From: Candidatus Physcocola equi | GTDB taxonomy: Bacteria; Bacteroidota; Bacteroidia; Bacteroidales; Paludibacteraceae | Reading direction: 5' to 3' | Assembly (NCBI GenBank): GCA_018064855.1 | Contig: JAGHUM010000001.1 | Location: 1-64,000, forward strand | DNA: 64,000 bases | Notes under the pieces: generated by a model | What the model was told of the DNA's origin: nothing | The model's input: the letters and a program-made list of their open reading frames with translations, nothing else | The model's database searches: none | Translations under genes and position numbers: made by a program | Part shown: positions 1 to 64,000 of the stretch, in pieces | How the letters are laid out: every line of letters starts with the position of its first letter | Position numbering within the stretch: position 1 is the stretch's first letter

Positions 1-178
1 ATGCCAAGCACTTCGCGTGCTTATCCGTTGCCATTGCAGAAGAAAACCGAATCTTATTCTTTGTTGTTTCAAGATGCGGGTTTGCTGTAAGTAGTCGATA
101 ACCTTTACTTATAGGCTGGTGTTGAAAAAAAAGTGTCAACTTGTATATATTTCAAAAAAAATATTTACTTATTTCTAT
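1..178. other. Window edge, no assignable gene
   Basis: Frame 1 is open from base 1 to a TAA at 88-90, and the other two forward frames are also open for 90-110 bases. The 3' end of a gene entering from the left is therefore possible, but its frame cannot be chosen and no family is recognisable. Bases 5-21 form a small perfect inverted repeat (AAGCAC, 5-base loop, GTGCTT). The rest is AT-rich and leads into the promoter of the next gene. Confidence 0.3.
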
Positions 179-206
179 TGTTGTATCATGAAAAAATATA
201 TTTTTG
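179..206 (+). promoter_or_regulatory. Promoter for the repeat lipoprotein
   Basis: TATTTTTG at 199-206 matches the Bacteroidota -7 consensus TAnnTTTG, and a TTG element lies about 18 bases upstream (179-184). The TTG codon at 204-206 lies inside this box, so translation must begin further down, at the ATG at 241. Confidence 0.6.
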
Positions 207-240
207 CAATTAAAAAGAATTCTATCTAATAATATTCAAT

Positions 241-673
241 ATGAAAAAGACTTTATTTTGTTAGTTGCGGTCCTTTCATTAGGCGCATGCTCTTCAGCTT
301 CTGCTATTGGTATTAGCAAATCTTCATTGACCAACAAAGTGGAAGAATCAAAGAAAAAGGCAGAAAATGCAAAGAACGATGCAGTATCAGAAGCAAAAAA
401 AAAAGCAAATGATGCCGTAAATTCAAAGGTTGATGCTGCTAACGACGCTGTAAATTCAAAGGTTGATGCTGCCAACGACGCTGTAAATTCAAAAGTTGAT
501 GCTGCCAACGACGCTGTAAATGCAAAGGCTGATGCTGTCAATGCTAAAGTTGACGCTGCTAATGCTCGGTTGATGCCGTCAACTCTACTACAGATGCAGC
601 CAATGCGAAAGCTGACGAAGCAAAATCAAAGGCTGATGCAGTTAAGGCAAAGAAATCAAAGTTCGGTATGTAA
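241..673 (+). pseudogene. Repeat lipoprotein broken by two frameshifts
   Basis: ATG at 241 gives MKKTLFC and then a stop at 262. Shifting by one base in the TTTT run at 256-259 restores a lipoprotein signal peptide (LLVAVLSLGAC, lipobox Cys) and a Lys/Ala/Asp-rich body with 11-residue repeats. Near 564-570 the frame breaks again: the current reading goes out of register (ARLMPSTL), while the frame one base away keeps the repeat composition (VDAVNSTTDAANAKADEAKSK) and stops at TAA 671-673. Both breaks equal one missing base. Without them the product would be a lipoprotein of about 144 residues, probably a long helix or coiled coil at the envelope. Function is unknown. Sequencing error is possible, as is true decay. 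Confidence 0.6.
411..563 (+). repeat. 33-bp tandem repeats (11-residue unit)
   Basis: Units of 33 bases encode DAVNSKVDAAN. They lie at 411-443, 444-476 and 477-509 (nearly identical), with a diverged copy at 510-542 and a partial one at 543-563. An 11-residue (hendecad) period is typical of long amphipathic or right-handed coiled-coil helices. Confidence 0.85.
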
Positions 674-709
674 TTAGTTACAAATCGGCTGTCAAGCAAA
701 TAAGTTAAA

Positions 710-743
710 CGAATTGCCATGATTTTGGCAATTCGTTTTTTTT
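710..743 (+). terminator. Rho-independent terminator
   Basis: CGAATTGCCA (710-719) pairs perfectly with TGGCAATTCG (726-735), followed by eight T. It ends the transcript of the repeat lipoprotein. Confidence 0.85.
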
Positions 744-850
744 GTTTGGAATATATGAGAAAATGTGGAATTGTTTGTTTGGAAATTGTGAAGAAACGAT
801 TTTACTAGATGTCAAATCAAATACTTATGTGCCTTTCAAATATCTTTCCT

Positions 851-858
851 TATTTTTG
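851..858 (+). promoter_or_regulatory. Promoter -7 box of the DUF1349 gene
   Basis: TATTTTTG fits TAnnTTTG. It lies 20 bases before the ATG at 878 and inside the longer open frame that begins at 809, so the later start is favoured. Confidence 0.55.
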
Positions 859-877
859 CAGAGTAATAGCAAAAGAC

Positions 878-1522
878 ATGGATGTAGTAAAACGTATTCT
901 TAATGATAAAGAGGGGCTGGATCTTAATGCTTTTCAGTGGACAAGATTACCCAAAAACTTCATTTTAGGAAACAACAGGGTGGAGATAGTGACAAATCCT
1001 CATACAGATTTGTGGCAACGTACATATTATCATTTCAGAAATGATAATGCGCCTGTATTGCAAATTAAGACCTGTGAGAAGTTTTTTAGTTTCGTTGTGA
1101 AGACTGATTTTAACGACAGTCATTGCCGATTCGATCAATGTGGAATTGTGATGTACCTCGACAGTGAAAACTGGCTGAAGGCTTCGGTGGAGTTTGAAAA
1201 CGAACAATTCCAACATTTAGGAAGTGTGGTTACAAATAATGGATATAGCGACTGGGCTACAACAGAGATTGATGCAAAGGTAAAGACGATGTGGTATCGT
1301 CTTTCCCGACGCGAAAACGATTTCAGAGTGGAATGTTCCACTGATGGAAATCATTGGAAACAAATGCGTGTATGCCATGTATGGGAGGCTTCTGAAGAAA
1401 TCTCTTTTGGAATATATGCTTGCTCTCCGGAAGAGTCAAGTTTCAGAGCCACGTTTGCAAATATGCAGATATGCCCTTGCGCCTGGATGCCCCATGATGG
1501 ACAGCAGCCAGATGAAGAGTGA
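878..1522 (+). CDS. DUF1349 family protein
   Basis: The 214-residue protein resembles the DUF1349 family, single-domain proteins with a concanavalin-A-like beta-sandwich. The recognisable block runs from a WTRLP motif near the N-terminus through DLWQRTYYHF, DQCGIVMYLDSENWLKASVEFE and SFGIYACSPE near the end. No signal peptide or catalytic motif is visible, so it is probably cytoplasmic. The family's biochemical role is not established, though yeast relatives have been linked to enolase regulation. Start 878 was chosen over 809 because the only good promoter box (851-858) lies between them. It stands alone and its stop is 4 bases from that of the convergent next gene. Confidence 0.8.
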   Translation: MDVVKRILNDKEGLDLNAFQWTRLPKNFILGNNRVEIVTNPHTDLWQRTYYHFRNDNAPVLQIKTCEKFFSFVVKTDFNDSHCRFDQCGIVMYLDSENWLKASVEFENEQFQHLGSVVTNNGYSDWATTEIDAKVKTMWYRLSRRENDFRVECSTDGNHWKQMRVCHVWEASEEISFGIYACSPEESSFRATFANMQICPCAWMPHDGQQPDEE

Positions 1523-1526
1523 TATT

Positions 1527-1757
1527 TTAGTAGGATGAATGGAATTTGCAGCCGGGATCTTTGCAGCAATTGATATTCTGTAAGGATTCAATAGTGTCGC
1601 ATCCGTTAACGATCAAGTCATTGACATAAGAACACATGAGTGGACTGACGTTATAAGGGTCGGATATCAGTTTGCGGTTTCCCTCGGAAATGTTGACATA
1701 ACTGCACATGAAAATGATAGAGAATGCTATCAATAGAGATATTTTTGCATATTTCAT
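1527..1757 (-). CDS. Small Cys-containing secreted protein
   Basis: This 76-residue protein begins MKYAKISLLIAFSIIF, a basic then hydrophobic N-terminus typical of a signal peptide or membrane anchor. The mature part has five further Cys, including a CC pair near the end, and the string MCSYVN occurs twice (about residues 17 and 41). I do not recognise a family. The ATG at 1757 was chosen over one at 1781 because a TAnnTTTG box on this strand (1779-1786) overlaps the earlier codon. The Cys pattern suggests a small disulphide-bonded envelope protein, but this is inference. Confidence 0.55.
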   Translation of the reverse strand: MKYAKISLLIAFSIIFMCSYVNISEGNRKLISDPYNVSPLMCSYVNDLIVNGCDTIESLQNINCCKDPGCKFHSSY

Positions 1758-1778
1758 ATTCTTTCTTTTTTTTGTTTG

Positions 1779-1786
1779 CAAAACTA
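1779..1786 (-). promoter_or_regulatory. Promoter -7 box of the small Cys protein
   Basis: On the minus strand the sequence reads TAGTTTTG followed by CA, a good TAnnTTTG match, 22 bases before the ATG at 1757. Confidence 0.5.
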
Positions 1787-1843
1787 TGAATGGAATGTTT
1801 CATAATAGTTGCAAGATTTGTTGACCATTTTTATCGTGTGTCT

Positions 1844-2017
1844 TTAGACAAAATCGCAGAATACACAGCCAACCATACCGAATCGGCGACGCGTTGTATC
1901 AGCCTTTCACTTCTGACAAGGCGTATGGAGAGAATTGGGGACCATTGCAGCAATATTATTGAGGATTTGTCTTTTTATCTTCAGGCTCATGTCCTTAAAC
2001 ATGCCAACAAATTGTAA
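1844..2017 (+). pseudogene. C-terminal remnant of a PhoU-like protein
   Basis: The frame encodes a short stretch with the PhoU C-terminal signature (RRMERIGDHCSNIIEDLSFY followed by KHANKL). In PhoU and in Na/Pi cotransporters with a PhoU tail, the matching motif is the RxxERIGDHxxNIxE helix that precedes the C-terminus. Only the last 57 or so codons are present. The upstream part of the frame (from 1790) shows no PhoU character and overlaps the promoter of the opposite-strand gene. This is therefore most likely the leftover 3' end of a deleted phoU or nptA gene. Confidence 0.6.
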
Positions 2018-2071
2018 TCACCCAGTCATTTGACAAGGTCGTTGAATGACGTATATGAAATAAAAAAACAA

Positions 2072-2104
2072 ACCGCCCCGCGCTGAAAGATAGCGCGGGG
2101 CGGT
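2072..2104 (-). terminator. Terminator of glnN
   Basis: A very strong GC hairpin: ACCGCCCCGCGCT (2072-2084), 7-base loop, perfect complement at 2092-2104. Read on the minus strand it is followed by TTGTTTTTTTATTT. Confidence 0.9.
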
Positions 2105-2140
2105 CTTGCATTAGCAGTTATTAAAAATCAAACAATTTGC

Positions 2141-4330
2141 TTATCTGATGAAGAGCATTTCGCGATATTTAGGGAGTGACCACATTTCGTCTTCCACAAT
2201 TTCTTCGAGTTTGTCGATGTGGTAACGAACAGCGAACATGATTGGTTCTACAGTGTCGTGGTAAGCGATGGCTTTTTCACGTTCACTTTCAATCTTGTTT
2301 GCCACCTTGCGGGCGTTGACCAACTTGATCACGTTTTCAGAGATGAAGTTGTTGTGTTCAGCGATGCGCTTGATGAGGTCGATATTGTTAGCGCTGAGCT
2401 TCTTTGCTTCTTCTGCAGGGAAGATAGCCTGGAGCTTAGTCACATTGTCGATGAGTGAGCTCTGGTACTTGGTAGCCATAGGAATGATGTGGTTGGTAGC
2501 CAAGTCGCCGAATACACGGGCTTCAATCTGGATTTTCTTGGTGTAAGTTTCCCACTTGATTTCGTTACGTGCTTCAAGCTCGTTCTTTTCCATGACTTTC
2601 ATGTCGTGGAACATCTTGATGCTTGATTCGCTCAAGTAGTTGTCGAAGATGATAGGGCAGCTCTTTTCGCAGTCGAGACCGCGTTTTGCAGCTTCAGCCT
2701 GCCATTCGTCGCTGTAACCGTTACCATCGAAGTGGATAGGCTTGCAAGTCTTGATGTCTTCGCGCAAAACTTCGAGGATAGCAGTTTCTTTGTTCTTACC
2801 ACCTTCGATGAGGGCGTCAACACGAGTCTTGAAGTTAGTGAGTGCTTCTGCAACTGCTGTGTTGAGGGCGATCATTGCTGATGCGCAGTTTGCTTCAGAA
2901 CCTACAGCACGGAACTCAAAACGGTTACCTGTGAACGCGAATGGAGAAGTGCGGTTACGGTCGGTGTTGTCGATGATAAGTTCAGGAATCTGAGGGATAT
3001 CGAGTTTGTAACCCTTCTTGCCGCTCATCTTAAGGATGTCTTCTGTGTCATTCTTTTCGATGTGGTCGAGCAAGTTGGTCAATGAAGAGCCAAGGAATGA
3101 AGAGATGATTGCAGGAGGGGCCTCGTTAGCGCCAAGACGGTGAGCGTTGGTTGCGCTCATGATGCTGGCTTTAAGAAGGCCGTTGTGCTTGTAAACACCC
3201 ATCAAAGTCTCAACGATGAAGGTTGCGAAACGAAGAGTGCTTTCTGCGTCTTTGCCTGGAGCGTGCAAGAGGATGCCTGTGTCTGTAGTCAAACTCCAGT
3301 TGTTGTGCTTACCAGAACCGTTGACACCATCGAATGGTTTTTCGTGGAGAAGGCAACGGAAACCGTGTTTGCGTGCGATTTTCTTCATCAAGCTCATAAG
3401 GAGCATGTTGTGGTCAACCGCCAAGTTGCATTCTTCGAAAATAGGAGCGATTTCAAACTGGTTAGGAGCAACTTCGTTGTGACGAGTCTTGCAAGGGATG
3501 CCGAGTTCGAGCGCCTGGATTTCCAAGTCGCGCATGAATGCAGCCACACGTTCAGGAATTGAACCGAAGTAGTGGTCTTCCATCTGCTGGTTCTTTGCTG
3601 AGTTGTGTCCCATGAGTGTGCGACCAGTAAGGAGCAAGTCTGGGCGAGCAGCGAAGAGGTCTTCGTCGATGAGGAAGTATTCCTGTTCCCAACCGAGGTT
3701 GGCAGTAACCTTCTTAACTTCTGGGTTGAAGAGTTTTGCAACTGCTGTACCTGCTTTGTTGACAGCAGCAAGGGCTTTCTTCAAAGGCACTTTGTAGTCG
3801 AGTGCTTCACCGGTGTATGATACGAACACGGTAGGAATCATCAAAGTGTCGCCGATGACGAATACTGGTGATGATGGATCCCAAGCCGAGTAACCACGGG
3901 CTTCGAAAGTAGAACGGATACCACCTGATGGGAATGAAGATGCGTCTGGTTCCTGCTGAACAAGTTCCTTGCCGCCGAAGTCTTCAATCATGCCACCTTT
4001 CCAGTCGTGTTCAAGGAAAGAGTCGTGCTTTTCTGCAGTTCCTTCAGTAAGAGGCTGGAACCAGTGTGTGCAGTGTGTTGCTCCGAGTTCTGTTGCCCAG
4101 GCCTTCATGCCTTTAGCAACTTCGTCTGCGATGGCACGATCGAGTGGCGCACCGTTTTCGATGACGTCGATCATCTTATTATATACGTTCAAAGGAAGGT
4201 ATTTGAACATTTTCTGCTTGTTGAAAACGTACTTCGCAAAAAATTCTGAAGGACGTTCTGCTGGAGTCTCCAGTTCGTAAGGACGTTTCTGGAAGGCTTC
4301 TTTCACCATCTTAAATCTCAATGATGCCAT
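2141..4330 (-). CDS. glnN: Type III glutamine synthetase
   Basis: This cytoplasmic 729-residue enzyme forms glutamine from glutamate, ammonia and ATP, the main entry of ammonium into biosynthesis. Length and motifs fit GSIII, the large GS class typical of Bacteroidota and cyanobacteria, not the shorter GSI or GSII. Visible motifs are the glutamate/metal site NGSGKHNNWSL in the middle, HNEVAPNQFEIAP upstream of it, and NRTSPFAFTGNRFEFRAVGS. The C-terminal third carries the long GSIII-specific helical extension. The gene is monocistronic, with a promoter box at 4418-4425 (leader of about 80 bases) and a strong terminator at 2072-2104. No amt or glnB gene lies beside it here. Confidence 0.97.
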   Translation of the reverse strand: MASLRFKMVKEAFQKRPYELETPAERPSEFFAKYVFNKQKMFKYLPLNVYNKMIDVIENGAPLDRAIADEVAKGMKAWATELGATHCTHWFQPLTEGTAEKHDSFLEHDWKGGMIEDFGGKELVQQEPDASSFPSGGIRSTFEARGYSAWDPSSPVFVIGDTLMIPTVFVSYTGEALDYKVPLKKALAAVNKAGTAVAKLFNPEVKKVTANLGWEQEYFLIDEDLFAARPDLLLTGRTLMGHNSAKNQQMEDHYFGSIPERVAAFMRDLEIQALELGIPCKTRHNEVAPNQFEIAPIFEECNLAVDHNMLLMSLMKKIARKHGFRCLLHEKPFDGVNGSGKHNNWSLTTDTGILLHAPGKDAESTLRFATFIVETLMGVYKHNGLLKASIMSATNAHRLGANEAPPAIISSFLGSSLTNLLDHIEKNDTEDILKMSGKKGYKLDIPQIPELIIDNTDRNRTSPFAFTGNRFEFRAVGSEANCASAMIALNTAVAEALTNFKTRVDALIEGGKNKETAILEVLREDIKTCKPIHFDGNGYSDEWQAEAAKRGLDCEKSCPIIFDNYLSESSIKMFHDMKVMEKNELEARNEIKWETYTKKIQIEARVFGDLATNHIIPMATKYQSSLIDNVTKLQAIFPAEEAKKLSANNIDLIKRIAEHNNFISENVIKLVNARKVANKIESEREKAIAYHDTVEPIMFAVRYHIDKLEEIVEDEMWSLPKYREMLFIR

Positions 4331-4417
4331 AAACTATCGTTTTAATTGTTTGACTTTTTATTTTTATATTCTTTTGGTGGGAAGCGTTTGGTGATTCGTT
4401 TTTCCCTTTTGACAATG

Positions 4418-4425
4418 CAAAGTTA
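4418..4425 (-). promoter_or_regulatory. Promoter -7 box of glnN
   Basis: On the minus strand the box reads TAACTTTG followed by CA. The same TAACTTTGCA form precedes tRNA-Asp, tRNA-Phe and both tRNA-Glu genes in this window. Confidence 0.6.
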
Positions 4426-4551
4426 GAAAAAGAATACACTCCAGCATACAATAATAGGCTTGTGATGCCGATGATTTTTTGTTTTTGTTACAAAATGAAA
4501 GTAAAAACAAGCGTTTGCCTTTCAGATTGTATCTGTTTTAGTTATTTCTGC

Positions 4552-4986
4552 TTAAATATTTTTATTCTTGGATTGGCAATCCGGACATATACCCTTGATG
4601 ACGTAGTTGAGACTAATGGCGGTGTAGCCTTGGGGCAGCGAGACCTTTGGAACCTCGATTTCCTTAAGGCAGTATGTCTGTTGGCAGATTGTGCAGTGGA
4701 AATGAGTGTGCATGTCGTTGTGATGCTCTTCGTCGTGGTGTGCGTTGCAGATTTCGTATTTTACAGATCCGCTACCGTCTTCAATTTCGTGGATAAGGTG
4801 ATGTGTGCCGAAAAGAGACAAGCAACGAGAGATGGAGCTTTTGTCTATCGTCTCCAGTATGTCTTCTATGTCGGTCATAGAAAGCGCGTTTTCTGCTTTT
4901 TGCAGCGTGCTGAATACCAGCAGTCTGTTGGCTGTCGGTTTAATGTTGTGTTCTTGCAAAATGCGTTCAGCACTGGTGTGTTGCAT
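4552..4986 (-). CDS. Fur-family metal-responsive repressor
   Basis: The 144-residue protein has an N-terminal winged helix (about residues 5-75) with KPTANRLLVFSTL, as in Fur-type DNA-binding domains. It is followed by a His-rich hinge (HHDEEHHNDMHTHFHC) and a dimerisation half with two CxxC pairs (Cys98/Cys101 and Cys134/Cys137) that would hold structural zinc. The HxHFHC string is the Fur-family metal site. Whether it senses iron, zinc or peroxide (Fur, Zur or PerR) cannot be decided from these residues. It has its own promoter box (5006-5013), divergent from that of the YD-repeat gene. Confidence 0.9.
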   Translation of the reverse strand: MQHTSAERILQEHNIKPTANRLLVFSTLQKAENALSMTDIEDILETIDKSSISRCLSLFGTHHLIHEIEDGSGSVKYEICNAHHDEEHHNDMHTHFHCTICQQTYCLKEIEVPKVSLPQGYTAISLNYVIKGICPDCQSKNKNI

Positions 4987-5005
4987 GTCGTATTCTTTTT
5001 TTATA

Positions 5006-5013
5006 CAAAGATA
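5006..5013 (-). promoter_or_regulatory. Promoter -7 box of the Fur-family gene
   Basis: The minus strand reads TATCTTTG, an exact TAnnTTTG match, 19 bases before the ATG at 4986. Confidence 0.6.
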
Positions 5014-5066
5014 ATGCTTTTTGGCCGAATATTAGCAGACGACTTCGCAAACTACTCTTTTTTGTT

Positions 5067-5074
5067 TATATTTG
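5067..5074 (+). promoter_or_regulatory. Promoter -7 box of the YD-repeat gene
   Basis: TATATTTG lies 25 bases before the ATG at 5100 and is back to back with the Fur-family promoter, so one Fur-type site between them could control both genes. Confidence 0.55.
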
Positions 5075-5099
5075 TGATATTTATCATTTCGACTTTTAT

Positions 5100-6032
5100 A
5101 TGGGTATAATAGATAAAATTGCAGGCTTGTTTTCTTTTGCAAATGAAGATAAGGAGACTGTTTCTGATGAAATAGAACCTGTGGTAGGCCTGCCGGCTAC
5201 CAAGGCGGAAGACGATCATTTCTATAATGGTGTTAAGCGCGTGAAACGGTATCAGGCATATTGCTCGGAGGGTGGTCTCTTAAAATCTTGTCTGGAGTCC
5301 GTCTGGACTTATTCCCCTGAAGGCTATCTCACGGAATTCACCTCATATACCAGCAAGGGGAATGTGTGTGAGCATTATGTGTTTGAATACAATGAAAAGA
5401 ACAAACTGACCAAGACTTTCTATAATGACTTTTTGCAAACGGAAAACAAATATGATGAGACCGGATTGAATAATATAGAAGAACTTACATACGGAGAAGA
5501 CGCCACTGTGGCACAGAAATGGGTGGGGACATACGATGAGAGCAATCATCTTGTGAGAGGTGTCACTTATGTGTATATTAACGGAACCTGCAGCGTGCTG
5601 TCCCGTTCGGAAAGCTCTTATGATGCGGCAGGAAACCATGTGAATTTCTCCTCGGAATACGAGCAAGATGCATCTATGAATTCAAAAATGGAGATGCAAT
5701 ATGACGAAAGGGGGAACATGATTTCCATGACGGAATATGGGCCGGATGGTGAATTCGTGAGCCAGAACGTATATCGAAAAAACGACCATGGGTTGGAGGT
5801 TTTGCGCACACTTTTGAATGCCAAAGGGGAAATAGTCGCCCGGTATGAGTCCGATTATGATTCCCAAGACAATCTGCTGAAATGGACCAGTTTTGGAGCG
5901 AACGGAGAAATCATTGTTTCGTCGGAATCTTCGTATAAATACGATGAGAAAGGAAATTACATTGAACAGATAAATATTGAGAATGGAGCGTTTGACACTG
6001 CTTTCGTTCACGAATTGGAGTATTATGATTGA
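5100..6032 (+). CDS. YD/RHS-like repeat protein, no signal peptide
   Basis: The 310-residue protein is built of short beta-rich repeats with the signature Y(D/N)xxGN/GL, for example YDAAGNHV, YDERGNMISM, YDSQDNLLKW and YDEKGNYIEQ, from about residue 60 to the end. These resemble the YD repeats of RHS and wall-associated proteins, but here they make a small stand-alone domain with no toxin tip. There is no signal peptide or lipobox. The first 30 residues (MGIIDKIAGLF, then acidic) could form an amphipathic anchor. The lipoprotein at 28007-28885 has the same type of repeat with an export signal, so the pair may be diverged paralogues in different compartments. Function is unknown. Confidence 0.7.
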   Translation: MGIIDKIAGLFSFANEDKETVSDEIEPVVGLPATKAEDDHFYNGVKRVKRYQAYCSEGGLLKSCLESVWTYSPEGYLTEFTSYTSKGNVCEHYVFEYNEKNKLTKTFYNDFLQTENKYDETGLNNIEELTYGEDATVAQKWVGTYDESNHLVRGVTYVYINGTCSVLSRSESSYDAAGNHVNFSSEYEQDASMNSKMEMQYDERGNMISMTEYGPDGEFVSQNVYRKNDHGLEVLRTLLNAKGEIVARYESDYDSQDNLLKWTSFGANGEIIVSSESSYKYDEKGNYIEQINIENGAFDTAFVHELEYYD

Positions 6033-6100
6033 TTTTTCTTTTTATGATATATACACTTATTGAGATTGCCATCTTTCCCACAATCCTTTATTTCATATTA

Positions 6101-6275
6101 AGAAGCTGTTTAAATTCTTGCGAACTGCTTCTTTTGGGCTTTTTATAGGTCTTTTTCGTCTGTTTTGAGTGAATCTTCAGTCACAATGGACATCCATTGC
6201 TCCTTTCAGATTCTCTTCAAAACATCCTGAAAAATACACATATAAAAATCTCCAACAAAAATTTAAACAACTTCT
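6101..6275 (+). mobile_element. MITE-like 175-bp element, copy A
   Basis: Terminal inverted repeats: AGAAGCTGTTTAAAT (6101-6115) against ATTTAAACAACTTCT (6261-6275), 14 of 15 matching. A central palindrome CAATGG-acat-CCATTG lies at 6184-6199. The same 175-bp sequence recurs inverted at 40657-40831 with about seven differences by eye. There is no coding capacity for a transposase. Identical length, terminal repeats and two dispersed copies fit a non-autonomous transposon. No clear target duplication was seen. Confidence 0.8.
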
Positions 6276-6333
6276 AAGAATTGGTAAATGATTTTTCAGA
6301 AGGTTGATCCTTATGCGAATGCATTGAATCCCA

Positions 6334-6525
6334 ATGCACAGAAAAAGCATACTCCATCAAATAGACCTGATGCTGCCTCATGGAGATACGATAAGCGTAT
6401 CTGTTCGTAAGGCCTACTTTGGAGAGGTCATGGCAAAGGTTGATTTGGCAGATTGCATTAAACTTACTGTGGAAGATAGTGGTAAGCGGTCTTATGAACC
6501 TTTCAAAAGAGAAATAGATAAATAA
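6334..6525 (+). other. Unassigned short frame next to element A
   Basis: A 63-codon frame encodes a basic and acidic peptide with a plausible amphipathic second half (GEVMAKVDLADCIKLTVEDS). An overlapping frame beginning at 6286 (start MIFQKVDPYANALN) is open to about 6408 and also looks protein-like. The two together may be a decayed gene with a frameshift. I recognise no family and see no promoter. The leu-operon terminator begins 5 bases after its stop. Confidence 0.25.
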
Positions 6526-6529
6526 AAAA

Positions 6530-6555
6530 GGCGCATCATATTTCTATGATGCACC
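6530..6555 (-). terminator. Terminator of the leu operon
   Basis: GGCGCATCATA (6530-6540) pairs with TATGATGCACC (6545-6555) with one mismatch. On the minus strand it is followed by TTTTTTATTTA. Confidence 0.85.
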
Positions 6556-6592
6556 CCAGTATGTTGTAAAATAATCCTTAAGATTATTTTGC

Positions 6593-7654
6593 TTACTTCT
6601 TGTTGATGTAGTCAACAATCCAAGCGCCTACTTCTTTGGTGCCATATTTTGCACCACCTTCAACCTGGATTTCAGGAGTGCGTACGTTAGCATCGAGAGA
6701 AGCGTTTACGGCTTCACGGATAATCTTGCCTTCTGCTTTAAGACCGAAGTATTCAAACAACATGGCAACAGAGAGAATCTGAGCCAATGGGTTTGCGATG
6801 TTCAATCCCTTTGCCTGTGGCCATGAACCGTGGATTGGCTCAAATACAGGAGTGTGCTCACCTGTAGATGCCGATGGAAGCAAGCCCATAGAACCTGTGA
6901 TGCATGAGCCTTCGTCGGTAAGGATGTCACCGAATGTGTTTTCGGTTACCATAACGTCGAAGAACTTAGGCTCTTGAATCATGCGCATAGATGCGTTGTC
7001 AACATACATGAAGTCGGTTTTCACATCAGGATATTGTGGAGCCATTTCCTGAGCAACAGCTCTCCACAAACGAGAAGAAGCCAAAACGTTGGCCTTATCT
7101 ACAACGGTAAGGTGTTTGTTGCGCTGCTGTGCGTATTTGTATGCTTCCTTCAAAATGCGGACTACTTCTTCGCGGCTGTATGCGTTGGTGTCGTAAGCGT
7201 AGTCAACGCCTTCTTTCTTTTCGCCGAAATACATACCACCAGTCAATTCGCGGATGCAGATGAAGTCTGCGCCTCTTACCAATTCGTCTTTCAATGGGCT
7301 TTTGTGGACAAGGCAGTCGAAGGTCTCGATTGGACGGATGTTTGCGAACAAACCGAGTTTCTTACGCATTGCCAACAAACCCTGTTCAGGACGGACCTTA
7401 GCATTTGGATTGTTGTCGAATTTTGGGTCGCCTACTGCAGAGAAGAGGACAGCGTCTGCGTCCATACATTTCTTGAAGGTTTCTTCTGGGAATGGGTCCC
7501 CAACTTTGTCGATTGCGTCTGCGCCGCAGATGGCGTATTCGTAGCTGACCTTGTGGCCAAACTTGTTGCAAACGGCAGTCATTACGTTCACGCCCTGTTC
7601 TGAGATTTCTGGGCCGATGCCATCACCTGGCAATACTGCGATTTTAAAATCCAT
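6593..7654 (-). CDS. leuB: 3-isopropylmalate dehydrogenase
   Basis: The enzyme oxidatively decarboxylates 3-isopropylmalate to 2-ketoisocaproate with NAD+, the third step of leucine synthesis. The 353-residue length is normal. Family marks are GDGIGPEIS near the N-terminus, the substrate-binding [15 protein letters not shown], the [10 protein letters not shown] segment and the metal-binding [10 protein letters not shown]. It is the last gene of the minus-strand leu operon, 36 bases after the citramalate synthase-like gene and directly before the operon terminator. Control should come from the attenuator in front of leuA. Confidence 0.97.
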
Positions 7655-7690
7655 TTTGCTTTATCTTTTTATGTTTTTTTATTCTTGAAG

Positions 7691-9271
7691 TTAGTCTTCT
7701 TTTGTCTGCTCTGATGCCTGGTCATAGAGGTCTTCTATGAGGTTGAGCATTTTAATGGTGGCTTTTATGGCCGCCTCCATTTGGTCGGCGTCGAGTCCGC
7801 GTGTGCGGTAACTTTTGCCTTCAAATGTCCACGAAATACTGGTCTGAACCAAAGCGTCGGTGCGTCCGCCTGGTGGAATGGACACCGCATAGTTGGTGAG
7901 CCAAGGGAATTTGCGGTTCAACTTTTCGCGGTAGATGTGACGCACGGCTCTTACGAAAGCATCGTACTGACCATCGCCGGTGGCTGTTTCCTCGTAGCAT
8001 ACTCCATTTATCTCCACACGCACGCTGGCAAGAGGTTTCAGCCCGTATGAGGTGCTGACGAGGTAACTGTCGAGTTTCACCCTGTCGTCGTTGGCGCTGT
8101 GTTTCACCACGTCGGCTACGATGTATGGCAGGTCTTCCGGTGTGACGAGCTCTTTTTTGTCTCCGAGCTCAATCACGCGTTGTGTGACAGCCTTGGTCTG
8201 TTCTGGGGTTAGTGCCAAGCCTAATTCTTCGAGATTGCGAAGGATGTTGGCTTTGCCACTGTTTTTCCCGAGTGCGTATTCTCGTTTCCTTCCGAAGCGT
8301 TCGGGAAGCAGGTTGTTCATGTAAAGTCCTGCTTTGTTGTCTCCGTCGGCATGTACGCCCGCCACTTGTGTGAAAACGCTGTCGCCCACCACAGGTTTGT
8401 TTGGTGGAATGGCGATGCCACAATACGATTCAACGAGGTGGCTGACCTCAGTCAGTTTTTCCTCTTTGATGTTGGTTGCTGCGTTGTAGTGGTCGTGCAA
8501 TGCCGCTTGAACACTGGCAAGAGGTGCGTTGCCGGCACGTTCACCCAATCCGTTGATGGTGGTGTGCAGCCCGGTTGCCCCAGCGCTGACAGCCGCCATG
8601 GCATTGGCTACAGCCAGGTCGTAGTCGTTGTGCGCATGGAAGTCGAATTTCAGATCGGGGTATCGGTCTGTCATCAGTTTCACACCTTCTTTGGCATTGT
8701 CGGGAGTGAGGATGCCGAGTGTGTCTGGCAGCATAAAGTGCTTGATGCCGCAGTCGCGCAGGTTGTCCATCATAAAGAAGACGTAGTCGGGGCTGTTTTT
8801 GATGCCGTTGCTCCAGTCTTCCAGGTAGATGTTCACATCTATGCCCAGTTGGTGCGCATACGCGATGCTGTCTTTGATGCCGGCCAAATGTTCTTCGGGA
8901 GTTTTCTTCAACTGCTGTGTGCAGTGGAGCAGAGAGCCTTTGGTGAGCAGGTTGATGTTTTTGCATCCTGTGTCGTGAATCCAGTCGAGACTGGCGTGTC
9001 CATCGACAAATCCGAGCACTTCAATGCGGTTGAGCAGACCTTCTTTTTCCGCCCATTGGCAGATTTTCTTCACCGCTTCTTTCTCACCGTCGCTCACGCG
9101 GGCAGAGGCCACTTCAATGCGGTCCACGCCCACTTCCTGCAACAGTGTGCGGCAGAGAATGAGTTTTTCGTGGGGCACAAAACTCACTCCGCTGGTTTGT
9201 TCACCGTCGCGGAGTGTTGTGTCCATTATTTCAATGCTGTATCTTAGGCGTTCTGTGCTTTCTTTTCCCAT
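7691..9271 (-). CDS. Isopropylmalate/citramalate synthase family
   Basis: A second LeuA-family acyltransferase (526 residues) in the operon. The N-terminal HMGL-like TIM barrel has [24 protein letters not shown] and NGLGERAGN. A C-terminal LeuA-type regulatory dimer domain follows (around VSTSYGLKPLASVRVE). It differs strongly from the leuA product upstream and is closer to the citramalate synthase (LeuA3/CimA) type, which condenses pyruvate with acetyl-CoA for isoleucine synthesis. LeuCD and LeuB can then process citramalate, which would explain its place between leuD and leuB. Its ATG at 9271 lies 28 bases inside leuD, suggesting translational coupling. Substrate is inferred; isopropylmalate or homocitrate synthase remain possible. 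Confidence 0.85.
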   Translation of the reverse strand: MGKESTERLRYSIEIMDTTLRDGEQTSGVSFVPHEKLILCRTLLQEVGVDRIEVASARVSDGEKEAVKKICQWAEKEGLLNRIEVLGFVDGHASLDWIHDTGCKNINLLTKGSLLHCTQQLKKTPEEHLAGIKDSIAYAHQLGIDVNIYLEDWSNGIKNSPDYVFFMMDNLRDCGIKHFMLPDTLGILTPDNAKEGVKLMTDRYPDLKFDFHAHNDYDLAVANAMAAVSAGATGLHTTINGLGERAGNAPLASVQAALHDHYNAATNIKEEKLTEVSHLVESYCGIAIPPNKPVVGDSVFTQVAGVHADGDNKAGLYMNNLLPERFGRKREYALGKNSGKANILRNLEELGLALTPEQTKAVTQRVIELGDKKELVTPEDLPYIVADVVKHSANDDRVKLDSYLVSTSYGLKPLASVRVEINGVCYEETATGDGQYDAFVRAVRHIYREKLNRKFPWLTNYAVSIPPGGRTDALVQTSISWTFEGKSYRTRGLDADQMEAAIKATIKMLNLIEDLYDQASEQTKED

Positions 9272-9840
9272 GCCTCAATCTTGTCTTTGTTTTCCAACAA
9301 GAAGTCGATGTCGTCGAGGGCGTTCATCAAGCAGTATTTCTTGTATCCGTTGATTTCAAACTTTTCGCTCTTGCCGGTTGCGAGGTTGGTTACTGTCTGG
9401 TTAGGGAGGTCAACCTTAACTTCCATTTTAGGGTTGCTGTTGATGCTTGCGAAGAGTTCTGCAAGGAAGCCTTCAGAAACCACTACAGGAAGAACGAAGT
9501 TGTTGAGCTCGTTGTTTTTGTGGATGTCGGCGAAGAAGCTTGAGATAACCACGCGGAATCCGTAACCTGCGATGGCCCATGCTGCGTGTTCACGGCTTGA
9601 GCCGCTGCCAAAGTTCTTGCCGGCTACGAGGATGCAACCTCCGTAGGTTGGATCGTTGAGCACGAAATCCTTGATTGGGTTTCCGTTTTTGTCGTAGCGC
9701 CAGTCGCGGAAAAGGTTTTCGCCGAAACCGTTCTTGTCGGTAGCCTTCAAGAAACGTGCTGGAATGATCTGGTCGGTGTCCACATTTTCAAGTGGAAGAG
9801 GCACACATGTGCTGGTGATGATATCGAATTTTTCTTTCAT
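9244..9840 (-). CDS. leuD: 3-isopropylmalate dehydratase, small subunit
   Basis: LeuD pairs with LeuC to isomerise 2-isopropylmalate to 3-isopropylmalate. The 198-residue protein has the swivel-domain marks DTDQIIPARFLK near the N-terminus and the substrate-contacting GSGSSREHAAWAI at about residues 80-92. It lies 49 bases after leuC and overlaps the following gene by 28 bases, so the three are one translational unit. Confidence 0.97.
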   Translation of the reverse strand: MKEKFDIITSTCVPLPLENVDTDQIIPARFLKATDKNGFGENLFRDWRYDKNGNPIKDFVLNDPTYGGCILVAGKNFGSGSSREHAAWAIAGYGFRVVISSFFADIHKNNELNNFVLPVVVSEGFLAELFASINSNPKMEVKVDLPNQTVTNLATGKSEKFEINGYKKYCLMNALDDIDFLLENKDKIEAWEKKAQNA

Positions 9841-9889
9841 CTTTCTTTTGTCTTAATGGTTTAACAAAAATGATGTGTGTCCGGAGGTA

Positions 9890-11284
9890 TTACATCATTG
9901 TTCTTGGGTCGGTGATCACACCTGTGACTGCTGCAGCTGCGGCTACGAGTGGGCTGGCGAGGACGGTGCGAGCGCCTGGTCCCTGACGGCCTTCGAAGTT
10001 ACGGTTTGAAGTTGAAACCGAAAGTTTGCCTGCAGGAATCTTGTCGTCGTTCATGGCGAGACAAGCAGAGCAGCCTGGTTGACGGAGTTCGAAACCGGCA
10101 GCTTCAAAAATCTTGTCAAGACCTTCTTCGCGGATCTGCTGATCTACCATCCAAGAACCAGGAACGAGCCAGCAAATCACGTTGTCGGCTTTCTTCTTGC
10201 CTTTTACGATAGAGGCGAATGCGCGGAAGTCTTCAATACGGCCATTGGTGCAAGAACCGCAGAATACATAGTCCACTTTTTTGCCGAGGAGGCTGTCGCC
10301 TGGTGCGAAGCCCATATATTCAAGGCTCTTCTTATAAGAGATCTGACCGGCTGCGTCGATGGTGTCGAGAGTTGGAATGTGCTGGCTGATGCCCATGCCC
10401 ATGCCTGGGTTGGTTCCGTAGGTTACCATTGGCTCGATGTCGGCAGCGTCAAACTTGATGTCTTTGTCGAATACTGCGTCATCACCGCTCTTGAGCGTGC
10501 TCCAGTAAGCGACTGCTTTGTCCCATTCTTCTCCCTTTGGTGCGTATTCACGGCCCTTGAGGTATTCAAATGTGACTTCGTCTGGTGCGATGAAACCGCC
10601 ACGAGCGCCCATTTCGATAGTGAGGTTGCTGAGGGTGAGACGGCCTTCCATGCTGAGACTCTTAACTGCAGAACCTGCATATTCAACGAAATAGCCTGTT
10701 GCGCCAGAGGTGCTCATCTTGCTCATGATGTAGAGTGCGACGTCTTTTGCAGTAACGCCCTTCTTGAGCTGGCCTTCAACGCTGATACGCATTGATTTTG
10801 GCTTAGATTGAAGGATGCACTGTGATGCCATAACCATTTCCACTTCAGATGTGCCGATACCGAATGCAACAGCACCCATGGCTCCGTGGGTTGAAGTGTG
10901 GCTGTCGCCGCATACGATGGTCATGCCGGGAAGAGAAAGACCACGTTCTGGACCAACGACGTGGATGATACCGTTTTTAGGGTCCATCATGCCGAAGTGT
11001 GTCAATCCGAAGTCGGCTGTGTTCTTTGCGAGAGTGTCAACCTGCTTGCGTGAAACTGGGTCTTCAATAGGTTTGTCCTGGTCGTGAGTTGGGGTGTTGT
11101 GGTCTGGCATGCAGACAATATGGTCTGGGCGGAAGCATTTCAAACCGCGTTCACGCATGCCTGCGAAAGCCTGCGGAGAAGTTACTTCGTGGCAGTAAAG
11201 ACGATCGATGTAGAGCTGTGTTGGTCCGTCTTCTACGATCTGAACCACGTGCTTATCCCAAATTTTGTCGAATAACGTATTCAT
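9890..11284 (-). CDS. leuC: 3-isopropylmalate dehydratase, large subunit
   Basis: The aconitase-family catalytic subunit (464 residues) holds the [4Fe-4S] cluster. The expected Cys ligands are visible in FCGSCTNGR and in [10 protein letters not shown] near the C-terminus, with [13 protein letters not shown] in the first third. It works with LeuD on isopropylmalate and probably also on citramalate from the neighbouring synthase. It begins 53 bases after leuA in the same operon. Confidence 0.97.
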
Positions 11285-11337
11285 TTTATATGTAATTTTT
11301 TTGTATTTATCTAATGAAATTGCTCAATGCTCAAAGC

Positions 11338-12837
11338 TCAATGCACAAACTTATTAATTGCGTCGATGTAGGCTTCTGCCGATGCTGCTACGATGTCGGT
11401 ATTGGCAGAGAATCCTTGGTAGGTTATGCCGTCGCATTCCACCTGCATGTGCACTTTCCCAAGATCGCCGCTTCCTTTTGTGATGTTTTGGATGAGGATG
11501 TCTTGGAGCGTCATCTTGCGGTTGATGATCTTCTTGATGGCGTTGATGGCGGCATCAACAGGACCGTTACCGTTGGCGGCACCTTCAAACTTCTCGCCTG
11601 CGATGTCGAGGCCGATGGAAGCGATAGGTCTCAAGCCCACGCCGGAGGTGACCTGGAGGTAGTCGATCTTGATGCGCTGTCCGGCTACGCGGTCGCGACC
11701 TGCGAGCATCAGAATGTCGTCGTCGTTGATTTCTTTCTTTTTGTCGGCCAAGTCAAGGAATGCTTTATAAATTTCATCGAGCTTGTTTTGATCGCTGAGG
11801 TCAACACCGAGCACGTGCAGGCGGTGCTTCAAGGCTGCGCGTCCGCTGCGGGCTGTCAAGATGATTTCGTTATTGTCGATACCCACATCTTTAGGGTCGA
11901 TGATTTCGTAAGTGTCTTTGTTTTTCAACACACCGTCTTGGTGAATGCCCGAGCTGTGAGCGAAAGCGTTGCGGCCCACGATGGCTTTGTTTGGCTGGAT
12001 AGGCATGTTCATCAAGCTGGAAACCATAGTGCTAACATGGTGGATGTGTTGGGTGTTGAGGTTGGTGTCGATGTCGATGTCTTTATGGCAGCGCAAGATC
12101 ATGCCGACTTCTTCCAAGGCAGTGTTACCTGCTCGTTCGCCGATACCGTTGATGGTTACTTCCACCTGGCGTGCGCCATTGAGCACACCCGAAATGGTGT
12201 TGGCTGTGGCCATACCAAGGTCGTTGTGGCAGTGGGTTGAAAGACGTGCGTTGTGAATGCCATCCACATGATCCATCAGATATTTGATTTTTGCACCGTA
12301 TTCCTGTGGCAGACAGTAACCGGTGGTGTCGGGAATGTTGACTACTGTGGCTCCGGCTTTGATGACGGCTTCCACCACGCGAGCCAAATATTCGTTGTCG
12401 GCACGCCCTGCGTCTTCGCAGTAGAATTCAACATCTTCCACATACTTTTTGGCATATTTTGTTGCTGCCACTGCACGTTCGATGATCTCCTCAGGAGTTG
12501 AGTTGAACTTGTAGCGGATATGCGATTCTGAAACGCCGATACCAGTGTGGATGCGTTTGTTTTTAGCGAATTTGAGGGCGTCTGCTGCCACGTCGATGTC
12601 TTTTTGAACGGCACGGGTGAGTGCGCATATAGTAGGCCAAGTGACGGCTTTTGAGATTTCCTCTACCGAGTGGAAATCGCCAGGGCTGGAGATTGGGAAA
12701 CCAGCCTCGATGATGTCAACTCCGAGCAATTCCAGCGCCTTTGCCACTTCGATTTTCTCTACGGTGTTCAGCTGGCATCCTGGGACTTGTTCTCCGTCGC
12801 GCAGGGTGGTGTCGAAAATGTACAGTCTGTCTGACAT
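11338..12837 (-). CDS. leuA: 2-isopropylmalate synthase
   Basis: LeuA condenses 2-ketoisovalerate with acetyl-CoA, the committed step of leucine synthesis, and is usually inhibited by leucine through its C-terminal domain. The 499-residue protein has [15 protein letters not shown], the metal-site [23 protein letters not shown] and [12 protein letters not shown] in the barrel part. The LeuA dimer domain follows from about residue 375 ([14 protein letters not shown]). It is first in the operon. Between it and its promoter lie a Leu/Ile-rich leader peptide (12972-13040) and a terminator hairpin (12908-12941). Confidence 0.97.
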
Positions 12838-12907
12838 ATTGTTTGTCTTTTTTAATTAATTCAAAATTAGGTTGATAGAAAAATCGCCGAATGGCGTAAT
12901 AATAAGA

Positions 12908-12941
12908 AAAGCCTTTCTCATTGGGAAGTGAGAAAGGCTTT
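12908..12941 (-). terminator. leu attenuator terminator
   Basis: A 13-bp stem (12908-12920 with 12929-12941) around an 8-base loop, followed on the minus strand by TTTTCTTATTATT. It lies after the leader peptide and 70 bases before leuA, where it would abort transcription of the operon when leucine is plentiful. Confidence 0.85.
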
Positions 12942-12996
12942 CGTATTTCGTATCGCTTTGGCCACAAACTCTCACTCCCCCTTGCATCGCAAGAGT
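12923..12996 (-). promoter_or_regulatory. leu leader alternative RNA pairings
   Basis: On the minus strand GGGGAGTGAG (plus 12971-12980), which covers the leader stop codon, can pair with CTCACTTCCC (plus 12923-12932), part of the terminator stem and loop, with one G-U pair. This is an antiterminator. The same segment can pair instead with upstream leader codons (ACTC-TTGC ... GCAA ... GAGT within 12974-12996), a 1:2-type pause hairpin. A ribosome stalled at the Leu codons would free the antiterminator. One that reaches the stop codon would cover it and let the terminator form. Confidence 0.75.
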
Positions 12997-13040
12997 AGAA
13001 TTAGAGAAGTTAGAATCTGTGCTGAAGCTATTGTTGCCAT
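12972..13040 (-). CDS. leuL: leu operon leader peptide
   Basis: A 22-codon frame starts at ATG 13040 and ends with TGA at 12974-12972. Residues 9-17 read ILTSLILLL: five Leu and two Ile in nine codons. Three of the Leu codons are CTA, which appears rare in the long genes around it, where TTG, CTT, CTC and CTG dominate. It sits between the promoter (13091-13098) and the attenuator hairpin, as E. coli leuL or ilvL peptides do. Its role would be to sense charged tRNA-Leu (and perhaps tRNA-Ile) by ribosome stalling, not to make a functional product. No Shine-Dalgarno sequence is evident, as is usual in this phylum. Confidence 0.85.
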   Translation of the reverse strand: MATIASAQILTSLILLLRCKGE

Positions 13041-13090
13041 ATTGCTTTTGCTTTTTTCGTTGAAATTTCTATTTCTTTTGTTTTGTGGTG

Positions 13091-13122
13091 CAAATTTACT
13101 TCTTTTTTTGCCAATCTTCCAA
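13091..13122 (-). promoter_or_regulatory. leu operon promoter
   Basis: The minus strand has TTGG (plus 13119-13122), a 20-base spacer and TAAATTTG (plus 13091-13098), fitting the Bacteroidota -33/-7 arrangement. Transcription would begin near 13084, about 44 bases before the leader peptide ATG. Confidence 0.65.
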
Positions 13123-13255
13123 GTTTTGACGCTGAAATTATCAATTTTAGGTCGATAAAAATGAAAATATATAATTTTTTTGTCCTTTTTTCTGCCAAAT
13201 TGAAATTTCGGGAGGGCGGATGAGGGGCAAACTTGTTGCGGGCAGGTTTTTTTTG

Positions 13256-13263
13256 TATCTTTG
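13256..13263 (+). promoter_or_regulatory. prfA promoter -7 box
   Basis: TATCTTTG followed by CA, an exact consensus match, 57 bases before the prfA ATG. Confidence 0.6.
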
Positions 13264-13319
13264 CAGGTGGGTTGGCTTCCTTCCCTTATTAGTTATACAT
13301 TTAGAAAACAGTTCTCCGC

Positions 13320-14423
13320 ATGTCTTCTCTTTTAGAAAAACTGACCGACCTTGAAGCCCGTTTCAAGGAAATCTCTACATTGATTACAGACCCGGCTGTC
13401 ATCGCCGACATGAAACGCTTTGTGAAACTCAACAAAGAGTATTCCGATCTGGAACACATTGTGGCGTTGAAAAACGAGTATAAGAAAACGCTCGACAACA
13501 TAGCCGAGGCAAAAGAGGTTCTCGATGTAGAAACGGATGCGGAAATGTTGGAAATGGCGAAGGCGGAATTGCAAGATCTCACAGCCAAGATTCCTGCCAT
13601 GGAGGAGGATATCAAACTGGCGCTCATCCCTTCTGATCCGGAAGACGCGCGCAACGCTATTGTGGAAATCCGCGGAGGTACGGGTGGAGACGAGGCGGCT
13701 TTGTTTGCGGGCGACCTTTTCCGTATGTATTCCAAGTATTGTGAAATAAAAGGTTGGAACATCTCTGTGTCGAGTTTTACGGAGGGAACAGCGGGTGGTT
13801 ACAAGGAAATCGTGTTTAATGTGAGTGGCGACAAGGTGTATGGCACCATGAAATATGAAAGTGGTGTGCATCGTGTACAGCGTGTGCCTGCGACGGAAAC
13901 GCAGGGGCGTGTGCATACTTCTGCCGCATCTGTGGCCGTATTGCCAGAAGCGCAGCCTTTTGACGTGGAGATTGCTGAAGGCTTGATCAAGTGGGACACC
14001 TTCCGTTCGGGTGGTGCAGGAGGCCAGAACGTCAACAAGGTGGAATCGGGTGTGCGTTTGCGTTATCCGTGGAAAAGTCCGATAACAGGTCAGGTGGAGG
14101 AGATTTTGATTGAGTGTACCGAAACGCGAGACCAGCCAAAAAACAAGGAACGTGCGTTAACCCGTCTGCGTTCTTACATATATGACCGTGAGCATCAGAA
14201 ATATGTGGATGATATAGCGTCACGTCGTAAAACAATGGTCAGCACCGGCGACCGTTCGGCAAAGATTAGAACCTACAATTATCCGCAGGGGCGAATTACA
14301 GACCATCGTATCAATTACACCATCTACAATTTGCCGGCTTTCATGGACGGAGAGATTCAAGATTGCATAGACCACCTCATTGTGGCGGAAAATGCAGAGC
14401 GAATGAAGGAAAACGAAATGTAA
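13320..14423 (+). CDS. prfA: Peptide chain release factor 1
   Basis: RF1 recognises UAA and UAG in the ribosomal A site and triggers peptide release. The 367-residue protein has the RF1-type tripeptide PAT in RVPATETQGR (about residue 187-189; RF2 would have SPF) and the catalytic GGQ in SGGAGGQNVNK (about residue 234-236). The coiled N-terminal domain (first 100 residues) is also present. It has its own promoter and is followed by tRNA-Thr under a separate promoter. Confidence 0.97.
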   Translation: MSSLLEKLTDLEARFKEISTLITDPAVIADMKRFVKLNKEYSDLEHIVALKNEYKKTLDNIAEAKEVLDVETDAEMLEMAKAELQDLTAKIPAMEEDIKLALIPSDPEDARNAIVEIRGGTGGDEAALFAGDLFRMYSKYCEIKGWNISVSSFTEGTAGGYKEIVFNVSGDKVYGTMKYESGVHRVQRVPATETQGRVHTSAASVAVLPEAQPFDVEIAEGLIKWDTFRSGGAGGQNVNKVESGVRLRYPWKSPITGQVEEILIECTETRDQPKNKERALTRLRSYIYDREHQKYVDDIASRRKTMVSTGDRSAKIRTYNYPQGRITDHRINYTIYNLPAFMDGEIQDCIDHLIVAENAERMKENEM

Positions 14424-14443
14424 GAAAATTTCGAGTCTTCTGC

Positions 14444-14473
14444 TTGGAAAACGAAAAAAATACTATACTTTTG
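14444..14473 (+). promoter_or_regulatory. tRNA-Thr promoter
   Basis: TTGG (14444-14447), an 18-base spacer and TACTTTTG (14466-14473), 23 bases before the mature tRNA. Confidence 0.65.
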
Positions 14474-14496
14474 CACAGCAAAGAAAATCATTTGTT

Positions 14497-14569
<73 letters not shown>

Positions 14570-14584
14570 CAAACGATGTTACAA

Positions 14585-14616
14585 AAGGAATCGATTAGTT
14601 TCGGTTCCTTTTTTTT
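14585..14616 (+). terminator. Terminator after tRNA-Thr
   Basis: AAGGAATCGA pairs with TCGGTTCCTT (one mismatch), followed by a run of T up to 14616. Confidence 0.8.
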
Positions 14617-14723
14617 GTGAGTGGATACAGTTCTTCTTCCTGGTGTTTGCATTTGTTGTGATTGCTCATGAATATGGCACATTTATTGTATTATGTATGA
14701 AAAGACATAGATAACTAAAACTT

Positions 14724-15506
14724 ATGATCAGAAAACTTATTTTGACTGCATCTTTTGCCGTTTTATCTTTTGCTGGTTTTGCAGCAGACTTAGTGGGCAC
14801 ATGGAATGTCCGCAACTATTATTATCTGCCAAAAGAGCGCAGCGAATCCGTAAACCTTATGTTCGGTATTTTGGGAGGGGCTTCCAGCATCCAGTTTAAG
14901 AGCGACGGAACATTTTTTTGTAATGATACTGTCAGCGGAACATATCAAAGTAAAGGTGAAGAACTTGTGCTTGTCCGAGATAAGGAACAAGTGGAAGCTT
15001 TTAAACAGAAACTTGATAAAGTCCGAGAGGAAGTTGGCGGGCAATCGGATGAAGACTTCATTAAAGGCTATGCTTGCGACTCTTTGAGACTTACATTCAC
15101 AAAAGAAGGCAACAAAGCTTTGGTGGAATGTAACCAGAACAAAGAACTCTTGGAACTTCTTCCAATTAGTATGATTTTCGAGCTGACTAAGAAGGACACC
15201 AATGGAAAGAATGAAAACCTGAATGCTGGTAAAACTTTTTTAGGGAAGTATAGTGTGAATGCTATGGGAATGGTCAGCATAAACTTCGATTTCAAGAAAA
15301 ACGGCTTGGTTGATATCGAAGAAAGCTTGTTTGGAAAAACAACGAAAAAAGCGACGGGCAAGTATGTCATCAAAGGAGACAACTTGATCCTTTACGAAGG
15401 TGGAAAGGAATATATGAAGGGCGAATATGTTATTGGCAAAAACTGTCTATATCTCATGGTAGAGAAAGATGGCTCAATAGTTGCCATGGTATTATGGAAA
15501 AAATAA
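14724..15506 (+). CDS. Secreted lipocalin-like protein, unassigned
   Basis: The 260-residue protein begins with a clear signal peptide (MIRKLILTASFAVLSFAGFAA, cleavage near residue 21) and has no lipobox. The mature part holds two similar beta-rich modules. Each starts with a GTW or GKY-type strand (LVGTWNVRNYYY near 23, FLGKYSVNAMGM near 173) and continues through FKSDGTF or FKKNGLV to a closing GTY or GKYVIKGDNLILYEGG strand. This pattern resembles the lipocalin-like proteins common in Bacteroidales, but I cannot place the family with certainty. It probably sits in the periplasm. It is monocistronic with a terminator at 15543-15572. Confidence 0.65.
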   Translation: MIRKLILTASFAVLSFAGFAADLVGTWNVRNYYYLPKERSESVNLMFGILGGASSIQFKSDGTFFCNDTVSGTYQSKGEELVLVRDKEQVEAFKQKLDKVREEVGGQSDEDFIKGYACDSLRLTFTKEGNKALVECNQNKELLELLPISMIFELTKKDTNGKNENLNAGKTFLGKYSVNAMGMVSINFDFKKNGLVDIEESLFGKTTKKATGKYVIKGDNLILYEGGKEYMKGEYVIGKNCLYLMVEKDGSIVAMVLWKK

Positions 15507-15542
15507 ACTGACGCTAATATTTAAACTTCTAAGATTCAGAAA

Positions 15543-15572
15543 GAGCAGGAGGATGTCCTGCTCTTTTTTTTG
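15543..15572 (+). terminator. Terminator
   Basis: AGAGCAGGA (15543-15551), 5-base loop, TCCTGCTCT (15557-15565), then a T run to 15572. Confidence 0.9.
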
Positions 15573-15686
15573 CATTTAGGCTTCGCTCTTTTCTGTGTTT
15601 GGCTGCTTGTTCTATCTTACTGGTTGGTTCTTAGGTGTTTGTTTAAAACTTTTTCCTTATCTTTGTAGGTAAATCTTCTGAACGAC

Positions 15687-16142
15687 ATGGCAAAAGCACT
15701 GACAATTAGTTGTTTTTTACATTTTCTTGGCATGCTTAGAAACAAGTATCTTGATAGGAATATGAACGGCATGGATTCCACCTTTCATTCTGTCATCCTT
15801 GCATGGGTGTATGACGTGAAGAATCTGAAACTGAAGATTCGCAGCGATGAGAAAAGAAAATATAATTCTCCTTGGAATGTTTGTGCCAACGAGAGCAGAG
15901 CCTCAAGCTTGCTTGAAGGCTATGCCGAGTGCAGCTAAACTTCGCCGTATGGCAGTGTGGCTGTTCGTTTCAACATCGATATGACACTCAGCGCAGAAGG
16001 CATCAAAGGTATGCTCGATGAATATGAAGCTGATTACCATACAGGTATGGATACGAAGGCGATTGCGGCAGAGATCCATCGACTCACATCGGGATATCCG
16101 GTTCTTGTGAGTTATCATCCAATAAATTTGTATTATTCGTAG
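15687..16142 (+). pseudogene. Remnant of an AAA-ATPase-like (DUF1703-type) gene
   Basis: Two blocks in the same frame match one protein family, the AAA-ATPase-like proteins with a C-terminal nuclease-fold domain. The first block (15729-15878) reads LRNKYLDRN then TFHSVILAWVYDVKNLKLKI and NSPWN. The second (from 15957) reads AVRFNIDMTLSAEGI then TGMDTKAIAAEIHRLTSGYP and VLVS. In intact members these blocks are nearly adjacent. Here about 80 bases with an inverted repeat and an in-frame TAA (15936-15938) separate them. The N-terminal ATP-binding part and everything after VLVS are missing. Confidence 0.7.
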
Positions 16143-16207
16143 AAAATCGTTGGCAAAAGAAAAGTGTCCCCCTCTTTTATGAGATGTCGCAAAGCATTAT
16201 CTTTGCG

Positions 16208-16215
16208 TATATTTG
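16208..16215 (+). promoter_or_regulatory. Promoter -7 box of lipoprotein gene
   Basis: TATATTTG, with a second box TATCTTTG at 16198-16205. A longer open frame from 16213 starts within this box and is rejected in favour of ATG 16261. Confidence 0.5.
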
Positions 16216-16260
16216 TACACAGAATTTAGAATATTAAACAAATCACTACAAAACCATAAA

Positions 16261-17052
16261 ATGAAAAAAATTTTTGTTCCTGTGGTATTCATGCTCATGT
16301 TTGCAGCATGTACCCAACAGCCCCAGCAAACATCCAAATTGGGAAATGAAAATGCGACGACTTCTGCTCCAACAGAAGAAGTGGCATCTGCAACATCTCC
16401 AGCAGAATCTGTTGCCAATAATGCGGTTGAATCTCAGAATGGAAATCCAGAGGAAGAGGATCTTGCAAAATTGAAACTCCGCACCAATCAGGGAGAGGAA
16501 TATGAGCGAATGAAAAGCAAAAGTTGGAAGGTTTACGGCGGTGTTGGTGCTCGTAATTTCGCAAACTCACTTTACATGGGGTCGGATGGCGTCGTCAAAT
16601 ACGGAGAGACTGTTGAGTCGGTTTTGAATGACCGAGATTTTTTTGAGGTTGATGAGAAGAATGGCTATGCACATCATTTCGAGGAAGGAGCAGGAGGGTG
16701 GACCTACGATTGCTGCTATTGGAAAGGTGCTGATGGCAAAATCACAGTAGCATTATACAGCCACAGCCACGATTGTATTAGCGACGTTGCATACGACTGT
16801 ACAGCATATCTTCTTTTCTTCAGTTATAATGCCAGCACAAAAATGTTGGATCCGATTGAACAACCTTTCCAATTGGAGATTGCAAACCCCAACCACATGG
16901 AATGCGTTTTGCCGAGAAAAGGAAAAGATATCGTGTTGGACTTGAATGCAGACAAAAATTGTATGCCAAAAAGCAAGGATTCTGTTTACCTCTTGAAGTG
17001 GAACGGAAAAGGCTTTGATGTGACAAAAACTCCTGCTCCAAAAGAAGACTGA
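16261..17052 (+). CDS. Lipoprotein of unknown function
   Basis: This 263-residue protein has a lipoprotein signal peptide, MKKIFVPVVFMLMFAAC, with lipid attachment predicted at Cys17. It is followed by a flexible Gln/Ser/Thr/Glu-rich linker to about residue 75. The globular part (about 85-260) contains GWTYDCCYWKGADGK and a run of Cys and aromatic residues, but I recognise no family. It is probably anchored in the outer or inner membrane facing the periplasm or surface. It is monocistronic, with its own promoter and a bidirectional terminator (17090-17120). Confidence 0.8.
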   Translation: MKKIFVPVVFMLMFAACTQQPQQTSKLGNENATTSAPTEEVASATSPAESVANNAVESQNGNPEEEDLAKLKLRTNQGEEYERMKSKSWKVYGGVGARNFANSLYMGSDGVVKYGETVESVLNDRDFFEVDEKNGYAHHFEEGAGGWTYDCCYWKGADGKITVALYSHSHDCISDVAYDCTAYLLFFSYNASTKMLDPIEQPFQLEIANPNHMECVLPRKGKDIVLDLNADKNCMPKSKDSVYLLKWNGKGFDVTKTPAPKED

Positions 17053-17089
17053 TTGCAGTGTGTCGCACAAATAATGTCGGTAAAAAAAG

Positions 17090-17120
17090 AACGCCCCAAA
17101 TCATGACGATTCGGGGCGTT
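17090..17120. terminator. Bidirectional terminator
   Basis: AACGCCCCAAATC (17090-17102) pairs with GATTCGGGGCGTT (17108-17120) with one mismatch. T-rich tracts lie on both sides in the two orientations, between two convergent genes. Confidence 0.85.
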
Positions 17121-17141
17121 TCTTAAACTAATACCTCCAAC

Positions 17142-17447
17142 CTAATGGATGTCTTCGTATCTCCAAAAGATTTCAGAGGTGTCATTCCCGTTGACATAGC
17201 GGTACATGATCTTTCCGTCTTCAGTTGTGTCGATGATTTCCCGTCCCAAGGGACGTGGAAGGGTGTCGTCTTCAAAAGGAATGTCCTCTGTATATCTGTC
17301 TTTTCATGTAGGTTCTGACGGTTGTGGCCAAACTACCGAATCGTAAACCTCCACGGTGTCTTTTCCCCCTGCCAAATTCTCATTTGGACTGATGCTGCAA
17401 CCTACAGCAATAAACATAAAGGGGATGAATAAAATTTTCTTTATCAT
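17142..17447 (-). pseudogene. Small lipoprotein gene with in-frame TGA
   Basis: ATG 17447 begins MIKKILFIPFMFIAVGC, a lipoprotein signal with Cys17. The frame stops at TGA (plus 17306-17304) after 47 codons. Reading past this stop in the same frame gives a further 53 codons with protein-like content (PFEDDTLPRPLGREIIDTTE, then GKIMYRYVNGND and FWRYEDIH) and a TAG at 17144-17142, right before the terminator. This looks like one 101-residue lipoprotein with a nonsense mutation. Function is unknown. Confidence 0.65.
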
Positions 17448-17576
17448 TTCAAATTTTACGGGAAAAACTAGATTGGTTAAAAATGGACTCGAAAGAATTC
17501 CGTAATAGTTGCTCTCTGCCATTGGTATCTGTGAGTTCTCCATATCAACTGTGCTCTCCCAGTCGTGGAAAACGAA

Positions 17577-17610
17577 AAATGAGATTCAAACCTTAGTTTA
17601 AATCTCATTT
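17577..17610 (-). terminator. Terminator after tRNA-Asp
   Basis: AAATGAGATT (17577-17586) and AATCTCATTT (17601-17610) form a perfect 10-bp stem. On the minus strand TTCGTTTTCC follows. Confidence 0.75.
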
Positions 17611-17612
17611 CG

Positions 17613-17686
17613 CGGTGCGGACGGGACTCGAACCCGTGACCCCATGCGTGACAGGCATGTATTCTAACCAGCTGAACTACCGCACC
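17613..17686 (-). tRNA. tRNA-Asp (anticodon GTC)
   Basis: Cloverleaf of 74 bases on the minus strand. Acceptor GGTGCGG/CCGCACC is perfect, the anticodon loop CTGTCAC gives GTC, and the T-arm is CGGGTTCGAGTCCCG. Discriminator base G at position 73. No encoded CCA. Confidence 0.95.
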
Positions 17687-17749
17687 ATTAAAACTCTCAA
17701 CTTTCGTTGTTTGTCCTTTATGTCTGCTCTCGATTTCTCGTTTGCGATG

Positions 17750-17757
17750 CAAAGTTA
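17750..17757 (-). promoter_or_regulatory. tRNA-Asp promoter -7 box
   Basis: Minus strand TAACTTTG followed by CA, 63 bases upstream of the tRNA. Confidence 0.55.
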
Positions 17758-17846
17758 GAACTTATTTTCCGTTTCACCAAATCTTTGAACGAATATTTTT
17801 TATCTTTTTGCTGTTTTTGTTTTATGATGCTGGAAATCAGTACACA

Positions 17847-18761
17847 TTATTTTTGAACTAAAGTGCTTTTTTCTGCGTTGACGGTGAGGCGGACGCGCGC
17901 ACCCTCTATCAATGGCACATTTTTCCCCTCGTGCCCGACCGGGAAACCGAAACAAACTGGGATGTTGTACCCTTTAACGGAAGCGAGCATGATATCTTCC
18001 AACGTTTGGCCGAAATTCGGATTTGGTGTTATATCGGAAAACGTGCCTACAATCAAACCTCCGATTTTGCCGAGCATTCCGCTGAGACGCAGGTTGTGCA
18101 TCATGCGGTCGATATGGTAGAGTTTTTCGCTCAAGTCTTCAATGAATAAAATATCGCCTTTTTCTATTGGGAATTGATAGGGTGTACCCTGCAAAGCATA
18201 CAACAATGAGAGGTTGCCGCCAAACAGACGTCCTTCAGCCTCGCCTGAAATGTTGTGTTTGTTTGCCTTTACTTCATAGGTCATGGACCCAGTTCCCATT
18301 AGAATCTTCTTCATGGCGGTCAGTGTGCTCTTTTGCGAGTGCGAGTGGGCCAATGCTTTCGCCATAGGGGCGTGAAGAGAACAGCATCCTTGGTTGGTGA
18401 TAGATGCGTGCAGGGCTGTGATGTCGCTGAATCCGATCAACCATTTGGGATGTTTTTGCAATAAAGTGAGTTCGGCTTCTTCCAACAGACGCATGGCGCC
18501 ATAGCCACCTCGGCTGCAAAGAATGCATTTTACGTCTTCGCGGCGGAGAGCGTCAGTCAGATCCGCGCGTCGTTCGTCGTCTGTTCCGGCGAAATGCCCG
18601 GCTTTCCCTAAGGCGTGTGGGGCCACTTCAACGCTGAACCCCCATTTTTCAAGGGTTTGTTTGGCACCTTCCACAATACTTGCGTCGGCAAGGGCAGAAG
18701 ATGGAGAGATGATGACGATTTTGTCGCCTTTTTCTAAGGCTGGGGGGAGGAGTATGTCCAT
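17847..18761 (-). CDS. LD-carboxypeptidase (peptidase S66)
   Basis: S66 serine peptidases cut the L-Lys/DAP-D-Ala bond of murein tetrapeptides during peptidoglycan recycling; MccF-type members cleave microcin C. The 304-residue protein has the family order: CSRGGYGAMRLLEE, the nucleophile elbow GFSD with Ser112, the GGNLSLLYAL segment, the Glu in FIEDLSEKLY (about 208) and the His in VGHEGKNVPL (about 277). No signal peptide, so it should act in the cytoplasm on recycled muropeptides. It lies 3 bases after the flippase gene in the same operon. Confidence 0.92.
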   Translation of the reverse strand: MDILLPPALEKGDKIVIISPSSALADASIVEGAKQTLEKWGFSVEVAPHALGKAGHFAGTDDERRADLTDALRREDVKCILCSRGGYGAMRLLEEAELTLLQKHPKWLIGFSDITALHASITNQGCCSLHAPMAKALAHSHSQKSTLTAMKKILMGTGSMTYEVKANKHNISGEAEGRLFGGNLSLLYALQGTPYQFPIEKGDILFIEDLSEKLYHIDRMMHNLRLSGMLGKIGGLIVGTFSDITPNPNFGQTLEDIMLASVKGYNIPVCFGFPVGHEGKNVPLIEGARVRLTVNAEKSTLVQK

Positions 18762-18764
18762 ATA

Positions 18765-20309
18765 TTATTTTTTTCTGAAGAACTTTCCGACAACGGGTAT
18801 TGAACTAACGGGAAGGTCGAATTTCAGCACTGCGGCTATAAACAGCGAAATCAGCACGATGTTGCTCAGAACGCAAGGAAGTGTGGAAGTCCAGATTTTT
18901 TCCGCTGAAATCAGTTCGTGCCAGGAACTGCAACCATCGATTTGGAAAGGTGAGATTCTGCTGATGGCGATGATGGCCGCTCCGCCGAGCATGTAAAGCG
19001 CGATGCGTTTGATTTGATACGGTATCGGATAGAATCTCTGTCCGTAGATGTAAGACAATAACGTAATGACGATGAAGCAGGCTAAAGAAGCCAACGCACA
19101 ACCCATATAACTGATTGCCGGCACCAAAAGCACGTTCAACACCAGTGTGATGACGAGGCCTGCCAGTGAGAAATACGCGCCGAAATGGGTGCGGTCGGTC
19201 AGTTTATACCAAATGGAGAGGTTGAAATAGATGCCTTGAAAAAGGTAGGACACCAAGACAACAGGTACGATGGACAACCCTTCCCAATAATCTGGACTGA
19301 TGGCGAATTTAATGAATTCTATGAACAACAGCATGCCAAGAATGATGATGATGCTGAAGATGACGAAAAACTTTGTGGCCTCGGCAGATTGGGCTTTCTT
19401 GTCTTCCTTGTTGCGGGCAAACACGAATGGTTCGTAAGCATAGCGGAATGCCTGGGTGAACATCATCATTACCATCGCCAGTTTAAAGCAGGCTCCGTAG
19501 ATGCCTTGCTGGTGGAAACTGTCTTCACCTTCGTATAGGAACGGAAATAAAATCTTGTCGAGCGTCTGATTCATGATACCTGCTACGCTGAGAACAAGCA
19601 AAGGCAGGGAGTAGTGGAGCAATTTGCTGAAAATAGGTTGGTGAAATCCCCATACAGCCTTCCCCATGGATCCTTTGGCTGCCAGCATGGCCAATTTTGC
19701 CAAAGTGGAGATAAGGTTGGCTACAAAAACGTATCCCACACTGTAACTTGCGTCGTACCAGCCCATGAGAGACGGACACAAATTGACCAGCATAGGGCAG
19801 AAAAGCAGGAAGAACAAGTTGAAGAAAATGTTCACCCCAATCATGGCCAGATTGATAAAGGCAAAGGTGGCTGGCTGGTTGTTGTTTCTCAAGTAGGCGA
19901 GCGGTATGCAGCAAAAGGCGTCGATAGCTACCGTTATACCCATGATGGCAATCCAGTCTCCGTGGTCACCATAACCAAGCGCTTGAGAAACAAACGATGC
20001 GGCGTAGGTGATGAGGAAAATGAATATGGTTGAGGTGGTCGCCACGGTAGAGAGGCAGGTTCCATAGACCTTCTTTTGGTCATATTCGCTGTCGTTCATG
20101 AATCGGAAAAAACCCGTCTCCATGCCATAGGTCAGCAAGGCAATCAGCAAGGCTGTCCATGCATAGATGTTGGTGTAAATGCCAAATTCGCTTTGGCTGG
20201 CAAGCACGTACGTGTACCATGGTGCAAGGCACCAGTTGAAGAATCGGCCCAAAATACTGCTGACGCCATATATGGCTGTCTGCTTGGCCAAGGTTTTCAT
20301 TCCCGCCAT
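18765..20309 (-). CDS. Polysaccharide/lipid flippase, MATE-like
   Basis: The protein of about 514 residues has some 12-14 hydrophobic segments across its whole length and begins MKTLAKQTAIYGVSSILGRF, typical of Wzx/MurJ-type oligosaccharide flippases (polysaccharide synthesis protein family). It would move lipid-linked sugars across the inner membrane. ATG 20309 is preferred over 20369 because a TAATTTTG box on this strand lies at 20339-20346. It shares an operon with the S66 peptidase, an arrangement that suggests a wall or envelope role, but the cargo cannot be told. Confidence 0.88.
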   Translation of the reverse strand: MAGMKTLAKQTAIYGVSSILGRFFNWCLAPWYTYVLASQSEFGIYTNIYAWTALLIALLTYGMETGFFRFMNDSEYDQKKVYGTCLSTVATTSTIFIFLITYAASFVSQALGYGDHGDWIAIMGITVAIDAFCCIPLAYLRNNNQPATFAFINLAMIGVNIFFNLFFLLFCPMLVNLCPSLMGWYDASYSVGYVFVANLISTLAKLAMLAAKGSMGKAVWGFHQPIFSKLLHYSLPLLVLSVAGIMNQTLDKILFPFLYEGEDSFHQQGIYGACFKLAMVMMMFTQAFRYAYEPFVFARNKEDKKAQSAEATKFFVIFSIIIILGMLLFIEFIKFAISPDYWEGLSIVPVVLVSYLFQGIYFNLSIWYKLTDRTHFGAYFSLAGLVITLVLNVLLVPAISYMGCALASLACFIVITLLSYIYGQRFYPIPYQIKRIALYMLGGAAIIAISRISPFQIDGCSSWHELISAEKIWTSTLPCVLSNIVLISLFIAAVLKFDLPVSSIPVVGKFFRKK

Positions 20310-20338
20310 CTTTAATGAAAATTTTTTTCTGTTTTTTG

Positions 20339-20399
20339 CAAAATTACACCATTCAATAACGCATATCAAATTGAAAACGCTAAAAAATGTTTAATTTTG
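20339..20399. promoter_or_regulatory. Divergent promoter pair
   Basis: Minus-strand TAATTTTG at 20339-20346 drives the flippase operon. Plus-strand TTG at 20371, 18-base spacer and TAATTTTG at 20392-20399 drive the rhomboid operon. The two -7 boxes are 45 bases apart. Confidence 0.65.
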
Positions 20400-20450
20400 C
20401 ATCAATTTTCATAATACAACCACTATATCAATCCTTTCAAATTCGCATAT

Positions 20451-21233
20451 ATGGCAGGTAATGAACCTTCATTCTTCAGCAATATTGCTCCGGCTGTTAA
20501 AAATCTGGCAATCATCAATGTTTTGGTCTGGTTGTTCGTGTTGGCCAATGAGAAGACGCATATAATAGGCGTTGATGTGTTCAACGTTTTCTCTTTGCAT
20601 TACTGGGAGACGGACAGTTTCAAACCGTTTCAATTGGTTTCCTATATGTTTCTTCACGACCGATTCAGTTTCAGCCATGTCTTCTTCAATATGTTCAATC
20701 TGCTGATGTTTGGCAACATGATGGAGAAACATTGGGGCACAGCGCGTTTCCTCTTGTTTTATTTTGTATGTGGCGTTGGTGGTGCTTTGGCGCAGGAGGC
20801 TCTTTGGAGTTATATGTATTTGGGCAAAGACTCCATGGAAGTGTTGAATATGTTTGGCGGCGTTACGGGTGAAGACCTTTCCCCGCTTGCAAAAATTAGT
20901 ATGCCAGATGGCAGTATGCTTACCATGTCGGAGGCTGCAAACTGGGTGCTCAGCCGTGCTTGCCTTGTGGTGGGAGCCTCGGCGGGTGTGTTCGGTGTGA
21001 TGATCGGCTTTGCCATGACCTTTCCAAACCTGCCGCTTTATTTCATGTTTATTCCAGTCCCTGTAAAGGCCAAATATATGATGGGTTTCTTTGCTTTGTT
21101 GGAAGTGTATTTCGCTTTTGCTGGTTCTTCCGACAACGTGGCGCATTTGGCGCATTTGGGAGGTATCGTTTTTGGCATTTTCCTGATTATCATGTGGAGA
21201 AAATCTGGTGAAGACGGAGGTCCAGTGTTTTAA
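20451..21233 (+). CDS. Rhomboid intramembrane serine protease 1
   Basis: This 260-residue membrane protein has the catalytic GASAG motif with Ser177 and the partner His235 in AHLAHLGG. The family HVFFNMFNLLMFG loop is near residues 76-88. Rhomboids cut transmembrane segments of client proteins. An inserted stretch of about 45 residues (roughly 120-165), rich in Met and polar residues, separates two membrane helices. It is followed after 22 bases by a second rhomboid and then by an EEP phosphatase, apparently one operon from the promoter at 20392-20399. Confidence 0.93.
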   Translation: MAGNEPSFFSNIAPAVKNLAIINVLVWLFVLANEKTHIIGVDVFNVFSLHYWETDSFKPFQLVSYMFLHDRFSFSHVFFNMFNLLMFGNMMEKHWGTARFLLFYFVCGVGGALAQEALWSYMYLGKDSMEVLNMFGGVTGEDLSPLAKISMPDGSMLTMSEAANWVLSRACLVVGASAGVFGVMIGFAMTFPNLPLYFMFIPVPVKAKYMMGFFALLEVYFAFAGSSDNVAHLAHLGGIVFGIFLIIMWRKSGEDGGPVF

Positions 21234-21255
21234 GTTTTCATAAAGAGTTCGAAAT

Positions 21256-22152
21256 ATGGCAAACAGCATAAAAGACGAGATTAAAGAACTATATAGGGAG
21301 GGTGATTTGCTGACGAAAATCATCCTGATCAACTGTGGTGTTTTCTTGACGGTGGCATTGGTTGATGTCGTTTTTTTCCTTGCTCAATCTCATTTCAGAG
21401 TGGGCGAATGGTTGGCTCTGCCTGCCGAGGGGGTAATGTCGCTGACGCGTTTTTGGACATTGGTGACCTACATGTTCCTTCATGAAGACTTTATACACTT
21501 CATTTTCAACATCCTCATGCTCTACTGGATTGGAAGACTTTTTGCTTTGTTCTTCTCGTCCCGCGATATGGTCAACATGTATATCTTTGGCGGATTAGTG
21601 GGAGGTCTGACGTTCATTGCGTCTTACAATTTCTTCCCTGTGTTCTCAAGTCATGTGCATTATGCGTCGTTGCGTGGCGCTTCTGCTTCCGTCATGGCGC
21701 TTTTGGTGGCTGTGGCGTCATATCAGCCCGACTATAAGGTGCGATTCGCCCTTATAGGTGAGTTCGCTGTGAAATGGGTGGCTTTGGTGATGGTACTCAT
21801 CAGTCTCATCAATGTGCACAGTGAAAATCCAGGCGGTAATTTTGCCCATTTGGGAGGTGCCTTGGCTGGCTATCTTTTCACGTTTTACTATAAAAAAGGT
21901 AGAAACATAGCAGCCTGGATTGGACGTGTTTTAGATGGAGTTTCCAATATGTTTAATCGGAAACCGAAGTGGAAGGTTGTGGTGAACAATTACGAAAACT
22001 CCCATTTCAACCAGAAAGATGCAGATTACAATATGCGGAAAAAACTGGAAATGGATGAGATCGACCGCATTTTAGACAAAATAAAAAGATCTGGATTTGA
22101 CTCTTTGACAGATGAGGAAAAACAGAAATTGATGAAAGCCGGTAAAAAGTAA
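21256..22152 (+). CDS. Rhomboid intramembrane serine protease 2
   Basis: The second rhomboid (298 residues) is diverged from the first. Its active Ser143 lies in GASAS (the usual last Gly is Ser) and His198 in NFAHLGGALAGY. The HEDFIHFIFNILMLYWIG loop is at 76-93. After the last helix (about 212) comes a cytoplasmic tail of some 85 charged residues ending in a three-helix, DUF-like region (DEIDRILDKIKRSGFDSLTD), a tail often seen in Bacteroidota rhomboids. Pairing of two rhomboids may mean separate clients or a heteromer, which is inference. Confidence 0.92.
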   Translation: MANSIKDEIKELYREGDLLTKIILINCGVFLTVALVDVVFFLAQSHFRVGEWLALPAEGVMSLTRFWTLVTYMFLHEDFIHFIFNILMLYWIGRLFALFFSSRDMVNMYIFGGLVGGLTFIASYNFFPVFSSHVHYASLRGASASVMALLVAVASYQPDYKVRFALIGEFAVKWVALVMVLISLINVHSENPGGNFAHLGGALAGYLFTFYYKKGRNIAAWIGRVLDGVSNMFNRKPKWKVVVNNYENSHFNQKDADYNMRKKLEMDEIDRILDKIKRSGFDSLTDEEKQKLMKAGKK

Positions 22153-22160
22153 GAAACGGT

Positions 22161-23243
22161 ATGTTGAAAAAAATTATCAGATTCCCGCTAATCATATTGA
22201 CGGTATTGCTGGCTTTGGGTTTGCTTGTCGGCTCCGCATCTGCATGGGTTGCTCCCTCTGTCTCGATGATTCCGACCTATTTGGGCTTGGCGTATCCGGG
22301 AATCGTTTTGGCAAACATTCTGGCGCTGCTCATGTGGTTGCTCCATTTCAAAAAATATGTGTTGATACCAATTGTGGCGATGGCGATTTGTCATGCAGAT
22401 GTTTTCCGCTCGTTTATGTTTCATTCTGCCAACAAAAGCGAAAACATCGGAGGCAAAACACTGAAAGTGCTTTCTTACAATCTGTTTATCTCCAATGTGG
22501 ACAAAAAAGGAATGGAACATTTGAAGTATGTGGTAAATCAGGATGCGGATATTGTTTGTTTGCAGGAGTTTGGATACGTTGCAGACAAAAAAAGAGTGAC
22601 TTTGGATGATGCAAAGGGCATCTTGGACAAAGAATATCCATATTCCTATCTGAATTTGAGCAAAACAGATGCCTGTCATTGCGGTGTGGTGGTCCTATCC
22701 AAATATAAAATCATGGAGTCAAAGGATTTCAATATTGACTCAAGTTTCCCGGGGGCGGCGTTTGTGAAGTTGGATGTGGGCGGACAATTGGTGCGTGTGG
22801 CTTGTCTGCATCTGCAATCGAACCGTCTCACAGCCATAGACAAAGCAGAAATTGCGGCGTTGAGGAAGGCGGACAAAGAAGAACGTAAGACCACGATTAA
22901 GCATATAGAAATGAAACTGAGCGATGCGTATGTGAAAAGAGAAAAACAGGCAGACCTCATCGCTGAAGAATTGGCAAAATCAGACGGACCGACTATTGTT
23001 TGCGGAGATTTCAATGATGTGCCAGTTTCCTATGTCACCCATACCATTAGAGGAAAGATGCTCAATGACGCTTTTGCGGAAGTGGGCAATGGATATTGTA
23101 ACACCTATCATGAGAATAATTTTCTTTTCCGAATTGATCAGATGCTTTATAGCGGACATTTTCAACCGATAAGTTATAAGGTTGACACTGTTTCTTATTC
23201 CGATCATTATCCTGTCGTCGCAACATTCTCTTTGAAGAAGTAA
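22161..23243 (+). CDS. Membrane-anchored EEP-family hydrolase
   Basis: Residues 1-85 hold three hydrophobic segments. The remainder (about 98-360) is an endonuclease/exonuclease/phosphatase fold. Its expected active-site strings are SYNLFISN, DADIVCLQEF (metal Glu), VCGDFNDVP (catalytic Asp and Asn) and YSDHYPVVATF (Asp-His pair). The family acts on phosphodiesters or phosphomonoesters of nucleic acids, lipids or inositols, and the membrane anchor suggests an extracytoplasmic lipid or nucleotide substrate. It starts 8 bases after rhomboid 2 and ends the operon. Confidence 0.9.
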   Translation: MLKKIIRFPLIILTVLLALGLLVGSASAWVAPSVSMIPTYLGLAYPGIVLANILALLMWLLHFKKYVLIPIVAMAICHADVFRSFMFHSANKSENIGGKTLKVLSYNLFISNVDKKGMEHLKYVVNQDADIVCLQEFGYVADKKRVTLDDAKGILDKEYPYSYLNLSKTDACHCGVVVLSKYKIMESKDFNIDSSFPGAAFVKLDVGGQLVRVACLHLQSNRLTAIDKAEIAALRKADKEERKTTIKHIEMKLSDAYVKREKQADLIAEELAKSDGPTIVCGDFNDVPVSYVTHTIRGKMLNDAFAEVGNGYCNTYHENNFLFRIDQMLYSGHFQPISYKVDTVSYSDHYPVVATFSLKK

Positions 23244-23288
23244 AGAGCAGTTTTGATGATTTTGTGCGTCAAATGGAGGAAAAAATAT

Positions 23289-23320
23289 TATTTTTGCCAA
23301 ATGCAAGGGTCTCGCACCCT
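23289..23320 (+). promoter_or_regulatory. thiC promoter and small leader hairpin
   Basis: TATTTTTG at 23289-23296 is a consensus -7 box. The leader of roughly 65 bases contains one small hairpin, AGGGT (23306-23310), loop CTCGC, ACCCT (23316-23320). It lacks the conserved parts of a TPP riboswitch. Confidence 0.5.
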
Positions 23321-23332
23321 CAATGATATTGA

Positions 23333-25066
<1,734 letters not shown>

Positions 25067-25146
25067 TAAACCAGCAACAGATGCGGCAATTGTGAATATT
25101 GATTCAAATATTCCGCTAAAAAATTGTTGTATTCAAACTTTTATGC

Positions 25147-25154
25147 TAATTTTG
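25147..25154 (+). promoter_or_regulatory. rpsO promoter -7 box
   Basis: TAATTTTG, 37 bases before the rpsO ATG. Confidence 0.6.
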
Positions 25155-25191
25155 CCTCCGAATAAATTTTCATCATTTAATAATATCAATT

Positions 25192-25461
25192 ATGTACTTA
25201 GATTCTGCTAAGAAAGCCGAAATCTTCGGCAAATACGGAAAGTCTAATACCGATACTGGTTCTTGCGAAAGCCAGATAGCGCTATTTTCATACCGTATTG
25301 GCCATTTGACCGAACACATGAGGTCAAATCACAAAGATTATACAACTCAGCGTTCACTTAAGGTGCTTGTAGGTAAGCGTCGTCGTTTGCTCGACTACCT
25401 TAAGGCTCAGGATATCGAAAGATACCGCGCTATCGTTAAGGCTCTTGAACTCCGCAAGTAA
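25192..25461 (+). CDS. rpsO: 30S ribosomal protein S15
   Basis: S15 binds the central domain of 16S rRNA early in small-subunit assembly. The 89-residue length is standard, and the family blocks TGSCESQIALFSYRIGHLTEHM, KDYTTQRSL and VGKRRRLLDYL are present. It is monocistronic, with its own promoter and a strong terminator. pnp, its usual E. coli partner, is absent. Confidence 0.97.
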   Translation: MYLDSAKKAEIFGKYGKSNTDTGSCESQIALFSYRIGHLTEHMRSNHKDYTTQRSLKVLVGKRRRLLDYLKAQDIERYRAIVKALELRK

Positions 25462-25489
25462 TCCTTGTTCGAGTACGAGAAAAGTAAAA

Positions 25490-25526
25490 AGAGGGGGTGG
25501 CTTTGGCTGTTACTCCCTCTTTTTTT
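25490..25526 (+). terminator. rpsO terminator
   Basis: AGAGGGGGT (25490-25498) pairs with ACTCCCTCT (25512-25520, one wobble), followed by a T run. Confidence 0.85.
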
Positions 25527-25659
25527 GTTTTTTATAGTGGAAAAAGGAAAATAAATGTGAAATGGTAATTATTGGTGCATGATTTTTTATTATCTTTATA
25601 TCAAGCTTTTTCATTTAAGCTACACATCAAAAAACACAATAACGAATAATTAGTCAAAT

Positions 25660-28014
25660 ATGGGAAAAAAGAAAAAAAATAAAAGCGCAAAGGCTTCAAA
25701 AACAGCAAAGTCTTCATTGAAATCTTCTGTAAAATCATCTGTGAAATCTAAATCGGGCAAACGTGCCAGTACTTTCTTCCGAGGTGGTACTTTCTCTGCC
25801 AGACCAAAGTCTTCTCGTGATTTCAAGTTGAAAAACAAACAGCAGAATGAGATAGAATGCGCTCTGCTTCGTTTTTTCTACGATAATAGGGACAAGGCTA
25901 TTACGCATAAAATCATTTCTGAATCGCTCAACGCTCGTCAACGCGATGAAATTCAGGAACTGGATTCCAACCTGATACATCTCTACAAGAAGGGCTATCT
26001 GATTGTTCCGGAGTCTGGGAAATATCAGTACAACCCTGATAATAAATTGGTGAAGGGCGAAATCACCAAACTGGTAGGCAGTAAGGCTATCGTGGTGGAG
26101 GAAGGTCTTTCGGCTGCCAAGATAGAACGAGAACAGGAAATTGTGGTTCCTGAAGAATACATCAACCATGCTCTCATTGGAGATGAGGTGCTTCTCACAC
26201 TCTGTGACTTCACAAAAGAAGGACAAAGACAGGGACATATCGTTCATGTGGAAAAGCATAACAGAGAGACGTTTGTCGGAACCATGCAGATCGTCAATCC
26301 AAATTTGGCGTTCGTTTGTGTTGACAGACGTATAAGCATCAACGATTTCTTTGTCCCTACAGAATGCTTGAATGGCGCTCAAAACGGTCAGAAAGTTCTC
26401 GTGCGTTATACCGGTTGGAACGACACTGAAAAGAACCCTCGTGCCGAGGTCATTGATGTCCTTGGTGAAAGTGGCGACAACAATACTGAAATGCATGCAA
26501 TCTTGGCAGAGTTCGGGTTGCCATACGGATATCCAGATGCTGTAGATGAGTTTGCGAAAACGCTCAGTGGTGAAATCACCGAAAAAGACTTGGCAGAACG
26601 ATTGGATTACCGTGATGTGGTTACGTTTACCATCGACCCTCGAGACGCAAAAGACTTCGACGATGCCCTCTCTATCAAAAAGAAAGAAAATGGCAACTGG
26701 GAGGTGGGCGTGCACATCGCAGACGTGTCTCACTTTGTGAAGGAAGGCGATATCATCGACCAAGAGGCTGTGGAACGTGCGACTTCCGTTTACCTTGTTG
26801 ACCGCACCATCCCAATGCTTCCAGAATGTCTTTGCAATTTGCTTTGCTCGCTCCGTCAGGATGAAGACAAGTTTGCCTACTCTGTGATTTTTGAAATGGA
26901 CAATGATGCCAAGGTGCTCAACTACAACATCACACACAGCGTTATACGTTCCAACAGACGTTTCACTTATGAAGAGGCTCAGGAACGCATCGAGACAGGA
27001 AAGGGTGATTTTGTGGATGAAATCCTCGCATTGGACAAACTGGCAAAGAAACTCCGTGAAAAGCGTTTTGAAAACGGATCAATCAACTTTGAAAGTACGG
27101 AAGTCCGCTTTGAACTCGATGAAAAAGGAAAACCTCTCAGCGTTTACTTCAAAGAAAGCAAAGACGCCAACAAACTGGTGGAAGAGTTCATGTTGCTTGC
27201 CAACAAGACCGTAGCCGCTCATATTGGGAAGGTGGAACCAGGAAGCAAGGCCAAGACGTTTGTTTATCGAATCCACGATATTCCAGATCCTGAGAAACTT
27301 GGACATCTTAACGAGTTTATCAGCCGTTTCAACTACAAAATCAAGACGGAAGGTAAAAACAACGAAGTCAGCAACTCTATCAATAAACTTTTGAGAGACG
27401 TGAGCGGAAAGAAAGAACAGAACTTGATTTCAACTATAACCGTTCGCTCAATGAAGAAGGCTGTATATTCAACAGACAATGTGGGGCACTATGGCCTGGC
27501 GTTCGACTACTATTCTCATTTCACATCGCCTATCCGTCGTTATCCCGATTTGATGGTTCACCGTCTGCTCGATATCTACGCAAAGGGTGGAAAGAGTGCG
27601 GATAAAAAGAAATACGACGATCTTTGCGAACATTGCTCGGCCCAGGAAGTGCTTGCTGCCAATGCAGAGCGTGCATCCATCAAGTACAAGGAGGTGGAAT
27701 TTATGAGCGACAAGATTGGCAACTGCTATCTGGGTGTGGTTTCTGGAATTACCGAATGGGGTCTTTATGTGGAAATCGTGGAAAACAAGTGCGAAGGCAT
27801 GGTGCCAATGCGCGATGTGGAAGGCGATTATTTCATGTTTGATGAAAAGAACTACCAGTTGGTGGGCGAGCGCACTCACAAAATCTATCAGATTGGCGAT
27901 GAAGTCGTCATCCGTGTGGCGAAAACCAACTTAGAAAAGAAGCAGATGGATTTCGAATTGCTGGGTAAAAAAGAAGATGTTAAAAATTTAGAGGAGGTCC
28001 TCCGTAATGAATAA
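25660..28014 (+). CDS. rnr: Ribonuclease R
   Basis: RNase R is a processive 3'-5' exoribonuclease that degrades structured RNA. The 784-residue protein has the expected order. First comes a Lys/Ser-rich N-terminal tail (about 1-40) and a helix-turn-helix-like segment, then cold-shock domains (about 130-270). The RNB catalytic domain carries the metal-binding DPRDAKDFDDALSI (about residues 325-338), and an S1 domain ends the protein (IGNCYLGVVSGITEWGLYVE). A near-consensus TATCTTTA box lies about 70 bases upstream. The 3' end overlaps the next gene by 8 bases, so the two are probably coupled. Confidence 0.95.
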   Translation: MGKKKKNKSAKASKTAKSSLKSSVKSSVKSKSGKRASTFFRGGTFSARPKSSRDFKLKNKQQNEIECALLRFFYDNRDKAITHKIISESLNARQRDEIQELDSNLIHLYKKGYLIVPESGKYQYNPDNKLVKGEITKLVGSKAIVVEEGLSAAKIEREQEIVVPEEYINHALIGDEVLLTLCDFTKEGQRQGHIVHVEKHNRETFVGTMQIVNPNLAFVCVDRRISINDFFVPTECLNGAQNGQKVLVRYTGWNDTEKNPRAEVIDVLGESGDNNTEMHAILAEFGLPYGYPDAVDEFAKTLSGEITEKDLAERLDYRDVVTFTIDPRDAKDFDDALSIKKKENGNWEVGVHIADVSHFVKEGDIIDQEAVERATSVYLVDRTIPMLPECLCNLLCSLRQDEDKFAYSVIFEMDNDAKVLNYNITHSVIRSNRRFTYEEAQERIETGKGDFVDEILALDKLAKKLREKRFENGSINFESTEVRFELDEKGKPLSVYFKESKDANKLVEEFMLLANKTVAAHIGKVEPGSKAKTFVYRIHDIPDPEKLGHLNEFISRFNYKIKTEGKNNEVSNSINKLLRDVSGKKEQNLISTITVRSMKKAVYSTDNVGHYGLAFDYYSHFTSPIRRYPDLMVHRLLDIYAKGGKSADKKKYDDLCEHCSAQEVLAANAERASIKYKEVEFMSDKIGNCYLGVVSGITEWGLYVEIVENKCEGMVPMRDVEGDYFMFDEKNYQLVGERTHKIYQIGDEVVIRVAKTNLEKKQMDFELLGKKEDVKNLEEVLRNE

Positions 28015-28885
28015 ATCATTTTTACCGACGGCGGTTCTGCTCTTGCTGATGATGGGGGTGAACTCTTGCAGTTTTTTCAAAGGCAAACAAAATAACGACA
28101 GAACTAACGATAACTTGGTCGGGGATGTCATGCAAGTGACGGAAAACCAATTTATGGCTGTTCAAAACTTTGATGAAGTGAAAAAGGGAGAACCTTACAG
28201 ACCCGATGAAGGCGATTGGGATTGGATTCGTCGTTACGATAGAGAAGGTAATCTGGAAGTCATTATTCAGATTTCCATGATAGGAGACACGATTGGTTAC
28301 ACCCGTTTTGAATACGACACGGAGCATCCGACTCAGAAAAAATCACAACTTGATTATAACAAAGATGGAGTGCTCGTGATGCGCACCGATAAGTCTTATG
28401 ATGAGCAGGGTCGTGAAATACGCTCTTATACGACAGACGCTTCAGGCAGACCTGTTCAGGTGACCACCATGGAGTATGTCGGCAGTGACAAAAAAACGGT
28501 CCATTATACAGGAGATGGGAAGGTGCAGTTTAAGACGATTGAAACAATGAATTCAAAGAATTGTCCGCTTTCCACCATTCAAAAAAACGCTTCCGATCAG
28601 GTGATAGGACTTCATAAAGATAGTTGGAAGGGCGAATTGCGTGATTCGACGGTTTTTTATGACGAGAATGGGCAGATGGCTTCTGCCATTGGCTTTGATT
28701 ATGACCAGTACGGAAATCTGATCAACCAGCACGGAGTTGACGGACAGGGCAATCCTTTCCTCCCTGTTGTCTATAAGTATAAGTATGATGGTGTAGGCAA
28801 CTGGTATGAATGTGTGAAATACAATGGCGACAAACCAGAGTATGTCATCGAACGCATCATTGATTATTATCCTAAAAAGAAATAA
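28007..28885 (+). CDS. YD-repeat lipoprotein
   Basis: The protein of 292 residues has a lipoprotein signal (hydrophobic LLLLMMGVNSC, lipid Cys near residue 21), so it is exported. From about residue 70 it is made of YD/RHS-like repeats: YDREGNLEVI, YDEQGREIRSY, YTGDGKVQF, YDENGQMASA, YDQYGNLINQ and YDGVGNWYEC. It is the exported counterpart of the protein at 5100-6032. Its ATG lies within the end of rnr. Function is unknown; the repeats probably form an extended beta structure. Confidence 0.75.
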   Translation: MNKSFLPTAVLLLLMMGVNSCSFFKGKQNNDRTNDNLVGDVMQVTENQFMAVQNFDEVKKGEPYRPDEGDWDWIRRYDREGNLEVIIQISMIGDTIGYTRFEYDTEHPTQKKSQLDYNKDGVLVMRTDKSYDEQGREIRSYTTDASGRPVQVTTMEYVGSDKKTVHYTGDGKVQFKTIETMNSKNCPLSTIQKNASDQVIGLHKDSWKGELRDSTVFYDENGQMASAIGFDYDQYGNLINQHGVDGQGNPFLPVVYKYKYDGVGNWYECVKYNGDKPEYVIERIIDYYPKKK

Positions 28886-28904
28886 CTCATCGGACGATTT
28901 GGTT

Positions 28905-29420
28905 ATGGCATTGATAAAGAAAGTTAGAGGTTTTGAACCTAAAATAGACGAAAGCGTATTTTTGGCAGAAAACGCCACCGTGGTCGGAGATGTTGAAATC
29001 GGAAAAGATTGCAGCATCTGGTTTGGCGCGGTTTTGCGTGGTGATGTCAACTCTATACGTATTGGCAATAATGTGAATATTCAGGATGGCGCTGTGCTTC
29101 ACTCGCTTTACCAAAAATCAAAAGTCGTGATTGAAGATAATGTGTCGGTAGGTCACAATGCCATTATTCATGGTGCCACTGTGCACAGCAACGTCTTGGT
29201 GGGCATGGGCGCTACCATTCTCGACAATGCTGAAATTGGAGAAAACAGTATTATTGCCGCAAATGCACTTATTAAGGCAGGTACGGTGGTTGAACCAAAT
29301 TCTGTATATGCTGGTGTGCCCGCAAAAAAGGTGAAAGACGTTAGCCCGGAACAGGTGGAAAGCATCATAAAGCGCACAGCCGATAATTATCGCATGTATT
29401 CAACTTGGTACGACGAATAG
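28905..29420 (+). CDS. Gamma-carbonic anhydrase family protein
   Basis: The 171-residue protein folds as a left-handed beta helix of hexapeptide repeats (VVGDVEIGKDCSIWFGAV and onward). The three gamma-CA zinc ligands are present: His66 (AVLHSL), and His84 and His89 (VGHNAIIHG). The C-terminal helix (SPEQVESIIKRTADNY) is typical of the YrdA/PaaY/CaiE group. Such proteins may hydrate CO2 or act as acyltransferases, and activity cannot be decided from sequence. ATG 28905 was chosen over an in-frame start at 28824 that lies inside the lipoprotein gene. Confidence 0.9.
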   Translation: MALIKKVRGFEPKIDESVFLAENATVVGDVEIGKDCSIWFGAVLRGDVNSIRIGNNVNIQDGAVLHSLYQKSKVVIEDNVSVGHNAIIHGATVHSNVLVGMGATILDNAEIGENSIIAANALIKAGTVVEPNSVYAGVPAKKVKDVSPEQVESIIKRTADNYRMYSTWYDE

Positions 29421-29438
29421 TCGGAAATATTTTTTCTC

Positions 29439-30359
29439 TTGAGTAATCCAATAGTTATCATCTTCAATCCTTGTTCGGGCGGGAAAGATTCGTCTGTCAA
29501 ATCTCATTTGCTTCAGTGTTTCGCGGAGGCAGAATTGGATGTGCGCCTGTTGGAAACGGAATATTCAGGCCATGCTGTGGATTTGGCAAGAGTTGCGGCC
29601 GATGAAGGCGCGCGTTGCTTTGTCTCGGTGGGCGGTGATGGCACCGTAAGCGAAATGGTGAACGGTTTGATGCGCAGCAGTGTGGACACCAAAACTCTGT
29701 CTTTCGGTGTGATACCTGCGGGAACTGGCAATGACTGGTGCCGTTACTTCAAGATTCCTACAGATATGCAGCAGGCGGTTGACATTATAAAGAAACAAAA
29801 AACAATGCCGATTGACGTCGGCAGAATGTGTTCTGATGCAGATGGTGAACGGAACTGTCGTTTCTTTGTCAATTCCGTTGGCTTTGGATTTGATGCTGAG
29901 GTTGTTGAGAAAAAAGAACGGATGAGTTGCTTTGGAGGAAAAAAATGGTCTTATTTGGTGGCCCTTGCAGCAAGTGTGTTAAAGCATCGTTCCGTCCCTA
30001 TGACCTTAAAAATGGATTCCGATCAGTTGGAATCACCTATTTATACCATGTCTGTGGCGAATGGACCGTTTACGGGTGGCGGCATCAAGCAAACACCTTT
30101 GGCGGTGCCGGATGATGGATTTTTTGATGTGATGTTGGCTACAAATCTTAGTCCGTTTGGCCTTATTAAAGGTTTGTGGGCTATTTTCCGACAAAAAGGA
30201 GAGAGTTCTGGCATTATCAAGACTTTCAAAACGAAGGAAATGCATATCCACAGTGAGCGCAAACCCAAAATAGAGGCAGATGGAATCTTGCAAAGCGAAG
30301 TGCAGATGCCGGTACATATAACCATGGCACCGTTGGCTTTAAACATGATAATTCCTTGA
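29439..30359 (+). CDS. Diacylglycerol kinase-family lipid kinase
   Basis: This 306-residue protein has the DAGK catalytic marks: NPCSGGKDSS near the N-terminus, SVGGDGTVSEMVNGL (ATP site, about residues 66-80) and PAGTGNDWCRYFKIP (about 95-109). It probably phosphorylates a lipid such as diacylglycerol, or a sphingoid base or ceramide as in Bacteroidales that make sphingolipids; the substrate is not readable. The start is TTG at 29439: no ATG lies in frame before the first conserved strand (IVIIFNPCSGG), and the previous stop is 19 bases upstream. Confidence 0.88.
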   Translation: MSNPIVIIFNPCSGGKDSSVKSHLLQCFAEAELDVRLLETEYSGHAVDLARVAADEGARCFVSVGGDGTVSEMVNGLMRSSVDTKTLSFGVIPAGTGNDWCRYFKIPTDMQQAVDIIKKQKTMPIDVGRMCSDADGERNCRFFVNSVGFGFDAEVVEKKERMSCFGGKKWSYLVALAASVLKHRSVPMTLKMDSDQLESPIYTMSVANGPFTGGGIKQTPLAVPDDGFFDVMLATNLSPFGLIKGLWAIFRQKGESSGIIKTFKTKEMHIHSERKPKIEADGILQSEVQMPVHITMAPLALNMIIP

Positions 30360-30391
30360 TATTTTTTACAAATTTGATAATACAACAGAAT

Positions 30392-31207
30392 ATGTTTCAT
30401 ATAGACAAACTACAACATACCGATAGCGGCAATTTCTTTCTTTTGGCAGGTCCTTGTGTGATTGAGGGGGAGGAAATGGCATTGAACATCGCAGAACATT
30501 TGGTGAAGACTTGCGATAGCTTGCAGATTCCTTTAATCTTCAAAGGCTCATATAGGAAAGCAAACCGCAGCCGTCTGGATTCCTTTACAGGAATTGGCGA
30601 CGAAAAGGCTTTGAAAGTGCTTCGTCGTGTCAGTGAAACCTTTGGTGTGCCTACGGTGACAGATATCCATGCTGCAAGTGAGGCTGAACTGGCTGCCGAA
30701 TATGTGGATGTGCTTCAAATACCGGCATTCCTTTGCCGCCAGACCGATTTGCTGGAAGCTGCGGCAAAAACGGGTAAGGTTGTAAACATCAAGAAAGGAC
30801 AGTTCTTGGCTCCAGCCTCCATGAAATTTGCTGCGGAAAAGGTGACCGGTTGTGGAAATCCGCGTGTGATGCTGACCGATCGTGGCACAGGCTTCGGCTA
30901 TCAGGACTTGATGGTTGATTATCGTGGAATCCCTATTATGCAAGAAACAGGTCATCCTGTGATTTTGGATATCACCCATTCGTTGCAACAGCCCAATCAG
31001 AGCAGTGGCGTGAGTGGTGGCAATCCGCAGATGATTGAAACCATTGCACGCGCGGGCATTGCGGTCGGTGTGGATGGCATATTCTTGGAAACCCATCCCG
31101 ATCCTAAAAATGCCAAAAGTGATGGAGCGAATATGCTTCATCTCGATTTGTTTGATGATCTCATGTCAAAACTGGTGAAATTGAGAAAAGTGGTGAATGA
31201 ACTTTGA
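30392..31207 (+). CDS. kdsA: 3-deoxy-8-phosphooctulonate synthase
   Basis: KdsA condenses arabinose-5-phosphate with phosphoenolpyruvate to Kdo-8-phosphate for the inner core of LPS. The 271-residue protein has LAGPCVIEGEE near the N-terminus, FKGSYRKANRSR, QIPAFLCRQTDLL, KKGQFLAP and DGIFLETHPDP. The Cys in AGPCVIE marks the metal-dependent class of KdsA; the metal-independent class has Asn there. ATG 30392 is preferred to an upstream non-ATG start. The SIS protein at 49404-50015 probably makes its arabinose-5-phosphate. Confidence 0.95.
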   Translation: MFHIDKLQHTDSGNFFLLAGPCVIEGEEMALNIAEHLVKTCDSLQIPLIFKGSYRKANRSRLDSFTGIGDEKALKVLRRVSETFGVPTVTDIHAASEAELAAEYVDVLQIPAFLCRQTDLLEAAAKTGKVVNIKKGQFLAPASMKFAAEKVTGCGNPRVMLTDRGTGFGYQDLMVDYRGIPIMQETGHPVILDITHSLQQPNQSSGVSGGNPQMIETIARAGIAVGVDGIFLETHPDPKNAKSDGANMLHLDLFDDLMSKLVKLRKVVNEL

Positions 31208-31221
31208 TTGAAACGCGAAAT

Positions 31222-31803
31222 ATGATTGAAGTAGGAAATACCATTGTCAGTTTTGATGTGCTGACCAAGGAATTTGTATGTGACCTGGACATCTGTCGTG
31301 GGGAATGCTGTATTGAGGGCGAATCGGGAGCACCTGTCGCACCTGATGAGATAGATAAATTGAAAGAACTTGTGCCGATTGTCTGGGATGACCTTTCTGA
31401 GGTGTCCAAGGCTGTTATCAAGGAGCAGGGACCTACTTACACCGATGAAGACGGTGATGAGGTGACTTCCATAGTGAACGGACGAGAATGTGTTTTCACT
31501 TACACCGATAGCGATGGCATCTGCAAATGTGCCATAGAGAAAGCTTTCCGTGAAGGTAAAACCGATTTCTATAAACCTATTTCATGTCACTTATATCCGA
31601 TCCGTCTTACCGAAATGGATGGGCTCACATTGCTCAACTACCACAAGTGGCGCATCTGTCGGTGTGCTTGCGACCTTGGACACAAACTGAAGGTGCCTGT
31701 GTATAAATTTCTTAAAGAACCTTTAATTCGTCGTTTCGGTGCCGAATGGTATGAGGAACTGGAAATGACGGTTGAGGAATTGAAAAAACAAAAAATGATA
31801 TGA
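31222..31803 (+). CDS. DUF3109 family protein
   Basis: A 193-residue protein of the DUF3109 family, which is widespread in Bacteroidota and uncharacterised. It has a conserved set of Cys: CDLDICRGECCIEG, GRECVFTYTDSDGICKCAIEKA, ISCHLYPIR and WRICRCACDLG. Ten or so Cys in such spacing suggest metal or Fe-S binding, and the pattern recalls the YkgJ/Fe-S oxidoreductase-like zinc-cluster proteins, but this is inference. A TTG start at 31204 would overlap the kdsA stop; ATG 31222 is preferred. Its stop overlaps the start of the M16 gene (ATGA). Confidence 0.88.
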   Translation: MIEVGNTIVSFDVLTKEFVCDLDICRGECCIEGESGAPVAPDEIDKLKELVPIVWDDLSEVSKAVIKEQGPTYTDEDGDEVTSIVNGRECVFTYTDSDGICKCAIEKAFREGKTDFYKPISCHLYPIRLTEMDGLTLLNYHKWRICRCACDLGHKLKVPVYKFLKEPLIRRFGAEWYEELEMTVEELKKQKMI

Positions 31804-33029
31804 AGACTGAAGATATAGACTTCTATCAACTGCCCAATGGCATCAAGGTGGTGCATGTGTTCAATGATTCACCTGTGGCATACTGTGGCATGGGTGTGAT
31901 GGTTGGTACACGTCATGAACTGCCTCAGGAAAGCGGTATGGCTCATTTCTTGGAACATTGTATGTTCAAGGGAACCACGCACCGCAGTGCCTGGCATATT
32001 CTCAACCGGCTGGAAGATGTGGGGGGAGAGGTGAACGCCTATACTGAAAAAGAGGAGACATTTGTTTATTCCACAGTGCTTGAAGAGTATTTTGAACGCG
32101 CTATGGAATTGTGTGCCGACATGGTCTTGAATCCAACATTCCCACAGAAAGAACTCGACAAGGAAAAGGATGTCATCATAGACGAAATCAATGCCTATAA
32201 TGACTCTCCATCTGAGTTGATTTATGATGAGTTTGAGAATCTGGTCTTTGATGGGTGCTCTTTGGGTAGAAACGTTTTGGGCACAGAAGATGTGCTCGAA
32301 AAATATACGACAGCCGATGCTGCGGCTTTTCATCAGCGTTGTTATGGCACAGACAGAATGCTTTTCTTTTCTATGGGACGTATGCCCAAGAAGAAACTGA
32401 TGCATCTGGTGGACAAGTATCTCCGCTCAGTGCCTATGCGTGCTTCTGCGGCAGAGAAGGGTGGTGTGAGCCTCTATGTGCCTCAGCAGAAAATAGTGGA
32501 TAAGGGTTTGCATCAGATCAACTATTTGGCAGGCAATCGCGCTTATGATTTGTTTGACGATAAACGTATTGTATTGGTATTGCTCAACAATATTTTGGGA
32601 GGACCTGGTCAAAACAGCCGATTGAATGTTGCTATTCGTGAGCGAGGTGGAATGTCTTATTCCGTAGAATCTGGTTATACGCCTTATACGGATACGGGTG
32701 TGTTGTCGGTTTATTTTAGCGCGGACATCAAAAACAAAGACAAGTGTGTGGCGTTGCTCAATAATGAACTGAAAAAACTGCGTGATGTGAAACTTACATC
32801 AGCGCAGTTGCAGCGTGCGAAAATGCAGTTGAAGGGACAGGTAGCAATAGCGGAGGAGAATAAGGAGGCTCAGGCGCTTGGCGTGGCGAAAAACTTTCTT
32901 TACTTCGGAAACTACACATCATTGGAAGAACGTGTGTCTGCCATAGAGTCTATTACAGCAGAACAATTACAAGAAGTTGCCAACGAGGTCTTTGATGAAC
33001 GTTGTCTGTCGTCGTTGTTGTATTGTTGA
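31800..33029 (+). CDS. M16-family zinc peptidase
   Basis: The 409-residue protein begins close to the inverse zinc motif HxxEH, seen as HFLEHCMFKGT (His49, Glu52, His53), with the third ligand in the downstream ENEEx-type region (EVNAYTEKEETFVYSTV and following Glu). The C-terminal half is the non-catalytic M16C domain (NILGGPGQNSRLNVAIRERGGMSYSVES). Such peptidases degrade or process oligopeptides. There is no signal peptide, so it is probably cytoplasmic. It overlaps the DUF3109 gene by 4 bases and ends a run of co-directed genes. Confidence 0.93.
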   Translation: MKTEDIDFYQLPNGIKVVHVFNDSPVAYCGMGVMVGTRHELPQESGMAHFLEHCMFKGTTHRSAWHILNRLEDVGGEVNAYTEKEETFVYSTVLEEYFERAMELCADMVLNPTFPQKELDKEKDVIIDEINAYNDSPSELIYDEFENLVFDGCSLGRNVLGTEDVLEKYTTADAAAFHQRCYGTDRMLFFSMGRMPKKKLMHLVDKYLRSVPMRASAAEKGGVSLYVPQQKIVDKGLHQINYLAGNRAYDLFDDKRIVLVLLNNILGGPGQNSRLNVAIRERGGMSYSVESGYTPYTDTGVLSVYFSADIKNKDKCVALLNNELKKLRDVKLTSAQLQRAKMQLKGQVAIAEENKEAQALGVAKNFLYFGNYTSLEERVSAIESITAEQLQEVANEVFDERCLSSLLYC

Positions 33030-33059
33030 ATCTTGATAAGAGTGAATAAATAGTAAACA

Positions 33060-33092
33060 GGGAATCGCTGTGGTGGCGGTTCCCGTTTTTTT
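33060..33092 (+). terminator. Terminator after the M16 gene
   Basis: GGGAATCGC (33060-33068) pairs with GCGGTTCCC (33076-33084, one wobble), followed by G and seven T that run into the stop codon of the convergent gene. Confidence 0.85.
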
Positions 33093-34551
33093 ACAGTCTT
33101 TTTTTGATTTCGTCCAAATCGTGTAGGATTTTCATGTTTTCCTTTATTTTCCTTTTCGCCGATTTTCTGAAATTCTTGCTCAACATCTTTTTGTAGTGTT
33201 CGTTTGCAGTGCGGAGACTCGTTTCACAAGAAGAGATTAGTTGCTTTACAAGGGGTACGCTTTCGGGTTTTATATTGGTACCGCAGCTCATGGCGTATGC
33301 TTTGTTGTACGATTTCAAGGCGTTAGCGCTGATTTTATCTCCCTCTTGATAGAAATGTTTGTCAATCTTTGTCTCAAGATAGTGCCTGTACTCTCTGACG
33401 TAAGTGTTGCCGATGCCTTTGTGGGCATTCATCCTTTTGAGGCAATCGATGTTTTGCTCAATTTCGGTTTTGTAGTAGTGGCAGTTTAGTGCATATTGGA
33501 AGGCGGAATCGGGTAATACCACGTTATTTTCTGCACTGTATTTCCCCTTTTTATATCCTCTTTCAAGAAAGTGGTCGAAACGGAAATTGCTATATGGTTT
33601 TTTCTGAAATCTGTAAATAGGGTCAAATGGTTGTAGGTTCATATAGTGCCATTTGTTGTCTTCGCACATGAAATAGTAGAATTTGTTTCTTTTGTAAAAA
33701 AGTGTGGTGTCTTTTGTGAGATAGACAGATTCGTGGCCGATTGTGTAGGAATACAATGCTTTATTGTCTCTGCGCATTTCCAAGATGCTGTATTTCACAT
33801 TGTCGTAGGTTTTAGTCTCTATCCTGGCTTGGTATTTATATTTTTTCATGGCTGCCCATGTCGGATCGAATACATGATAGTTGTCTCCTAATTTGCAAAT
33901 GCTCCAAACGTGACCGTTTCTGTCTTTTTTATCTTGGTGGAATTTGATGGTGTATGGGAATAACGTCTTTCTCCACTTTGGGTATTTGTCATCGTAAAAG
34001 GACCCAAATTGTCTTAACCAATGTATTCCGGCTCTTTTGTGGAGATTCTCTCTGGCGTAGCCCAATACAGTGTGGCTTTCTATGCCCATGTGCTTTGCGG
34101 TGAAGGAAAATAAAGCCTCGAAATGTGCACAAACTCCTTTTTTATACTTTAAAGTCCATTCGGCCAATTGTTTTTGAGATCTGTTCGATTGGGAACCCGA
34201 TAGGTTGATGTCATACTTTACATTATTGGAAATCCAATCCATAAGAACCCAAAGCCGCATGGTGTCTGATTGGTAGTTGTCCATGATATAGTTGGCTAAG
34301 TCGTATGTGCTGTTGAGATGCTCTTTGGGAATAACAACGTCTTGAATGTTGTTTTCTGGGGTAAATGGCTTTTCCTTGAATCCCAAACGGAATATTTCGA
34401 AAGTGGTTGAGTCTTGGCTGATTTTGCTGATTAAGGCTTGTTTGGCGCTTTTTTTATAGTATTCTTTGTTGGGGGCGGAATGAAGCAATGAACAGATAAT
34501 TGAGAATATAGTGCAAAGTATTATTTTTATTGCAGAATTGTTCGCTGTCAT
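33091..34551 (-). CDS. Secreted transglutaminase-like protein
   Basis: The 486-residue protein has a hydrophobic export signal (residues 9-26, SIICSLLHSA). A transglutaminase-like cysteine protease domain (about 85-235) follows, with the triad Cys141 (KKGVCAHFEALFSF), His214 (GHVWSICKLGDNYH) and Asp229 (VFDPTW). Similar domains in Bacteroidota act as peptidases or amidases in the periplasm or at the surface. The C-terminal half (about 250-486) is Lys/Tyr-rich and helical, with no family I recognise. Confidence 0.85.
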   Translation of the reverse strand: MTANNSAIKIILCTIFSIICSLLHSAPNKEYYKKSAKQALISKISQDSTTFEIFRLGFKEKPFTPENNIQDVVIPKEHLNSTYDLANYIMDNYQSDTMRLWVLMDWISNNVKYDINLSGSQSNRSQKQLAEWTLKYKKGVCAHFEALFSFTAKHMGIESHTVLGYARENLHKRAGIHWLRQFGSFYDDKYPKWRKTLFPYTIKFHQDKKDRNGHVWSICKLGDNYHVFDPTWAAMKKYKYQARIETKTYDNVKYSILEMRRDNKALYSYTIGHESVYLTKDTTLFYKRNKFYYFMCEDNKWHYMNLQPFDPIYRFQKKPYSNFRFDHFLERGYKKGKYSAENNVVLPDSAFQYALNCHYYKTEIEQNIDCLKRMNAHKGIGNTYVREYRHYLETKIDKHFYQEGDKISANALKSYNKAYAMSCGTNIKPESVPLVKQLISSCETSLRTANEHYKKMLSKNFRKSAKRKIKENMKILHDLDEIKKRL

Positions 34552-34674
34552 TATCGTGTCTTTCTTGAAGGTGTGTTCATGAAAACAACTTCTAATACAG
34601 AATTGAAGTTGGTTTGTGATATGGTATCCTATCGTTTGGCTAATTCGTTAGGAATAGATAATCATAAATACAAA

Positions 34675-34700
34675 AAATCCGAAACTTATGTTCCGGATTT
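34675..34700 (-). terminator. Terminator after tRNA-Phe
   Basis: AAATCCGAAAC (34675-34685) and GTTCCGGATTT (34690-34700) pair with one wobble. On the minus strand a T tract follows. Confidence 0.75.
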
Positions 34701-34704
34701 TCAG

Positions 34705-34777
34705 TGGTGCCAACGGGAATCGAACCAGTGACACAAGGATTTTCAGTCCTTTGCTCTACCAACTGAGCTATGGCACC
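34705..34777 (-). tRNA. tRNA-Phe (anticodon GAA)
   Basis: Cloverleaf of 73 bases on the minus strand. Acceptor GGTGCCA/TGGCACC, anticodon stem AGGAC... with loop CTGAAAA giving GAA, and a T-arm with TTCGATT loop. Discriminator A, CCA not encoded. Confidence 0.95.
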
Positions 34778-34805
34778 TTTTCTGCTTTGCTTTTGTTTTG
34801 CGTTG

Positions 34806-34813
34806 CAAAGTTA
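34806..34813 (-). promoter_or_regulatory. tRNA-Phe promoter -7 box
   Basis: Minus strand TAACTTTG followed by CA, 28 bases upstream of the tRNA. The rest of the 34552-34996 gap holds no gene that I can see. Confidence 0.6.
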
Positions 34814-34954
34814 GTGCATAATATTTAAAATACAAAGTATTTGTGCATATTTTTTCTTTTTTTGTTTACTGAAACGTGGTATTTATCTACATTGTTTATT
34901 CTTATATTTCAGTTTTTTTTGTTTTGACTTGTAGCCTATATTACGGGAAATGAG

Positions 34955-34962
34955 TATCTTTG
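34955..34962 (+). promoter_or_regulatory. Glutathione peroxidase promoter
   Basis: TATCTTTG, with a TTG element about 21 bases upstream; it lies 34 bases before the ATG at 34997. Confidence 0.6.
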
Positions 34963-34996
34963 CGTTGATAGTGTTTTTGAAATCAAATATAATTTA

Positions 34997-35665
34997 ATGA
35001 GAAAATTTGGTTTTGGTGCAATCCTTTGCGGATTGTTTTTTTGTCTCTGTCCATCTTGCGGCAGCTTTCAGAGTGGCAGCGACGATTGTTCTGTTATTTA
35101 TAATTACGATGCGGTCGCCAATAATGGTGAAACGGTTAGTTTGAAGAAGTATAAGGGGAAGGTGTTGTTGATTGTCAACACTGCCACTCATTGTGGGTTT
35201 ACTCCTCAGTACTCCGAATTGCAAAACCTATATGAGACCTATAAAGATCAAGGACTGGAAATATTGGATTTCCCGTGCAATCAGTTCGCAGGTCAGGCGC
35301 CGGGGACAGATGCGCAAATCGATAGTTTTTGTCAGGTTAATTTTCATACTTCATTCCCACGTTTTGCCAAAACAATTGTAAATGACAGTGTTCCCCGTAA
35401 TAGTCAGGCAGACCAAAACTCCAATTTGTTTTTCTTCTTGCAAACTTGTGGTATGTATGATACGGACAAATTAGTGGTTGAATCAGTTAATCTCGATTCT
35501 TCGAAAACTTGTATGGTGGATTTAAGAGTCCGTTGGAACTTCACAAAATTCTTGGTAGATAAGAATGGTCACGTGGTCAATAGGTTTGAACCTGCGGAAA
35601 CAAAAGATGTGATAGAACCTCGAATCAAAGAATTGCTGTCTGAAACCAGCTGTCACCATAAATAA
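34997..35665 (+). CDS. Glutathione peroxidase-family lipoprotein
   Basis: The 222-residue protein has an export signal ending LFFCLCPSC, so Cys21 is a likely lipid site, although the lipobox is not ideal. A thioredoxin-fold GPx domain follows. The peroxidatic residue is Cys66 in NTATHCGFTPQY (no selenocysteine), with Gln96 in DFPCNQF and Trp in VRWNFTKFLV completing the GPx tetrad. Bacterial Cys-GPx enzymes usually reduce peroxides with thioredoxin. Membrane anchoring suggests protection of the periplasm or membrane lipids. Confidence 0.9.
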   Translation: MRKFGFGAILCGLFFCLCPSCGSFQSGSDDCSVIYNYDAVANNGETVSLKKYKGKVLLIVNTATHCGFTPQYSELQNLYETYKDQGLEILDFPCNQFAGQAPGTDAQIDSFCQVNFHTSFPRFAKTIVNDSVPRNSQADQNSNLFFFLQTCGMYDTDKLVVESVNLDSSKTCMVDLRVRWNFTKFLVDKNGHVVNRFEPAETKDVIEPRIKELLSETSCHHK

Positions 35666-35681
35666 ACACGGAGAATCTGAT

Positions 35682-36171
35682 ATGTGGAAAGAAGGAACAA
35701 ATCTTATATTGAAAGAGGATTGGACTATTAAATGGGAATTTCCTATATGCGGAGTTATTTTAAGTCTGATTTTTGGGGTCGCATTTTATTTCATCCCGTG
35801 TCGATATGATTTATTGGTTTTATTGTTAGTCGCCTTTGTGATGCTTACGTTTCTGTTGTTTTTCTTATTTGGCGATCATAAAAAATCAGATGCGGATCCT
35901 ATTGTCATTGGCAAAGACGGCGTCAATGTGGGGCGAATGAATTGTTATCAGTGGGAAGACATTGATAATGTATATTTGAAGAAAGTCGATGTTCCACGAC
36001 ACGTTTGGCATTTTTTTTATTTTGGAACTGAAAAATGATAATAAAATAGAATTTGATATTACCACCTTTCGATTCGACAGAAAAGAGGTCGATTCTGCTG
36101 TGTCGTACTGGTCTGAAAAAATGGTCCATAGGACAATCAAAGTAGAGGAGAGGGTTGAAATTTTTTTTTAA
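35682..36171 (+). pseudogene. Two-helix membrane protein with poly-T frameshift
   Basis: The frame from ATG 35682 has two hydrophobic segments (about residues 19-37 and 43-63) and a beta-rich tail. It stops at TGA 36036-36038 after HVWHFFYFGTEK. The next frame, from the T8 run at 36011-36018, continues with protein-like sequence (ILELKNDNKIEFDITTF, then FDRKEVDSAVSYWSEKM) to TAA 36169-36171. Removing one T joins the two into a single protein of about 162 residues resembling small two-helix membrane proteins with a PH-like domain. This is either a true frameshift, slippage at the homopolymer, or a sequencing error. Confidence 0.65.
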
Positions 36172-36176
36172 TAAAT

Positions 36177-36638
36177 ATGGGAGTAGAAATTGAACGTAAA
36201 TATTTGCTGAAAAACGATGACTGGCGCCAGTGTGGCGTCGTTCCGGTCCGTATGGCGCAAGGTTATCTGAATGAAGGGGGAAACACTGTTCGTGTACGCA
36301 TAGCCGGAGCGAAGGGTATTCTCACGATTAAGAGCAAGTCGAAAGGCATCTCACGCATGGAATTTGAATATGAGATTCCGCTAACTGATGCCGAGCAGTT
36401 GATGAAACTGAGTCTGACGCCGGTTGTTGAGAAATACCGTTACAAAATTCCTTACGCAGGTCACATTTGGGAGGTGGATGAATTTCTTGGAGAAAACAAA
36501 GGTCTCATAGTCGCTGAGGTGGAAATGCAGAGTGAAGACGAACTTGTTGAAATTCCCAACTGGATTGGGGAGGATGTGAGTGACGACAAACGCTACCGCA
36601 ATTCCAATTTGGCTGTTCGTCCGTATATGACTTGGTGA
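36177..36638 (+). CDS. CYTH-domain protein
   Basis: The 153-residue protein is a single CYTH/triphosphate tunnel domain. It has the signature ExExK at residues 4-8 (VEIERKYLL), then charged strands VRVRIAG, LTIKSKSKG, EFEYEIPL, VEKYRYKI, WEVDEF and AEVEM. Members hydrolyse inorganic triphosphate or thiamine triphosphate, or bind other triphosphates; which applies here cannot be told. It starts 5 bases after the broken membrane-protein gene. Confidence 0.92.
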   Translation: MGVEIERKYLLKNDDWRQCGVVPVRMAQGYLNEGGNTVRVRIAGAKGILTIKSKSKGISRMEFEYEIPLTDAEQLMKLSLTPVVEKYRYKIPYAGHIWEVDEFLGENKGLIVAEVEMQSEDELVEIPNWIGEDVSDDKRYRNSNLAVRPYMTW

Positions 36639-36663
36639 TTTCGGATAGAGAAATGAAAACAAT

Positions 36664-36697
36664 AAAGGCTGCAAACATACATTGTTTGCAGCCTTTT
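36664..36697. terminator. Bidirectional terminator
   Basis: AAAGGCTGCAAAC (36664-36676) and GTTTGCAGCCTTT (36684-36696) form a perfect 13-bp stem between convergent genes. Confidence 0.9.
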
Positions 36698-36706
36698 GTC
36701 GTTTTA

Positions 36707-37045
36707 TTACGCCATTCCCGAATTGAAGTTGATTGGGATTGGAGTAGTGTTGGGACCTCCTCCTTGCGGACGTCCTAAATTTTCGTTGATAATGCCGAAC
36801 TGCCTTTCGTAGTTCTCGATTTGCTGACGCAAGACAGCGCTGAATCGTTTTGCCTGAGCAGGAGTCATGATCACGCGCGATTTGATTCTGGCCTTAGGCA
36901 TGCTTGGCACGATGCGTGCAAAGTCCATTATGAATTCCTCGGGTGAATGTCCCACCATGCTGAAATTGGCATAGGTGCCTTCTGCAATATCGGCTGAAAG
37001 TTCCAACTGCAATTCCGCTTTCTTTGGGTCTTTCTGTTCTTCCAT
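36707..37045 (-). CDS. DUF3467 domain protein
   Basis: The 112-residue protein matches DUF3467, a small cytoplasmic family found across Bacteroidota. It has LELSADIAEGTYANFSMVGHSPEEF, then DFARIVPSMPKARIKSRVIMTP and AQAKRFSAVLRQQIENYE. The last 25 residues are a Gly/Pro-rich tail. The role is not known. It starts 6 bases after the DUF5106 gene and shares its transcript. Confidence 0.9.
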   Translation of the reverse strand: MEEQKDPKKAELQLELSADIAEGTYANFSMVGHSPEEFIMDFARIVPSMPKARIKSRVIMTPAQAKRFSAVLRQQIENYERQFGIINENLGRPQGGGPNTTPIPINFNSGMA

Positions 37046-37051
37046 AAAACA

Positions 37052-38599
37052 CTATTTCTTTACAGTGAGTTCTTTGTATCTCTCTACGTCAATACCTTTT
37101 TGCTTGAGGAATTCCTCCTTGTCGATTTTCGCTTTCGCCGCAGGACGGTTGACAAGTTCTTCGTCGAGAATCATATCAAGTGTTTTCATGTCAATCTTCT
37201 TTGCAAGGATTTTACCGTCTTTTGCATCGATGAGGTAAATGCCAGGAGTGACAGTCGCATCGTAGAACTCCCAGAAATAACTTTCACGATCTGGGTCCCA
37301 CACGTTGTGCCAATCGTGCAAGTTGTGTTTGTCGAGGAAGTCTGTCCATTCCTTTTTGTCGGTTTGAGTGAACACTGCGAACACTTCAAAGCCGAGCGGT
37401 TTGAATTTCGCATATACAGAGTCGTGAAGGATTGGAGTGGTCTTCTTGCAGTGTCCGCAAGTAGGCTCAAAGAAATAGGCGAGCACATATTTGTTGATCT
37501 TTTCGCCTTTTGCGTTCTTTTCTGTGATGACTTCCTTGAGGCTGTATGGCTCGTCTTTATCGGTTTTCATGCGGAGGTCGCGTGCTGCCATGCCGATAAG
37601 GTTGTAACGTACTTTTTTGACCTCTTTCTTCAAATCTTCCAGCCATGAGGAGTCTGCCCAAGTTGCTTCCGCAGGTTTCCCGTTGTTTGGAAGATAGTAT
37701 TTTTGCGCAAGTTTGCACCAAAGGCCGTCCATGCCCATTTGCTGGCTTGTAAGACCATAGTTGAGCATTTTGCTGCACATGGTCTGGAATGTTTCTTTGT
37801 TGTAGCGGCTCTTTTCGATGAGTTCGACTGCTGCTTCATACAGCGTGTCGGGATGCTGGAGCAAATAGTTCTTCATGTAACTATCCACAGTGCTTGGAAA
37901 ATAAGGACTGCGAAGGAAACGTGGGTCGCTCAGATCTACATTGTCGAAATAGTGATGCTTCTTATACATATAGCGAGCAAGACGTCGGGTTGAGTCTGGC
38001 ACCTCTTTCATTTCCGGAACATCCACAGGAATGGTTCCTTTGACGAATTTCTCCAGCCAAAGACCTTTGTTGTCGTTCATGAGCTTGTTTTGGAAGGCTT
38101 CCACTTCTTCCGACAATCGGTCGAGTTCCTTGTTGAAAGTCAGAGAGTCGATCTTTTTGTCTTTGTATTTCTGACCGAGATTCTTTTGCTGTTCGCGGTG
38201 GTCGCCCATGAAGTTGATGAGGTTTTGGAAACCTACACTTTCTTTGCCGCCACTTATCTGGACTTTTTCAAGAGCGGTTGTGTCAATTTTCAACTTGATG
38301 TTCTGGTCTTCACCGATGAGCACGTCGAAATATTTATTCTCGTCAAAATAGACGATATAAACGCCCTGGTCAAGGGTGGTCTTCTTATTGAAGGTTCCCA
38401 CACCTTTTTTGTTGAGAACGGTAGTGTCTTTTGAGTAGGTCTTACCATTGAAATAGAAGGCGAGATACACAGGCTTTTCAGCCATGCCCGGATTCTTAAC
38501 CTCAAGGTCTATTTTGTAACCAGGATTGGCCGCGTTTGCGCATGGCGCGGAAGCCATCATGGTGGCGCCTAAAATTACGCTCAAAAAAAGTTTTTTCAT
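37052..38599 (-). CDS. DUF5106/thioredoxin-like exported protein
   Basis: The protein of 515 residues starts with a signal peptide (cleavage near residue 23). A DUF4369-like beta domain follows (about 28-115), then a helical DUF5106-type middle (about 130-340). The C-terminal thioredoxin fold (about 350-490) has the redox motif Cys381-Gly-His-Cys384. This layout is common in Bacteroidota periplasmic thiol-disulphide proteins of the TlpA/ResA group. It probably reduces or isomerises disulphides in the periplasm. Partner unknown. Confidence 0.88.
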   Translation of the reverse strand: MKKLFLSVILGATMMASAPCANAANPGYKIDLEVKNPGMAEKPVYLAFYFNGKTYSKDTTVLNKKGVGTFNKKTTLDQGVYIVYFDENKYFDVLIGEDQNIKLKIDTTALEKVQISGGKESVGFQNLINFMGDHREQQKNLGQKYKDKKIDSLTFNKELDRLSEEVEAFQNKLMNDNKGLWLEKFVKGTIPVDVPEMKEVPDSTRRLARYMYKKHHYFDNVDLSDPRFLRSPYFPSTVDSYMKNYLLQHPDTLYEAAVELIEKSRYNKETFQTMCSKMLNYGLTSQQMGMDGLWCKLAQKYYLPNNGKPAEATWADSSWLEDLKKEVKKVRYNLIGMAARDLRMKTDKDEPYSLKEVITEKNAKGEKINKYVLAYFFEPTCGHCKKTTPILHDSVYAKFKPLGFEVFAVFTQTDKKEWTDFLDKHNLHDWHNVWDPDRESYFWEFYDATVTPGIYLIDAKDGKILAKKIDMKTLDMILDEELVNRPAAKAKIDKEEFLKQKGIDVERYKELTVKK

Positions 38600-38691
38600 G
38601 TAAATATCTTGAGTTTTACTTACCTAAAATAATTAGTTTTCCAAGAGTATTGCAAAAAACGTGCCTTGGGGCCGTTTGCGTAACTCAAACT

Positions 38692-40530
38692 TTAAGCAAA
38701 TATATTGAAAAAACGTTTTGATTGTTCTTTTTTCTCCTTTTTTTCTAAAGGCTTGGTTTTATTCTTCAGCCATTGTTGTTCATCTTCGCTCAGTTGTTTT
38801 GTGGATGCGATTTTGCTGAAACAAACCTCGTGATAGTGGTTGATCCAGTCGATTTCTTCTTCGCTCAGCAATTCTGTGTCGATGGCGTTGCTGTCGAATG
38901 GAAAGAACGACATGGTCTCAAAATGGAGGAAATCGGATGCGTCTTCCATTTTATCTACGCGCACCATGTTTTCAAGTCGGATGCCATAGTGGTTTTCCAA
39001 ATAATAGCCCGGCTCGTTGGAAATGAGCATGTTTGGAAGGAGTTCTTTGTCGCTGTTTTTTGTGCTGATTCGCTGAGGACCTTCATGCACACAAAGGAAC
39101 TGCCCGATGCCATGGCCTGTGCCGTGCCCGTAGTTTTTCTTGTCTTTCCAAAGGAATTGGCGTGCTAAGACGTCGAGTTGTCCGCCATTGGTTCCAACAG
39201 GGAAAACTGCATTTGCAAGTGCAATGTGTCCTTTTAAGACGAGAGTGTAGTCTTTTTTCTGATCGGCAGATGCTTCGCCTCCAAGCAAGACTGTGCGTGT
39301 GATGTCGGTTGTTCCGTTGAGGTAGTTGCCGCCAGAGTCGAGTAAGAGAAAATTGTTTTTCTCCAAAGTTGCGTCGCTTTGTGTGGTGGCAGCATAGTGC
39401 ACAATGGCTCCGTGTTCGCCAAAAGCAGATATGGTGTTGAAACTTGGACAGAAGAAATTGGTTTGCTTGGAACGTTCCTCGTCCACTTTGTTCGCAAAAC
39501 TCAGTTCTGTTACCGATTGATTCCTGTTTAACTGTGACTCAAGCCAGCAGAAGGCCTTTGTGAGAGCCACCCCGTCGGCGATTTGCGCGTTTCTAAGCCC
39601 TTCAATCTCCACATTGTTTTTTACGGCTTTGCGCAGTGCAATGACCGAAGGCTCTTGAATGGTCTTGTTTCCCAAAACTTTCATCAGGAACGCGTTTGTG
39701 CTGTTGGGGTCTGCACTCCATGTCGCGTATGGCTCGTTGTGCTTGATGTTTTTAATGGTGTTTGCCGTCGCTTCATAAGGCATTATTTGTATGCCTAAGC
39801 CAGTGAGGTATGTCTTCAGTTCGTTGTTCTTTCTGATGTTTCTGACTTCCTCTGAGATGCTATCTACGAAAAGGAACGAACGTTTTTTGCCTAATATGAG
39901 GAACGCATAGAATACGGGATTGTAGTTAACGTCGCTTCCGCGCAAGTTGAGCAGCCATGCAATTTCATCGAGTGCTGAAATAAGCATGTAGTCTGTTTTC
40001 ATGGAGAATGAAATGGTTTTGCATTTCACAACTGTCGTTGCTCCGCTATACTGCTTGTCGAGTTGGAAGATTTCACTGTTTGGCATGGCTGGACGGTCGG
40101 TCCATACATAACTCAAATCGGCGTGAGTTTCTTTAAGGTTGAAAGGCAGTTTTGCCGTTATCTTCCTAAGGTCGTTGGCAGAAATGAAGTTTTCATCGAT
40201 GCCGACTTTCCCGTTGGAACAGCGTTTTCTGATTTCTTCTGCCATGCTTGGCGTGTGGGGCTCTCCTGTTTTGAAAAGTTGGATGCCTGTTCCTTCCAGT
40301 TGCATCTCTGCTTGCAGGTAGTAACGGGAGTCCGTCCATAAACCTGCCCAATCTTCACCGATGACAAGGTCTCCTGCCGAACCAGTGAAGCCACTTGCCC
40401 ATTCGCGCATCTTCCAATGAGGTGCTGCATATTCACTGAGGTGAGGGTCAGCAGTAGGTATAATGTAAGCGTTAAGCCCTTTTTCGCGCATTCCTTCTCG
40501 GATGCTTTCTATTCTCTCTAAAATGTTCAT
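38692..40530 (-). CDS. Aminopeptidase P (Xaa-Pro aminopeptidase)
   Basis: The 612-residue protein removes N-terminal residues that precede proline. It has two creatinase-type N-terminal domains (about 1-310) and a pita-bread M24 catalytic domain. Its dinuclear metal ligands are visible in LLLDSGGNYLNGTTDITRT (two Asp), GHGTGHGIGQF (His), NEPGYYLE (Glu) and IRLENMVRV (Glu). The large three-domain form is the type also found in eukaryotic cytosol. No signal peptide. It lies between the 175-bp element (40657-40831) and the DUF5106 gene. Confidence 0.95.
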   Translation of the reverse strand: MNILERIESIREGMREKGLNAYIIPTADPHLSEYAAPHWKMREWASGFTGSAGDLVIGEDWAGLWTDSRYYLQAEMQLEGTGIQLFKTGEPHTPSMAEEIRKRCSNGKVGIDENFISANDLRKITAKLPFNLKETHADLSYVWTDRPAMPNSEIFQLDKQYSGATTVVKCKTISFSMKTDYMLISALDEIAWLLNLRGSDVNYNPVFYAFLILGKKRSFLFVDSISEEVRNIRKNNELKTYLTGLGIQIMPYEATANTIKNIKHNEPYATWSADPNSTNAFLMKVLGNKTIQEPSVIALRKAVKNNVEIEGLRNAQIADGVALTKAFCWLESQLNRNQSVTELSFANKVDEERSKQTNFFCPSFNTISAFGEHGAIVHYAATTQSDATLEKNNFLLLDSGGNYLNGTTDITRTVLLGGEASADQKKDYTLVLKGHIALANAVFPVGTNGGQLDVLARQFLWKDKKNYGHGTGHGIGQFLCVHEGPQRISTKNSDKELLPNMLISNEPGYYLENHYGIRLENMVRVDKMEDASDFLHFETMSFFPFDSNAIDTELLSEEEIDWINHYHEVCFSKIASTKQLSEDEQQWLKNKTKPLEKKEKKEQSKRFFNIFA

Positions 40531-40656
40531 GTCGTAAGTGATTTAAGATTGCTAAATCATGTTAGCGTATTTCCAGATAAAGATTTTTTCAACCAGTAAT
40601 TCCCGATTTGTGTGTCATCTCGGAGATCGCTCTCTTCGATAATACAACAACTTATA

Positions 40657-40831
40657 AGAAGTTGTTTAAATTTTTGTTGGAGATTTTTTTTTGTGTATTT
40701 TTCAGGATGTTTTGAAGAGAATCTGAAAGGAGCAATGGATGCCCATTGAGACTGAAGATTCACTCAAAACAGACGAAAAAGACCTATAAAAGGCCCAAAA
40801 GAAGCAGTTCGCAAAAATTTAAACAGTTTCT
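40657..40831 (-). mobile_element. MITE-like 175-bp element, copy B
   Basis: Terminal repeats AGAAGTTGTTTAAAT (40657-40671) and ATTTAAACAGTTTCT (40817-40831) match at 14 of 15 positions. Read in reverse it aligns with copy A (6101-6275) over the full 175 bp with about seven substitutions and no gaps, including the CAATGG/CCATTG palindrome. It sits 2 bases from the stem of the argS terminator. No target duplication is evident. Confidence 0.8.
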
Positions 40832-40833
40832 AA

Positions 40834-40866
40834 ATCAAAGAGCGGTAATCGGAACCGCTCTTTGAT
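40834..40866 (-). terminator. argS terminator
   Basis: ATCAAAGAGCGGT (40834-40846) and ACCGCTCTTTGAT (40854-40866) form a perfect 13-bp stem; the T tract on the minus strand is weak. Confidence 0.65.
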
Positions 40867-40893
40867 GAAAAATGTATGCAAAATATGAGAATA

Positions 40894-42684
40894 TTACATT
40901 CTTTCTGGCACTTCAATGCCAAGCAATTCCATGCCGTTTTTGATGGTGTTGGCGATGAGGGCCGAAAGGAGCAAGCGGAATTGCTGAGCGTCTTTGTTCT
41001 CTTCTTTGAGGATAGAGAAATCGTGGTAGAACTGGTTGTATGCTTTTGCCAAATCGAAACAGTAGTTGGCAATGCAGGCGGGGCTGAAATCCTTGCCGGC
41101 TTGTTTTACTGCTTGAGGGAAGGCTGCCAAGTTCTGAACAAGTGCGGTTTCGCGTTCGCTGAGTTCGTATGCGGTGCCGAGTTGCGATGGCATTTCAATT
41201 CCTGCTTCTTTGGTTTTACGGATGACCGACTGGATTCGGGCATATGTATATTGGATGAAAGGACCGGTATTTCCGTTGAAGTCTATGCTCTCTTTTGGGT
41301 TGAACATCATATTCTTGCGAGGATCGACTTTCAAGATGAAGTATTTGAGTGCGCCAAGGCCACAGATGCGTGCGATATTGTTTACTTCCTCTTCGCTATA
41401 GTCTTTCAAGCGGTCTCCAGAAGTCTCTTTTGCTGTGCTGATCATCTCTTCCATCAGGTCGTCGGCATCTACTACGGTGCCTTCGCGGCTCTTCATTTTC
41501 CCTTCTGGAAGTTCAACCATGCCGTAGCTGAAGTGAACAAGATCTTTGCCCCATTCAAAACCGAGGCGGTCGAGCAAGATGGATAAAACTTGGAAGTGGT
41601 AGTTTTGCTCGTTGCCTACTACATAGATCATCTTGTTGATGTTGTAGTCGCGGAAACGCTGTTGCGCGGTACCGATGTCTTGAGTCATATATACCGATGT
41701 GCCGTCGGAACGAAGCAGAAGTTTTTCATCAAGTCCGTCTTTGCTGAGGTCTGCCCAAACCGATCCGTCTGGTCTGCGGTAGAAACAGCCTTTCGCAAGA
41801 CCTTCTTCCACTTTTGCCTTGCCGTCGAGATATGTCTGTGATTCGTAATAGATTTTATCGAACGAGATGCCGAGTTTTTTGTAGGTTTGGTCGAATCCCG
41901 CATACACCCAGTTGTTCATCTTCTCCCAAAGGGCGCGAACTTCAGGGTCTCCAGCCTCCCATTTCTCCAGCATCTGCTGTGCTTCAATGATGAGAGGAGC
42001 CTGTTTTTTTGCATCTTCTTCACTAAGCCCTTTTTCTTCCATGAGGGCCTTCACTTGTTTGCGGTATTCCTTGTCGAAGCAAACATAGTAATCGCCTACT
42101 AAGTGGTCTCCTTTTTTGCCGCTGTTTTCTGGTGTTTCTCCGTTGCCGAAAAGTTTCCAAGCGAGCATGGATTTGCAGATGTGGATGCCACGGTCGTTTA
42201 CGATGTTGGTTTTTACCACCTTGATACCATTAGCTTTGAGAATCTCGCAGATGCTGTGTCCAAGAAGATTGTTTCTTACATGGCCCAGATGGAGTGGTTT
42301 GTTGGTGTTTGGCGAAGAGTATTCCACCATGTAAAGAGGAGCGTCTGGCGCTACCGGAGTGAAACCAAATTTAGGGTCTTTCGCAATGTTGTTGACGGTG
42401 TCGATCCAGTTGCTCTTGCTGAGGCTGAGGTTGAGAAAGCCTTTGATGACGTTGAATCCGCTAACGGCCGGAACTGAGGCTTGAATCTCCTGCCCGATTT
42501 CGTTTGCTGTGTCTTCTGGTTTTTTCTTTGAAAGTTTGAGAAGTGGAAATACCACGAGGGTGAGGTCTCCTTCAAATTCTTTTCTGGTAGCTTGTACTTG
42601 CAGTTGGTCTGCGCTTGGTGCTTGTCCGTAGAGTTTGTTTGATGCTGCCAATGCAGCCTGCAAGATTTCTTCTTCTATTGCCAT
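40894..42684 (-). CDS. argS: Arginyl-tRNA synthetase
   Basis: This class I synthetase charges tRNA-Arg. The protein of about 596 residues has the N-terminal additional domain (first 110 residues), the HIGH-type motif HLGH in SPNTNKPLHLGHVRNN, a KMSKS-like loop in GKMKSREGTVVDADDL, and a C-terminal DALR anticodon-binding domain ending ELLGIEVPERM. ATG 42684 (MAIEEEILQ) is chosen: the open frame extends a further 360 bases upstream but crosses the promoter at 42790-42797 and the start of the divergent TonB receptor gene. Confidence 0.96.
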   Translation of the reverse strand: MAIEEEILQAALAASNKLYGQAPSADQLQVQATRKEFEGDLTLVVFPLLKLSKKKPEDTANEIGQEIQASVPAVSGFNVIKGFLNLSLSKSNWIDTVNNIAKDPKFGFTPVAPDAPLYMVEYSSPNTNKPLHLGHVRNNLLGHSICEILKANGIKVVKTNIVNDRGIHICKSMLAWKLFGNGETPENSGKKGDHLVGDYYVCFDKEYRKQVKALMEEKGLSEEDAKKQAPLIIEAQQMLEKWEAGDPEVRALWEKMNNWVYAGFDQTYKKLGISFDKIYYESQTYLDGKAKVEEGLAKGCFYRRPDGSVWADLSKDGLDEKLLLRSDGTSVYMTQDIGTAQQRFRDYNINKMIYVVGNEQNYHFQVLSILLDRLGFEWGKDLVHFSYGMVELPEGKMKSREGTVVDADDLMEEMISTAKETSGDRLKDYSEEEVNNIARICGLGALKYFILKVDPRKNMMFNPKESIDFNGNTGPFIQYTYARIQSVIRKTKEAGIEMPSQLGTAYELSERETALVQNLAAFPQAVKQAGKDFSPACIANYCFDLAKAYNQFYHDFSILKEENKDAQQFRLLLSALIANTIKNGMELLGIEVPERM

Positions 42685-42789
42685 ATTCTTTTCTTTATTC
42701 TTTTCGATATTGTGTGGAAGCTTCTTAAAAAATAAGGTGCTTCTATTATAAGCACATTGCATTCCTGTGCAGGGCTGCTTGTGTTTCTG

Positions 42790-42797
42790 CAAAGATA
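42790..42797 (-). promoter_or_regulatory. argS promoter -7 box
   Basis: The minus strand reads TATCTTTG followed by CAG; leader of about 100 bases to ATG 42684. Confidence 0.6.
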
Positions 42798-42832
42798 CTG
42801 AATTTGCCGTTTCGTTCAAAGAATATTCTGTG

Positions 42833-42840
42833 TATCTTTG
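42833..42840 (+). promoter_or_regulatory. TonB receptor promoter -7 box
   Basis: TATCTTTG ends only 4 bases before the ATG at 42845, so the predicted transcript would start at or beside the start codon. Confidence 0.5.
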
Positions 42841-42844
42841 TGGT

Positions 42845-44800
42845 ATGAAACGTGGCAGCAATCTTTTCACCCGCTTTTTGTTTTTTTTCTCAGTTGTGCA
42901 AACAATTCCGACGTTTGCGCAAGAGGCTGTCACGCCTCTTGATGAAGTGGAGGTGAGAGGGGTGAGGCCCGACCGGGCTGCTGTGACGAATGCTTTTTCG
43001 GGCGGCAATGCGCAAATGGCGGATTCTGCTGTCTTGGAACGCATGAACGACGCTTCTTTGGCTGATTATTTGTCGGCAGGCTCTCCTGTATTCGTGAAGG
43101 AAAGTGGGCATGGAATGATGAGCACCATATCGTTGCGAGGCTCGGCTGCGTCGCAGACGGCAGTGAACTGGAATGGCTTGCCAATCAATTCTCTTACGAT
43201 GGGCCAAACCGATTTCAGTCTGTTGCCTTTGTTTTTGTTCGATTTCGTGGAATTGTCTCCTGGAGGCGAAAGTTCAGTATATGGCGCTGGCTCTATCGGT
43301 GGCAGTGTGTCGTTGCGCGACCATTCATTTCTTGCCGACTCGGTTGGCGGACGTGCGCATGTTTCGGCTGGTAGTTATGACACATGGTTTGGCGGACTGA
43401 AATGGCATGCTTCCAACAAACATGTCGGTTCAAAAACAGCGCTTTTCCTTAATACCGCCGAGAATGATTTTCATTTTGAGTTGGAAGGCTATGACGGGGC
43501 AAAATCTGTCTGCCAACGAAATGCTCAAGCTCGTTCTTGGGGTGGCTTGGAAGAATTGGGGTGGATGATAGATAAGCGTCAGTTGCTTAGCGCTAAAATT
43601 TGGTTTACTCAAAATGAAAGGAACATCCAGCCTTCCATGCAAAACAACTATGATACCCTTCGGTATGAGTCGATTTCAGACAAAAACATTCGGATAGTGG
43701 CCGACTATCAGTTTGGCGGGTTGAAAAACAATGGCTTGTTTTCTGCCACTTTAGCATATTTGGAAGACAAACAAACGTATGAGGAGGACATCATCGCCAC
43801 AAGAGATATTTTGGCAAAGACTGAATATGAAGTCCGTTTGCTGGGGGCGAGAAGATTGAAAATTGTATCCAAATTTGGAGGACAGTCACAATATATATGC
43901 CCAATGGTGGGTGCGTATGAAGATGGCCACAATGAATGGCGTAATGATTTGTGGGCTAATATGTTTGCTTATATAGGGAGAAACAACAAATGGAGCGCGA
44001 CTGCTGGAATCAGACAGCAATGGGTGACAGATGTGGATGCTCCTTTATCTCCTTCATTCGGACTGAAATACGCACTTTTGGAAAAAGATTCCGACAGTTT
44101 GCATTATTGTTTGAGATTAAAAGCTAACCTGTCGCGGAATTTCCGAATCCCAACTCTCAACGACCGTTTTTGGGGAAGTAAGGATAAACGATCCATAAAG
44201 CCGGAGGATGCTTTTTGCGCAGAGGGTGGAGTGGAGGCTTTGGGGGCTGTCCCACATTTCAACACTGCGGTATCATTGACGGCGTTTCGCAACAAGGTCG
44301 ATGATTGGATTTTATGGATGCCACGCGGGAATGTGTGGAAACCTGTCAATGTTGACGAAGTGGAGGCTAAAGGTCTTGAAATGAACGTGAAAGCCGAATT
44401 TGATATCAGTCGTGTGAAAAATGTGCTGAGTTTGGGCGGTGTGTGGAGCCACACGGAAGTAATCAGAGGATTTTCGGAAATGATGCCTTTCCAGGGTAGG
44501 CAAATGGCTTTGCTGCCAGAACAGACTTTTTCGGGGAGTTGGACCGGTTATTGGTCGGGATGGAGCCTTATGCTGCTTTCAAAATATGTGGGAGATCGCG
44601 CCACCAGTGATGTGTTTGACAAAATGGATTCCTATTGGCTATGGAATACATGCTTGAGTTACGGTTTTTTACTTTGTGGACAAGTATGGACAGATTTACA
44701 ATTCACTATAAACAACCTGTTTGACGCACAATATCAGACGGTCCCATATAAGGCAATGCCTGGTCGGCATTATAAGACGACCTTGAAATTTTCATTCTAA
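42845..44800 (+). CDS. TonB-dependent outer-membrane receptor
   Basis: The protein has about 651 residues with a signal peptide (MKRGSNLFTRFLFFFSVVQTIPTFAQ). The plug domain (about 35-165) contains LADYLSAGSPVFVKESGHG, MSTISLRGSAASQTAVNWNG and FVELSPGGESSVYGAGSIGGSV. A 22-strand-type barrel ends FDAQYQTVPYKAMPGRHYKTTLKFSF with the terminal Phe. The layout is that of BtuB-like receptors for cobalamin or small siderophores; it lacks a carboxypeptidase-like SusC domain. Cargo is unknown. The start at 42845 is set by the signal peptide and lies almost on the promoter. Confidence 0.9.
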   Translation: MKRGSNLFTRFLFFFSVVQTIPTFAQEAVTPLDEVEVRGVRPDRAAVTNAFSGGNAQMADSAVLERMNDASLADYLSAGSPVFVKESGHGMMSTISLRGSAASQTAVNWNGLPINSLTMGQTDFSLLPLFLFDFVELSPGGESSVYGAGSIGGSVSLRDHSFLADSVGGRAHVSAGSYDTWFGGLKWHASNKHVGSKTALFLNTAENDFHFELEGYDGAKSVCQRNAQARSWGGLEELGWMIDKRQLLSAKIWFTQNERNIQPSMQNNYDTLRYESISDKNIRIVADYQFGGLKNNGLFSATLAYLEDKQTYEEDIIATRDILAKTEYEVRLLGARRLKIVSKFGGQSQYICPMVGAYEDGHNEWRNDLWANMFAYIGRNNKWSATAGIRQQWVTDVDAPLSPSFGLKYALLEKDSDSLHYCLRLKANLSRNFRIPTLNDRFWGSKDKRSIKPEDAFCAEGGVEALGAVPHFNTAVSLTAFRNKVDDWILWMPRGNVWKPVNVDEVEAKGLEMNVKAEFDISRVKNVLSLGGVWSHTEVIRGFSEMMPFQGRQMALLPEQTFSGSWTGYWSGWSLMLLSKYVGDRATSDVFDKMDSYWLWNTCLSYGFLLCGQVWTDLQFTINNLFDAQYQTVPYKAMPGRHYKTTLKFSF

Positions 44801-44871
44801 TTTGTGTTTTGTCGGACAGATTTTTGCAATAATCGTTGTTTTGGTTTACTTTCGTGGAAAAATAGAACAAT

Positions 44872-45021
44872 ATGGAACAATATATCTACATAGCCGTGGC
44901 AATAGTTGTATTGATTATTGCTGTCAAATTGTTAAAAGGCATTATCAGTTTTATCTTTACTGCTCTTATTGTCGCAGCGCTGGCTTTCGTGGCGTGTCAC
45001 TATTATTTGGGAATGTTTTGA
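44872..45021 (+). CDS. 49-residue membrane protein
   Basis: ATG 44872 begins MEQYIYIAVAIVVLIIAVKL. A short basic turn (KLLKG) leads into a second hydrophobic stretch (IISFIFTALIVAALAFVAC) and a short tail. It would form two membrane helices or a hairpin. A promoter-like TACTTTCG lies at 44847-44854 with a TTTG element 20 bases upstream. It stands between the TonB receptor and the convergent acyltransferase gene (7 bases apart). Function is unknown, but coding-like codon use and clean hydrophobic pattern support it as a real gene. Confidence 0.6.
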   Translation: MEQYIYIAVAIVVLIIAVKLLKGIISFIFTALIVAALAFVACHYYLGMF

Positions 45022-45027
45022 TTCCCT

Positions 45028-45909
45028 TTATTTCCAAAAATCATAGAAATTAAACCACTGTTCGGGGTGGCCCTTTACCTGTTTTTCCAGCACGTCAAGG
45101 TATTGCTCAAGCAGTTGCACTTCTTGTTTCTTTTCCGAATTTCGTTTGGTCGGTTCTGCAAAAAAGAAGTTGAAACTGTATTTATGTATCCCTTCTTTCA
45201 CAGAGAAGTAAAATACAACGGGTTTCTTCATGCGTGAGCCTATCAGAAATGGACCTGCAGGAAATTTTGCCTCCTTCCCTAAAAAATCATGGCTGATGAT
45301 TTTGTTTTCGTTGATGAAGCGGTCGCCCATGAAACAGACGTATTCTCTTTTGTCTAAAGCCGCCTTTATGTTGAAGATGGTTGCCATGTCGTCATCGTTC
45401 ACAGGGATGACGTTGTAGTTGCGTCCGCCTGTTTGGGCATTGATATGGTCTTTGATTTTTTCATATTCGGCGTCATACATCACGATGTTGAGTTTACTGG
45501 CATAATTGCCGAAGAAGTTTCCCCCAATTTCCCAGTTGCCAAAATGTGCGCCAATGAGAACCACGCCGGAGTCGCTGTCGAGCAACTCAAGAAAATGTTC
45601 ATAGTTATTGAATTGATATTCAAATTTCTTGTCGAATCCTGCCAGTGCGGCCACTTTGTCGATTAGGACCTGCCCGAATCTGAAATAATGTTTCAGCACC
45701 AAGCCTGCGCTTTGCAATCTGGTTTTATGATGAATCTCTCTCCAGTATTTCCAACTGGCCTTTGTGCTTTTGGGCGCGAATGGAACAAAGTAAGGCACTA
45801 CCACCACCAATAAAGCGTAGGCGAACCCCAGCCCAAGGTGCTTTATGATGGCAATAAAAATGCGGTAGCCGAGACTGCCACCGCGTGTTTTACCTTTCCA
45901 TTCTGGCAT
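45028..45909 (-). CDS. LpxL/HtrB-like lipid acyltransferase
   Basis: The 293-residue protein has an N-terminal membrane helix (about 15-45) and the HxxxxE catalytic motif in IGAHFGNWEIGGNFF, followed by FMGDRFINENK and FPAGPFLIGSRMKKPVVFYF. These are marks of the lysophospholipid/lipid A acyltransferase family that moves acyl chains from ACP to lipid A. As the last gene of an operon with its own ACP, FabG and an ammonia-lyase, it may instead transfer an unusual acyl or aryl chain, as its homologues in aryl-polyene clusters are thought to do. Substrate is inferred. Confidence 0.85.
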   Translation of the reverse strand: MPEWKGKTRGGSLGYRIFIAIIKHLGLGFAYALLVVVVPYFVPFAPKSTKASWKYWREIHHKTRLQSAGLVLKHYFRFGQVLIDKVAALAGFDKKFEYQFNNYEHFLELLDSDSGVVLIGAHFGNWEIGGNFFGNYASKLNIVMYDAEYEKIKDHINAQTGGRNYNVIPVNDDDMATIFNIKAALDKREYVCFMGDRFINENKIISHDFLGKEAKFPAGPFLIGSRMKKPVVFYFSVKEGIHKYSFNFFFAEPTKRNSEKKQEVQLLEQYLDVLEKQVKGHPEQWFNFYDFWK

Positions 45910-45923
45910 GGCTATCTAATAAT

Positions 45924-46166
45924 CTATCTTTGTTTTGAGTAGAGCAAATCATAAAAGTCGTCGAATGTCTTCACATTCGCAAAGTCGTCTTTGGCTGTTT
46001 TGATGCCCAATTCTTTCTCAATCAGTACAACTAAATCAACCAAATCCAGACTGTCTATCTCCAGCGTTTCTTGCAGATTGGCGTCGGGAGAAAAAGTTTC
46101 GATTTCTTTTTCAAACTCATCTGCCAAGGCGTTGTTTGCTTTAATGATGATTTCTTCTCTTGTCAT
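45924..46166 (-). CDS. Acyl carrier protein, pathway-specific
   Basis: An 80-residue acidic carrier protein with the phosphopantetheine site Ser39 in LEIDSLDLVDL. It differs from a housekeeping AcpP (which would have the DSLDTVE form) and lies in a specialised operon between FabG (11 bases upstream) and the acyltransferase (14 bases downstream). ATG 46166 is preferred to an earlier in-frame ATG at 46211 that overlaps the fabG stop region. Confidence 0.88.
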   Translation of the reverse strand: MTREEIIIKANNALADEFEKEIETFSPDANLQETLEIDSLDLVDLVVLIEKELGIKTAKDDFANVKTFDDFYDLLYSKQR

Positions 46167-46177
46167 ATCCTCATTTA

Positions 46178-46906
46178 TTAGGTGTACAAACCTCCATTGA
46201 CCGAAATGCATTGTCCGTTCACATAGGCGGCTTCTTTGGATGCGAGGAATCCGACTACAGCAGCGACTTCTTCAGGTTTGCCAAATCGGTTTGCAGGGAT
46301 TTGCTTTTTGAGTTCTGCCTCTTCCAAATCTTTTGTCATGTCAGTTTGAATAAAACCTGGAGCGACAGCGTTGACTGTCACGTTTTTACGGGCAACTTCT
46401 TGCGCCAATGCTTTGGTGGCTGCAATCATGCCACCTTTGGCTGCTGAGTAGTTGGTCTGGCCGGGAAGTCCTTTTAAACCAGAAAGGGATGCCATGTTGA
46501 TGATGCGGCCATATTTTTTCACGAGCATGTCTTTGAGGCAGGCGCGTGTGACATACATGAAACTGTTGAGGTTTGTTCCTAATACGTTGTCCCATTCGTC
46601 ATCTGTCATCCACATCATGAGGTTGTCTTTGCGGATGCCGGCATTGTTGACGAGTACGCTGATGTATTCGCCTTGGTGGTTGTCTTGCCATTTTGCGATG
46701 GCTGTTTCGACCGATTCCTTATTTCCCACATCAAATTTCAGCAATTCACCGTCGCTGCCTGCGGCGCGCACCTGTTCGAGTGTGGCGTTGGCTTCTGCAT
46801 CGTTGCTGCGATAATTGATGAGTACATAGTATCCCATTTGGGCTAATTTGATGGCGCAAGCACGACCAATGCCGCGTGATCCGCCTGTGATGAGAGCTAT
46901 ATTCAT
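46178..46906 (-). CDS. 3-oxoacyl-ACP reductase (FabG-like)
   Basis: An SDR of 242 residues that reduces beta-ketoacyl-ACP with NADPH. The cofactor motif TGGSRGIG is at residues 7-14, NNAG at 87-90, and the catalytic Ser140, Tyr153 and Lys157 (NYSAAKGG). The C-terminus (GFLASKEAAYVNGQCISVNGGLYT) is typical FabG. Its operon suggests it serves the dedicated ACP next door, not general fatty-acid synthesis. It starts 18 bases after the ammonia-lyase gene. Confidence 0.9.
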   Translation of the reverse strand: MNIALITGGSRGIGRACAIKLAQMGYYVLINYRSNDAEANATLEQVRAAGSDGELLKFDVGNKESVETAIAKWQDNHQGEYISVLVNNAGIRKDNLMMWMTDDEWDNVLGTNLNSFMYVTRACLKDMLVKKYGRIINMASLSGLKGLPGQTNYSAAKGGMIAATKALAQEVARKNVTVNAVAPGFIQTDMTKDLEEAELKKQIPANRFGKPEEVAAVVGFLASKEAAYVNGQCISVNGGLYT

Positions 46907-46924
46907 TTTTTTCTGTTCTTGTCT

Positions 46925-48451
46925 TTATAAATTGATGTTTTTCAAATATCCTTGCACTTTCTCTACGGATGTGTATAGAGGGTAGTCTTCTGTAAAGACT
47001 GGGAATATCTGGCGGACTTCTTCGTAAACCTTGCGTGTTGCAGGAGCGAGTTTGTCCTGGATTTTCAAGTAATCGACTGCTTGAGCAAGTGCCATATAGT
47101 GGATGCTCATCACCTGGAAGGCATTGTTGATGACACGTTTGGCAAGGAGTGCGGAGTTGGTGCCCATCGACACGATGTCCTGGTTGTCGTTGTTGTTTGG
47201 AATGGAATGAACGTACATTGGGTTGCTCAGTGTCTGGCATTCTGCAGTGGTGCTGGTTGCGGTGAACTGGCATGCTTGCAAACCGTAGTTGAGGCCGAGT
47301 ACTCCGAGATTCCCGAATGGAGGAAGAATGCCTTCGTTGATGCGGTCGTGGAAAAGGTAGTTCATTTGTCTTTCCATGGTCATGGTCAACTTTGTGATTG
47401 CGATTTTGAGTTTGTCCATTTCAAAACTTACGTAATCGCCATGGAAGTTGCCTCCGTGATATACATTTTCTGTCTTAGGATCTACGATTGGATTATCGCA
47501 GGCTGAGTTGACTTCGTTGATAAGCACGCGTTCCACATTTTCGAGCACTTCGAGCACAGGACCCAAGATTTGAGGTATGCAACGGAGTGAGTAGTATGGC
47601 TGAACTTTGTGCTTGAAAATCTTTTCTTCGTGGTGGCAATATAACTCGTTCTCGCGTTTGAGCATGCATTGGCTGCCTTTTGCGGTTTCGCGGAGCATTG
47701 CTGCCACTTTTTGTTGACCGTCTTGTCGGCGAACCCCGTTGAGCGTTTCGCTCATGAGATCGTCGAATGAAGATACAACTTCATTGACCATCACTGAAGC
47801 CAAAATGGCCCAGTGAAACAATTTTTGCGCGTCAATGAGGTTGACAAGACCTATGCCGGTCATGAAGGAAGTCCCGTTTGTGATGGAAAGACCTTCGCGG
47901 ATATGTATTTTGAAAGGTTCCAATCCGAGTTTTTTCATAACCTCGGCAGAATCCTGCCATTTGCCTTCATAGTTCACTTTTCCTTCTCCGATAAGCGTAA
48001 GAGCCAAATGAGCCAACTGAACCAAGTCGCCGCTGGCACCGACACTTCCGTGTTCAGGAATGAATGGAATGACATCGTTGTTGATAAATGCTTGCAGAAG
48101 TTTTACGACATCCTCGTGCACGCCACTTTGGGCTTGGAGAAATGTGCCGAGTCGCGCTATCATGGCAGCCTTGACATAGATGTTTGGCAATGGCTCGCCA
48201 GCACCAGTTGCGTGGCTGCGGATGATGTTGTATTGCAAAGCGGTTCTATCCTCTTCGCTCACACGGTATTGTGCCATAGGCCCGAAACCTGTGTTTATGC
48301 CGTAGATGATTCTCTCGTTAGAAAATTTGAGCAAAAAGTCGTAGCAGTTTTGAATTTCTTTGAGTGTGTTTTTGTCTACGCTCATTTTTTCTCCTCCATA
48401 AAGTAAACCTTTGATGGAGTCAAGTGAGAGATAGTCTTCTTCTTGTGTCAT
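46925..48451 (-). CDS. Aromatic amino acid ammonia-lyase (probable TAL)
   Basis: The 508-residue enzyme carries the self-forming MIO cofactor triad Ala139-Ser140-Gly141 (HGSVGASGDLVQL) and the catalytic Tyr50 in IIYGINTGFGPMAQYR. It deaminates His, Tyr or Phe to an acrylate. Segments such as YHGGNFHGDY and NPMYVHSIPNNNDNQDIVSM agree, from memory, with the Flavobacterium tyrosine ammonia-lyase of flexirubin clusters. That points to p-coumarate production, not Hut histidine catabolism. RSHATGAG (78-85) keeps a Ser-His pair as in HAL, so histidine is not excluded. There is no hutU/hutI nearby. It heads an operon with fabG, ACP and acyltransferase genes. Confidence 0.88.
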   Translation of the reverse strand: MTQEEDYLSLDSIKGLLYGGEKMSVDKNTLKEIQNCYDFLLKFSNERIIYGINTGFGPMAQYRVSEEDRTALQYNIIRSHATGAGEPLPNIYVKAAMIARLGTFLQAQSGVHEDVVKLLQAFINNDVIPFIPEHGSVGASGDLVQLAHLALTLIGEGKVNYEGKWQDSAEVMKKLGLEPFKIHIREGLSITNGTSFMTGIGLVNLIDAQKLFHWAILASVMVNEVVSSFDDLMSETLNGVRRQDGQQKVAAMLRETAKGSQCMLKRENELYCHHEEKIFKHKVQPYYSLRCIPQILGPVLEVLENVERVLINEVNSACDNPIVDPKTENVYHGGNFHGDYVSFEMDKLKIAITKLTMTMERQMNYLFHDRINEGILPPFGNLGVLGLNYGLQACQFTATSTTAECQTLSNPMYVHSIPNNNDNQDIVSMGTNSALLAKRVINNAFQVMSIHYMALAQAVDYLKIQDKLAPATRKVYEEVRQIFPVFTEDYPLYTSVEKVQGYLKNINL

Positions 48452-48470
48452 TTTAGTGATATAATTTTTG

Positions 48471-48478
48471 CAAAAATA
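48471..48478 (-). promoter_or_regulatory. Ammonia-lyase operon promoter -7 box
   Basis: The minus strand reads TATTTTTG followed by CA, 19 bases before ATG 48451. Confidence 0.55.
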
Positions 48479-48592
48479 ATGCATTTTCCCTTTCGTTAAG
48501 GCACCTGATTTGGGAAAAGTGTGATTTGTACACAAAAAAAGATAAAATGCAAGTTTTTTAGGTCGCTTTTGGTTCCCTTAGGAAAAATAAAA

Positions 48593-48623
48593 AAATCCCC
48601 ACCGATTATGGTCGGAGGGGATT
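48593..48623 (-). terminator. rpsT terminator
   Basis: AAATCCCCACCGA (48593-48605) and TCGGAGGGGATT (48612-48623) pair with one mismatch; TTTTTTTATTTTT follows on the minus strand. Confidence 0.9.
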
Positions 48624-48646
48624 GTTTTATATCGTCACACTAACAA

Positions 48647-48901
48647 TTAGGCGAGAGTGTTAACTTTCTTAGCCAAGCTTGACTTCAAGTTAGCAGCCTT
48701 GTTTTTGTGGATGATGTTCTTTTTTGCGAGCTTGTCGAGCAAGCTGCTTACCTTTGGAAGCATAGCTTCAGCTTCCTTCTTGTCAGAGGTAGCACGAAGA
48801 GCGCTAACTGCGTTACGAGTAGTCTTTGCGTAATATCTATTGTGCAAACGGCGTACTTTAGCTTGTCTAGCTCTCTTGATAGTTGATTTGTGGTTTGCCA
48901 T
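48647..48901 (-). CDS. rpsT: 30S ribosomal protein S20
   Basis: S20 binds 16S rRNA near its 5' domain. The 84-residue Lys/Arg/Ala-rich sequence begins [22 protein letters not shown] and ends [18 protein letters not shown], as in the family. It lies 26 bases after tRNA-Glu copy 1 and has no promoter of its own in between, so the two are probably one transcript from the box at 49036-49043. Confidence 0.96.
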
Positions 48902-48927
48902 TTTAATTATTATTCTTTTTTGTTTAG

Positions 48928-48999
48928 TAGTCCGTGGCGGAATCGAACCGCCCTTACAAGAATGAAAATCTTGGGTACTAACCGATATACGAACGGACC
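48928..48999 (-). tRNA. tRNA-Glu (anticodon TTC), copy 1
   Basis: Cloverleaf of 72 bases. Anticodon stem CAAGA/TCTTG with loop TTTTCAT gives TTC. T-arm GGCGG-TTCGATT-CCGCC is perfect. Acceptor GGTCCGT/ACGGACT has a G-T first pair. It is identical to copy 2. Confidence 0.94.
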
Positions 49000-49035
49000 A
49001 ACCTTCAATAGGTTTCTTTCTTTGTTTTGCGGGTG

Positions 49036-49043
49036 CAAAGTTA
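49036..49043 (-). promoter_or_regulatory. tRNA-Glu copy 1 / rpsT promoter
   Basis: Minus strand TAACTTTG followed by CA, 36 bases before tRNA-Glu copy 1. Confidence 0.6.
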
Positions 49044-49109
49044 GCACTTTTTTTCTTTCCCGCAACCTTGCCAGCAGAAAAAATATGATTAAATATTCTT
49101 TCATTAAAA

Positions 49110-49135
49110 AAGAATAACCCTATTGGATTATCCTT
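49110..49135 (-). terminator. Terminator between the two tRNA-Glu genes
   Basis: AAGAATAACCC (49110-49120) pairs with GGATTATCCTT (49125-49135) through two wobbles; TTTTTTAATG follows on the minus strand. It separates the transcript of copy 2 from that of copy 1. Confidence 0.65.
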
Positions 49136-49148
49136 TTTGCTGATTTAG

Positions 49149-49220
49149 TAGTCCGTGGCGGAATCGAACCGCCCTTACAAGAATGAAAATCTTGGGTACT
49201 AACCGATATACGAACGGACC
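49149..49220 (-). tRNA. tRNA-Glu (anticodon TTC), copy 2
   Basis: Its 72 bases are identical to copy 1 at 48928-48999, and it is followed by its own terminator. A tandem duplication whose flanks have diverged. Confidence 0.94.
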
Positions 49221-49264
49221 AGCCTATTTAAAGTTTGCTTTCAGCTTGTTGCTGTTTGCGAGTG

Positions 49265-49272
49265 CAAAGTTA
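49265..49272 (-). promoter_or_regulatory. tRNA-Glu copy 2 promoter
   Basis: Minus strand TAACTTTG followed by CA, 44 bases upstream of the tRNA. Confidence 0.6.
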
Positions 49273-49403
49273 GATCATTTTTTTTATATCTGCAAATATT
49301 TTGCCGATTTTTTGATTCTTTTTCTTTCGCCAGTGTCTGCACGTTTGTCTGATTTGTTCTTTTTCGTAGTTTTTTACAATACCAAAGGCAAAAAAATGTG
49401 GAA

Positions 49404-50015
49404 TCAGTCTTTGTTGGCTTGGGCTCTTGATTTTGTGCCGAGGTAGCCTCCATGGTGACGTTTTGCGTATTGCTCGCTGGTGTAACCAATGGCTGTCATG
49501 GTGCCAACCACCAATATGTCGCCTATTACGGTCATCATGGTCGTGGATGTGGTAGGGGTGAGGCCAAGTGGGCATACTTCTTTAGGATTGCCTGTATATA
49601 AACAGATGTCTGAGTCTTTGGCAAGTTGGCTTTCTTTGTTGCCTGTGATGACGATGAATTTTACGTCGGGGCGTAATCCGCGTGCGAGGTGAACGAGGTC
49701 CACAATTTCGTTGGTCTTGCCAGAGTTGGAGATGAGAAGCATGACATCGTTTGGTTGCAGTACGCCCAAGTCTCCGTGCTGTGCTTCTGAAGGATGTAGG
49801 AAGACGGCCGGTGTTCCTGTTGAACTGAATGTTGTGGCAATGTTCATGGCGATTTGTCCTGCTTTGCCCATGCCGCTTGTCACCAATTTTCCCCCCTTTT
49901 TATTTACTTGTTCCACAATGAGGTTGATGGCTTTGGTATAGTCATCTGTCACTGGCAAGTTGAGGATAGAGTTTGCTTCGTGTTGCAATAACTCTCTGAT
50001 TTTTGCTTCTTCCAT
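49404..50015 (-). CDS. SIS-domain arabinose-5-phosphate isomerase-like
   Basis: This 203-residue protein is one SIS sugar-isomerase domain: SGMGKAGQIAMNIATTF, FLHPSEAQHGDLGVLQ, LLISNSGKTNEIVDL and PTTSTTMMTVIGD match the KdsD/KpsF/GutQ group. It lacks the two C-terminal CBS domains of E. coli KdsD (about 328 residues). SIS-only isomerases of this group are known from Bacteroides. It should turn ribulose-5-phosphate into arabinose-5-phosphate for KdsA (30392-31207). It has its own promoter at 50083-50090. Confidence 0.88.
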   Translation of the reverse strand: MEEAKIRELLQHEANSILNLPVTDDYTKAINLIVEQVNKKGGKLVTSGMGKAGQIAMNIATTFSSTGTPAVFLHPSEAQHGDLGVLQPNDVMLLISNSGKTNEIVDLVHLARGLRPDVKFIVITGNKESQLAKDSDICLYTGNPKEVCPLGLTPTTSTTMMTVIGDILVVGTMTAIGYTSEQYAKRHHGGYLGTKSRAQANKD

Positions 50016-50082
50016 TCTCCTTATTTATATATAAGAGTGTGAAAACGTCGTATTAAATAGACGTTGATTGTGTTTCGGAGGG

Positions 50083-50090
50083 CAAAATTA
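50083..50090 (-). promoter_or_regulatory. SIS isomerase promoter and leader
   Basis: The minus strand reads TAATTTTG followed by CC. The leader contains an inverted repeat, AACGTC (50044-50049) and GACGTT (50060-50065), that could be a small hairpin or operator. Confidence 0.5.
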
Positions 50091-50453
50091 CTTTTTTTTA
50101 TCCGTTTCTGCAAACTATTTTTCTGTTTTGCGTTTTCTCAAAAATGATCTTCTTGTTTATTTTGTTTTGGTTTGCATGGGAAGCCGAATCTTAATTCCCT
50201 TCACAGGAATAGTTTATTGGTAGATGTTTGTTGGAGTGCTTTGTGATGATTGTGATTTTTTCAGCAACGTTGAAGGGTGCATTTTTGCGATGGAATCGTA
50301 TGTTTTTACATATCTGTCTGTGTGTCTTGATTTGTATGGGTTTCTTTTAGTATTTTTTAGTCAGCGGTCTTTTGTTATAAATGTCCTTTGTTTTGTTGCT
50401 CCTTTTGCCCAAATTTGCAGTGTAAATAACTAACACTTATTATTGTATTAACC
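50091..50453. other. T-rich intergenic region
   Basis: About 360 bases of T-rich sequence with no convincing gene. Near the end CAAATTTGC (about 50408-50416) is a degenerate -7 box that may drive the esterase gene. No repeat or structured RNA was recognised. Confidence 0.5.
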
Positions 50454-52970
50454 ATGAGACATTTTTATACGACAGTGTTGACGGCATTGTTCAGTTGCTC
50501 TATGGCATTTGCCCAATTTAATTTTGGTGGCGAACAATCTGGCGGCAATTTAAGCAATTACAAGTCACAAAAAAATGTAAACTACGCTGGTGATAATTTT
50601 GGTTATCACAATTGTGACATTTATTTCCCCAACGACACGAAAGAAAAACACCCTGTATTGATCCATATATATGGAAGCGCATGGACCAGCAATAGTGGTA
50701 AAGACGGTGCTGATCTGGGTACTGTGGGTGCTGCGGCTTTGGCAAATGGTTATATTTTCGTTACGCCGAACCACCGATCATCAAGCGATGCCCACTGGCC
50801 ATCGCAAAGCCATGATATTAAAGCGGTGATTCGTTATATGCGCGGCAATGCTGAAAAATTGGGCGTTGATACATCTTTCATTGCCATATCCGGTTTTTCA
50901 AGTGGAGGTCATTTGGCTTCTGTGATGGGAACGTCGCGCAATGGCAAGGTGTTTAAGTACGGCTCGGCAGAAATGGATTTGGAGGGTGACCTTGGTGCAT
51001 ATACCAGTTATTCTTCGAGTGTGGATGCGGTAGTCGATTGGAGCGGTCCGGTAGATTTGCTCAATATGGATTGCTGCAATCGATATCCGGGTGCCACTCA
51101 AGCCATGCAGATGCCTCAGATGGAAGAAAATTTGATGGGTTGTTCAAAGAGTGCTTGCAACGATAAGTTCCATTTGCTCAACGCTCCTACTTTTATCGAT
51201 CCTACCGATCCTCCTTTCATGCTGGTGCATGGCACGGGCGACAACGTGGTCGCACAGTGTCAGAGTATTGAATTCAACGATCAGTTGAAGGCGGCAGGGG
51301 TATATACTGAATTTTATAGCCATTCGGGTGGTCACTCGGTGGCAGGGGAATATACTGGTAAAATGATAGACTTCTTGAATAAGGCGAGATCTGAGAAGGC
51401 TGCCAATAATGGTAATCAGAATCAGGGTGGACAAGAGCAAGGCGGACAGGAACAGGGAGGAAATACTAATGCTGATCCAAAGAATAGTTTCCACGTTTAT
51501 ATTGCTTTGGGTCAGTCCAATATGTGGGGTAATGCTAAAGTGCAGAGCAGCGACAAAGCAACACACGACCGTATTAAGATGATGAGTACAGCCAATAGTC
51601 GTGGAAATGTTGGCACATGGTTGCCTGCTGTGCCACCGATGGCGGCTCCTGGCGCGGGATATTCGCTTTCCGACAATTTCATTCGTGTGATGGCCGATAA
51701 GATGCCGGAATCTGTTACCATCGGTATCATTCCAATCGCTGTAGCTGGTACGAGTGTGAAAATCTTCTTGTCTGACAAGTGCAGCAGTTATATTGCCTCA
51801 TCAGAGTCTTGGTTGCAGAATATGGCGAAGGAATATGGCAACGACCCATACAAACGTATGATAGAATGTGCGAAGAAAGCGCAGGAAACAGGTGTCATCA
51901 AAGGATTCATTTATCACCAAGGGGAAACAGATGGTGGTTACAACGGTTGGGAAAGTGATATACAAACTTTGTATAACCGTGCATGCAAAGACCTTGGTTT
52001 GGATCCGGATAAAACGCCTTTTATTGCGGGAGAAATGTTGGAGAATGGCTCTTGTGCTGGTTTCAGCAGTCGTGTGAATGGCCTTCCAAAGTACATCAGC
52101 AACTGTGCTGTGGTGAAGACCAATGGTATTCCGGGAGAGTCGGACCGCTTGCACTTCACGCACGATGGTTATACGGAATTGGGCAAACGCTATGCTGAAT
52201 TGATGTATTCCATGATAGAAGTCGGAGATGTTGAACCTGTGGAATCGACTCCGTATAAGGGTGTGGCAGCAAAAATTCCGGGTAAGATTGAAGCGGAAAA
52301 CTACGATGAGGGTGGTAGCCGCGTAGGATGGTATGATCTTTCTGCTGGTAACTCTGCTGATAGTTATACTAACACTTATCGCAGCGATGATGTGGATATC
52401 AAACCGGGAGATGCCGAAGGCTCTTATGTGGTAGGCAACTGCCAAAAAGGAGAATGGATGAAATATACGGTAGAGGTTGAAAAAGATGCTGAATATAAGC
52501 TTATTGTCCGTGCGGGTGAGGGCAACTCCGATGGAAAGTTCTCTCTCAAAATGGATGACGGCTCTGTAGATTACACTGTGAATGTTCCCAAAACAGGAAG
52601 CTGGGGGACTTACGAGGAAACGGAGCAAAGCAAGACTTTTAGTTTAAAGGCGGGAACTCATGTCCTCACACTCTCCATCGAACAGGATTGGGTGGATATT
52701 GACTGGATTCAGTTCAAGAAAGTGAATGAGACCAATGCAGATGAAATCTCTGCTAATCGTTTGACAATCCTTCCAAATCCGGCAAACAATATGGTGGAAG
52801 TGGTTGGTGCCGATGTTGAACAAGTAGAAGTGGTATCTATTGATGGTACAACCGTAAAGGCGGGGACCTACTCAAAAGTGGATGTCAGTGATCTTTCCAA
52901 TGGTTTGTATATTGTTCGCATAAAGACTATAGACGAACAGCGAAACCTTAAATTGGTGGTTAAACACTAA
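50454..52970 (+). CDS. Modular T9SS-secreted carbohydrate esterase
   Basis: The 838-residue protein has five parts. A signal peptide ends near Ala20. An alpha/beta-hydrolase esterase domain (about 35-310) has the nucleophile Ser149 in SGFSSGG, Asp in GTGDNVV and His in SGGHS. A Gln/Gly/Glu linker with repeated GGQEQ lies at about 320-340. A SASA/CE6-like acetylesterase domain (about 345-590) shows ALGQSNMWG, YHQGETDG and DRLHFTHDGY. A CBM6-like carbohydrate-binding domain (about 603-735, KIEAENYDEGG) comes next. The last 80 residues (LTILPNPANNMVEV to VVKH) are a T9SS type A sorting domain. Two esterases in one chain suggest deacetylation of xylan, pectin or other acetylated glycans outside the cell. 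Confidence 0.9.
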   Translation: MRHFYTTVLTALFSCSMAFAQFNFGGEQSGGNLSNYKSQKNVNYAGDNFGYHNCDIYFPNDTKEKHPVLIHIYGSAWTSNSGKDGADLGTVGAAALANGYIFVTPNHRSSSDAHWPSQSHDIKAVIRYMRGNAEKLGVDTSFIAISGFSSGGHLASVMGTSRNGKVFKYGSAEMDLEGDLGAYTSYSSSVDAVVDWSGPVDLLNMDCCNRYPGATQAMQMPQMEENLMGCSKSACNDKFHLLNAPTFIDPTDPPFMLVHGTGDNVVAQCQSIEFNDQLKAAGVYTEFYSHSGGHSVAGEYTGKMIDFLNKARSEKAANNGNQNQGGQEQGGQEQGGNTNADPKNSFHVYIALGQSNMWGNAKVQSSDKATHDRIKMMSTANSRGNVGTWLPAVPPMAAPGAGYSLSDNFIRVMADKMPESVTIGIIPIAVAGTSVKIFLSDKCSSYIASSESWLQNMAKEYGNDPYKRMIECAKKAQETGVIKGFIYHQGETDGGYNGWESDIQTLYNRACKDLGLDPDKTPFIAGEMLENGSCAGFSSRVNGLPKYISNCAVVKTNGIPGESDRLHFTHDGYTELGKRYAELMYSMIEVGDVEPVESTPYKGVAAKIPGKIEAENYDEGGSRVGWYDLSAGNSADSYTNTYRSDDVDIKPGDAEGSYVVGNCQKGEWMKYTVEVEKDAEYKLIVRAGEGNSDGKFSLKMDDGSVDYTVNVPKTGSWGTYEETEQSKTFSLKAGTHVLTLSIEQDWVDIDWIQFKKVNETNADEISANRLTILPNPANNMVEVVGADVEQVEVVSIDGTTVKAGTYSKVDVSDLSNGLYIVRIKTIDEQRNLKLVVKH

Positions 52971-53010
52971 GAATCTAATCTTAACACAATCTATATATAC
53001 TTAATGAGAT

Positions 53011-53045
53011 AGGGGCGCTCAGTGATGAGTGCCCCTTTCTTTTTA
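53011..53045 (+). terminator. Terminator after the esterase
   Basis: AGGGGCGCTC (53011-53020) pairs with GAGTGCCCCT (53027-53036, one wobble), followed by TTCTTTTT. Confidence 0.85.
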
Positions 53046-53049
53046 TGTT

Positions 53050-53847
53050 TTAAGCCCTAAGTTCAATCTTGATTTCAAAGTCGCTGACGGTATATTCAGA
53101 CGAAATGCCTCCGATTCGGAAGTGATCGGAAGTGGTTTCGCAATAGACATATTTGCGTCCGTCGATTTCGGTTGTGACGTTTTTAGGAGCGTCTTGAAGA
53201 AGCGCTTTCCAGCGTTGGTCGTATTCAATACATATTGCGGCATGCTCTAATCTGTAGGAAATGAGGAAAAGCACATTGTATCCCATCAGATGAAATAAGG
53301 TGGCGGCGAGGAATGATTTGCAGTCGCAATCGCCATGTCTGTCGTAGAGTGTTTCATCCGGGAAACGGATGTATTCTTTAGGATAGTGAATTTCCTCGCA
53401 ATCGTGGTCGTAGTTATATTTCACATTTGGTTCTTGAACGAAATCCAAGACGAACTGAAGTTTGTCGAGTTCACCAACATTGTTGCGGCTGCATTCTCTG
53501 TTGATATATTTAACAATGTCGGCGCAGTGCATGAGAGTGCGAGGATTGTTGAGCATATACAGGTACATATTGCGCAAATTCGTTTCCGCGTCTTGATGGT
53601 TGATGACCGCAAACGGATTGTTCATTCGTTGCTCTTGTATTTCCTCTGGGTTGAATCTAAGAATCAGGTGTCCTTTCAACTTTGTTTTCCTGGCAGAATC
53701 AAGAGTCCAACTGTAAGTGATTTTTTCAGATCTTTTCCCGTATAGTCCGATAAGGGAAGTCATCAACTTCCTTTGATGGCTTTTGGACAGAAGAAGGCTG
53801 ATAAGCAAAATGATTACAAAGAACTGAAGGACTACAATGAATGCCAT
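53050..53847 (-). CDS. Membrane-anchored transglutaminase-like protein
   Basis: The 265-residue protein starts with one membrane helix (residues 2-21). A transglutaminase-like fold follows with a likely triad of Cys176 (DRHGDCDCKSFLAATLF), His202 (YRLEHAAICIEY) and Glu237 (YVYCETTS). The GDCDxKS form is shared with predicted cysteine peptidases of the transglutaminase-like superfamily. It is the last gene of an operon with a TonB receptor and an HMA protein (7-base gap). It may process a protein or peptide that belongs to the same uptake system, which is inference. Confidence 0.8.
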   Translation of the reverse strand: MAFIVVLQFFVIILLISLLLSKSHQRKLMTSLIGLYGKRSEKITYSWTLDSARKTKLKGHLILRFNPEEIQEQRMNNPFAVINHQDAETNLRNMYLYMLNNPRTLMHCADIVKYINRECSRNNVGELDKLQFVLDFVQEPNVKYNYDHDCEEIHYPKEYIRFPDETLYDRHGDCDCKSFLAATLFHLMGYNVLFLISYRLEHAAICIEYDQRWKALLQDAPKNVTTEIDGRKYVYCETTSDHFRIGGISSEYTVSDFEIKIELRA

Positions 53848-53854
53848 GGCTTGG

Positions 53855-54160
53855 TTATTTTTTCTCGATTGGTTTGTTGCTTACAACTTTGATATTGTAG
53901 CCGATTTTTTTGAATGCTGCTTCAAAGTCTGCAACTGTGCTTTTTTCTGCATCGTAGGAAATAGAGACCTCTTGAGATTTGAGGTCGGTGTTGATTTTCT
54001 TGGTGCCTTTCACAAATCGGATGTTGGATTTTATTTTGTTTTCACATCTTTGGCAGTGCATCTCCGGAGAGGTTTTTACTACGAGTTCTTTCATATCTGC
54101 TGCTTGAAGTGCACCGCAGAATAATAGCGAAGCAATCGACGAAATCAAAATTTTCTTCAT
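53855..54160 (-). CDS. Exported heavy-metal-associated (HMA) protein
   Basis: The 101-residue protein has a signal peptide (cleavage near Ala20-Ala21) and a single HMA ferredoxin-like domain with a Cys pair in the first loop, MHCQRC (Cys36 and Cys39). CopZ/Atx1-type domains bind Cu(I) or other soft metals through MxCxxC; here the motif is MHCxxC. An exported HMA protein beside a TonB receptor suggests periplasmic metal handling. It starts 8 bases after the receptor gene. Confidence 0.9.
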   Translation of the reverse strand: MKKILISSIASLLFCGALQAADMKELVVKTSPEMHCQRCENKIKSNIRFVKGTKKINTDLKSQEVSISYDAEKSTVADFEAAFKKIGYNIKVVSNKPIEKK

Positions 54161-54168
54161 ATTTACTT

Positions 54169-56178
54169 TTAGTATTTGTTAAACTTGAAACGGATACCCA
54201 CATAACCCATGATGCCATCGGTGGGCGCCCATATTTGTGTTGCATCAAAAATCGTGCCCAATGGATCATTTGCACCCAAAATCGGATCTTTTTGTTTGTA
54301 ATTTGTCAGGTTTTCCCCTCCGATATAGATGCTGAACAGCCTGAATTCTCGGGTAATCTGCGCATTTAGTAATGCGTATGGTTTGCTGTGGTTGCTGTTT
54401 CCTACTGCAACGTACAAGCGGGATGGCCCGATGAGTTGTCCTGTCACGTCAAACTGCCAGATCTCCATTGGAGTTTTGTAGGTGGCAGTGAGTAGTCCCT
54501 TGTATTTTGCAGTTAGTGGACGTTCTTTCAAATCTCCGTTGTAGTCTGTTTTCGCAGTTTGCCAACGGTAAGCAGCTGTTAGTTCAAACCCCTCAAAGAA
54601 CGGATATGTCGCATCAATTTGTGCGGTGTGGGAATAACTGTCGCCATTGAGGTTCCCCATGTGGAGAACACCGTCTTTCTCTCTGTCAATTATCAGTTGA
54701 TGGATGAAATCGGTGTAATAATATTCCGCATTGAGGTGCAGATCTTTATCATTTATCGGTATGTTGAAAGCAAGAGAAACTCCATGGTTCCAAGCCTCTT
54801 CCTGATCGAGCTTCTCATCTATGAGGATAGTTCTGCCTGTGGCGAGAAGTGGTGTGTTTTCTGCCAAAGCGTGTGCTGTTCGGTAGCCCTTCCCTGAAGA
54901 TGCACGTACTGACAACCAATCGCAAGGAGTATATTTCAAATGGATGCGAGGGGTGAAGAAAGCGTCGAACTGATTGCTGTAATCTTCACGAATGCCAGCC
55001 ATAGCGGTAAGTTTGTCGTTCAGTTTGAAAGTGTATTGAGCGTAAACGCCTGCCACTGCTTCTTTTTGTCGGTGCAAACCATTGATGGATGGGGTGACGA
55101 CAGAGAAGAGACCGATGTGTTCTTTGAAATAGTCGTAGTTGTAACTTAATCCGGCAGCCAGGTTGTGTTGCTCGGTGATGTCAGTCTCAAATAAGAGTTG
55201 GGCATAGCCGGTATTATTGTGCACGTCGTAATCCGATTTTCCGATGGAGTTGTCTGACTGGTGCATTTGCCCGGCTAAAATCAGGGCAAAACTGGTGTTG
55301 TGCTCGTCGTTCAGCATATAGGCGTTTTTCCACTGACCTTCCAGTCGGTTGGTGTTTAGGGAGATGCCATATCTGTCTGTCATCGATTCATTGTGGTGCC
55401 TGCTTTGTCCGCCAAGTCTTTCTTCGTGCAATGCTTTTGCCATGAATTGGCTGAAGATATGTTTGTGTCGGTAGGCCCACCTGTTGGCGAAACTGTATTG
55501 TTTTGCTTTTGGCATATCCATAAAGCCGTCGTTGTTCGCGTCATGATCTTTTTCTGCATTTTCCACGTGAAGCAAAACTGCTGTGCTCAGTCGGTCGTTC
55601 AAATGAATGGCTCCGGTGGCGTTACCTTCCGTTTTTAGGTTGGAGTCAAAATAGATGTTTCCCCATGCACCATCTTGAAGGTGTGGCTTAATCATTTCCA
55701 CATTGATTTGCCCCGTTATGCTTTCCGGACCGTTTTTTACGGAAGATGCACCTTTGGAGACTTGTATGCTTTGCATCCAAGGGCCAGGGATATAACTGAG
55801 CGAGTAGGGAATGGCAGCCCCCCTTAAGTTGGGCACATTTTCGGTCAGCATTTGAACGTATGTCCCGCTTAATCCTAGCAGTTTGATTTGTCTGGCGCCT
55901 GTGGTTGCATCGCTGTAGTTGACATCGACGGATGGATTGTTGGTGAAACTCTCCCCCAGGCTGCAGCAGGCTGCGCGTAATAGGTCAGCCGATCCGATTA
56001 CGTCTTTGTTTTCCACCGACAATTTGACCCTCTCTGTGGATGTTCCTTTAATGATTACCACCTCAAGGTCTTCATATTTAGTGGTGTCCATTTCTTCTTG
56101 TGTATCCTCTTGTGCAGATGCAGCAAATGCAGGTATGAGCAAAAGAATGAATGTGAGAATATGTGGTAGTCTTGGCAT
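54169..56178 (-). CDS. TonB-dependent receptor of a metal operon
   Basis: The 669-residue outer-membrane receptor has a signal peptide (to SAQ at about 23). The plug domain (about 50-165) shows LGESFTNNPSVDVNYSD, IKLLGLSGTYVQMLTENV and VSKGASSVKNGPESITG. A barrel follows that ends with GIRFKFNKY. It lacks a SusC-type N-terminal domain. With the following HMA gene it resembles receptor-chaperone pairs for copper or other metal complexes; the ligand is inferred. A strong hairpin (56199-56227) lies 21 bases before its ATG, with no promoter box between. Confidence 0.88.
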   Translation of the reverse strand: MPRLPHILTFILLLIPAFAASAQEDTQEEMDTTKYEDLEVVIIKGTSTERVKLSVENKDVIGSADLLRAACCSLGESFTNNPSVDVNYSDATTGARQIKLLGLSGTYVQMLTENVPNLRGAAIPYSLSYIPGPWMQSIQVSKGASSVKNGPESITGQINVEMIKPHLQDGAWGNIYFDSNLKTEGNATGAIHLNDRLSTAVLLHVENAEKDHDANNDGFMDMPKAKQYSFANRWAYRHKHIFSQFMAKALHEERLGGQSRHHNESMTDRYGISLNTNRLEGQWKNAYMLNDEHNTSFALILAGQMHQSDNSIGKSDYDVHNNTGYAQLLFETDITEQHNLAAGLSYNYDYFKEHIGLFSVVTPSINGLHRQKEAVAGVYAQYTFKLNDKLTAMAGIREDYSNQFDAFFTPRIHLKYTPCDWLSVRASSGKGYRTAHALAENTPLLATGRTILIDEKLDQEEAWNHGVSLAFNIPINDKDLHLNAEYYYTDFIHQLIIDREKDGVLHMGNLNGDSYSHTAQIDATYPFFEGFELTAAYRWQTAKTDYNGDLKERPLTAKYKGLLTATYKTPMEIWQFDVTGQLIGPSRLYVAVGNSNHSKPYALLNAQITREFRLFSIYIGGENLTNYKQKDPILGANDPLGTIFDATQIWAPTDGIMGYVGIRFKFNKY

Positions 56179-56198
56179 GATGCGAATTATGATAAATG

Positions 56199-56227
56199 AA
56201 AATGTGCCTTGGTTTAAGGCACATTTT
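56199..56227 (-). terminator. Hairpin between yigZ-like and TonB receptor genes
   Basis: AAAATGTGCCTT (56199-56210) and AAGGCACATTTT (56216-56227) form a perfect 12-bp stem, followed on the minus strand by CATTTATC. It ends the helicase/yigZ transcript or acts as an intercistronic attenuator for the receptor operon. Confidence 0.7.
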
Positions 56228-56235
56228 CACACATT

Positions 56236-56841
56236 TTATTCAATAAATTTCAATGTTTGCACTTTCCCCAGACGTTCTTTTAATGCGTCGGCTTGTTGCT
56301 TGCGAATGCGTAGTATCATGTCGCAGGCAAGGTTGAACTCCTGGCTGAGTACATCTGGTTTCATGTCTTTTGTGATGCGCATCACATCGTTGAGATAAAG
56401 GTAATCAAAATGGATGCGGAAAACGGCGTCAATCGTTCGTTCGATGGTCTCACAGTGAAGCAATGCGTCTTCGGTAGCCACTTTGTAAGCATTCGCCAGT
56501 CCGCTTGTGCCTAATTTTATGCCACCGAAATAGCGAACGCAGATGATGCAAATGTTTACCAACTCTTTGCTTTGCAGCACGCCGAGCATTGGTCTGCCGG
56601 CAGTGCCACTTGGCTCCCCGTCGTCATTGGCGCGGAACTCGATTTTCTCTGGATTGATTCGGTAAACATAGCAGACATGCCTGGCATCGTGATATTCTTT
56701 TCGCTTTGCTTCCACCAGGTTTTTCACCTCATCGGTGGTGCAGACAGGGTAGGCAAACGCAATAAAGCGGCTGCCTTTTTCCTTATAAAGCCCTTCTCCG
56801 GCTTCGGCGATGGTATTGTAAGTGTCTGCTTGTTGCTCCAT
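56236..56841 (-). CDS. YigZ/IMPACT family protein
   Basis: The 201-residue protein matches the UPF0029/IMPACT family: GSRFIAFAYPV, HDARHVCYVYRI, the family signature DDGEPSGTAGRPML, and VRYFGGIKLGTSGLANAY. A C-terminal DUF1949-like ferredoxin fold follows. Eukaryotic IMPACT regulates Gcn2, and the bacterial role (binding of nucleic acid or ribosome-linked) is unsettled. It begins 17 bases after the DEAD helicase gene, a translation-linked pairing. Confidence 0.93.
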   Translation of the reverse strand: MEQQADTYNTIAEAGEGLYKEKGSRFIAFAYPVCTTDEVKNLVEAKRKEYHDARHVCYVYRINPEKIEFRANDDGEPSGTAGRPMLGVLQSKELVNICIICVRYFGGIKLGTSGLANAYKVATEDALLHCETIERTIDAVFRIHFDYLYLNDVMRITKDMKPDVLSQEFNLACDMILRIRKQQADALKERLGKVQTLKFIE

Positions 56842-56858
56842 GTTTTATTCGGTCTCCG

Positions 56859-58706
56859 TTATTTGTTCCTGCGGAAACTGCGATTGTGGTGTTCAGAGTT
56901 GTGGCTGAAACGGTCTCCTTCTTTGCGCCCGCCTTTGCCGCCGCGGTCTCCTCTTTCCCATTTGTCGTAAAACTTACCTTCGCGTCTGTCGTCACGTCTG
57001 TCACGTCTGTCTCCATGGTCGTCACGTCTTCTGTCGCCACGTTTGCCATCCTCGCCATATTTGCGTCCGCCAGTCGCTTCAGCGATGGTGATATCATCGT
57101 AAGTTGAATTAAAGGCTTCGATGATGCGTGGAGCGTCTTCCTTATAGACATCAAAGAAAGAGTAGCGTGGGGTGATGGCAATGCCGTGAACGTCGATGTC
57201 TCGATCGTTGGTTGCGTCGTTGATCAGGCTGAGTACCGATTTCGGTGTGAACTGGTTATCCTCTCCGCGATTGATTTTAAGACGTATGCGTTCGCCGCCT
57301 CTTTTCTTTCCTCTGTCACGACCACCGTCTCTGCCACCGTCGCGTCCGTCTCTGCGACGGTCGGAAGAATCTTGAGCGTTGAGGTCTTCAGCGCCATCGT
57401 AGTATTTAAGGAAGCGGTTGAAATTCATGGCTACGAAGTGGCGGATGAAAGTGTCTTGGTCCATTTTGCGTGTTTCCTCCATGATGAGGTTGGCAAAAGG
57501 AGCGATTTGTTCGTCATTGACTTCTACGTTGCGAAGGCGTTCGAAAAGCGCTGCCAATTGAATCTTGCAGACGTCAACGCCAGTAGGGACTTGTGCTCTT
57601 TCAAACTTTTTGTTGATGATGCGTTCAATATCGCGGATTCTTCCTTTTTCTCTTGGTTGGATGATGGCGATAGACACACCAGTTTTGTTGGCACGTCCGG
57701 TACGTCCGCTTCTGTGAGTGTAACTTTCAATGTCATCGGGAAGGTTGTAGTTGATGACGTGTGTGAGGTCGCTTACGTCGAGACCACGAGCGGCTACGTC
57801 TGTAGCCACCAAAATTTGAAGGGTGCGGTCGCGGAAGCGTTGCATTACCAAGTCGCGCTGTGCTTGGGTAAGGTCGCCGTGGAGAGCGTCGCTGTTGTAA
57901 CCGTCGCGCATGAGCAAGTCTGCCACATCTTTAGTCTCCTGACGAGTGCGGCAGAAAATGATAGAATAGATGTTTGGGTTCATATCCACAATACGCTTGA
58001 GGGCGGCATAGCGGTGACGAGTCTGCACAACATAATAAAGGTGTTGCACGTTTTCGGAACCCGAGTTCTTTTTGCCGACAGCGATTTCGGTGCTGTCTTT
58101 CATGTATTTCTTGGCGATGTTGGCGATTTCCTTCGGCATGGTTGCGCTAAAGAGCAGGGTACGTCTGTCTTCCGGAGTCTCCTCAAGGATGCGTTCGATG
58201 TCATCCTTGAATCCCATATTGAGCATTTCGTCGGCCTCGTCGAGAATAAGTGTCTGCAACTGGCTCAAATCCACTTTGCTGCGGTCGAGCAAGTCGATCA
58301 AACGTCCGGGTGTTGCCACCAGAATTTGGGGCTGGACGTCCAATTGACGGAATTGATTGACAATGCTTTCGCCTCCATAGACAGCCACAACCTTCATGCC
58401 CTCCATGTATTTGGAGAATTTCTTCAAGTCATTCGCGATTTGGATGCAGAGTTCACGTGTGGGAGAAAGAACAAGTGTCTGGACTGCTTTTTTGCTGGTG
58501 TCGGTCAAGTGCAAAGTGGGCAGGCCGAAAGCAGCGGTCTTACCTGTGCCTGTCTGAGCAAGAGCGACGAGGTCGGTGGTGTTGTTTTCTTTGTCGAGAA
58601 GGAATGGAATGGTTTTTTCCTGGATAGGCATTGCTTGTTCAAAACCAAGTTCGCCTACGGCGCGGAGCAGTTCCTCACGGAGCCCCAATTCTTCAAATGT
58701 TGCCAT
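56859..58706 (-). CDS. DEAD-box RNA helicase (DeaD/CsdA type)
   Basis: The protein of 615 residues unwinds RNA in ribosome assembly or cold adaptation. The helicase core (about 1-370) has LALAQTGTGKTAA-type Walker A (QTGTGKT), LDEADEMLNMG, SATMP and HRSGRTGRANKTG. A charged Arg/Asp/Gly region (RRDGRDGGRDGGRDRG) then leads to a DbpA-type RNA-binding domain (about 480-555). A second disordered Arg/Gly/Asp tail runs to the end, with many RRDD and DRRD strings. RG-rich tails bind RNA and can drive condensates. The promoter box is at 58794-58801. Confidence 0.95.
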   Translation of the reverse strand: MATFEELGLREELLRAVGELGFEQAMPIQEKTIPFLLDKENNTTDLVALAQTGTGKTAAFGLPTLHLTDTSKKAVQTLVLSPTRELCIQIANDLKKFSKYMEGMKVVAVYGGESIVNQFRQLDVQPQILVATPGRLIDLLDRSKVDLSQLQTLILDEADEMLNMGFKDDIERILEETPEDRRTLLFSATMPKEIANIAKKYMKDSTEIAVGKKNSGSENVQHLYYVVQTRHRYAALKRIVDMNPNIYSIIFCRTRQETKDVADLLMRDGYNSDALHGDLTQAQRDLVMQRFRDRTLQILVATDVAARGLDVSDLTHVINYNLPDDIESYTHRSGRTGRANKTGVSIAIIQPREKGRIRDIERIINKKFERAQVPTGVDVCKIQLAALFERLRNVEVNDEQIAPFANLIMEETRKMDQDTFIRHFVAMNFNRFLKYYDGAEDLNAQDSSDRRRDGRDGGRDGGRDRGKKRGGERIRLKINRGEDNQFTPKSVLSLINDATNDRDIDVHGIAITPRYSFFDVYKEDAPRIIEAFNSTYDDITIAEATGGRKYGEDGKRGDRRRDDHGDRRDRRDDRREGKFYDKWERGDRGGKGGRKEGDRFSHNSEHHNRSFRRNK

Positions 58707-58793
58707 AAAAATGTGTTAGAATGTTAAAAAGATAGCGCGCACATTTTCATCTCAACCCATTCTCCGAAAACCTGCGCCTTTCAAAAAATTGTG

Positions 58794-58801
58794 CAAAAGT
58801 A
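58794..58801 (-). promoter_or_regulatory. DEAD-box helicase promoter -7 box
   Basis: The minus strand reads TACTTTTG followed by CAC, giving a leader of about 80 bases before ATG 58706. Confidence 0.6.
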
Positions 58802-58927
58802 CGAAAAAAGAACGAGTTTACCTACATAATTGAAAATCTTTGTTTTCCATTGTCTTGATAAAAATGCGTGGCGGGCGAAAAAATGGAGGAATGTTGATAA
58901 CTCTTATATACAATGGAAGACTATTTT

Positions 58928-58958
58928 TTTGCAGAGTGGAATTTTCTTTTTATTTTTG
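58928..58958 (+). promoter_or_regulatory. Promoter of the giant surface protein
   Basis: TTTG (58928-58931), a 19-base spacer and TATTTTTG (58951-58958): a full match to TTTG-N19-TAnnTTTG, 36 bases before ATG 58995. Confidence 0.75.
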
Positions 58959-58994
58959 GGGAACTTTTATTTAATAGGGTAAATAATAGATATC

Positions 58995-61900
58995 ATGAAA
59001 ATACATAAAATTTTGCTTTCTTTAGCGCTTGTCATGAGCGCTGTGGGAACAGCATTTTCCCAATCGATGATTATTACCGGAGGTAATGACCATGGTATTG
59101 CTTTGTGTAATAAGGGCCAGATCCTGGCGTGGGGGTACAATGCTGGAAACCGTTTGTGTTTGCTTGACGCTAATGATGCGGGTAAATCTGTAGTGTCATC
59201 TCCAAGTTTGGTAAATACTGGTAATTTGACATTCTCTATGCTTTCTGCAGGATCGGGCGGTCATAGCGTGGCACTTTCTTGTAACAAGGTGGTTTATTGC
59301 TGGGGTGGTAATGACTTCGGCCAATGTGGTCGTCCTGCAGGTGGTGAAGGCTCATACATTGAAGGCGGCAAACCGGTTCCTGTGTATAAAGGAGAAACAG
59401 AAGTTGGTTACGACGAAGATGGAAAGGAAGGTGGTGAGTATTTGGGTAATGTGAAATATATTACGGCTACTACTGCAGCGTCTTTGGCCATCTTGGACGA
59501 CGGTACAGGACGTGTTGTCATTTGGGGTGGTAATATGTCTGGTGGTGGTGGTGTAATTGAAACACCATCTTATACACCAGTGTTTGTTCGTGATGCAAAT
59601 GGTGATCCTATAAAAAATGTAATTCATATAACAGGTGGAGACAACAACGTCATGCTTATCGTAGGTTCTTCTCCGGAAGACAAGGTGGGCACTGTGTATT
59701 CAATCGGTAACTGGAATGGACGTGGTGGTAATGGCCAGGCTTCTTCATTTACCGCAGCTCCAGTAGAAATCGGAGACGGTACCGGCAAGAAAAGTTCAAA
59801 AAAGAACTTGACTAATGTGCGTAACTGTGGTATTGCTGACGTAGGCGCGTTTGCTGTGGATGGCACAACCGGTTATGTGTATGGCTGGGGTAATGGTGGC
59901 TGGGGCTGTATGAACGGTCTTAAAAACAACAACACCAGCACTTATGCTGAAAAAGTGATTTCGGGTGAATATGAAACGATTTCAGGAGAACCATATTTGA
60001 CTAATGTCACACAGGTTATTGGTGGTAACGGATGTGGCACTGCGGTAACCAGCGAAGGTTATGTGCTTTTCTGGGGTAATAATACTGCTGCAGACGGAAC
60101 AACTCGTAGTGGTGGTGTGGCCCCTAATTCGTCAGTTGGAGAAAGTACCTGTAAATCAGGTCCTGTTTTTGCTAATTATTGTGCTGGAGAACATGGTTAT
60201 TCTAAAGAAACACGTGTGGACGATGCTATTGCAATTGCTCGTGGAGACCTTTATGGTTTTATGGTGAATGCTGATGGTAAGTTCTATGCCTGGGGCTCAA
60301 CTGCACGTCCTGGGACTGGAGCTCCAGCCCATGTCGGTAACTTGGGTATCGGAAAAGATGAATATGTGAGCACATGTTTCCGTGAAATCGAAATCAACTG
60401 TACTCCGCAGGATATTTGTCCAGAAGCCTTTATGGTGGGTCCTCGTTATAAGTGTCCTGGCGAGCCTGACACATTGTTCTGTGGTTTTACCGCAACAAAG
60501 GGTAGCGAAGATAACTACTATTATCAATGGTCGAAAGATGGTGTGATTCTCAACACCTCGAAACCTACTGACGATAAAGCGACTCGTAAGGCCGATAAAT
60601 ATAATGTGGCTTCTCTCATTATTGATGAAGAGGGTCAATATCGTGTGGATATTATGTACGTTGGTTTGAACGTACCTTGTGACAACTGTCCTGAAACATT
60701 TGCGGAAGTTGAGGTGATCGACATGCAGATGCCTATCGATACGTTGATAAAGACCTCTTGTGTGGCTGAACCGTTGAGCCCTACTGCCGCAGATCAGATT
60801 TGTTACAATTTCTCAGTCAACACTAAGTTCTATAAATCTGGAGCCAATACCTCTTGGCAGGTTTTCTCTAGCAAGGATCCAAAGAAAGGAGAAAAGGGCT
60901 TGTTGGAAAAACCTCTAGATATAAAGGCTGGCGGTGATGGCGAGTTTTGTGTGACTGGAGCGGACGTGACTGTTAACGACAACAAAGATGAGTTGTCTAA
61001 AGATACCACTTATTCTATTTGGTTGGAAGATGTGACCAAACAGGATATGCATATCTACAAAGGTCAGAAAACTACAGGATCTGGCTCATTCCAAAGTTAT
61101 GGTCTTTTGCTTCAGTGCTGGAGTGATGCAGAATTGGCGTCATTTGATTTGGTTTTGAAATCATACAGTGGTACTGCAACTGCAAAAGTTACTCCTACTA
61201 TTTATAAGGCTGTATTGAACGACCAAGGTGAGTACGTGGTTGGCTCTGTTTTCTTGAAGGGTGAGACTCAGACATTGGAGTTTGGCGCTACCGAAACAGC
61301 TGTGACAGTTGACTGTGGCGGCATGAAGTTGACAGGAAACTCTCAGCGTGGTTCAGTTTATGTATTGGGTATGACGTTTGATGGAAACTGTAATATGTCC
61401 CTTTTTGATGTGACTCATGAACAGAACTCACCTTTGTTTGGCACACCTGTAAAAGATGATTTGACCGGTACTGCAGTTTTGGCAATCGGTGCAACTGCTA
61501 ACCAGTACAACAGTATGGCAACCCCAAGTGACAAACTTCCATATGTGAATGTTACCTTCTCGAAGTTGACCGATTACGACTGTGGACGTATCGAATTGAC
61601 TTCTCGTTACTGGTGTCCTCCATGTAATCGTCCTGACAAGTTGACAAATCTTATAGAGACTTCTCACGAAAAATTGAATGCAACGGGAGATACTATCAAA
61701 CTTTGTAAGGAAGATCCAGATGCAGCATTTGAAGTCAATGGTATCACAAAGGCAAGCGATCCTTCTGCTAAGTTCGATATCCTTTGGTATGACGACCCTG
61801 CCATGACCAAAGAATTGAAACTCCCAGAAACAGCGTCTTCTTCAGATTATTCTGTTGCTTGGCTCGATTTGACAGAAGGTGAAAGCAGAACTTATTATGT

Positions 61901-64000
61901 GAAAGTACGCGATCATGACAAGTCTGATGCAAGTTCTTGCTATGTATTCGACAGCATCGTAGTAAAGGCTAATCCTAAGCCTAAGAAAGCTGAATTAGAA
62001 TTTGATCCTTATTGTGAAGGCGCTCTTTCTGATGCAACTGCTGACGCAATGGTAAAGAAAGCGTTTGAAATCGCAGGTTTCATATCAAAAGTTACCAGCC
62101 CTGAAAGTGCTGAAATTACTGCTGCTAATTTTGCAACTGATTTGAAAAACCGTACAGCAGGTGTTCATACCTATGATATCACTCTCGTGGATGAAGAAAC
62201 AGGTTGCGAAAGCGACCCTGCTACTTTCGACATCACTGTAAACGCTATCCCAGATAAACCATTGACAACTGAGTTGGCAATGCTTAAAGCCAACGAAACC
62301 CAGTCGGTTGCTTCTGGTGCGACTATTTTGACAGACCACACTGCAACGTGGTACACAACATCGGATTTGACCGATGGTAATGCTTCTGCTCCTAAACAGG
62401 ATAAGAGCACTGCTGGTACTTATTATTATTATGTAAGCCAAACCTCTCCTGAAGGATGTGTCAGCGATACTGCAACTGTAACGGTAGTAGTGAATGATGC
62501 TCCTAAACCAAATGTTCGCGATACAATCATTTGTGTTGGCGAATTGGTGGATGTGGAAAAACAGGTGACTAAATTGAGTGCGGAATACACACTCAATTGG
62601 TACACTTCGGAAGACGCGGAAAAAGGAACAGGATTGCCATCTATGACTTTCTCAAGAACAACTCCTGGTGTTGAGACTTATTATGTTTCTCAGACAAACA
62701 CTACAACTAATGCTGAAAGTGATAAGAACAAATTCACTGTGGAAGTTCGTGGCGTTGATAAAGCAAAAGTAGAAATCGCAGAAACCACATATTGTAAAGG
62801 AGCCGATGCTGCTAATTTGCAAACAATGGTAAGTGCAGTTTCTAATGAGGCTTCATACCTTTATGCTGATGGTTTTGAATGGACAACCGAAGGTGGTGCT
62901 CCATTGTCTGCAGCCGATATGGTTCCATCTACTGCAGTTGGTGTTTCTACATCATCTATTTTCAACGTAAAACAAACTTACACGATTCCAACGTCTGGTG
63001 ATGTATGTAAGGGCGAAAATGTCCAGGTGACTGTCAATGTTACTGTCGTTGATAAACCTGTAGTTAAACAAGTGAACTACTTGAAGACAGACGCAGCCGA
63101 CAACGGTGGCAAATTCAAGGATTTGCTTAGCCAAAAAGCAGATGCAGCTACTGCATTGACAGGTTGCTCATTGGTTTGGTATGAGGCTGATGGAACTACT
63201 CAAATAACTGGTACACCTGTTCCTCCATACGATCCAAGCTTGGATAAGGATGTTGAACTTTACTACTGGGTTAAGCAGGTAGATGCTAATGGTTGTGAAA
63301 GCGATTTGGAAAAAGTGACAGTAGTCATTTCTTCATCTCCAACACCAGAAGCCATTCATGTGGCATATTGTGAAGGTGACGACTCTGCAACACCGCTTTC
63401 TGCAACTATTGTACCTGCAGATGGTGAAAGTGAAGGAAACTACGAACTTGTTTGGTATAAGGAAAATCCTAACAACAAGACAACTGCTGCCGATAAGGCA
63501 AAATTGGAATTGACTGCCGCACCAACTCCTTCTGTAGAAATCACTGATGGATCGGTAAAACAGATTTATTCTTATTGGGTGGCTCAACGTCACACTGTAA
63601 CAAAGGCTGTCAGCCGTGCTATTGAGGTTTGTGACACAGTCTTCGCAAAACCACAATTGATTACCAAAAATCCTTCACCTGTTTGCTCTCCTGCAACAGT
63701 CAATTTGAAGTCTAAAGAACTTTGGTCTTGTGCTTACCCAGAAGAACTTACTTTGGTGATGGCATGGACTGAAAAAGGACAGTCTAACGAAGTGGAATCT
63801 CCTGAAACAATTGCAAAGAGTGGAACTTATTACGCTCAGGCTTATTTCTTGGTTAGAGGCAAACAGTGTGTATCTAACCTTGGAGAAATTAATGTTGATA
63901 TTCACTTCTTGGAAGGTCTTGCTATCGACGCATCTCTAACAACTTGTCCAGATAAGACTGTTGATCTCAAGGCTGTGACCGATAAAGTCAATCCAAGTGG
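58995..64000 (+). CDS. Giant RCC1-repeat and Ig-like surface protein (partial)
   Basis: The frame is open from ATG 58995 through the window edge: 1668 codons with no stop. A signal peptide ends at FSQ (about residue 23). Residues 25-435 hold RCC1-type beta-propeller repeats (GNDHGIAL, LAWGYNAGN, GGHSVALSC, YCWGGNDFGQCG, VYGWGNGGWGC, VLFWGNN, FYAWGS). After that come many tandem Ig-like modules with the recurring end motif YYVSQ ... GCxSDxATVTV (for example near 62200, 62460 and 63300), as in the Ig_7/CHU_C-linked adhesins of Bacteroidota. It is probably exported by T9SS and anchored at the surface; the C-terminus that would show this lies outside. Cys-rich modules at 435-900 are unassigned. 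Confidence 0.85.
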   Translation, partial: MKIHKILLSLALVMSAVGTAFSQSMIITGGNDHGIALCNKGQILAWGYNAGNRLCLLDANDAGKSVVSSPSLVNTGNLTFSMLSAGSGGHSVALSCNKVVYCWGGNDFGQCGRPAGGEGSYIEGGKPVPVYKGETEVGYDEDGKEGGEYLGNVKYITATTAASLAILDDGTGRVVIWGGNMSGGGGVIETPSYTPVFVRDANGDPIKNVIHITGGDNNVMLIVGSSPEDKVGTVYSIGNWNGRGGNGQASSFTAAPVEIGDGTGKKSSKKNLTNVRNCGIADVGAFAVDGTTGYVYGWGNGGWGCMNGLKNNNTSTYAEKVISGEYETISGEPYLTNVTQVIGGNGCGTAVTSEGYVLFWGNNTAADGTTRSGGVAPNSSVGESTCKSGPVFANYCAGEHGYSKETRVDDAIAIARGDLYGFMVNADGKFYAWGSTARPGTGAPAHVGNLGIGKDEYVSTCFREIEINCTPQDICPEAFMVGPRYKCPGEPDTLFCGFTATKGSEDNYYYQWSKDGVILNTSKPTDDKATRKADKYNVASLIIDEEGQYRVDIMYVGLNVPCDNCPETFAEVEVIDMQMPIDTLIKTSCVAEPLSPTAADQICYNFSVNTKFYKSGANTSWQVFSSKDPKKGEKGLLEKPLDIKAGGDGEFCVTGADVTVNDNKDELSKDTTYSIWLEDVTKQDMHIYKGQKTTGSGSFQSYGLLLQCWSDAELASFDLVLKSYSGTATAKVTPTIYKAVLNDQGEYVVGSVFLKGETQTLEFGATETAVTVDCGGMKLTGNSQRGSVYVLGMTFDGNCNMSLFDVTHEQNSPLFGTPVKDDLTGTAVLAIGATANQYNSMATPSDKLPYVNVTFSKLTDYDCGRIELTSRYWCPPCNRPDKLTNLIETSHEKLNATGDTIKLCKEDPDAAFEVNGITKASDPSAKFDILWYDDPAMTKELKLPETASSSDYSVAWLDLTEGESRTYYVKVRDHDKSDASSCYVFDSIVVKANPKPKKAELEFDPYCEGALSDATADAMVKKAFEIAGFISKVTSPESAEITAANFATDLKNRTAGVHTYDITLVDEETGCESDPATFDITVNAIPDKPLTTELAMLKANETQSVASGATILTDHTATWYTTSDLTDGNASAPKQDKSTAGTYYYYVSQTSPEGCVSDTATVTVVVNDAPKPNVRDTIICVGELVDVEKQVTKLSAEYTLNWYTSEDAEKGTGLPSMTFSRTTPGVETYYVSQTNTTTNAESDKNKFTVEVRGVDKAKVEIAETTYCKGADAANLQTMVSAVSNEASYLYADGFEWTTEGGAPLSAADMVPSTAVGVSTSSIFNVKQTYTIPTSGDVCKGENVQVTVNVTVVDKPVVKQVNYLKTDAADNGGKFKDLLSQKADAATALTGCSLVWYEADGTTQITGTPVPPYDPSLDKDVELYYWVKQVDANGCESDLEKVTVVISSSPTPEAIHVAYCEGDDSATPLSATIVPADGESEGNYELVWYKENPNNKTTAADKAKLELTAAPTPSVEITDGSVKQIYSYWVAQRHTVTKAVSRAIEVCDTVFAKPQLITKNPSPVCSPATVNLKSKELWSCAYPEELTLVMAWTEKGQSNEVESPETIAKSGTYYAQAYFLVRGKQCVSNLGEINVDIHFLEGLAIDASLTTCPDKTVDLKAVTDKVNPS

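Follow-up and report, generated by a model that had tools for sequence, protein, structure and literature searches.

What controls transcription of the leu operon of Candidatus Physcocola equi, and which amino acids does that control respond to? In E. coli, it is well established that leader peptides can attenuate amino acid operons. A first-pass annotation of the window (the whole 64,000-nucleotide stretch analyzed here) had proposed such a mechanism upstream of leuA, with leucine as the signal. Our analysis indicated that this region is very probably a classical ribosome-mediated transcription attenuator over leuA-leuC-leuD-cimA-leuB, and that both Leu and Ile are probably sensed.

The leu operon and its leader

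All five genes are on the minus strand. leuA, encoding 2-isopropylmalate synthase (11338..12837), is the first gene and matched NF002086 (713.7 bits) and TIGR00973 (652.2 bits), both above cut-off. It is followed by leuC (9890..11284; TIGR00170), leuD (9244..9840; TIGR00171), a cimA-like gene (7691..9271), and leuB (6593..7654; TIGR00169). The cimA-like gene was assigned as a probable citramalate synthase. Its best NCBIfam match was NF042433 (CimA, (R)-citramalate synthase) with 649 bits, under the cut-off of 950, and its second-best match was an isopropylmalate synthase model (369.7). Past leuB, a hairpin followed by TTTTTT (6524-6555, minus strand) is the probable end of the operon.

The leader lies on the minus strand between the promoter and leuA. 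The promoter (13091..13122) is of the Bacteroidetes type, with a -33-like TTGG at 13122-13119 and the -7 element TAAATTTG at 13098-13091. Of 125 leaders, 123 had the motif TAnnTTTG at 12-90 nt upstream of the ATG; of 125 shuffled ones, 10 had it. The leader ORF, MATIASAQILTSLILLLRCKGE, runs from 13040 to 12972 and has 22 codons plus TGA (12974-12972). It contains five Leu codons (CTA at positions 10, 13, and 15, as had been read in the first pass, CTC at 16, and TTG at 17) and three Ile codons, including ATT at 9 and 14.

Folding of the leader beat all 200 dinucleotide shuffles (z = -5.0). In hairpin 1:2 (12963..13021), the control-codon region pairs with the stop-codon region; its mean z was -2.24 over 145 leaders. 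The antiterminator is formed by region 2 (GGGGAGUGAGA, 12980-12970) and region 3 (UCUCACUUCCC, 12933-12923), which pair over 11 bp with one G-U. The alternative pairing noted earlier (12971-12980 with 12923-12932) was thus correct, and so was the placing of the stop codon in the antiterminator strand, the TGA being part of GGGGAGUGAGA. The 5' arm and the loop of terminator hairpin 3:4 (12909..12940) overlap with region 3; in this hairpin, AAAGCCUUUCUCA (12940-12928) pairs with UGAGAAAGGCUUU (12921-12909) at -17.6 kcal/mol. Behind it lies the U-rich tract UUUUCUUAUUAUU (12899..12912), which is interrupted, a point against the attenuator; the predicted premature 3' end is near 12900. Leader ORF, product-matched codons, terminator, and exclusive antiterminator were all found at this locus.

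Conservation and predicted switching

The comparison drew on 228 non-redundant regions upstream of leuA, collected across the family, order, and phylum and in named genomes. In 57% of them, and in 4% of shuffles, there was a short ORF in which L, I, or V made up at least 7 of 10 residues. With at least 8 of 10 residues, the values were 35.5% and 0.6%. The 7-in-10 ORF was found in 73% of the loci where leuA identity was at least 75%, and about a quarter of close relatives missed it; in distant genomes, leaders may be misassigned and alternative starts are possible. A terminator followed the leader ORF in 144 of 157 cases, compared with 13% of 60 shuffles. The mean z of the antiterminator was -2.74 over 145 leaders. 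The set of promoter, leader peptide, antiterminator, and terminator recurred before leuA in relatives in the order claimed for the window, and the peptide and both pairings, on whose conservation the earlier proposal had been made to depend, were kept.

Covariation, which the first-pass annotation had suggested looking for, was analyzed in an alignment of 44 sequences. Compensatory changes were observed in both helices. In the antiterminator, five pairs had changed on both sides (19 cells, compared with 7.9 in shuffled alignments), and 81% of the cells were paired, compared with 30-59% after sliding the partners. In the terminator, six pairs had changed on both sides (28 cells against 9.0), and sliding the partners also sharply lowered the score. 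The alignment was picked by the GUGAG and CUCAC motifs, and the invariance of the core in it is partly due to this selection. Among unselected leaders, GUGAG or GUGGG was present in region 2 of 103 of 145, and the matching region 3 motif in 99 of 145. Across the order, a covariance model built from leu leaders matched 57 of the 196 genomes searched, and many of the others are without leuA. Among 196 genomes of the phylum, it gave ten weak matches besides that in the own genome. Tandem double matches of this model, possibly double attenuators, were seen at G224:C25 18251-18548, G339:C23 497052-497317, and G176:C429 632-903.

A structured leader ahead of an amino acid operon could also be a terminator controlled by a riboswitch or a T-box instead of a ribosome. 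Searches of the window and relatives with Rfam gave no above-threshold match at the leu leader locus, whether to a T-box, to a described riboswitch aptamer, or to any other family, and the Rfam Leu_leader covariance model gave no match, either at its gathering score or with E allowed up to 1. Conservation falls on an ORF carrying control codons and on the helices around its stop codon. Such control is extremely unlikely. A PyrR match in Rfam with an E of 0.72 was taken as chance. Elsewhere, L060:1503-1599 on the minus strand resembled a TPP riboswitch, below threshold (46.3 bits; gathering score 54.3).

In the ribosome-mediated attenuator, ample charged tRNA-Leu and tRNA-Ile would let the ribosome reach the stop codon and cover region 2. 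Region 3 would then pair with region 4, and transcription would stop near 12900. Under a shortage of Leu or Ile, the ribosome would stall at the CUA, AUU, or CUC codons and leave region 2 free. Free region 2 would pair with region 3 before region 4 exists, no terminator would form, and the operon would be transcribed. We infer that transcripts end near 12900, that ribosomes stall at the control codons, and that limitation of Ile as well as of Leu derepresses the operon.

This logic, which the first-pass annotation had put forward for leucine, was simulated by masking a ribosome footprint codon by codon. In the truncated transcript, region 4 is not yet made. Over 125 leaders, the mean probability of the antiterminator in this transcript was 0.90 with the ribosome at Leu/Ile codons and 0.15 with it at the stop codon, and 93% of leaders differed by more than 0.3 between the two positions. 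For the window leader, the switch flipped as soon as the ribosome had passed the last Leu control codon: the antiterminator was at 0.99 at that codon and at 0.18 at the next one, and it was at 0.49 at the stop codon. In the full-length window transcript, the terminator dominated (0.86-0.89) without a ribosome, with a ribosome at codons 8-10, or with one from codon 17 to the stop, and the antiterminator dominated (0.74-0.99) with the ribosome at codons 12-16. That the truncated window leader retains some antiterminator with the ribosome at the stop codon counts against the model, although the full-length fold then gives the terminator. Masking of the antiterminator by a ribosome at the stop codon, and not by one at the control codons, was seen in simulation only.

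Only 26% of leaders flipped when full-length transcripts were folded to equilibrium; therefore the switch must be kinetic, acting during transcription. Full-length equilibrium was dropped as a general switch test, as the truncated transcript is the state where the choice occurs. In known attenuators, the switch is likewise kinetic and takes place during transcription.

Control codons and the amino acids probably sensed

The control codons of the window leader are codons 10-17 (CTA ACT TCT CTA ATT CTA CTC TTG; 12990..13013, minus strand), where simulated stalling freed the antiterminator and CTA is enriched. Background codon usage was estimated from leuA genes and 29 genes of the window. In 130 leaders, CTA made up 28% of Leu codons, compared with 2% in the leuA genes of the same genomes and 2.4% in window genes. 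In the two non-coding frames of the leaders, CTA was 6% and 4% of Leu triplets, indicating that the CTA excess belongs to the coding frame. This enrichment supports the specific prediction of CTA as the control codon. ATT was 80% of Ile codons in the 130 leaders and 45% in the leuA genes of the same genomes.

The leu leaders contain nearly as much Ile as Leu. The 130 leaders have 654 Leu, 556 Ile, and 54 Val residues. The earlier choice of leucine as the signal agrees with the Leu codons; leucine as the sole signal is unlikely, and the near-equal Ile content across relatives had been missed. LeuC, LeuD, and LeuB serve both the leucine route and the citramalate-isoleucine route. The Ile richness is apparently explained by the probable citramalate synthase in the operon, which belongs to the isoleucine route. 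The mean Ile share of the leader was 0.27 in operons without cimA (n = 9, five of them from one genus) and 0.48 in operons with it (n = 118; p = 0.0006). Heminiphilus-type operons without cimA have the leader MNTTLLSLSLTSGLTLSK. Judged from these sequences, the attenuator most likely responds to Ile as well as to Leu, and its Ile codon content is likely tied to the presence of cimA in the operon.

The same attenuator could instead respond to leucine only, with the Ile codons arising from hydrophobic drift or RNA constraint. Leucine is the eponymous product of the operon, and in the window leader itself Leu codons outnumber Ile codons by five to three, with CTA used for three of the five. One operon without cimA (L306) kept its Ile codons (MNKTIIILSIILLA), a clear exception to the trend in Ile share. 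General hydrophobicity, however, would not give abundant Ile with so little Val, and both the lower Ile share of the cimA-less operons, five of nine being one genus, and the Heminiphilus-type leaders argue against leucine-only sensing. Leucine-only sensing is unlikely, and dual Leu and Ile sensing remains our reading.

One genus (L116, L118, L121, L125, L128, and L230-L232) has no cimA in its leu operon and few Ile codons in the leader. In three genomes of this cimA-losing genus, cimA has another location, behind the end of a different gene. No separate Ile leader was found for the displaced cimA.

Sister leaders and known systems

For many genomes in the family, the covariance model made from leu leaders alone had a second match besides the leu leader. 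In 18 of the 20 second-site stretches fetched, ilvD was the first gene and a readable leader was present. These 18 ilvD leaders contain 76 Val, 67 Leu, and 42 Ile residues. In the own genome, the ilvD leader is MFSHISNIGSNIVVVVVKNY, including IVVVVV (ORF 36431-36369, minus strand, G000:C98; L357), and its promoter, antiterminator, and terminator are laid out as in leu. Both strands of the ilv antiterminator are altered, CAAGAGAGAG pairing with CUUUCUCUUG. The duplex energies were -14.8 for the two ilv strands and -19.5 for the two leu strands, compared with -12.7 and -10.1 for the swapped strands.

All 12 genomes examined had pheA leaders with abundant Phe and Tyr, including the own genome, where the leader is MEVMQKNYFSYFFYYFYFIQ (L374, G000:C95), about 230-95 nt upstream of pheA. 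Past its stop codon lies GAGCGGG, which is complementary to CCCGCUC in the terminator. The Val in ilvD leaders and the Phe/Tyr in pheA leaders indicate that leader codons follow the operon product. His-rich ORFs were found in 3 of 11 hisG upstream regions; none was seen upstream of hisG in the own genome. In L360, L361, and L364, the His-rich short ORFs, such as MIAFIHHIHHHYQR, are followed by terminators. trpE was apparently not the first gene in most genomes examined, and within the flanks retrieved no leader could be seen upstream of thrA.

These leaders bear on whether the leu ORF could encode a small hydrophobic protein with its own function, the terminator being incidental. The ORF is indeed hydrophobic and its position is conserved. 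Its conserved residues, however, are mainly those of the operon product, encoded with rare CTA codons; the ilv and phe leaders put Val and Phe/Tyr into the same layout, and the stop codon is linked to both helices. A protein with its own function is thus very unlikely, and we take the ORF as the leader peptide of the attenuator.

On balance, Bacteroidales probably have an undescribed order-wide attenuator regulon (leu, ilv, phe, and some his) with one layout, in which leu is a dual Leu and Ile sensor whose codon mix follows the citramalate route in the operon. If true, such a regulon would require transcription-translation coupling in the leader regions of these Bacteroidota. Conserved attenuators would imply that, within these leaders, ribosomes keep pace with RNA polymerase, an implication open to direct test. 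A textbook mechanism would be extended to an important order of gut bacteria, with the rare leucine codon CUA used as in enterobacteria. The leu leaders supply a ready RNA family absent from Rfam, and they may offer an evolutionary case in which control codons track gene content.

The first-pass annotation had known of no description of this operon in the lineage. The literature searched, the coverage of which was incomplete, contained no account of attenuators ahead of leu or ilv genes in Bacteroidales. Reportedly, the abstract of a comparative study by Vitreschak et al. in 2004 includes Bacteroidetes/Chlorobi. Attenuation in Bacteroidota as such is not new, as it has already been proposed (PMC9723704; PMC2864571). 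In Flavobacterium psychrophilum, of the same phylum and another order, clues to leader-peptide attenuators upstream of amino acid operons have been described in a paper whose main text names no leu operon (PMC9723704). In B. thetaiotaomicron, sORFs reminiscent of leader peptides have been noted (PMC7366714). The Bacteroid-trp RNA motif (RF01692; Weinberg 2010, PMC2864571) is likewise a proposed cis-regulatory RNA of this phylum, and it was present near trp genes in same-genus relatives. It differs in operon and amino acid and had no match at the leu locus.

The ilv leaders of Proteobacteria, Corynebacterium, and Firmicutes also encode leader peptides for branched-chain operons, some with codons for several amino acids (PMC11857589, PMC5794164). 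In contrast, the leu leaders here combine Leu and Ile with little Val, the ilvD leaders combine Val, Leu, and Ile, and all belong to one order of Bacteroidota with one common RNA layout. A close likeness is to the leu attenuator of Salmonella typhimurium and E. coli (leuL; Rfam Leu_leader), which likewise has Leu control codons, a terminator, and an antiterminator before leuA. S. typhimurium leuL also uses three rare CUA control codons, and their replacement by CUG lowered sensitivity (PMC1183508). Unlike leuL, the leader described here has no Rfam match, a Bacteroidetes promoter, Leu and Ile codons jointly, an operon with a cimA-like gene, and an antiterminator core of GUGAG/CUCAC. It is probably a known mechanism in a new setting, with probable dual Leu/Ile sensing as its special feature.
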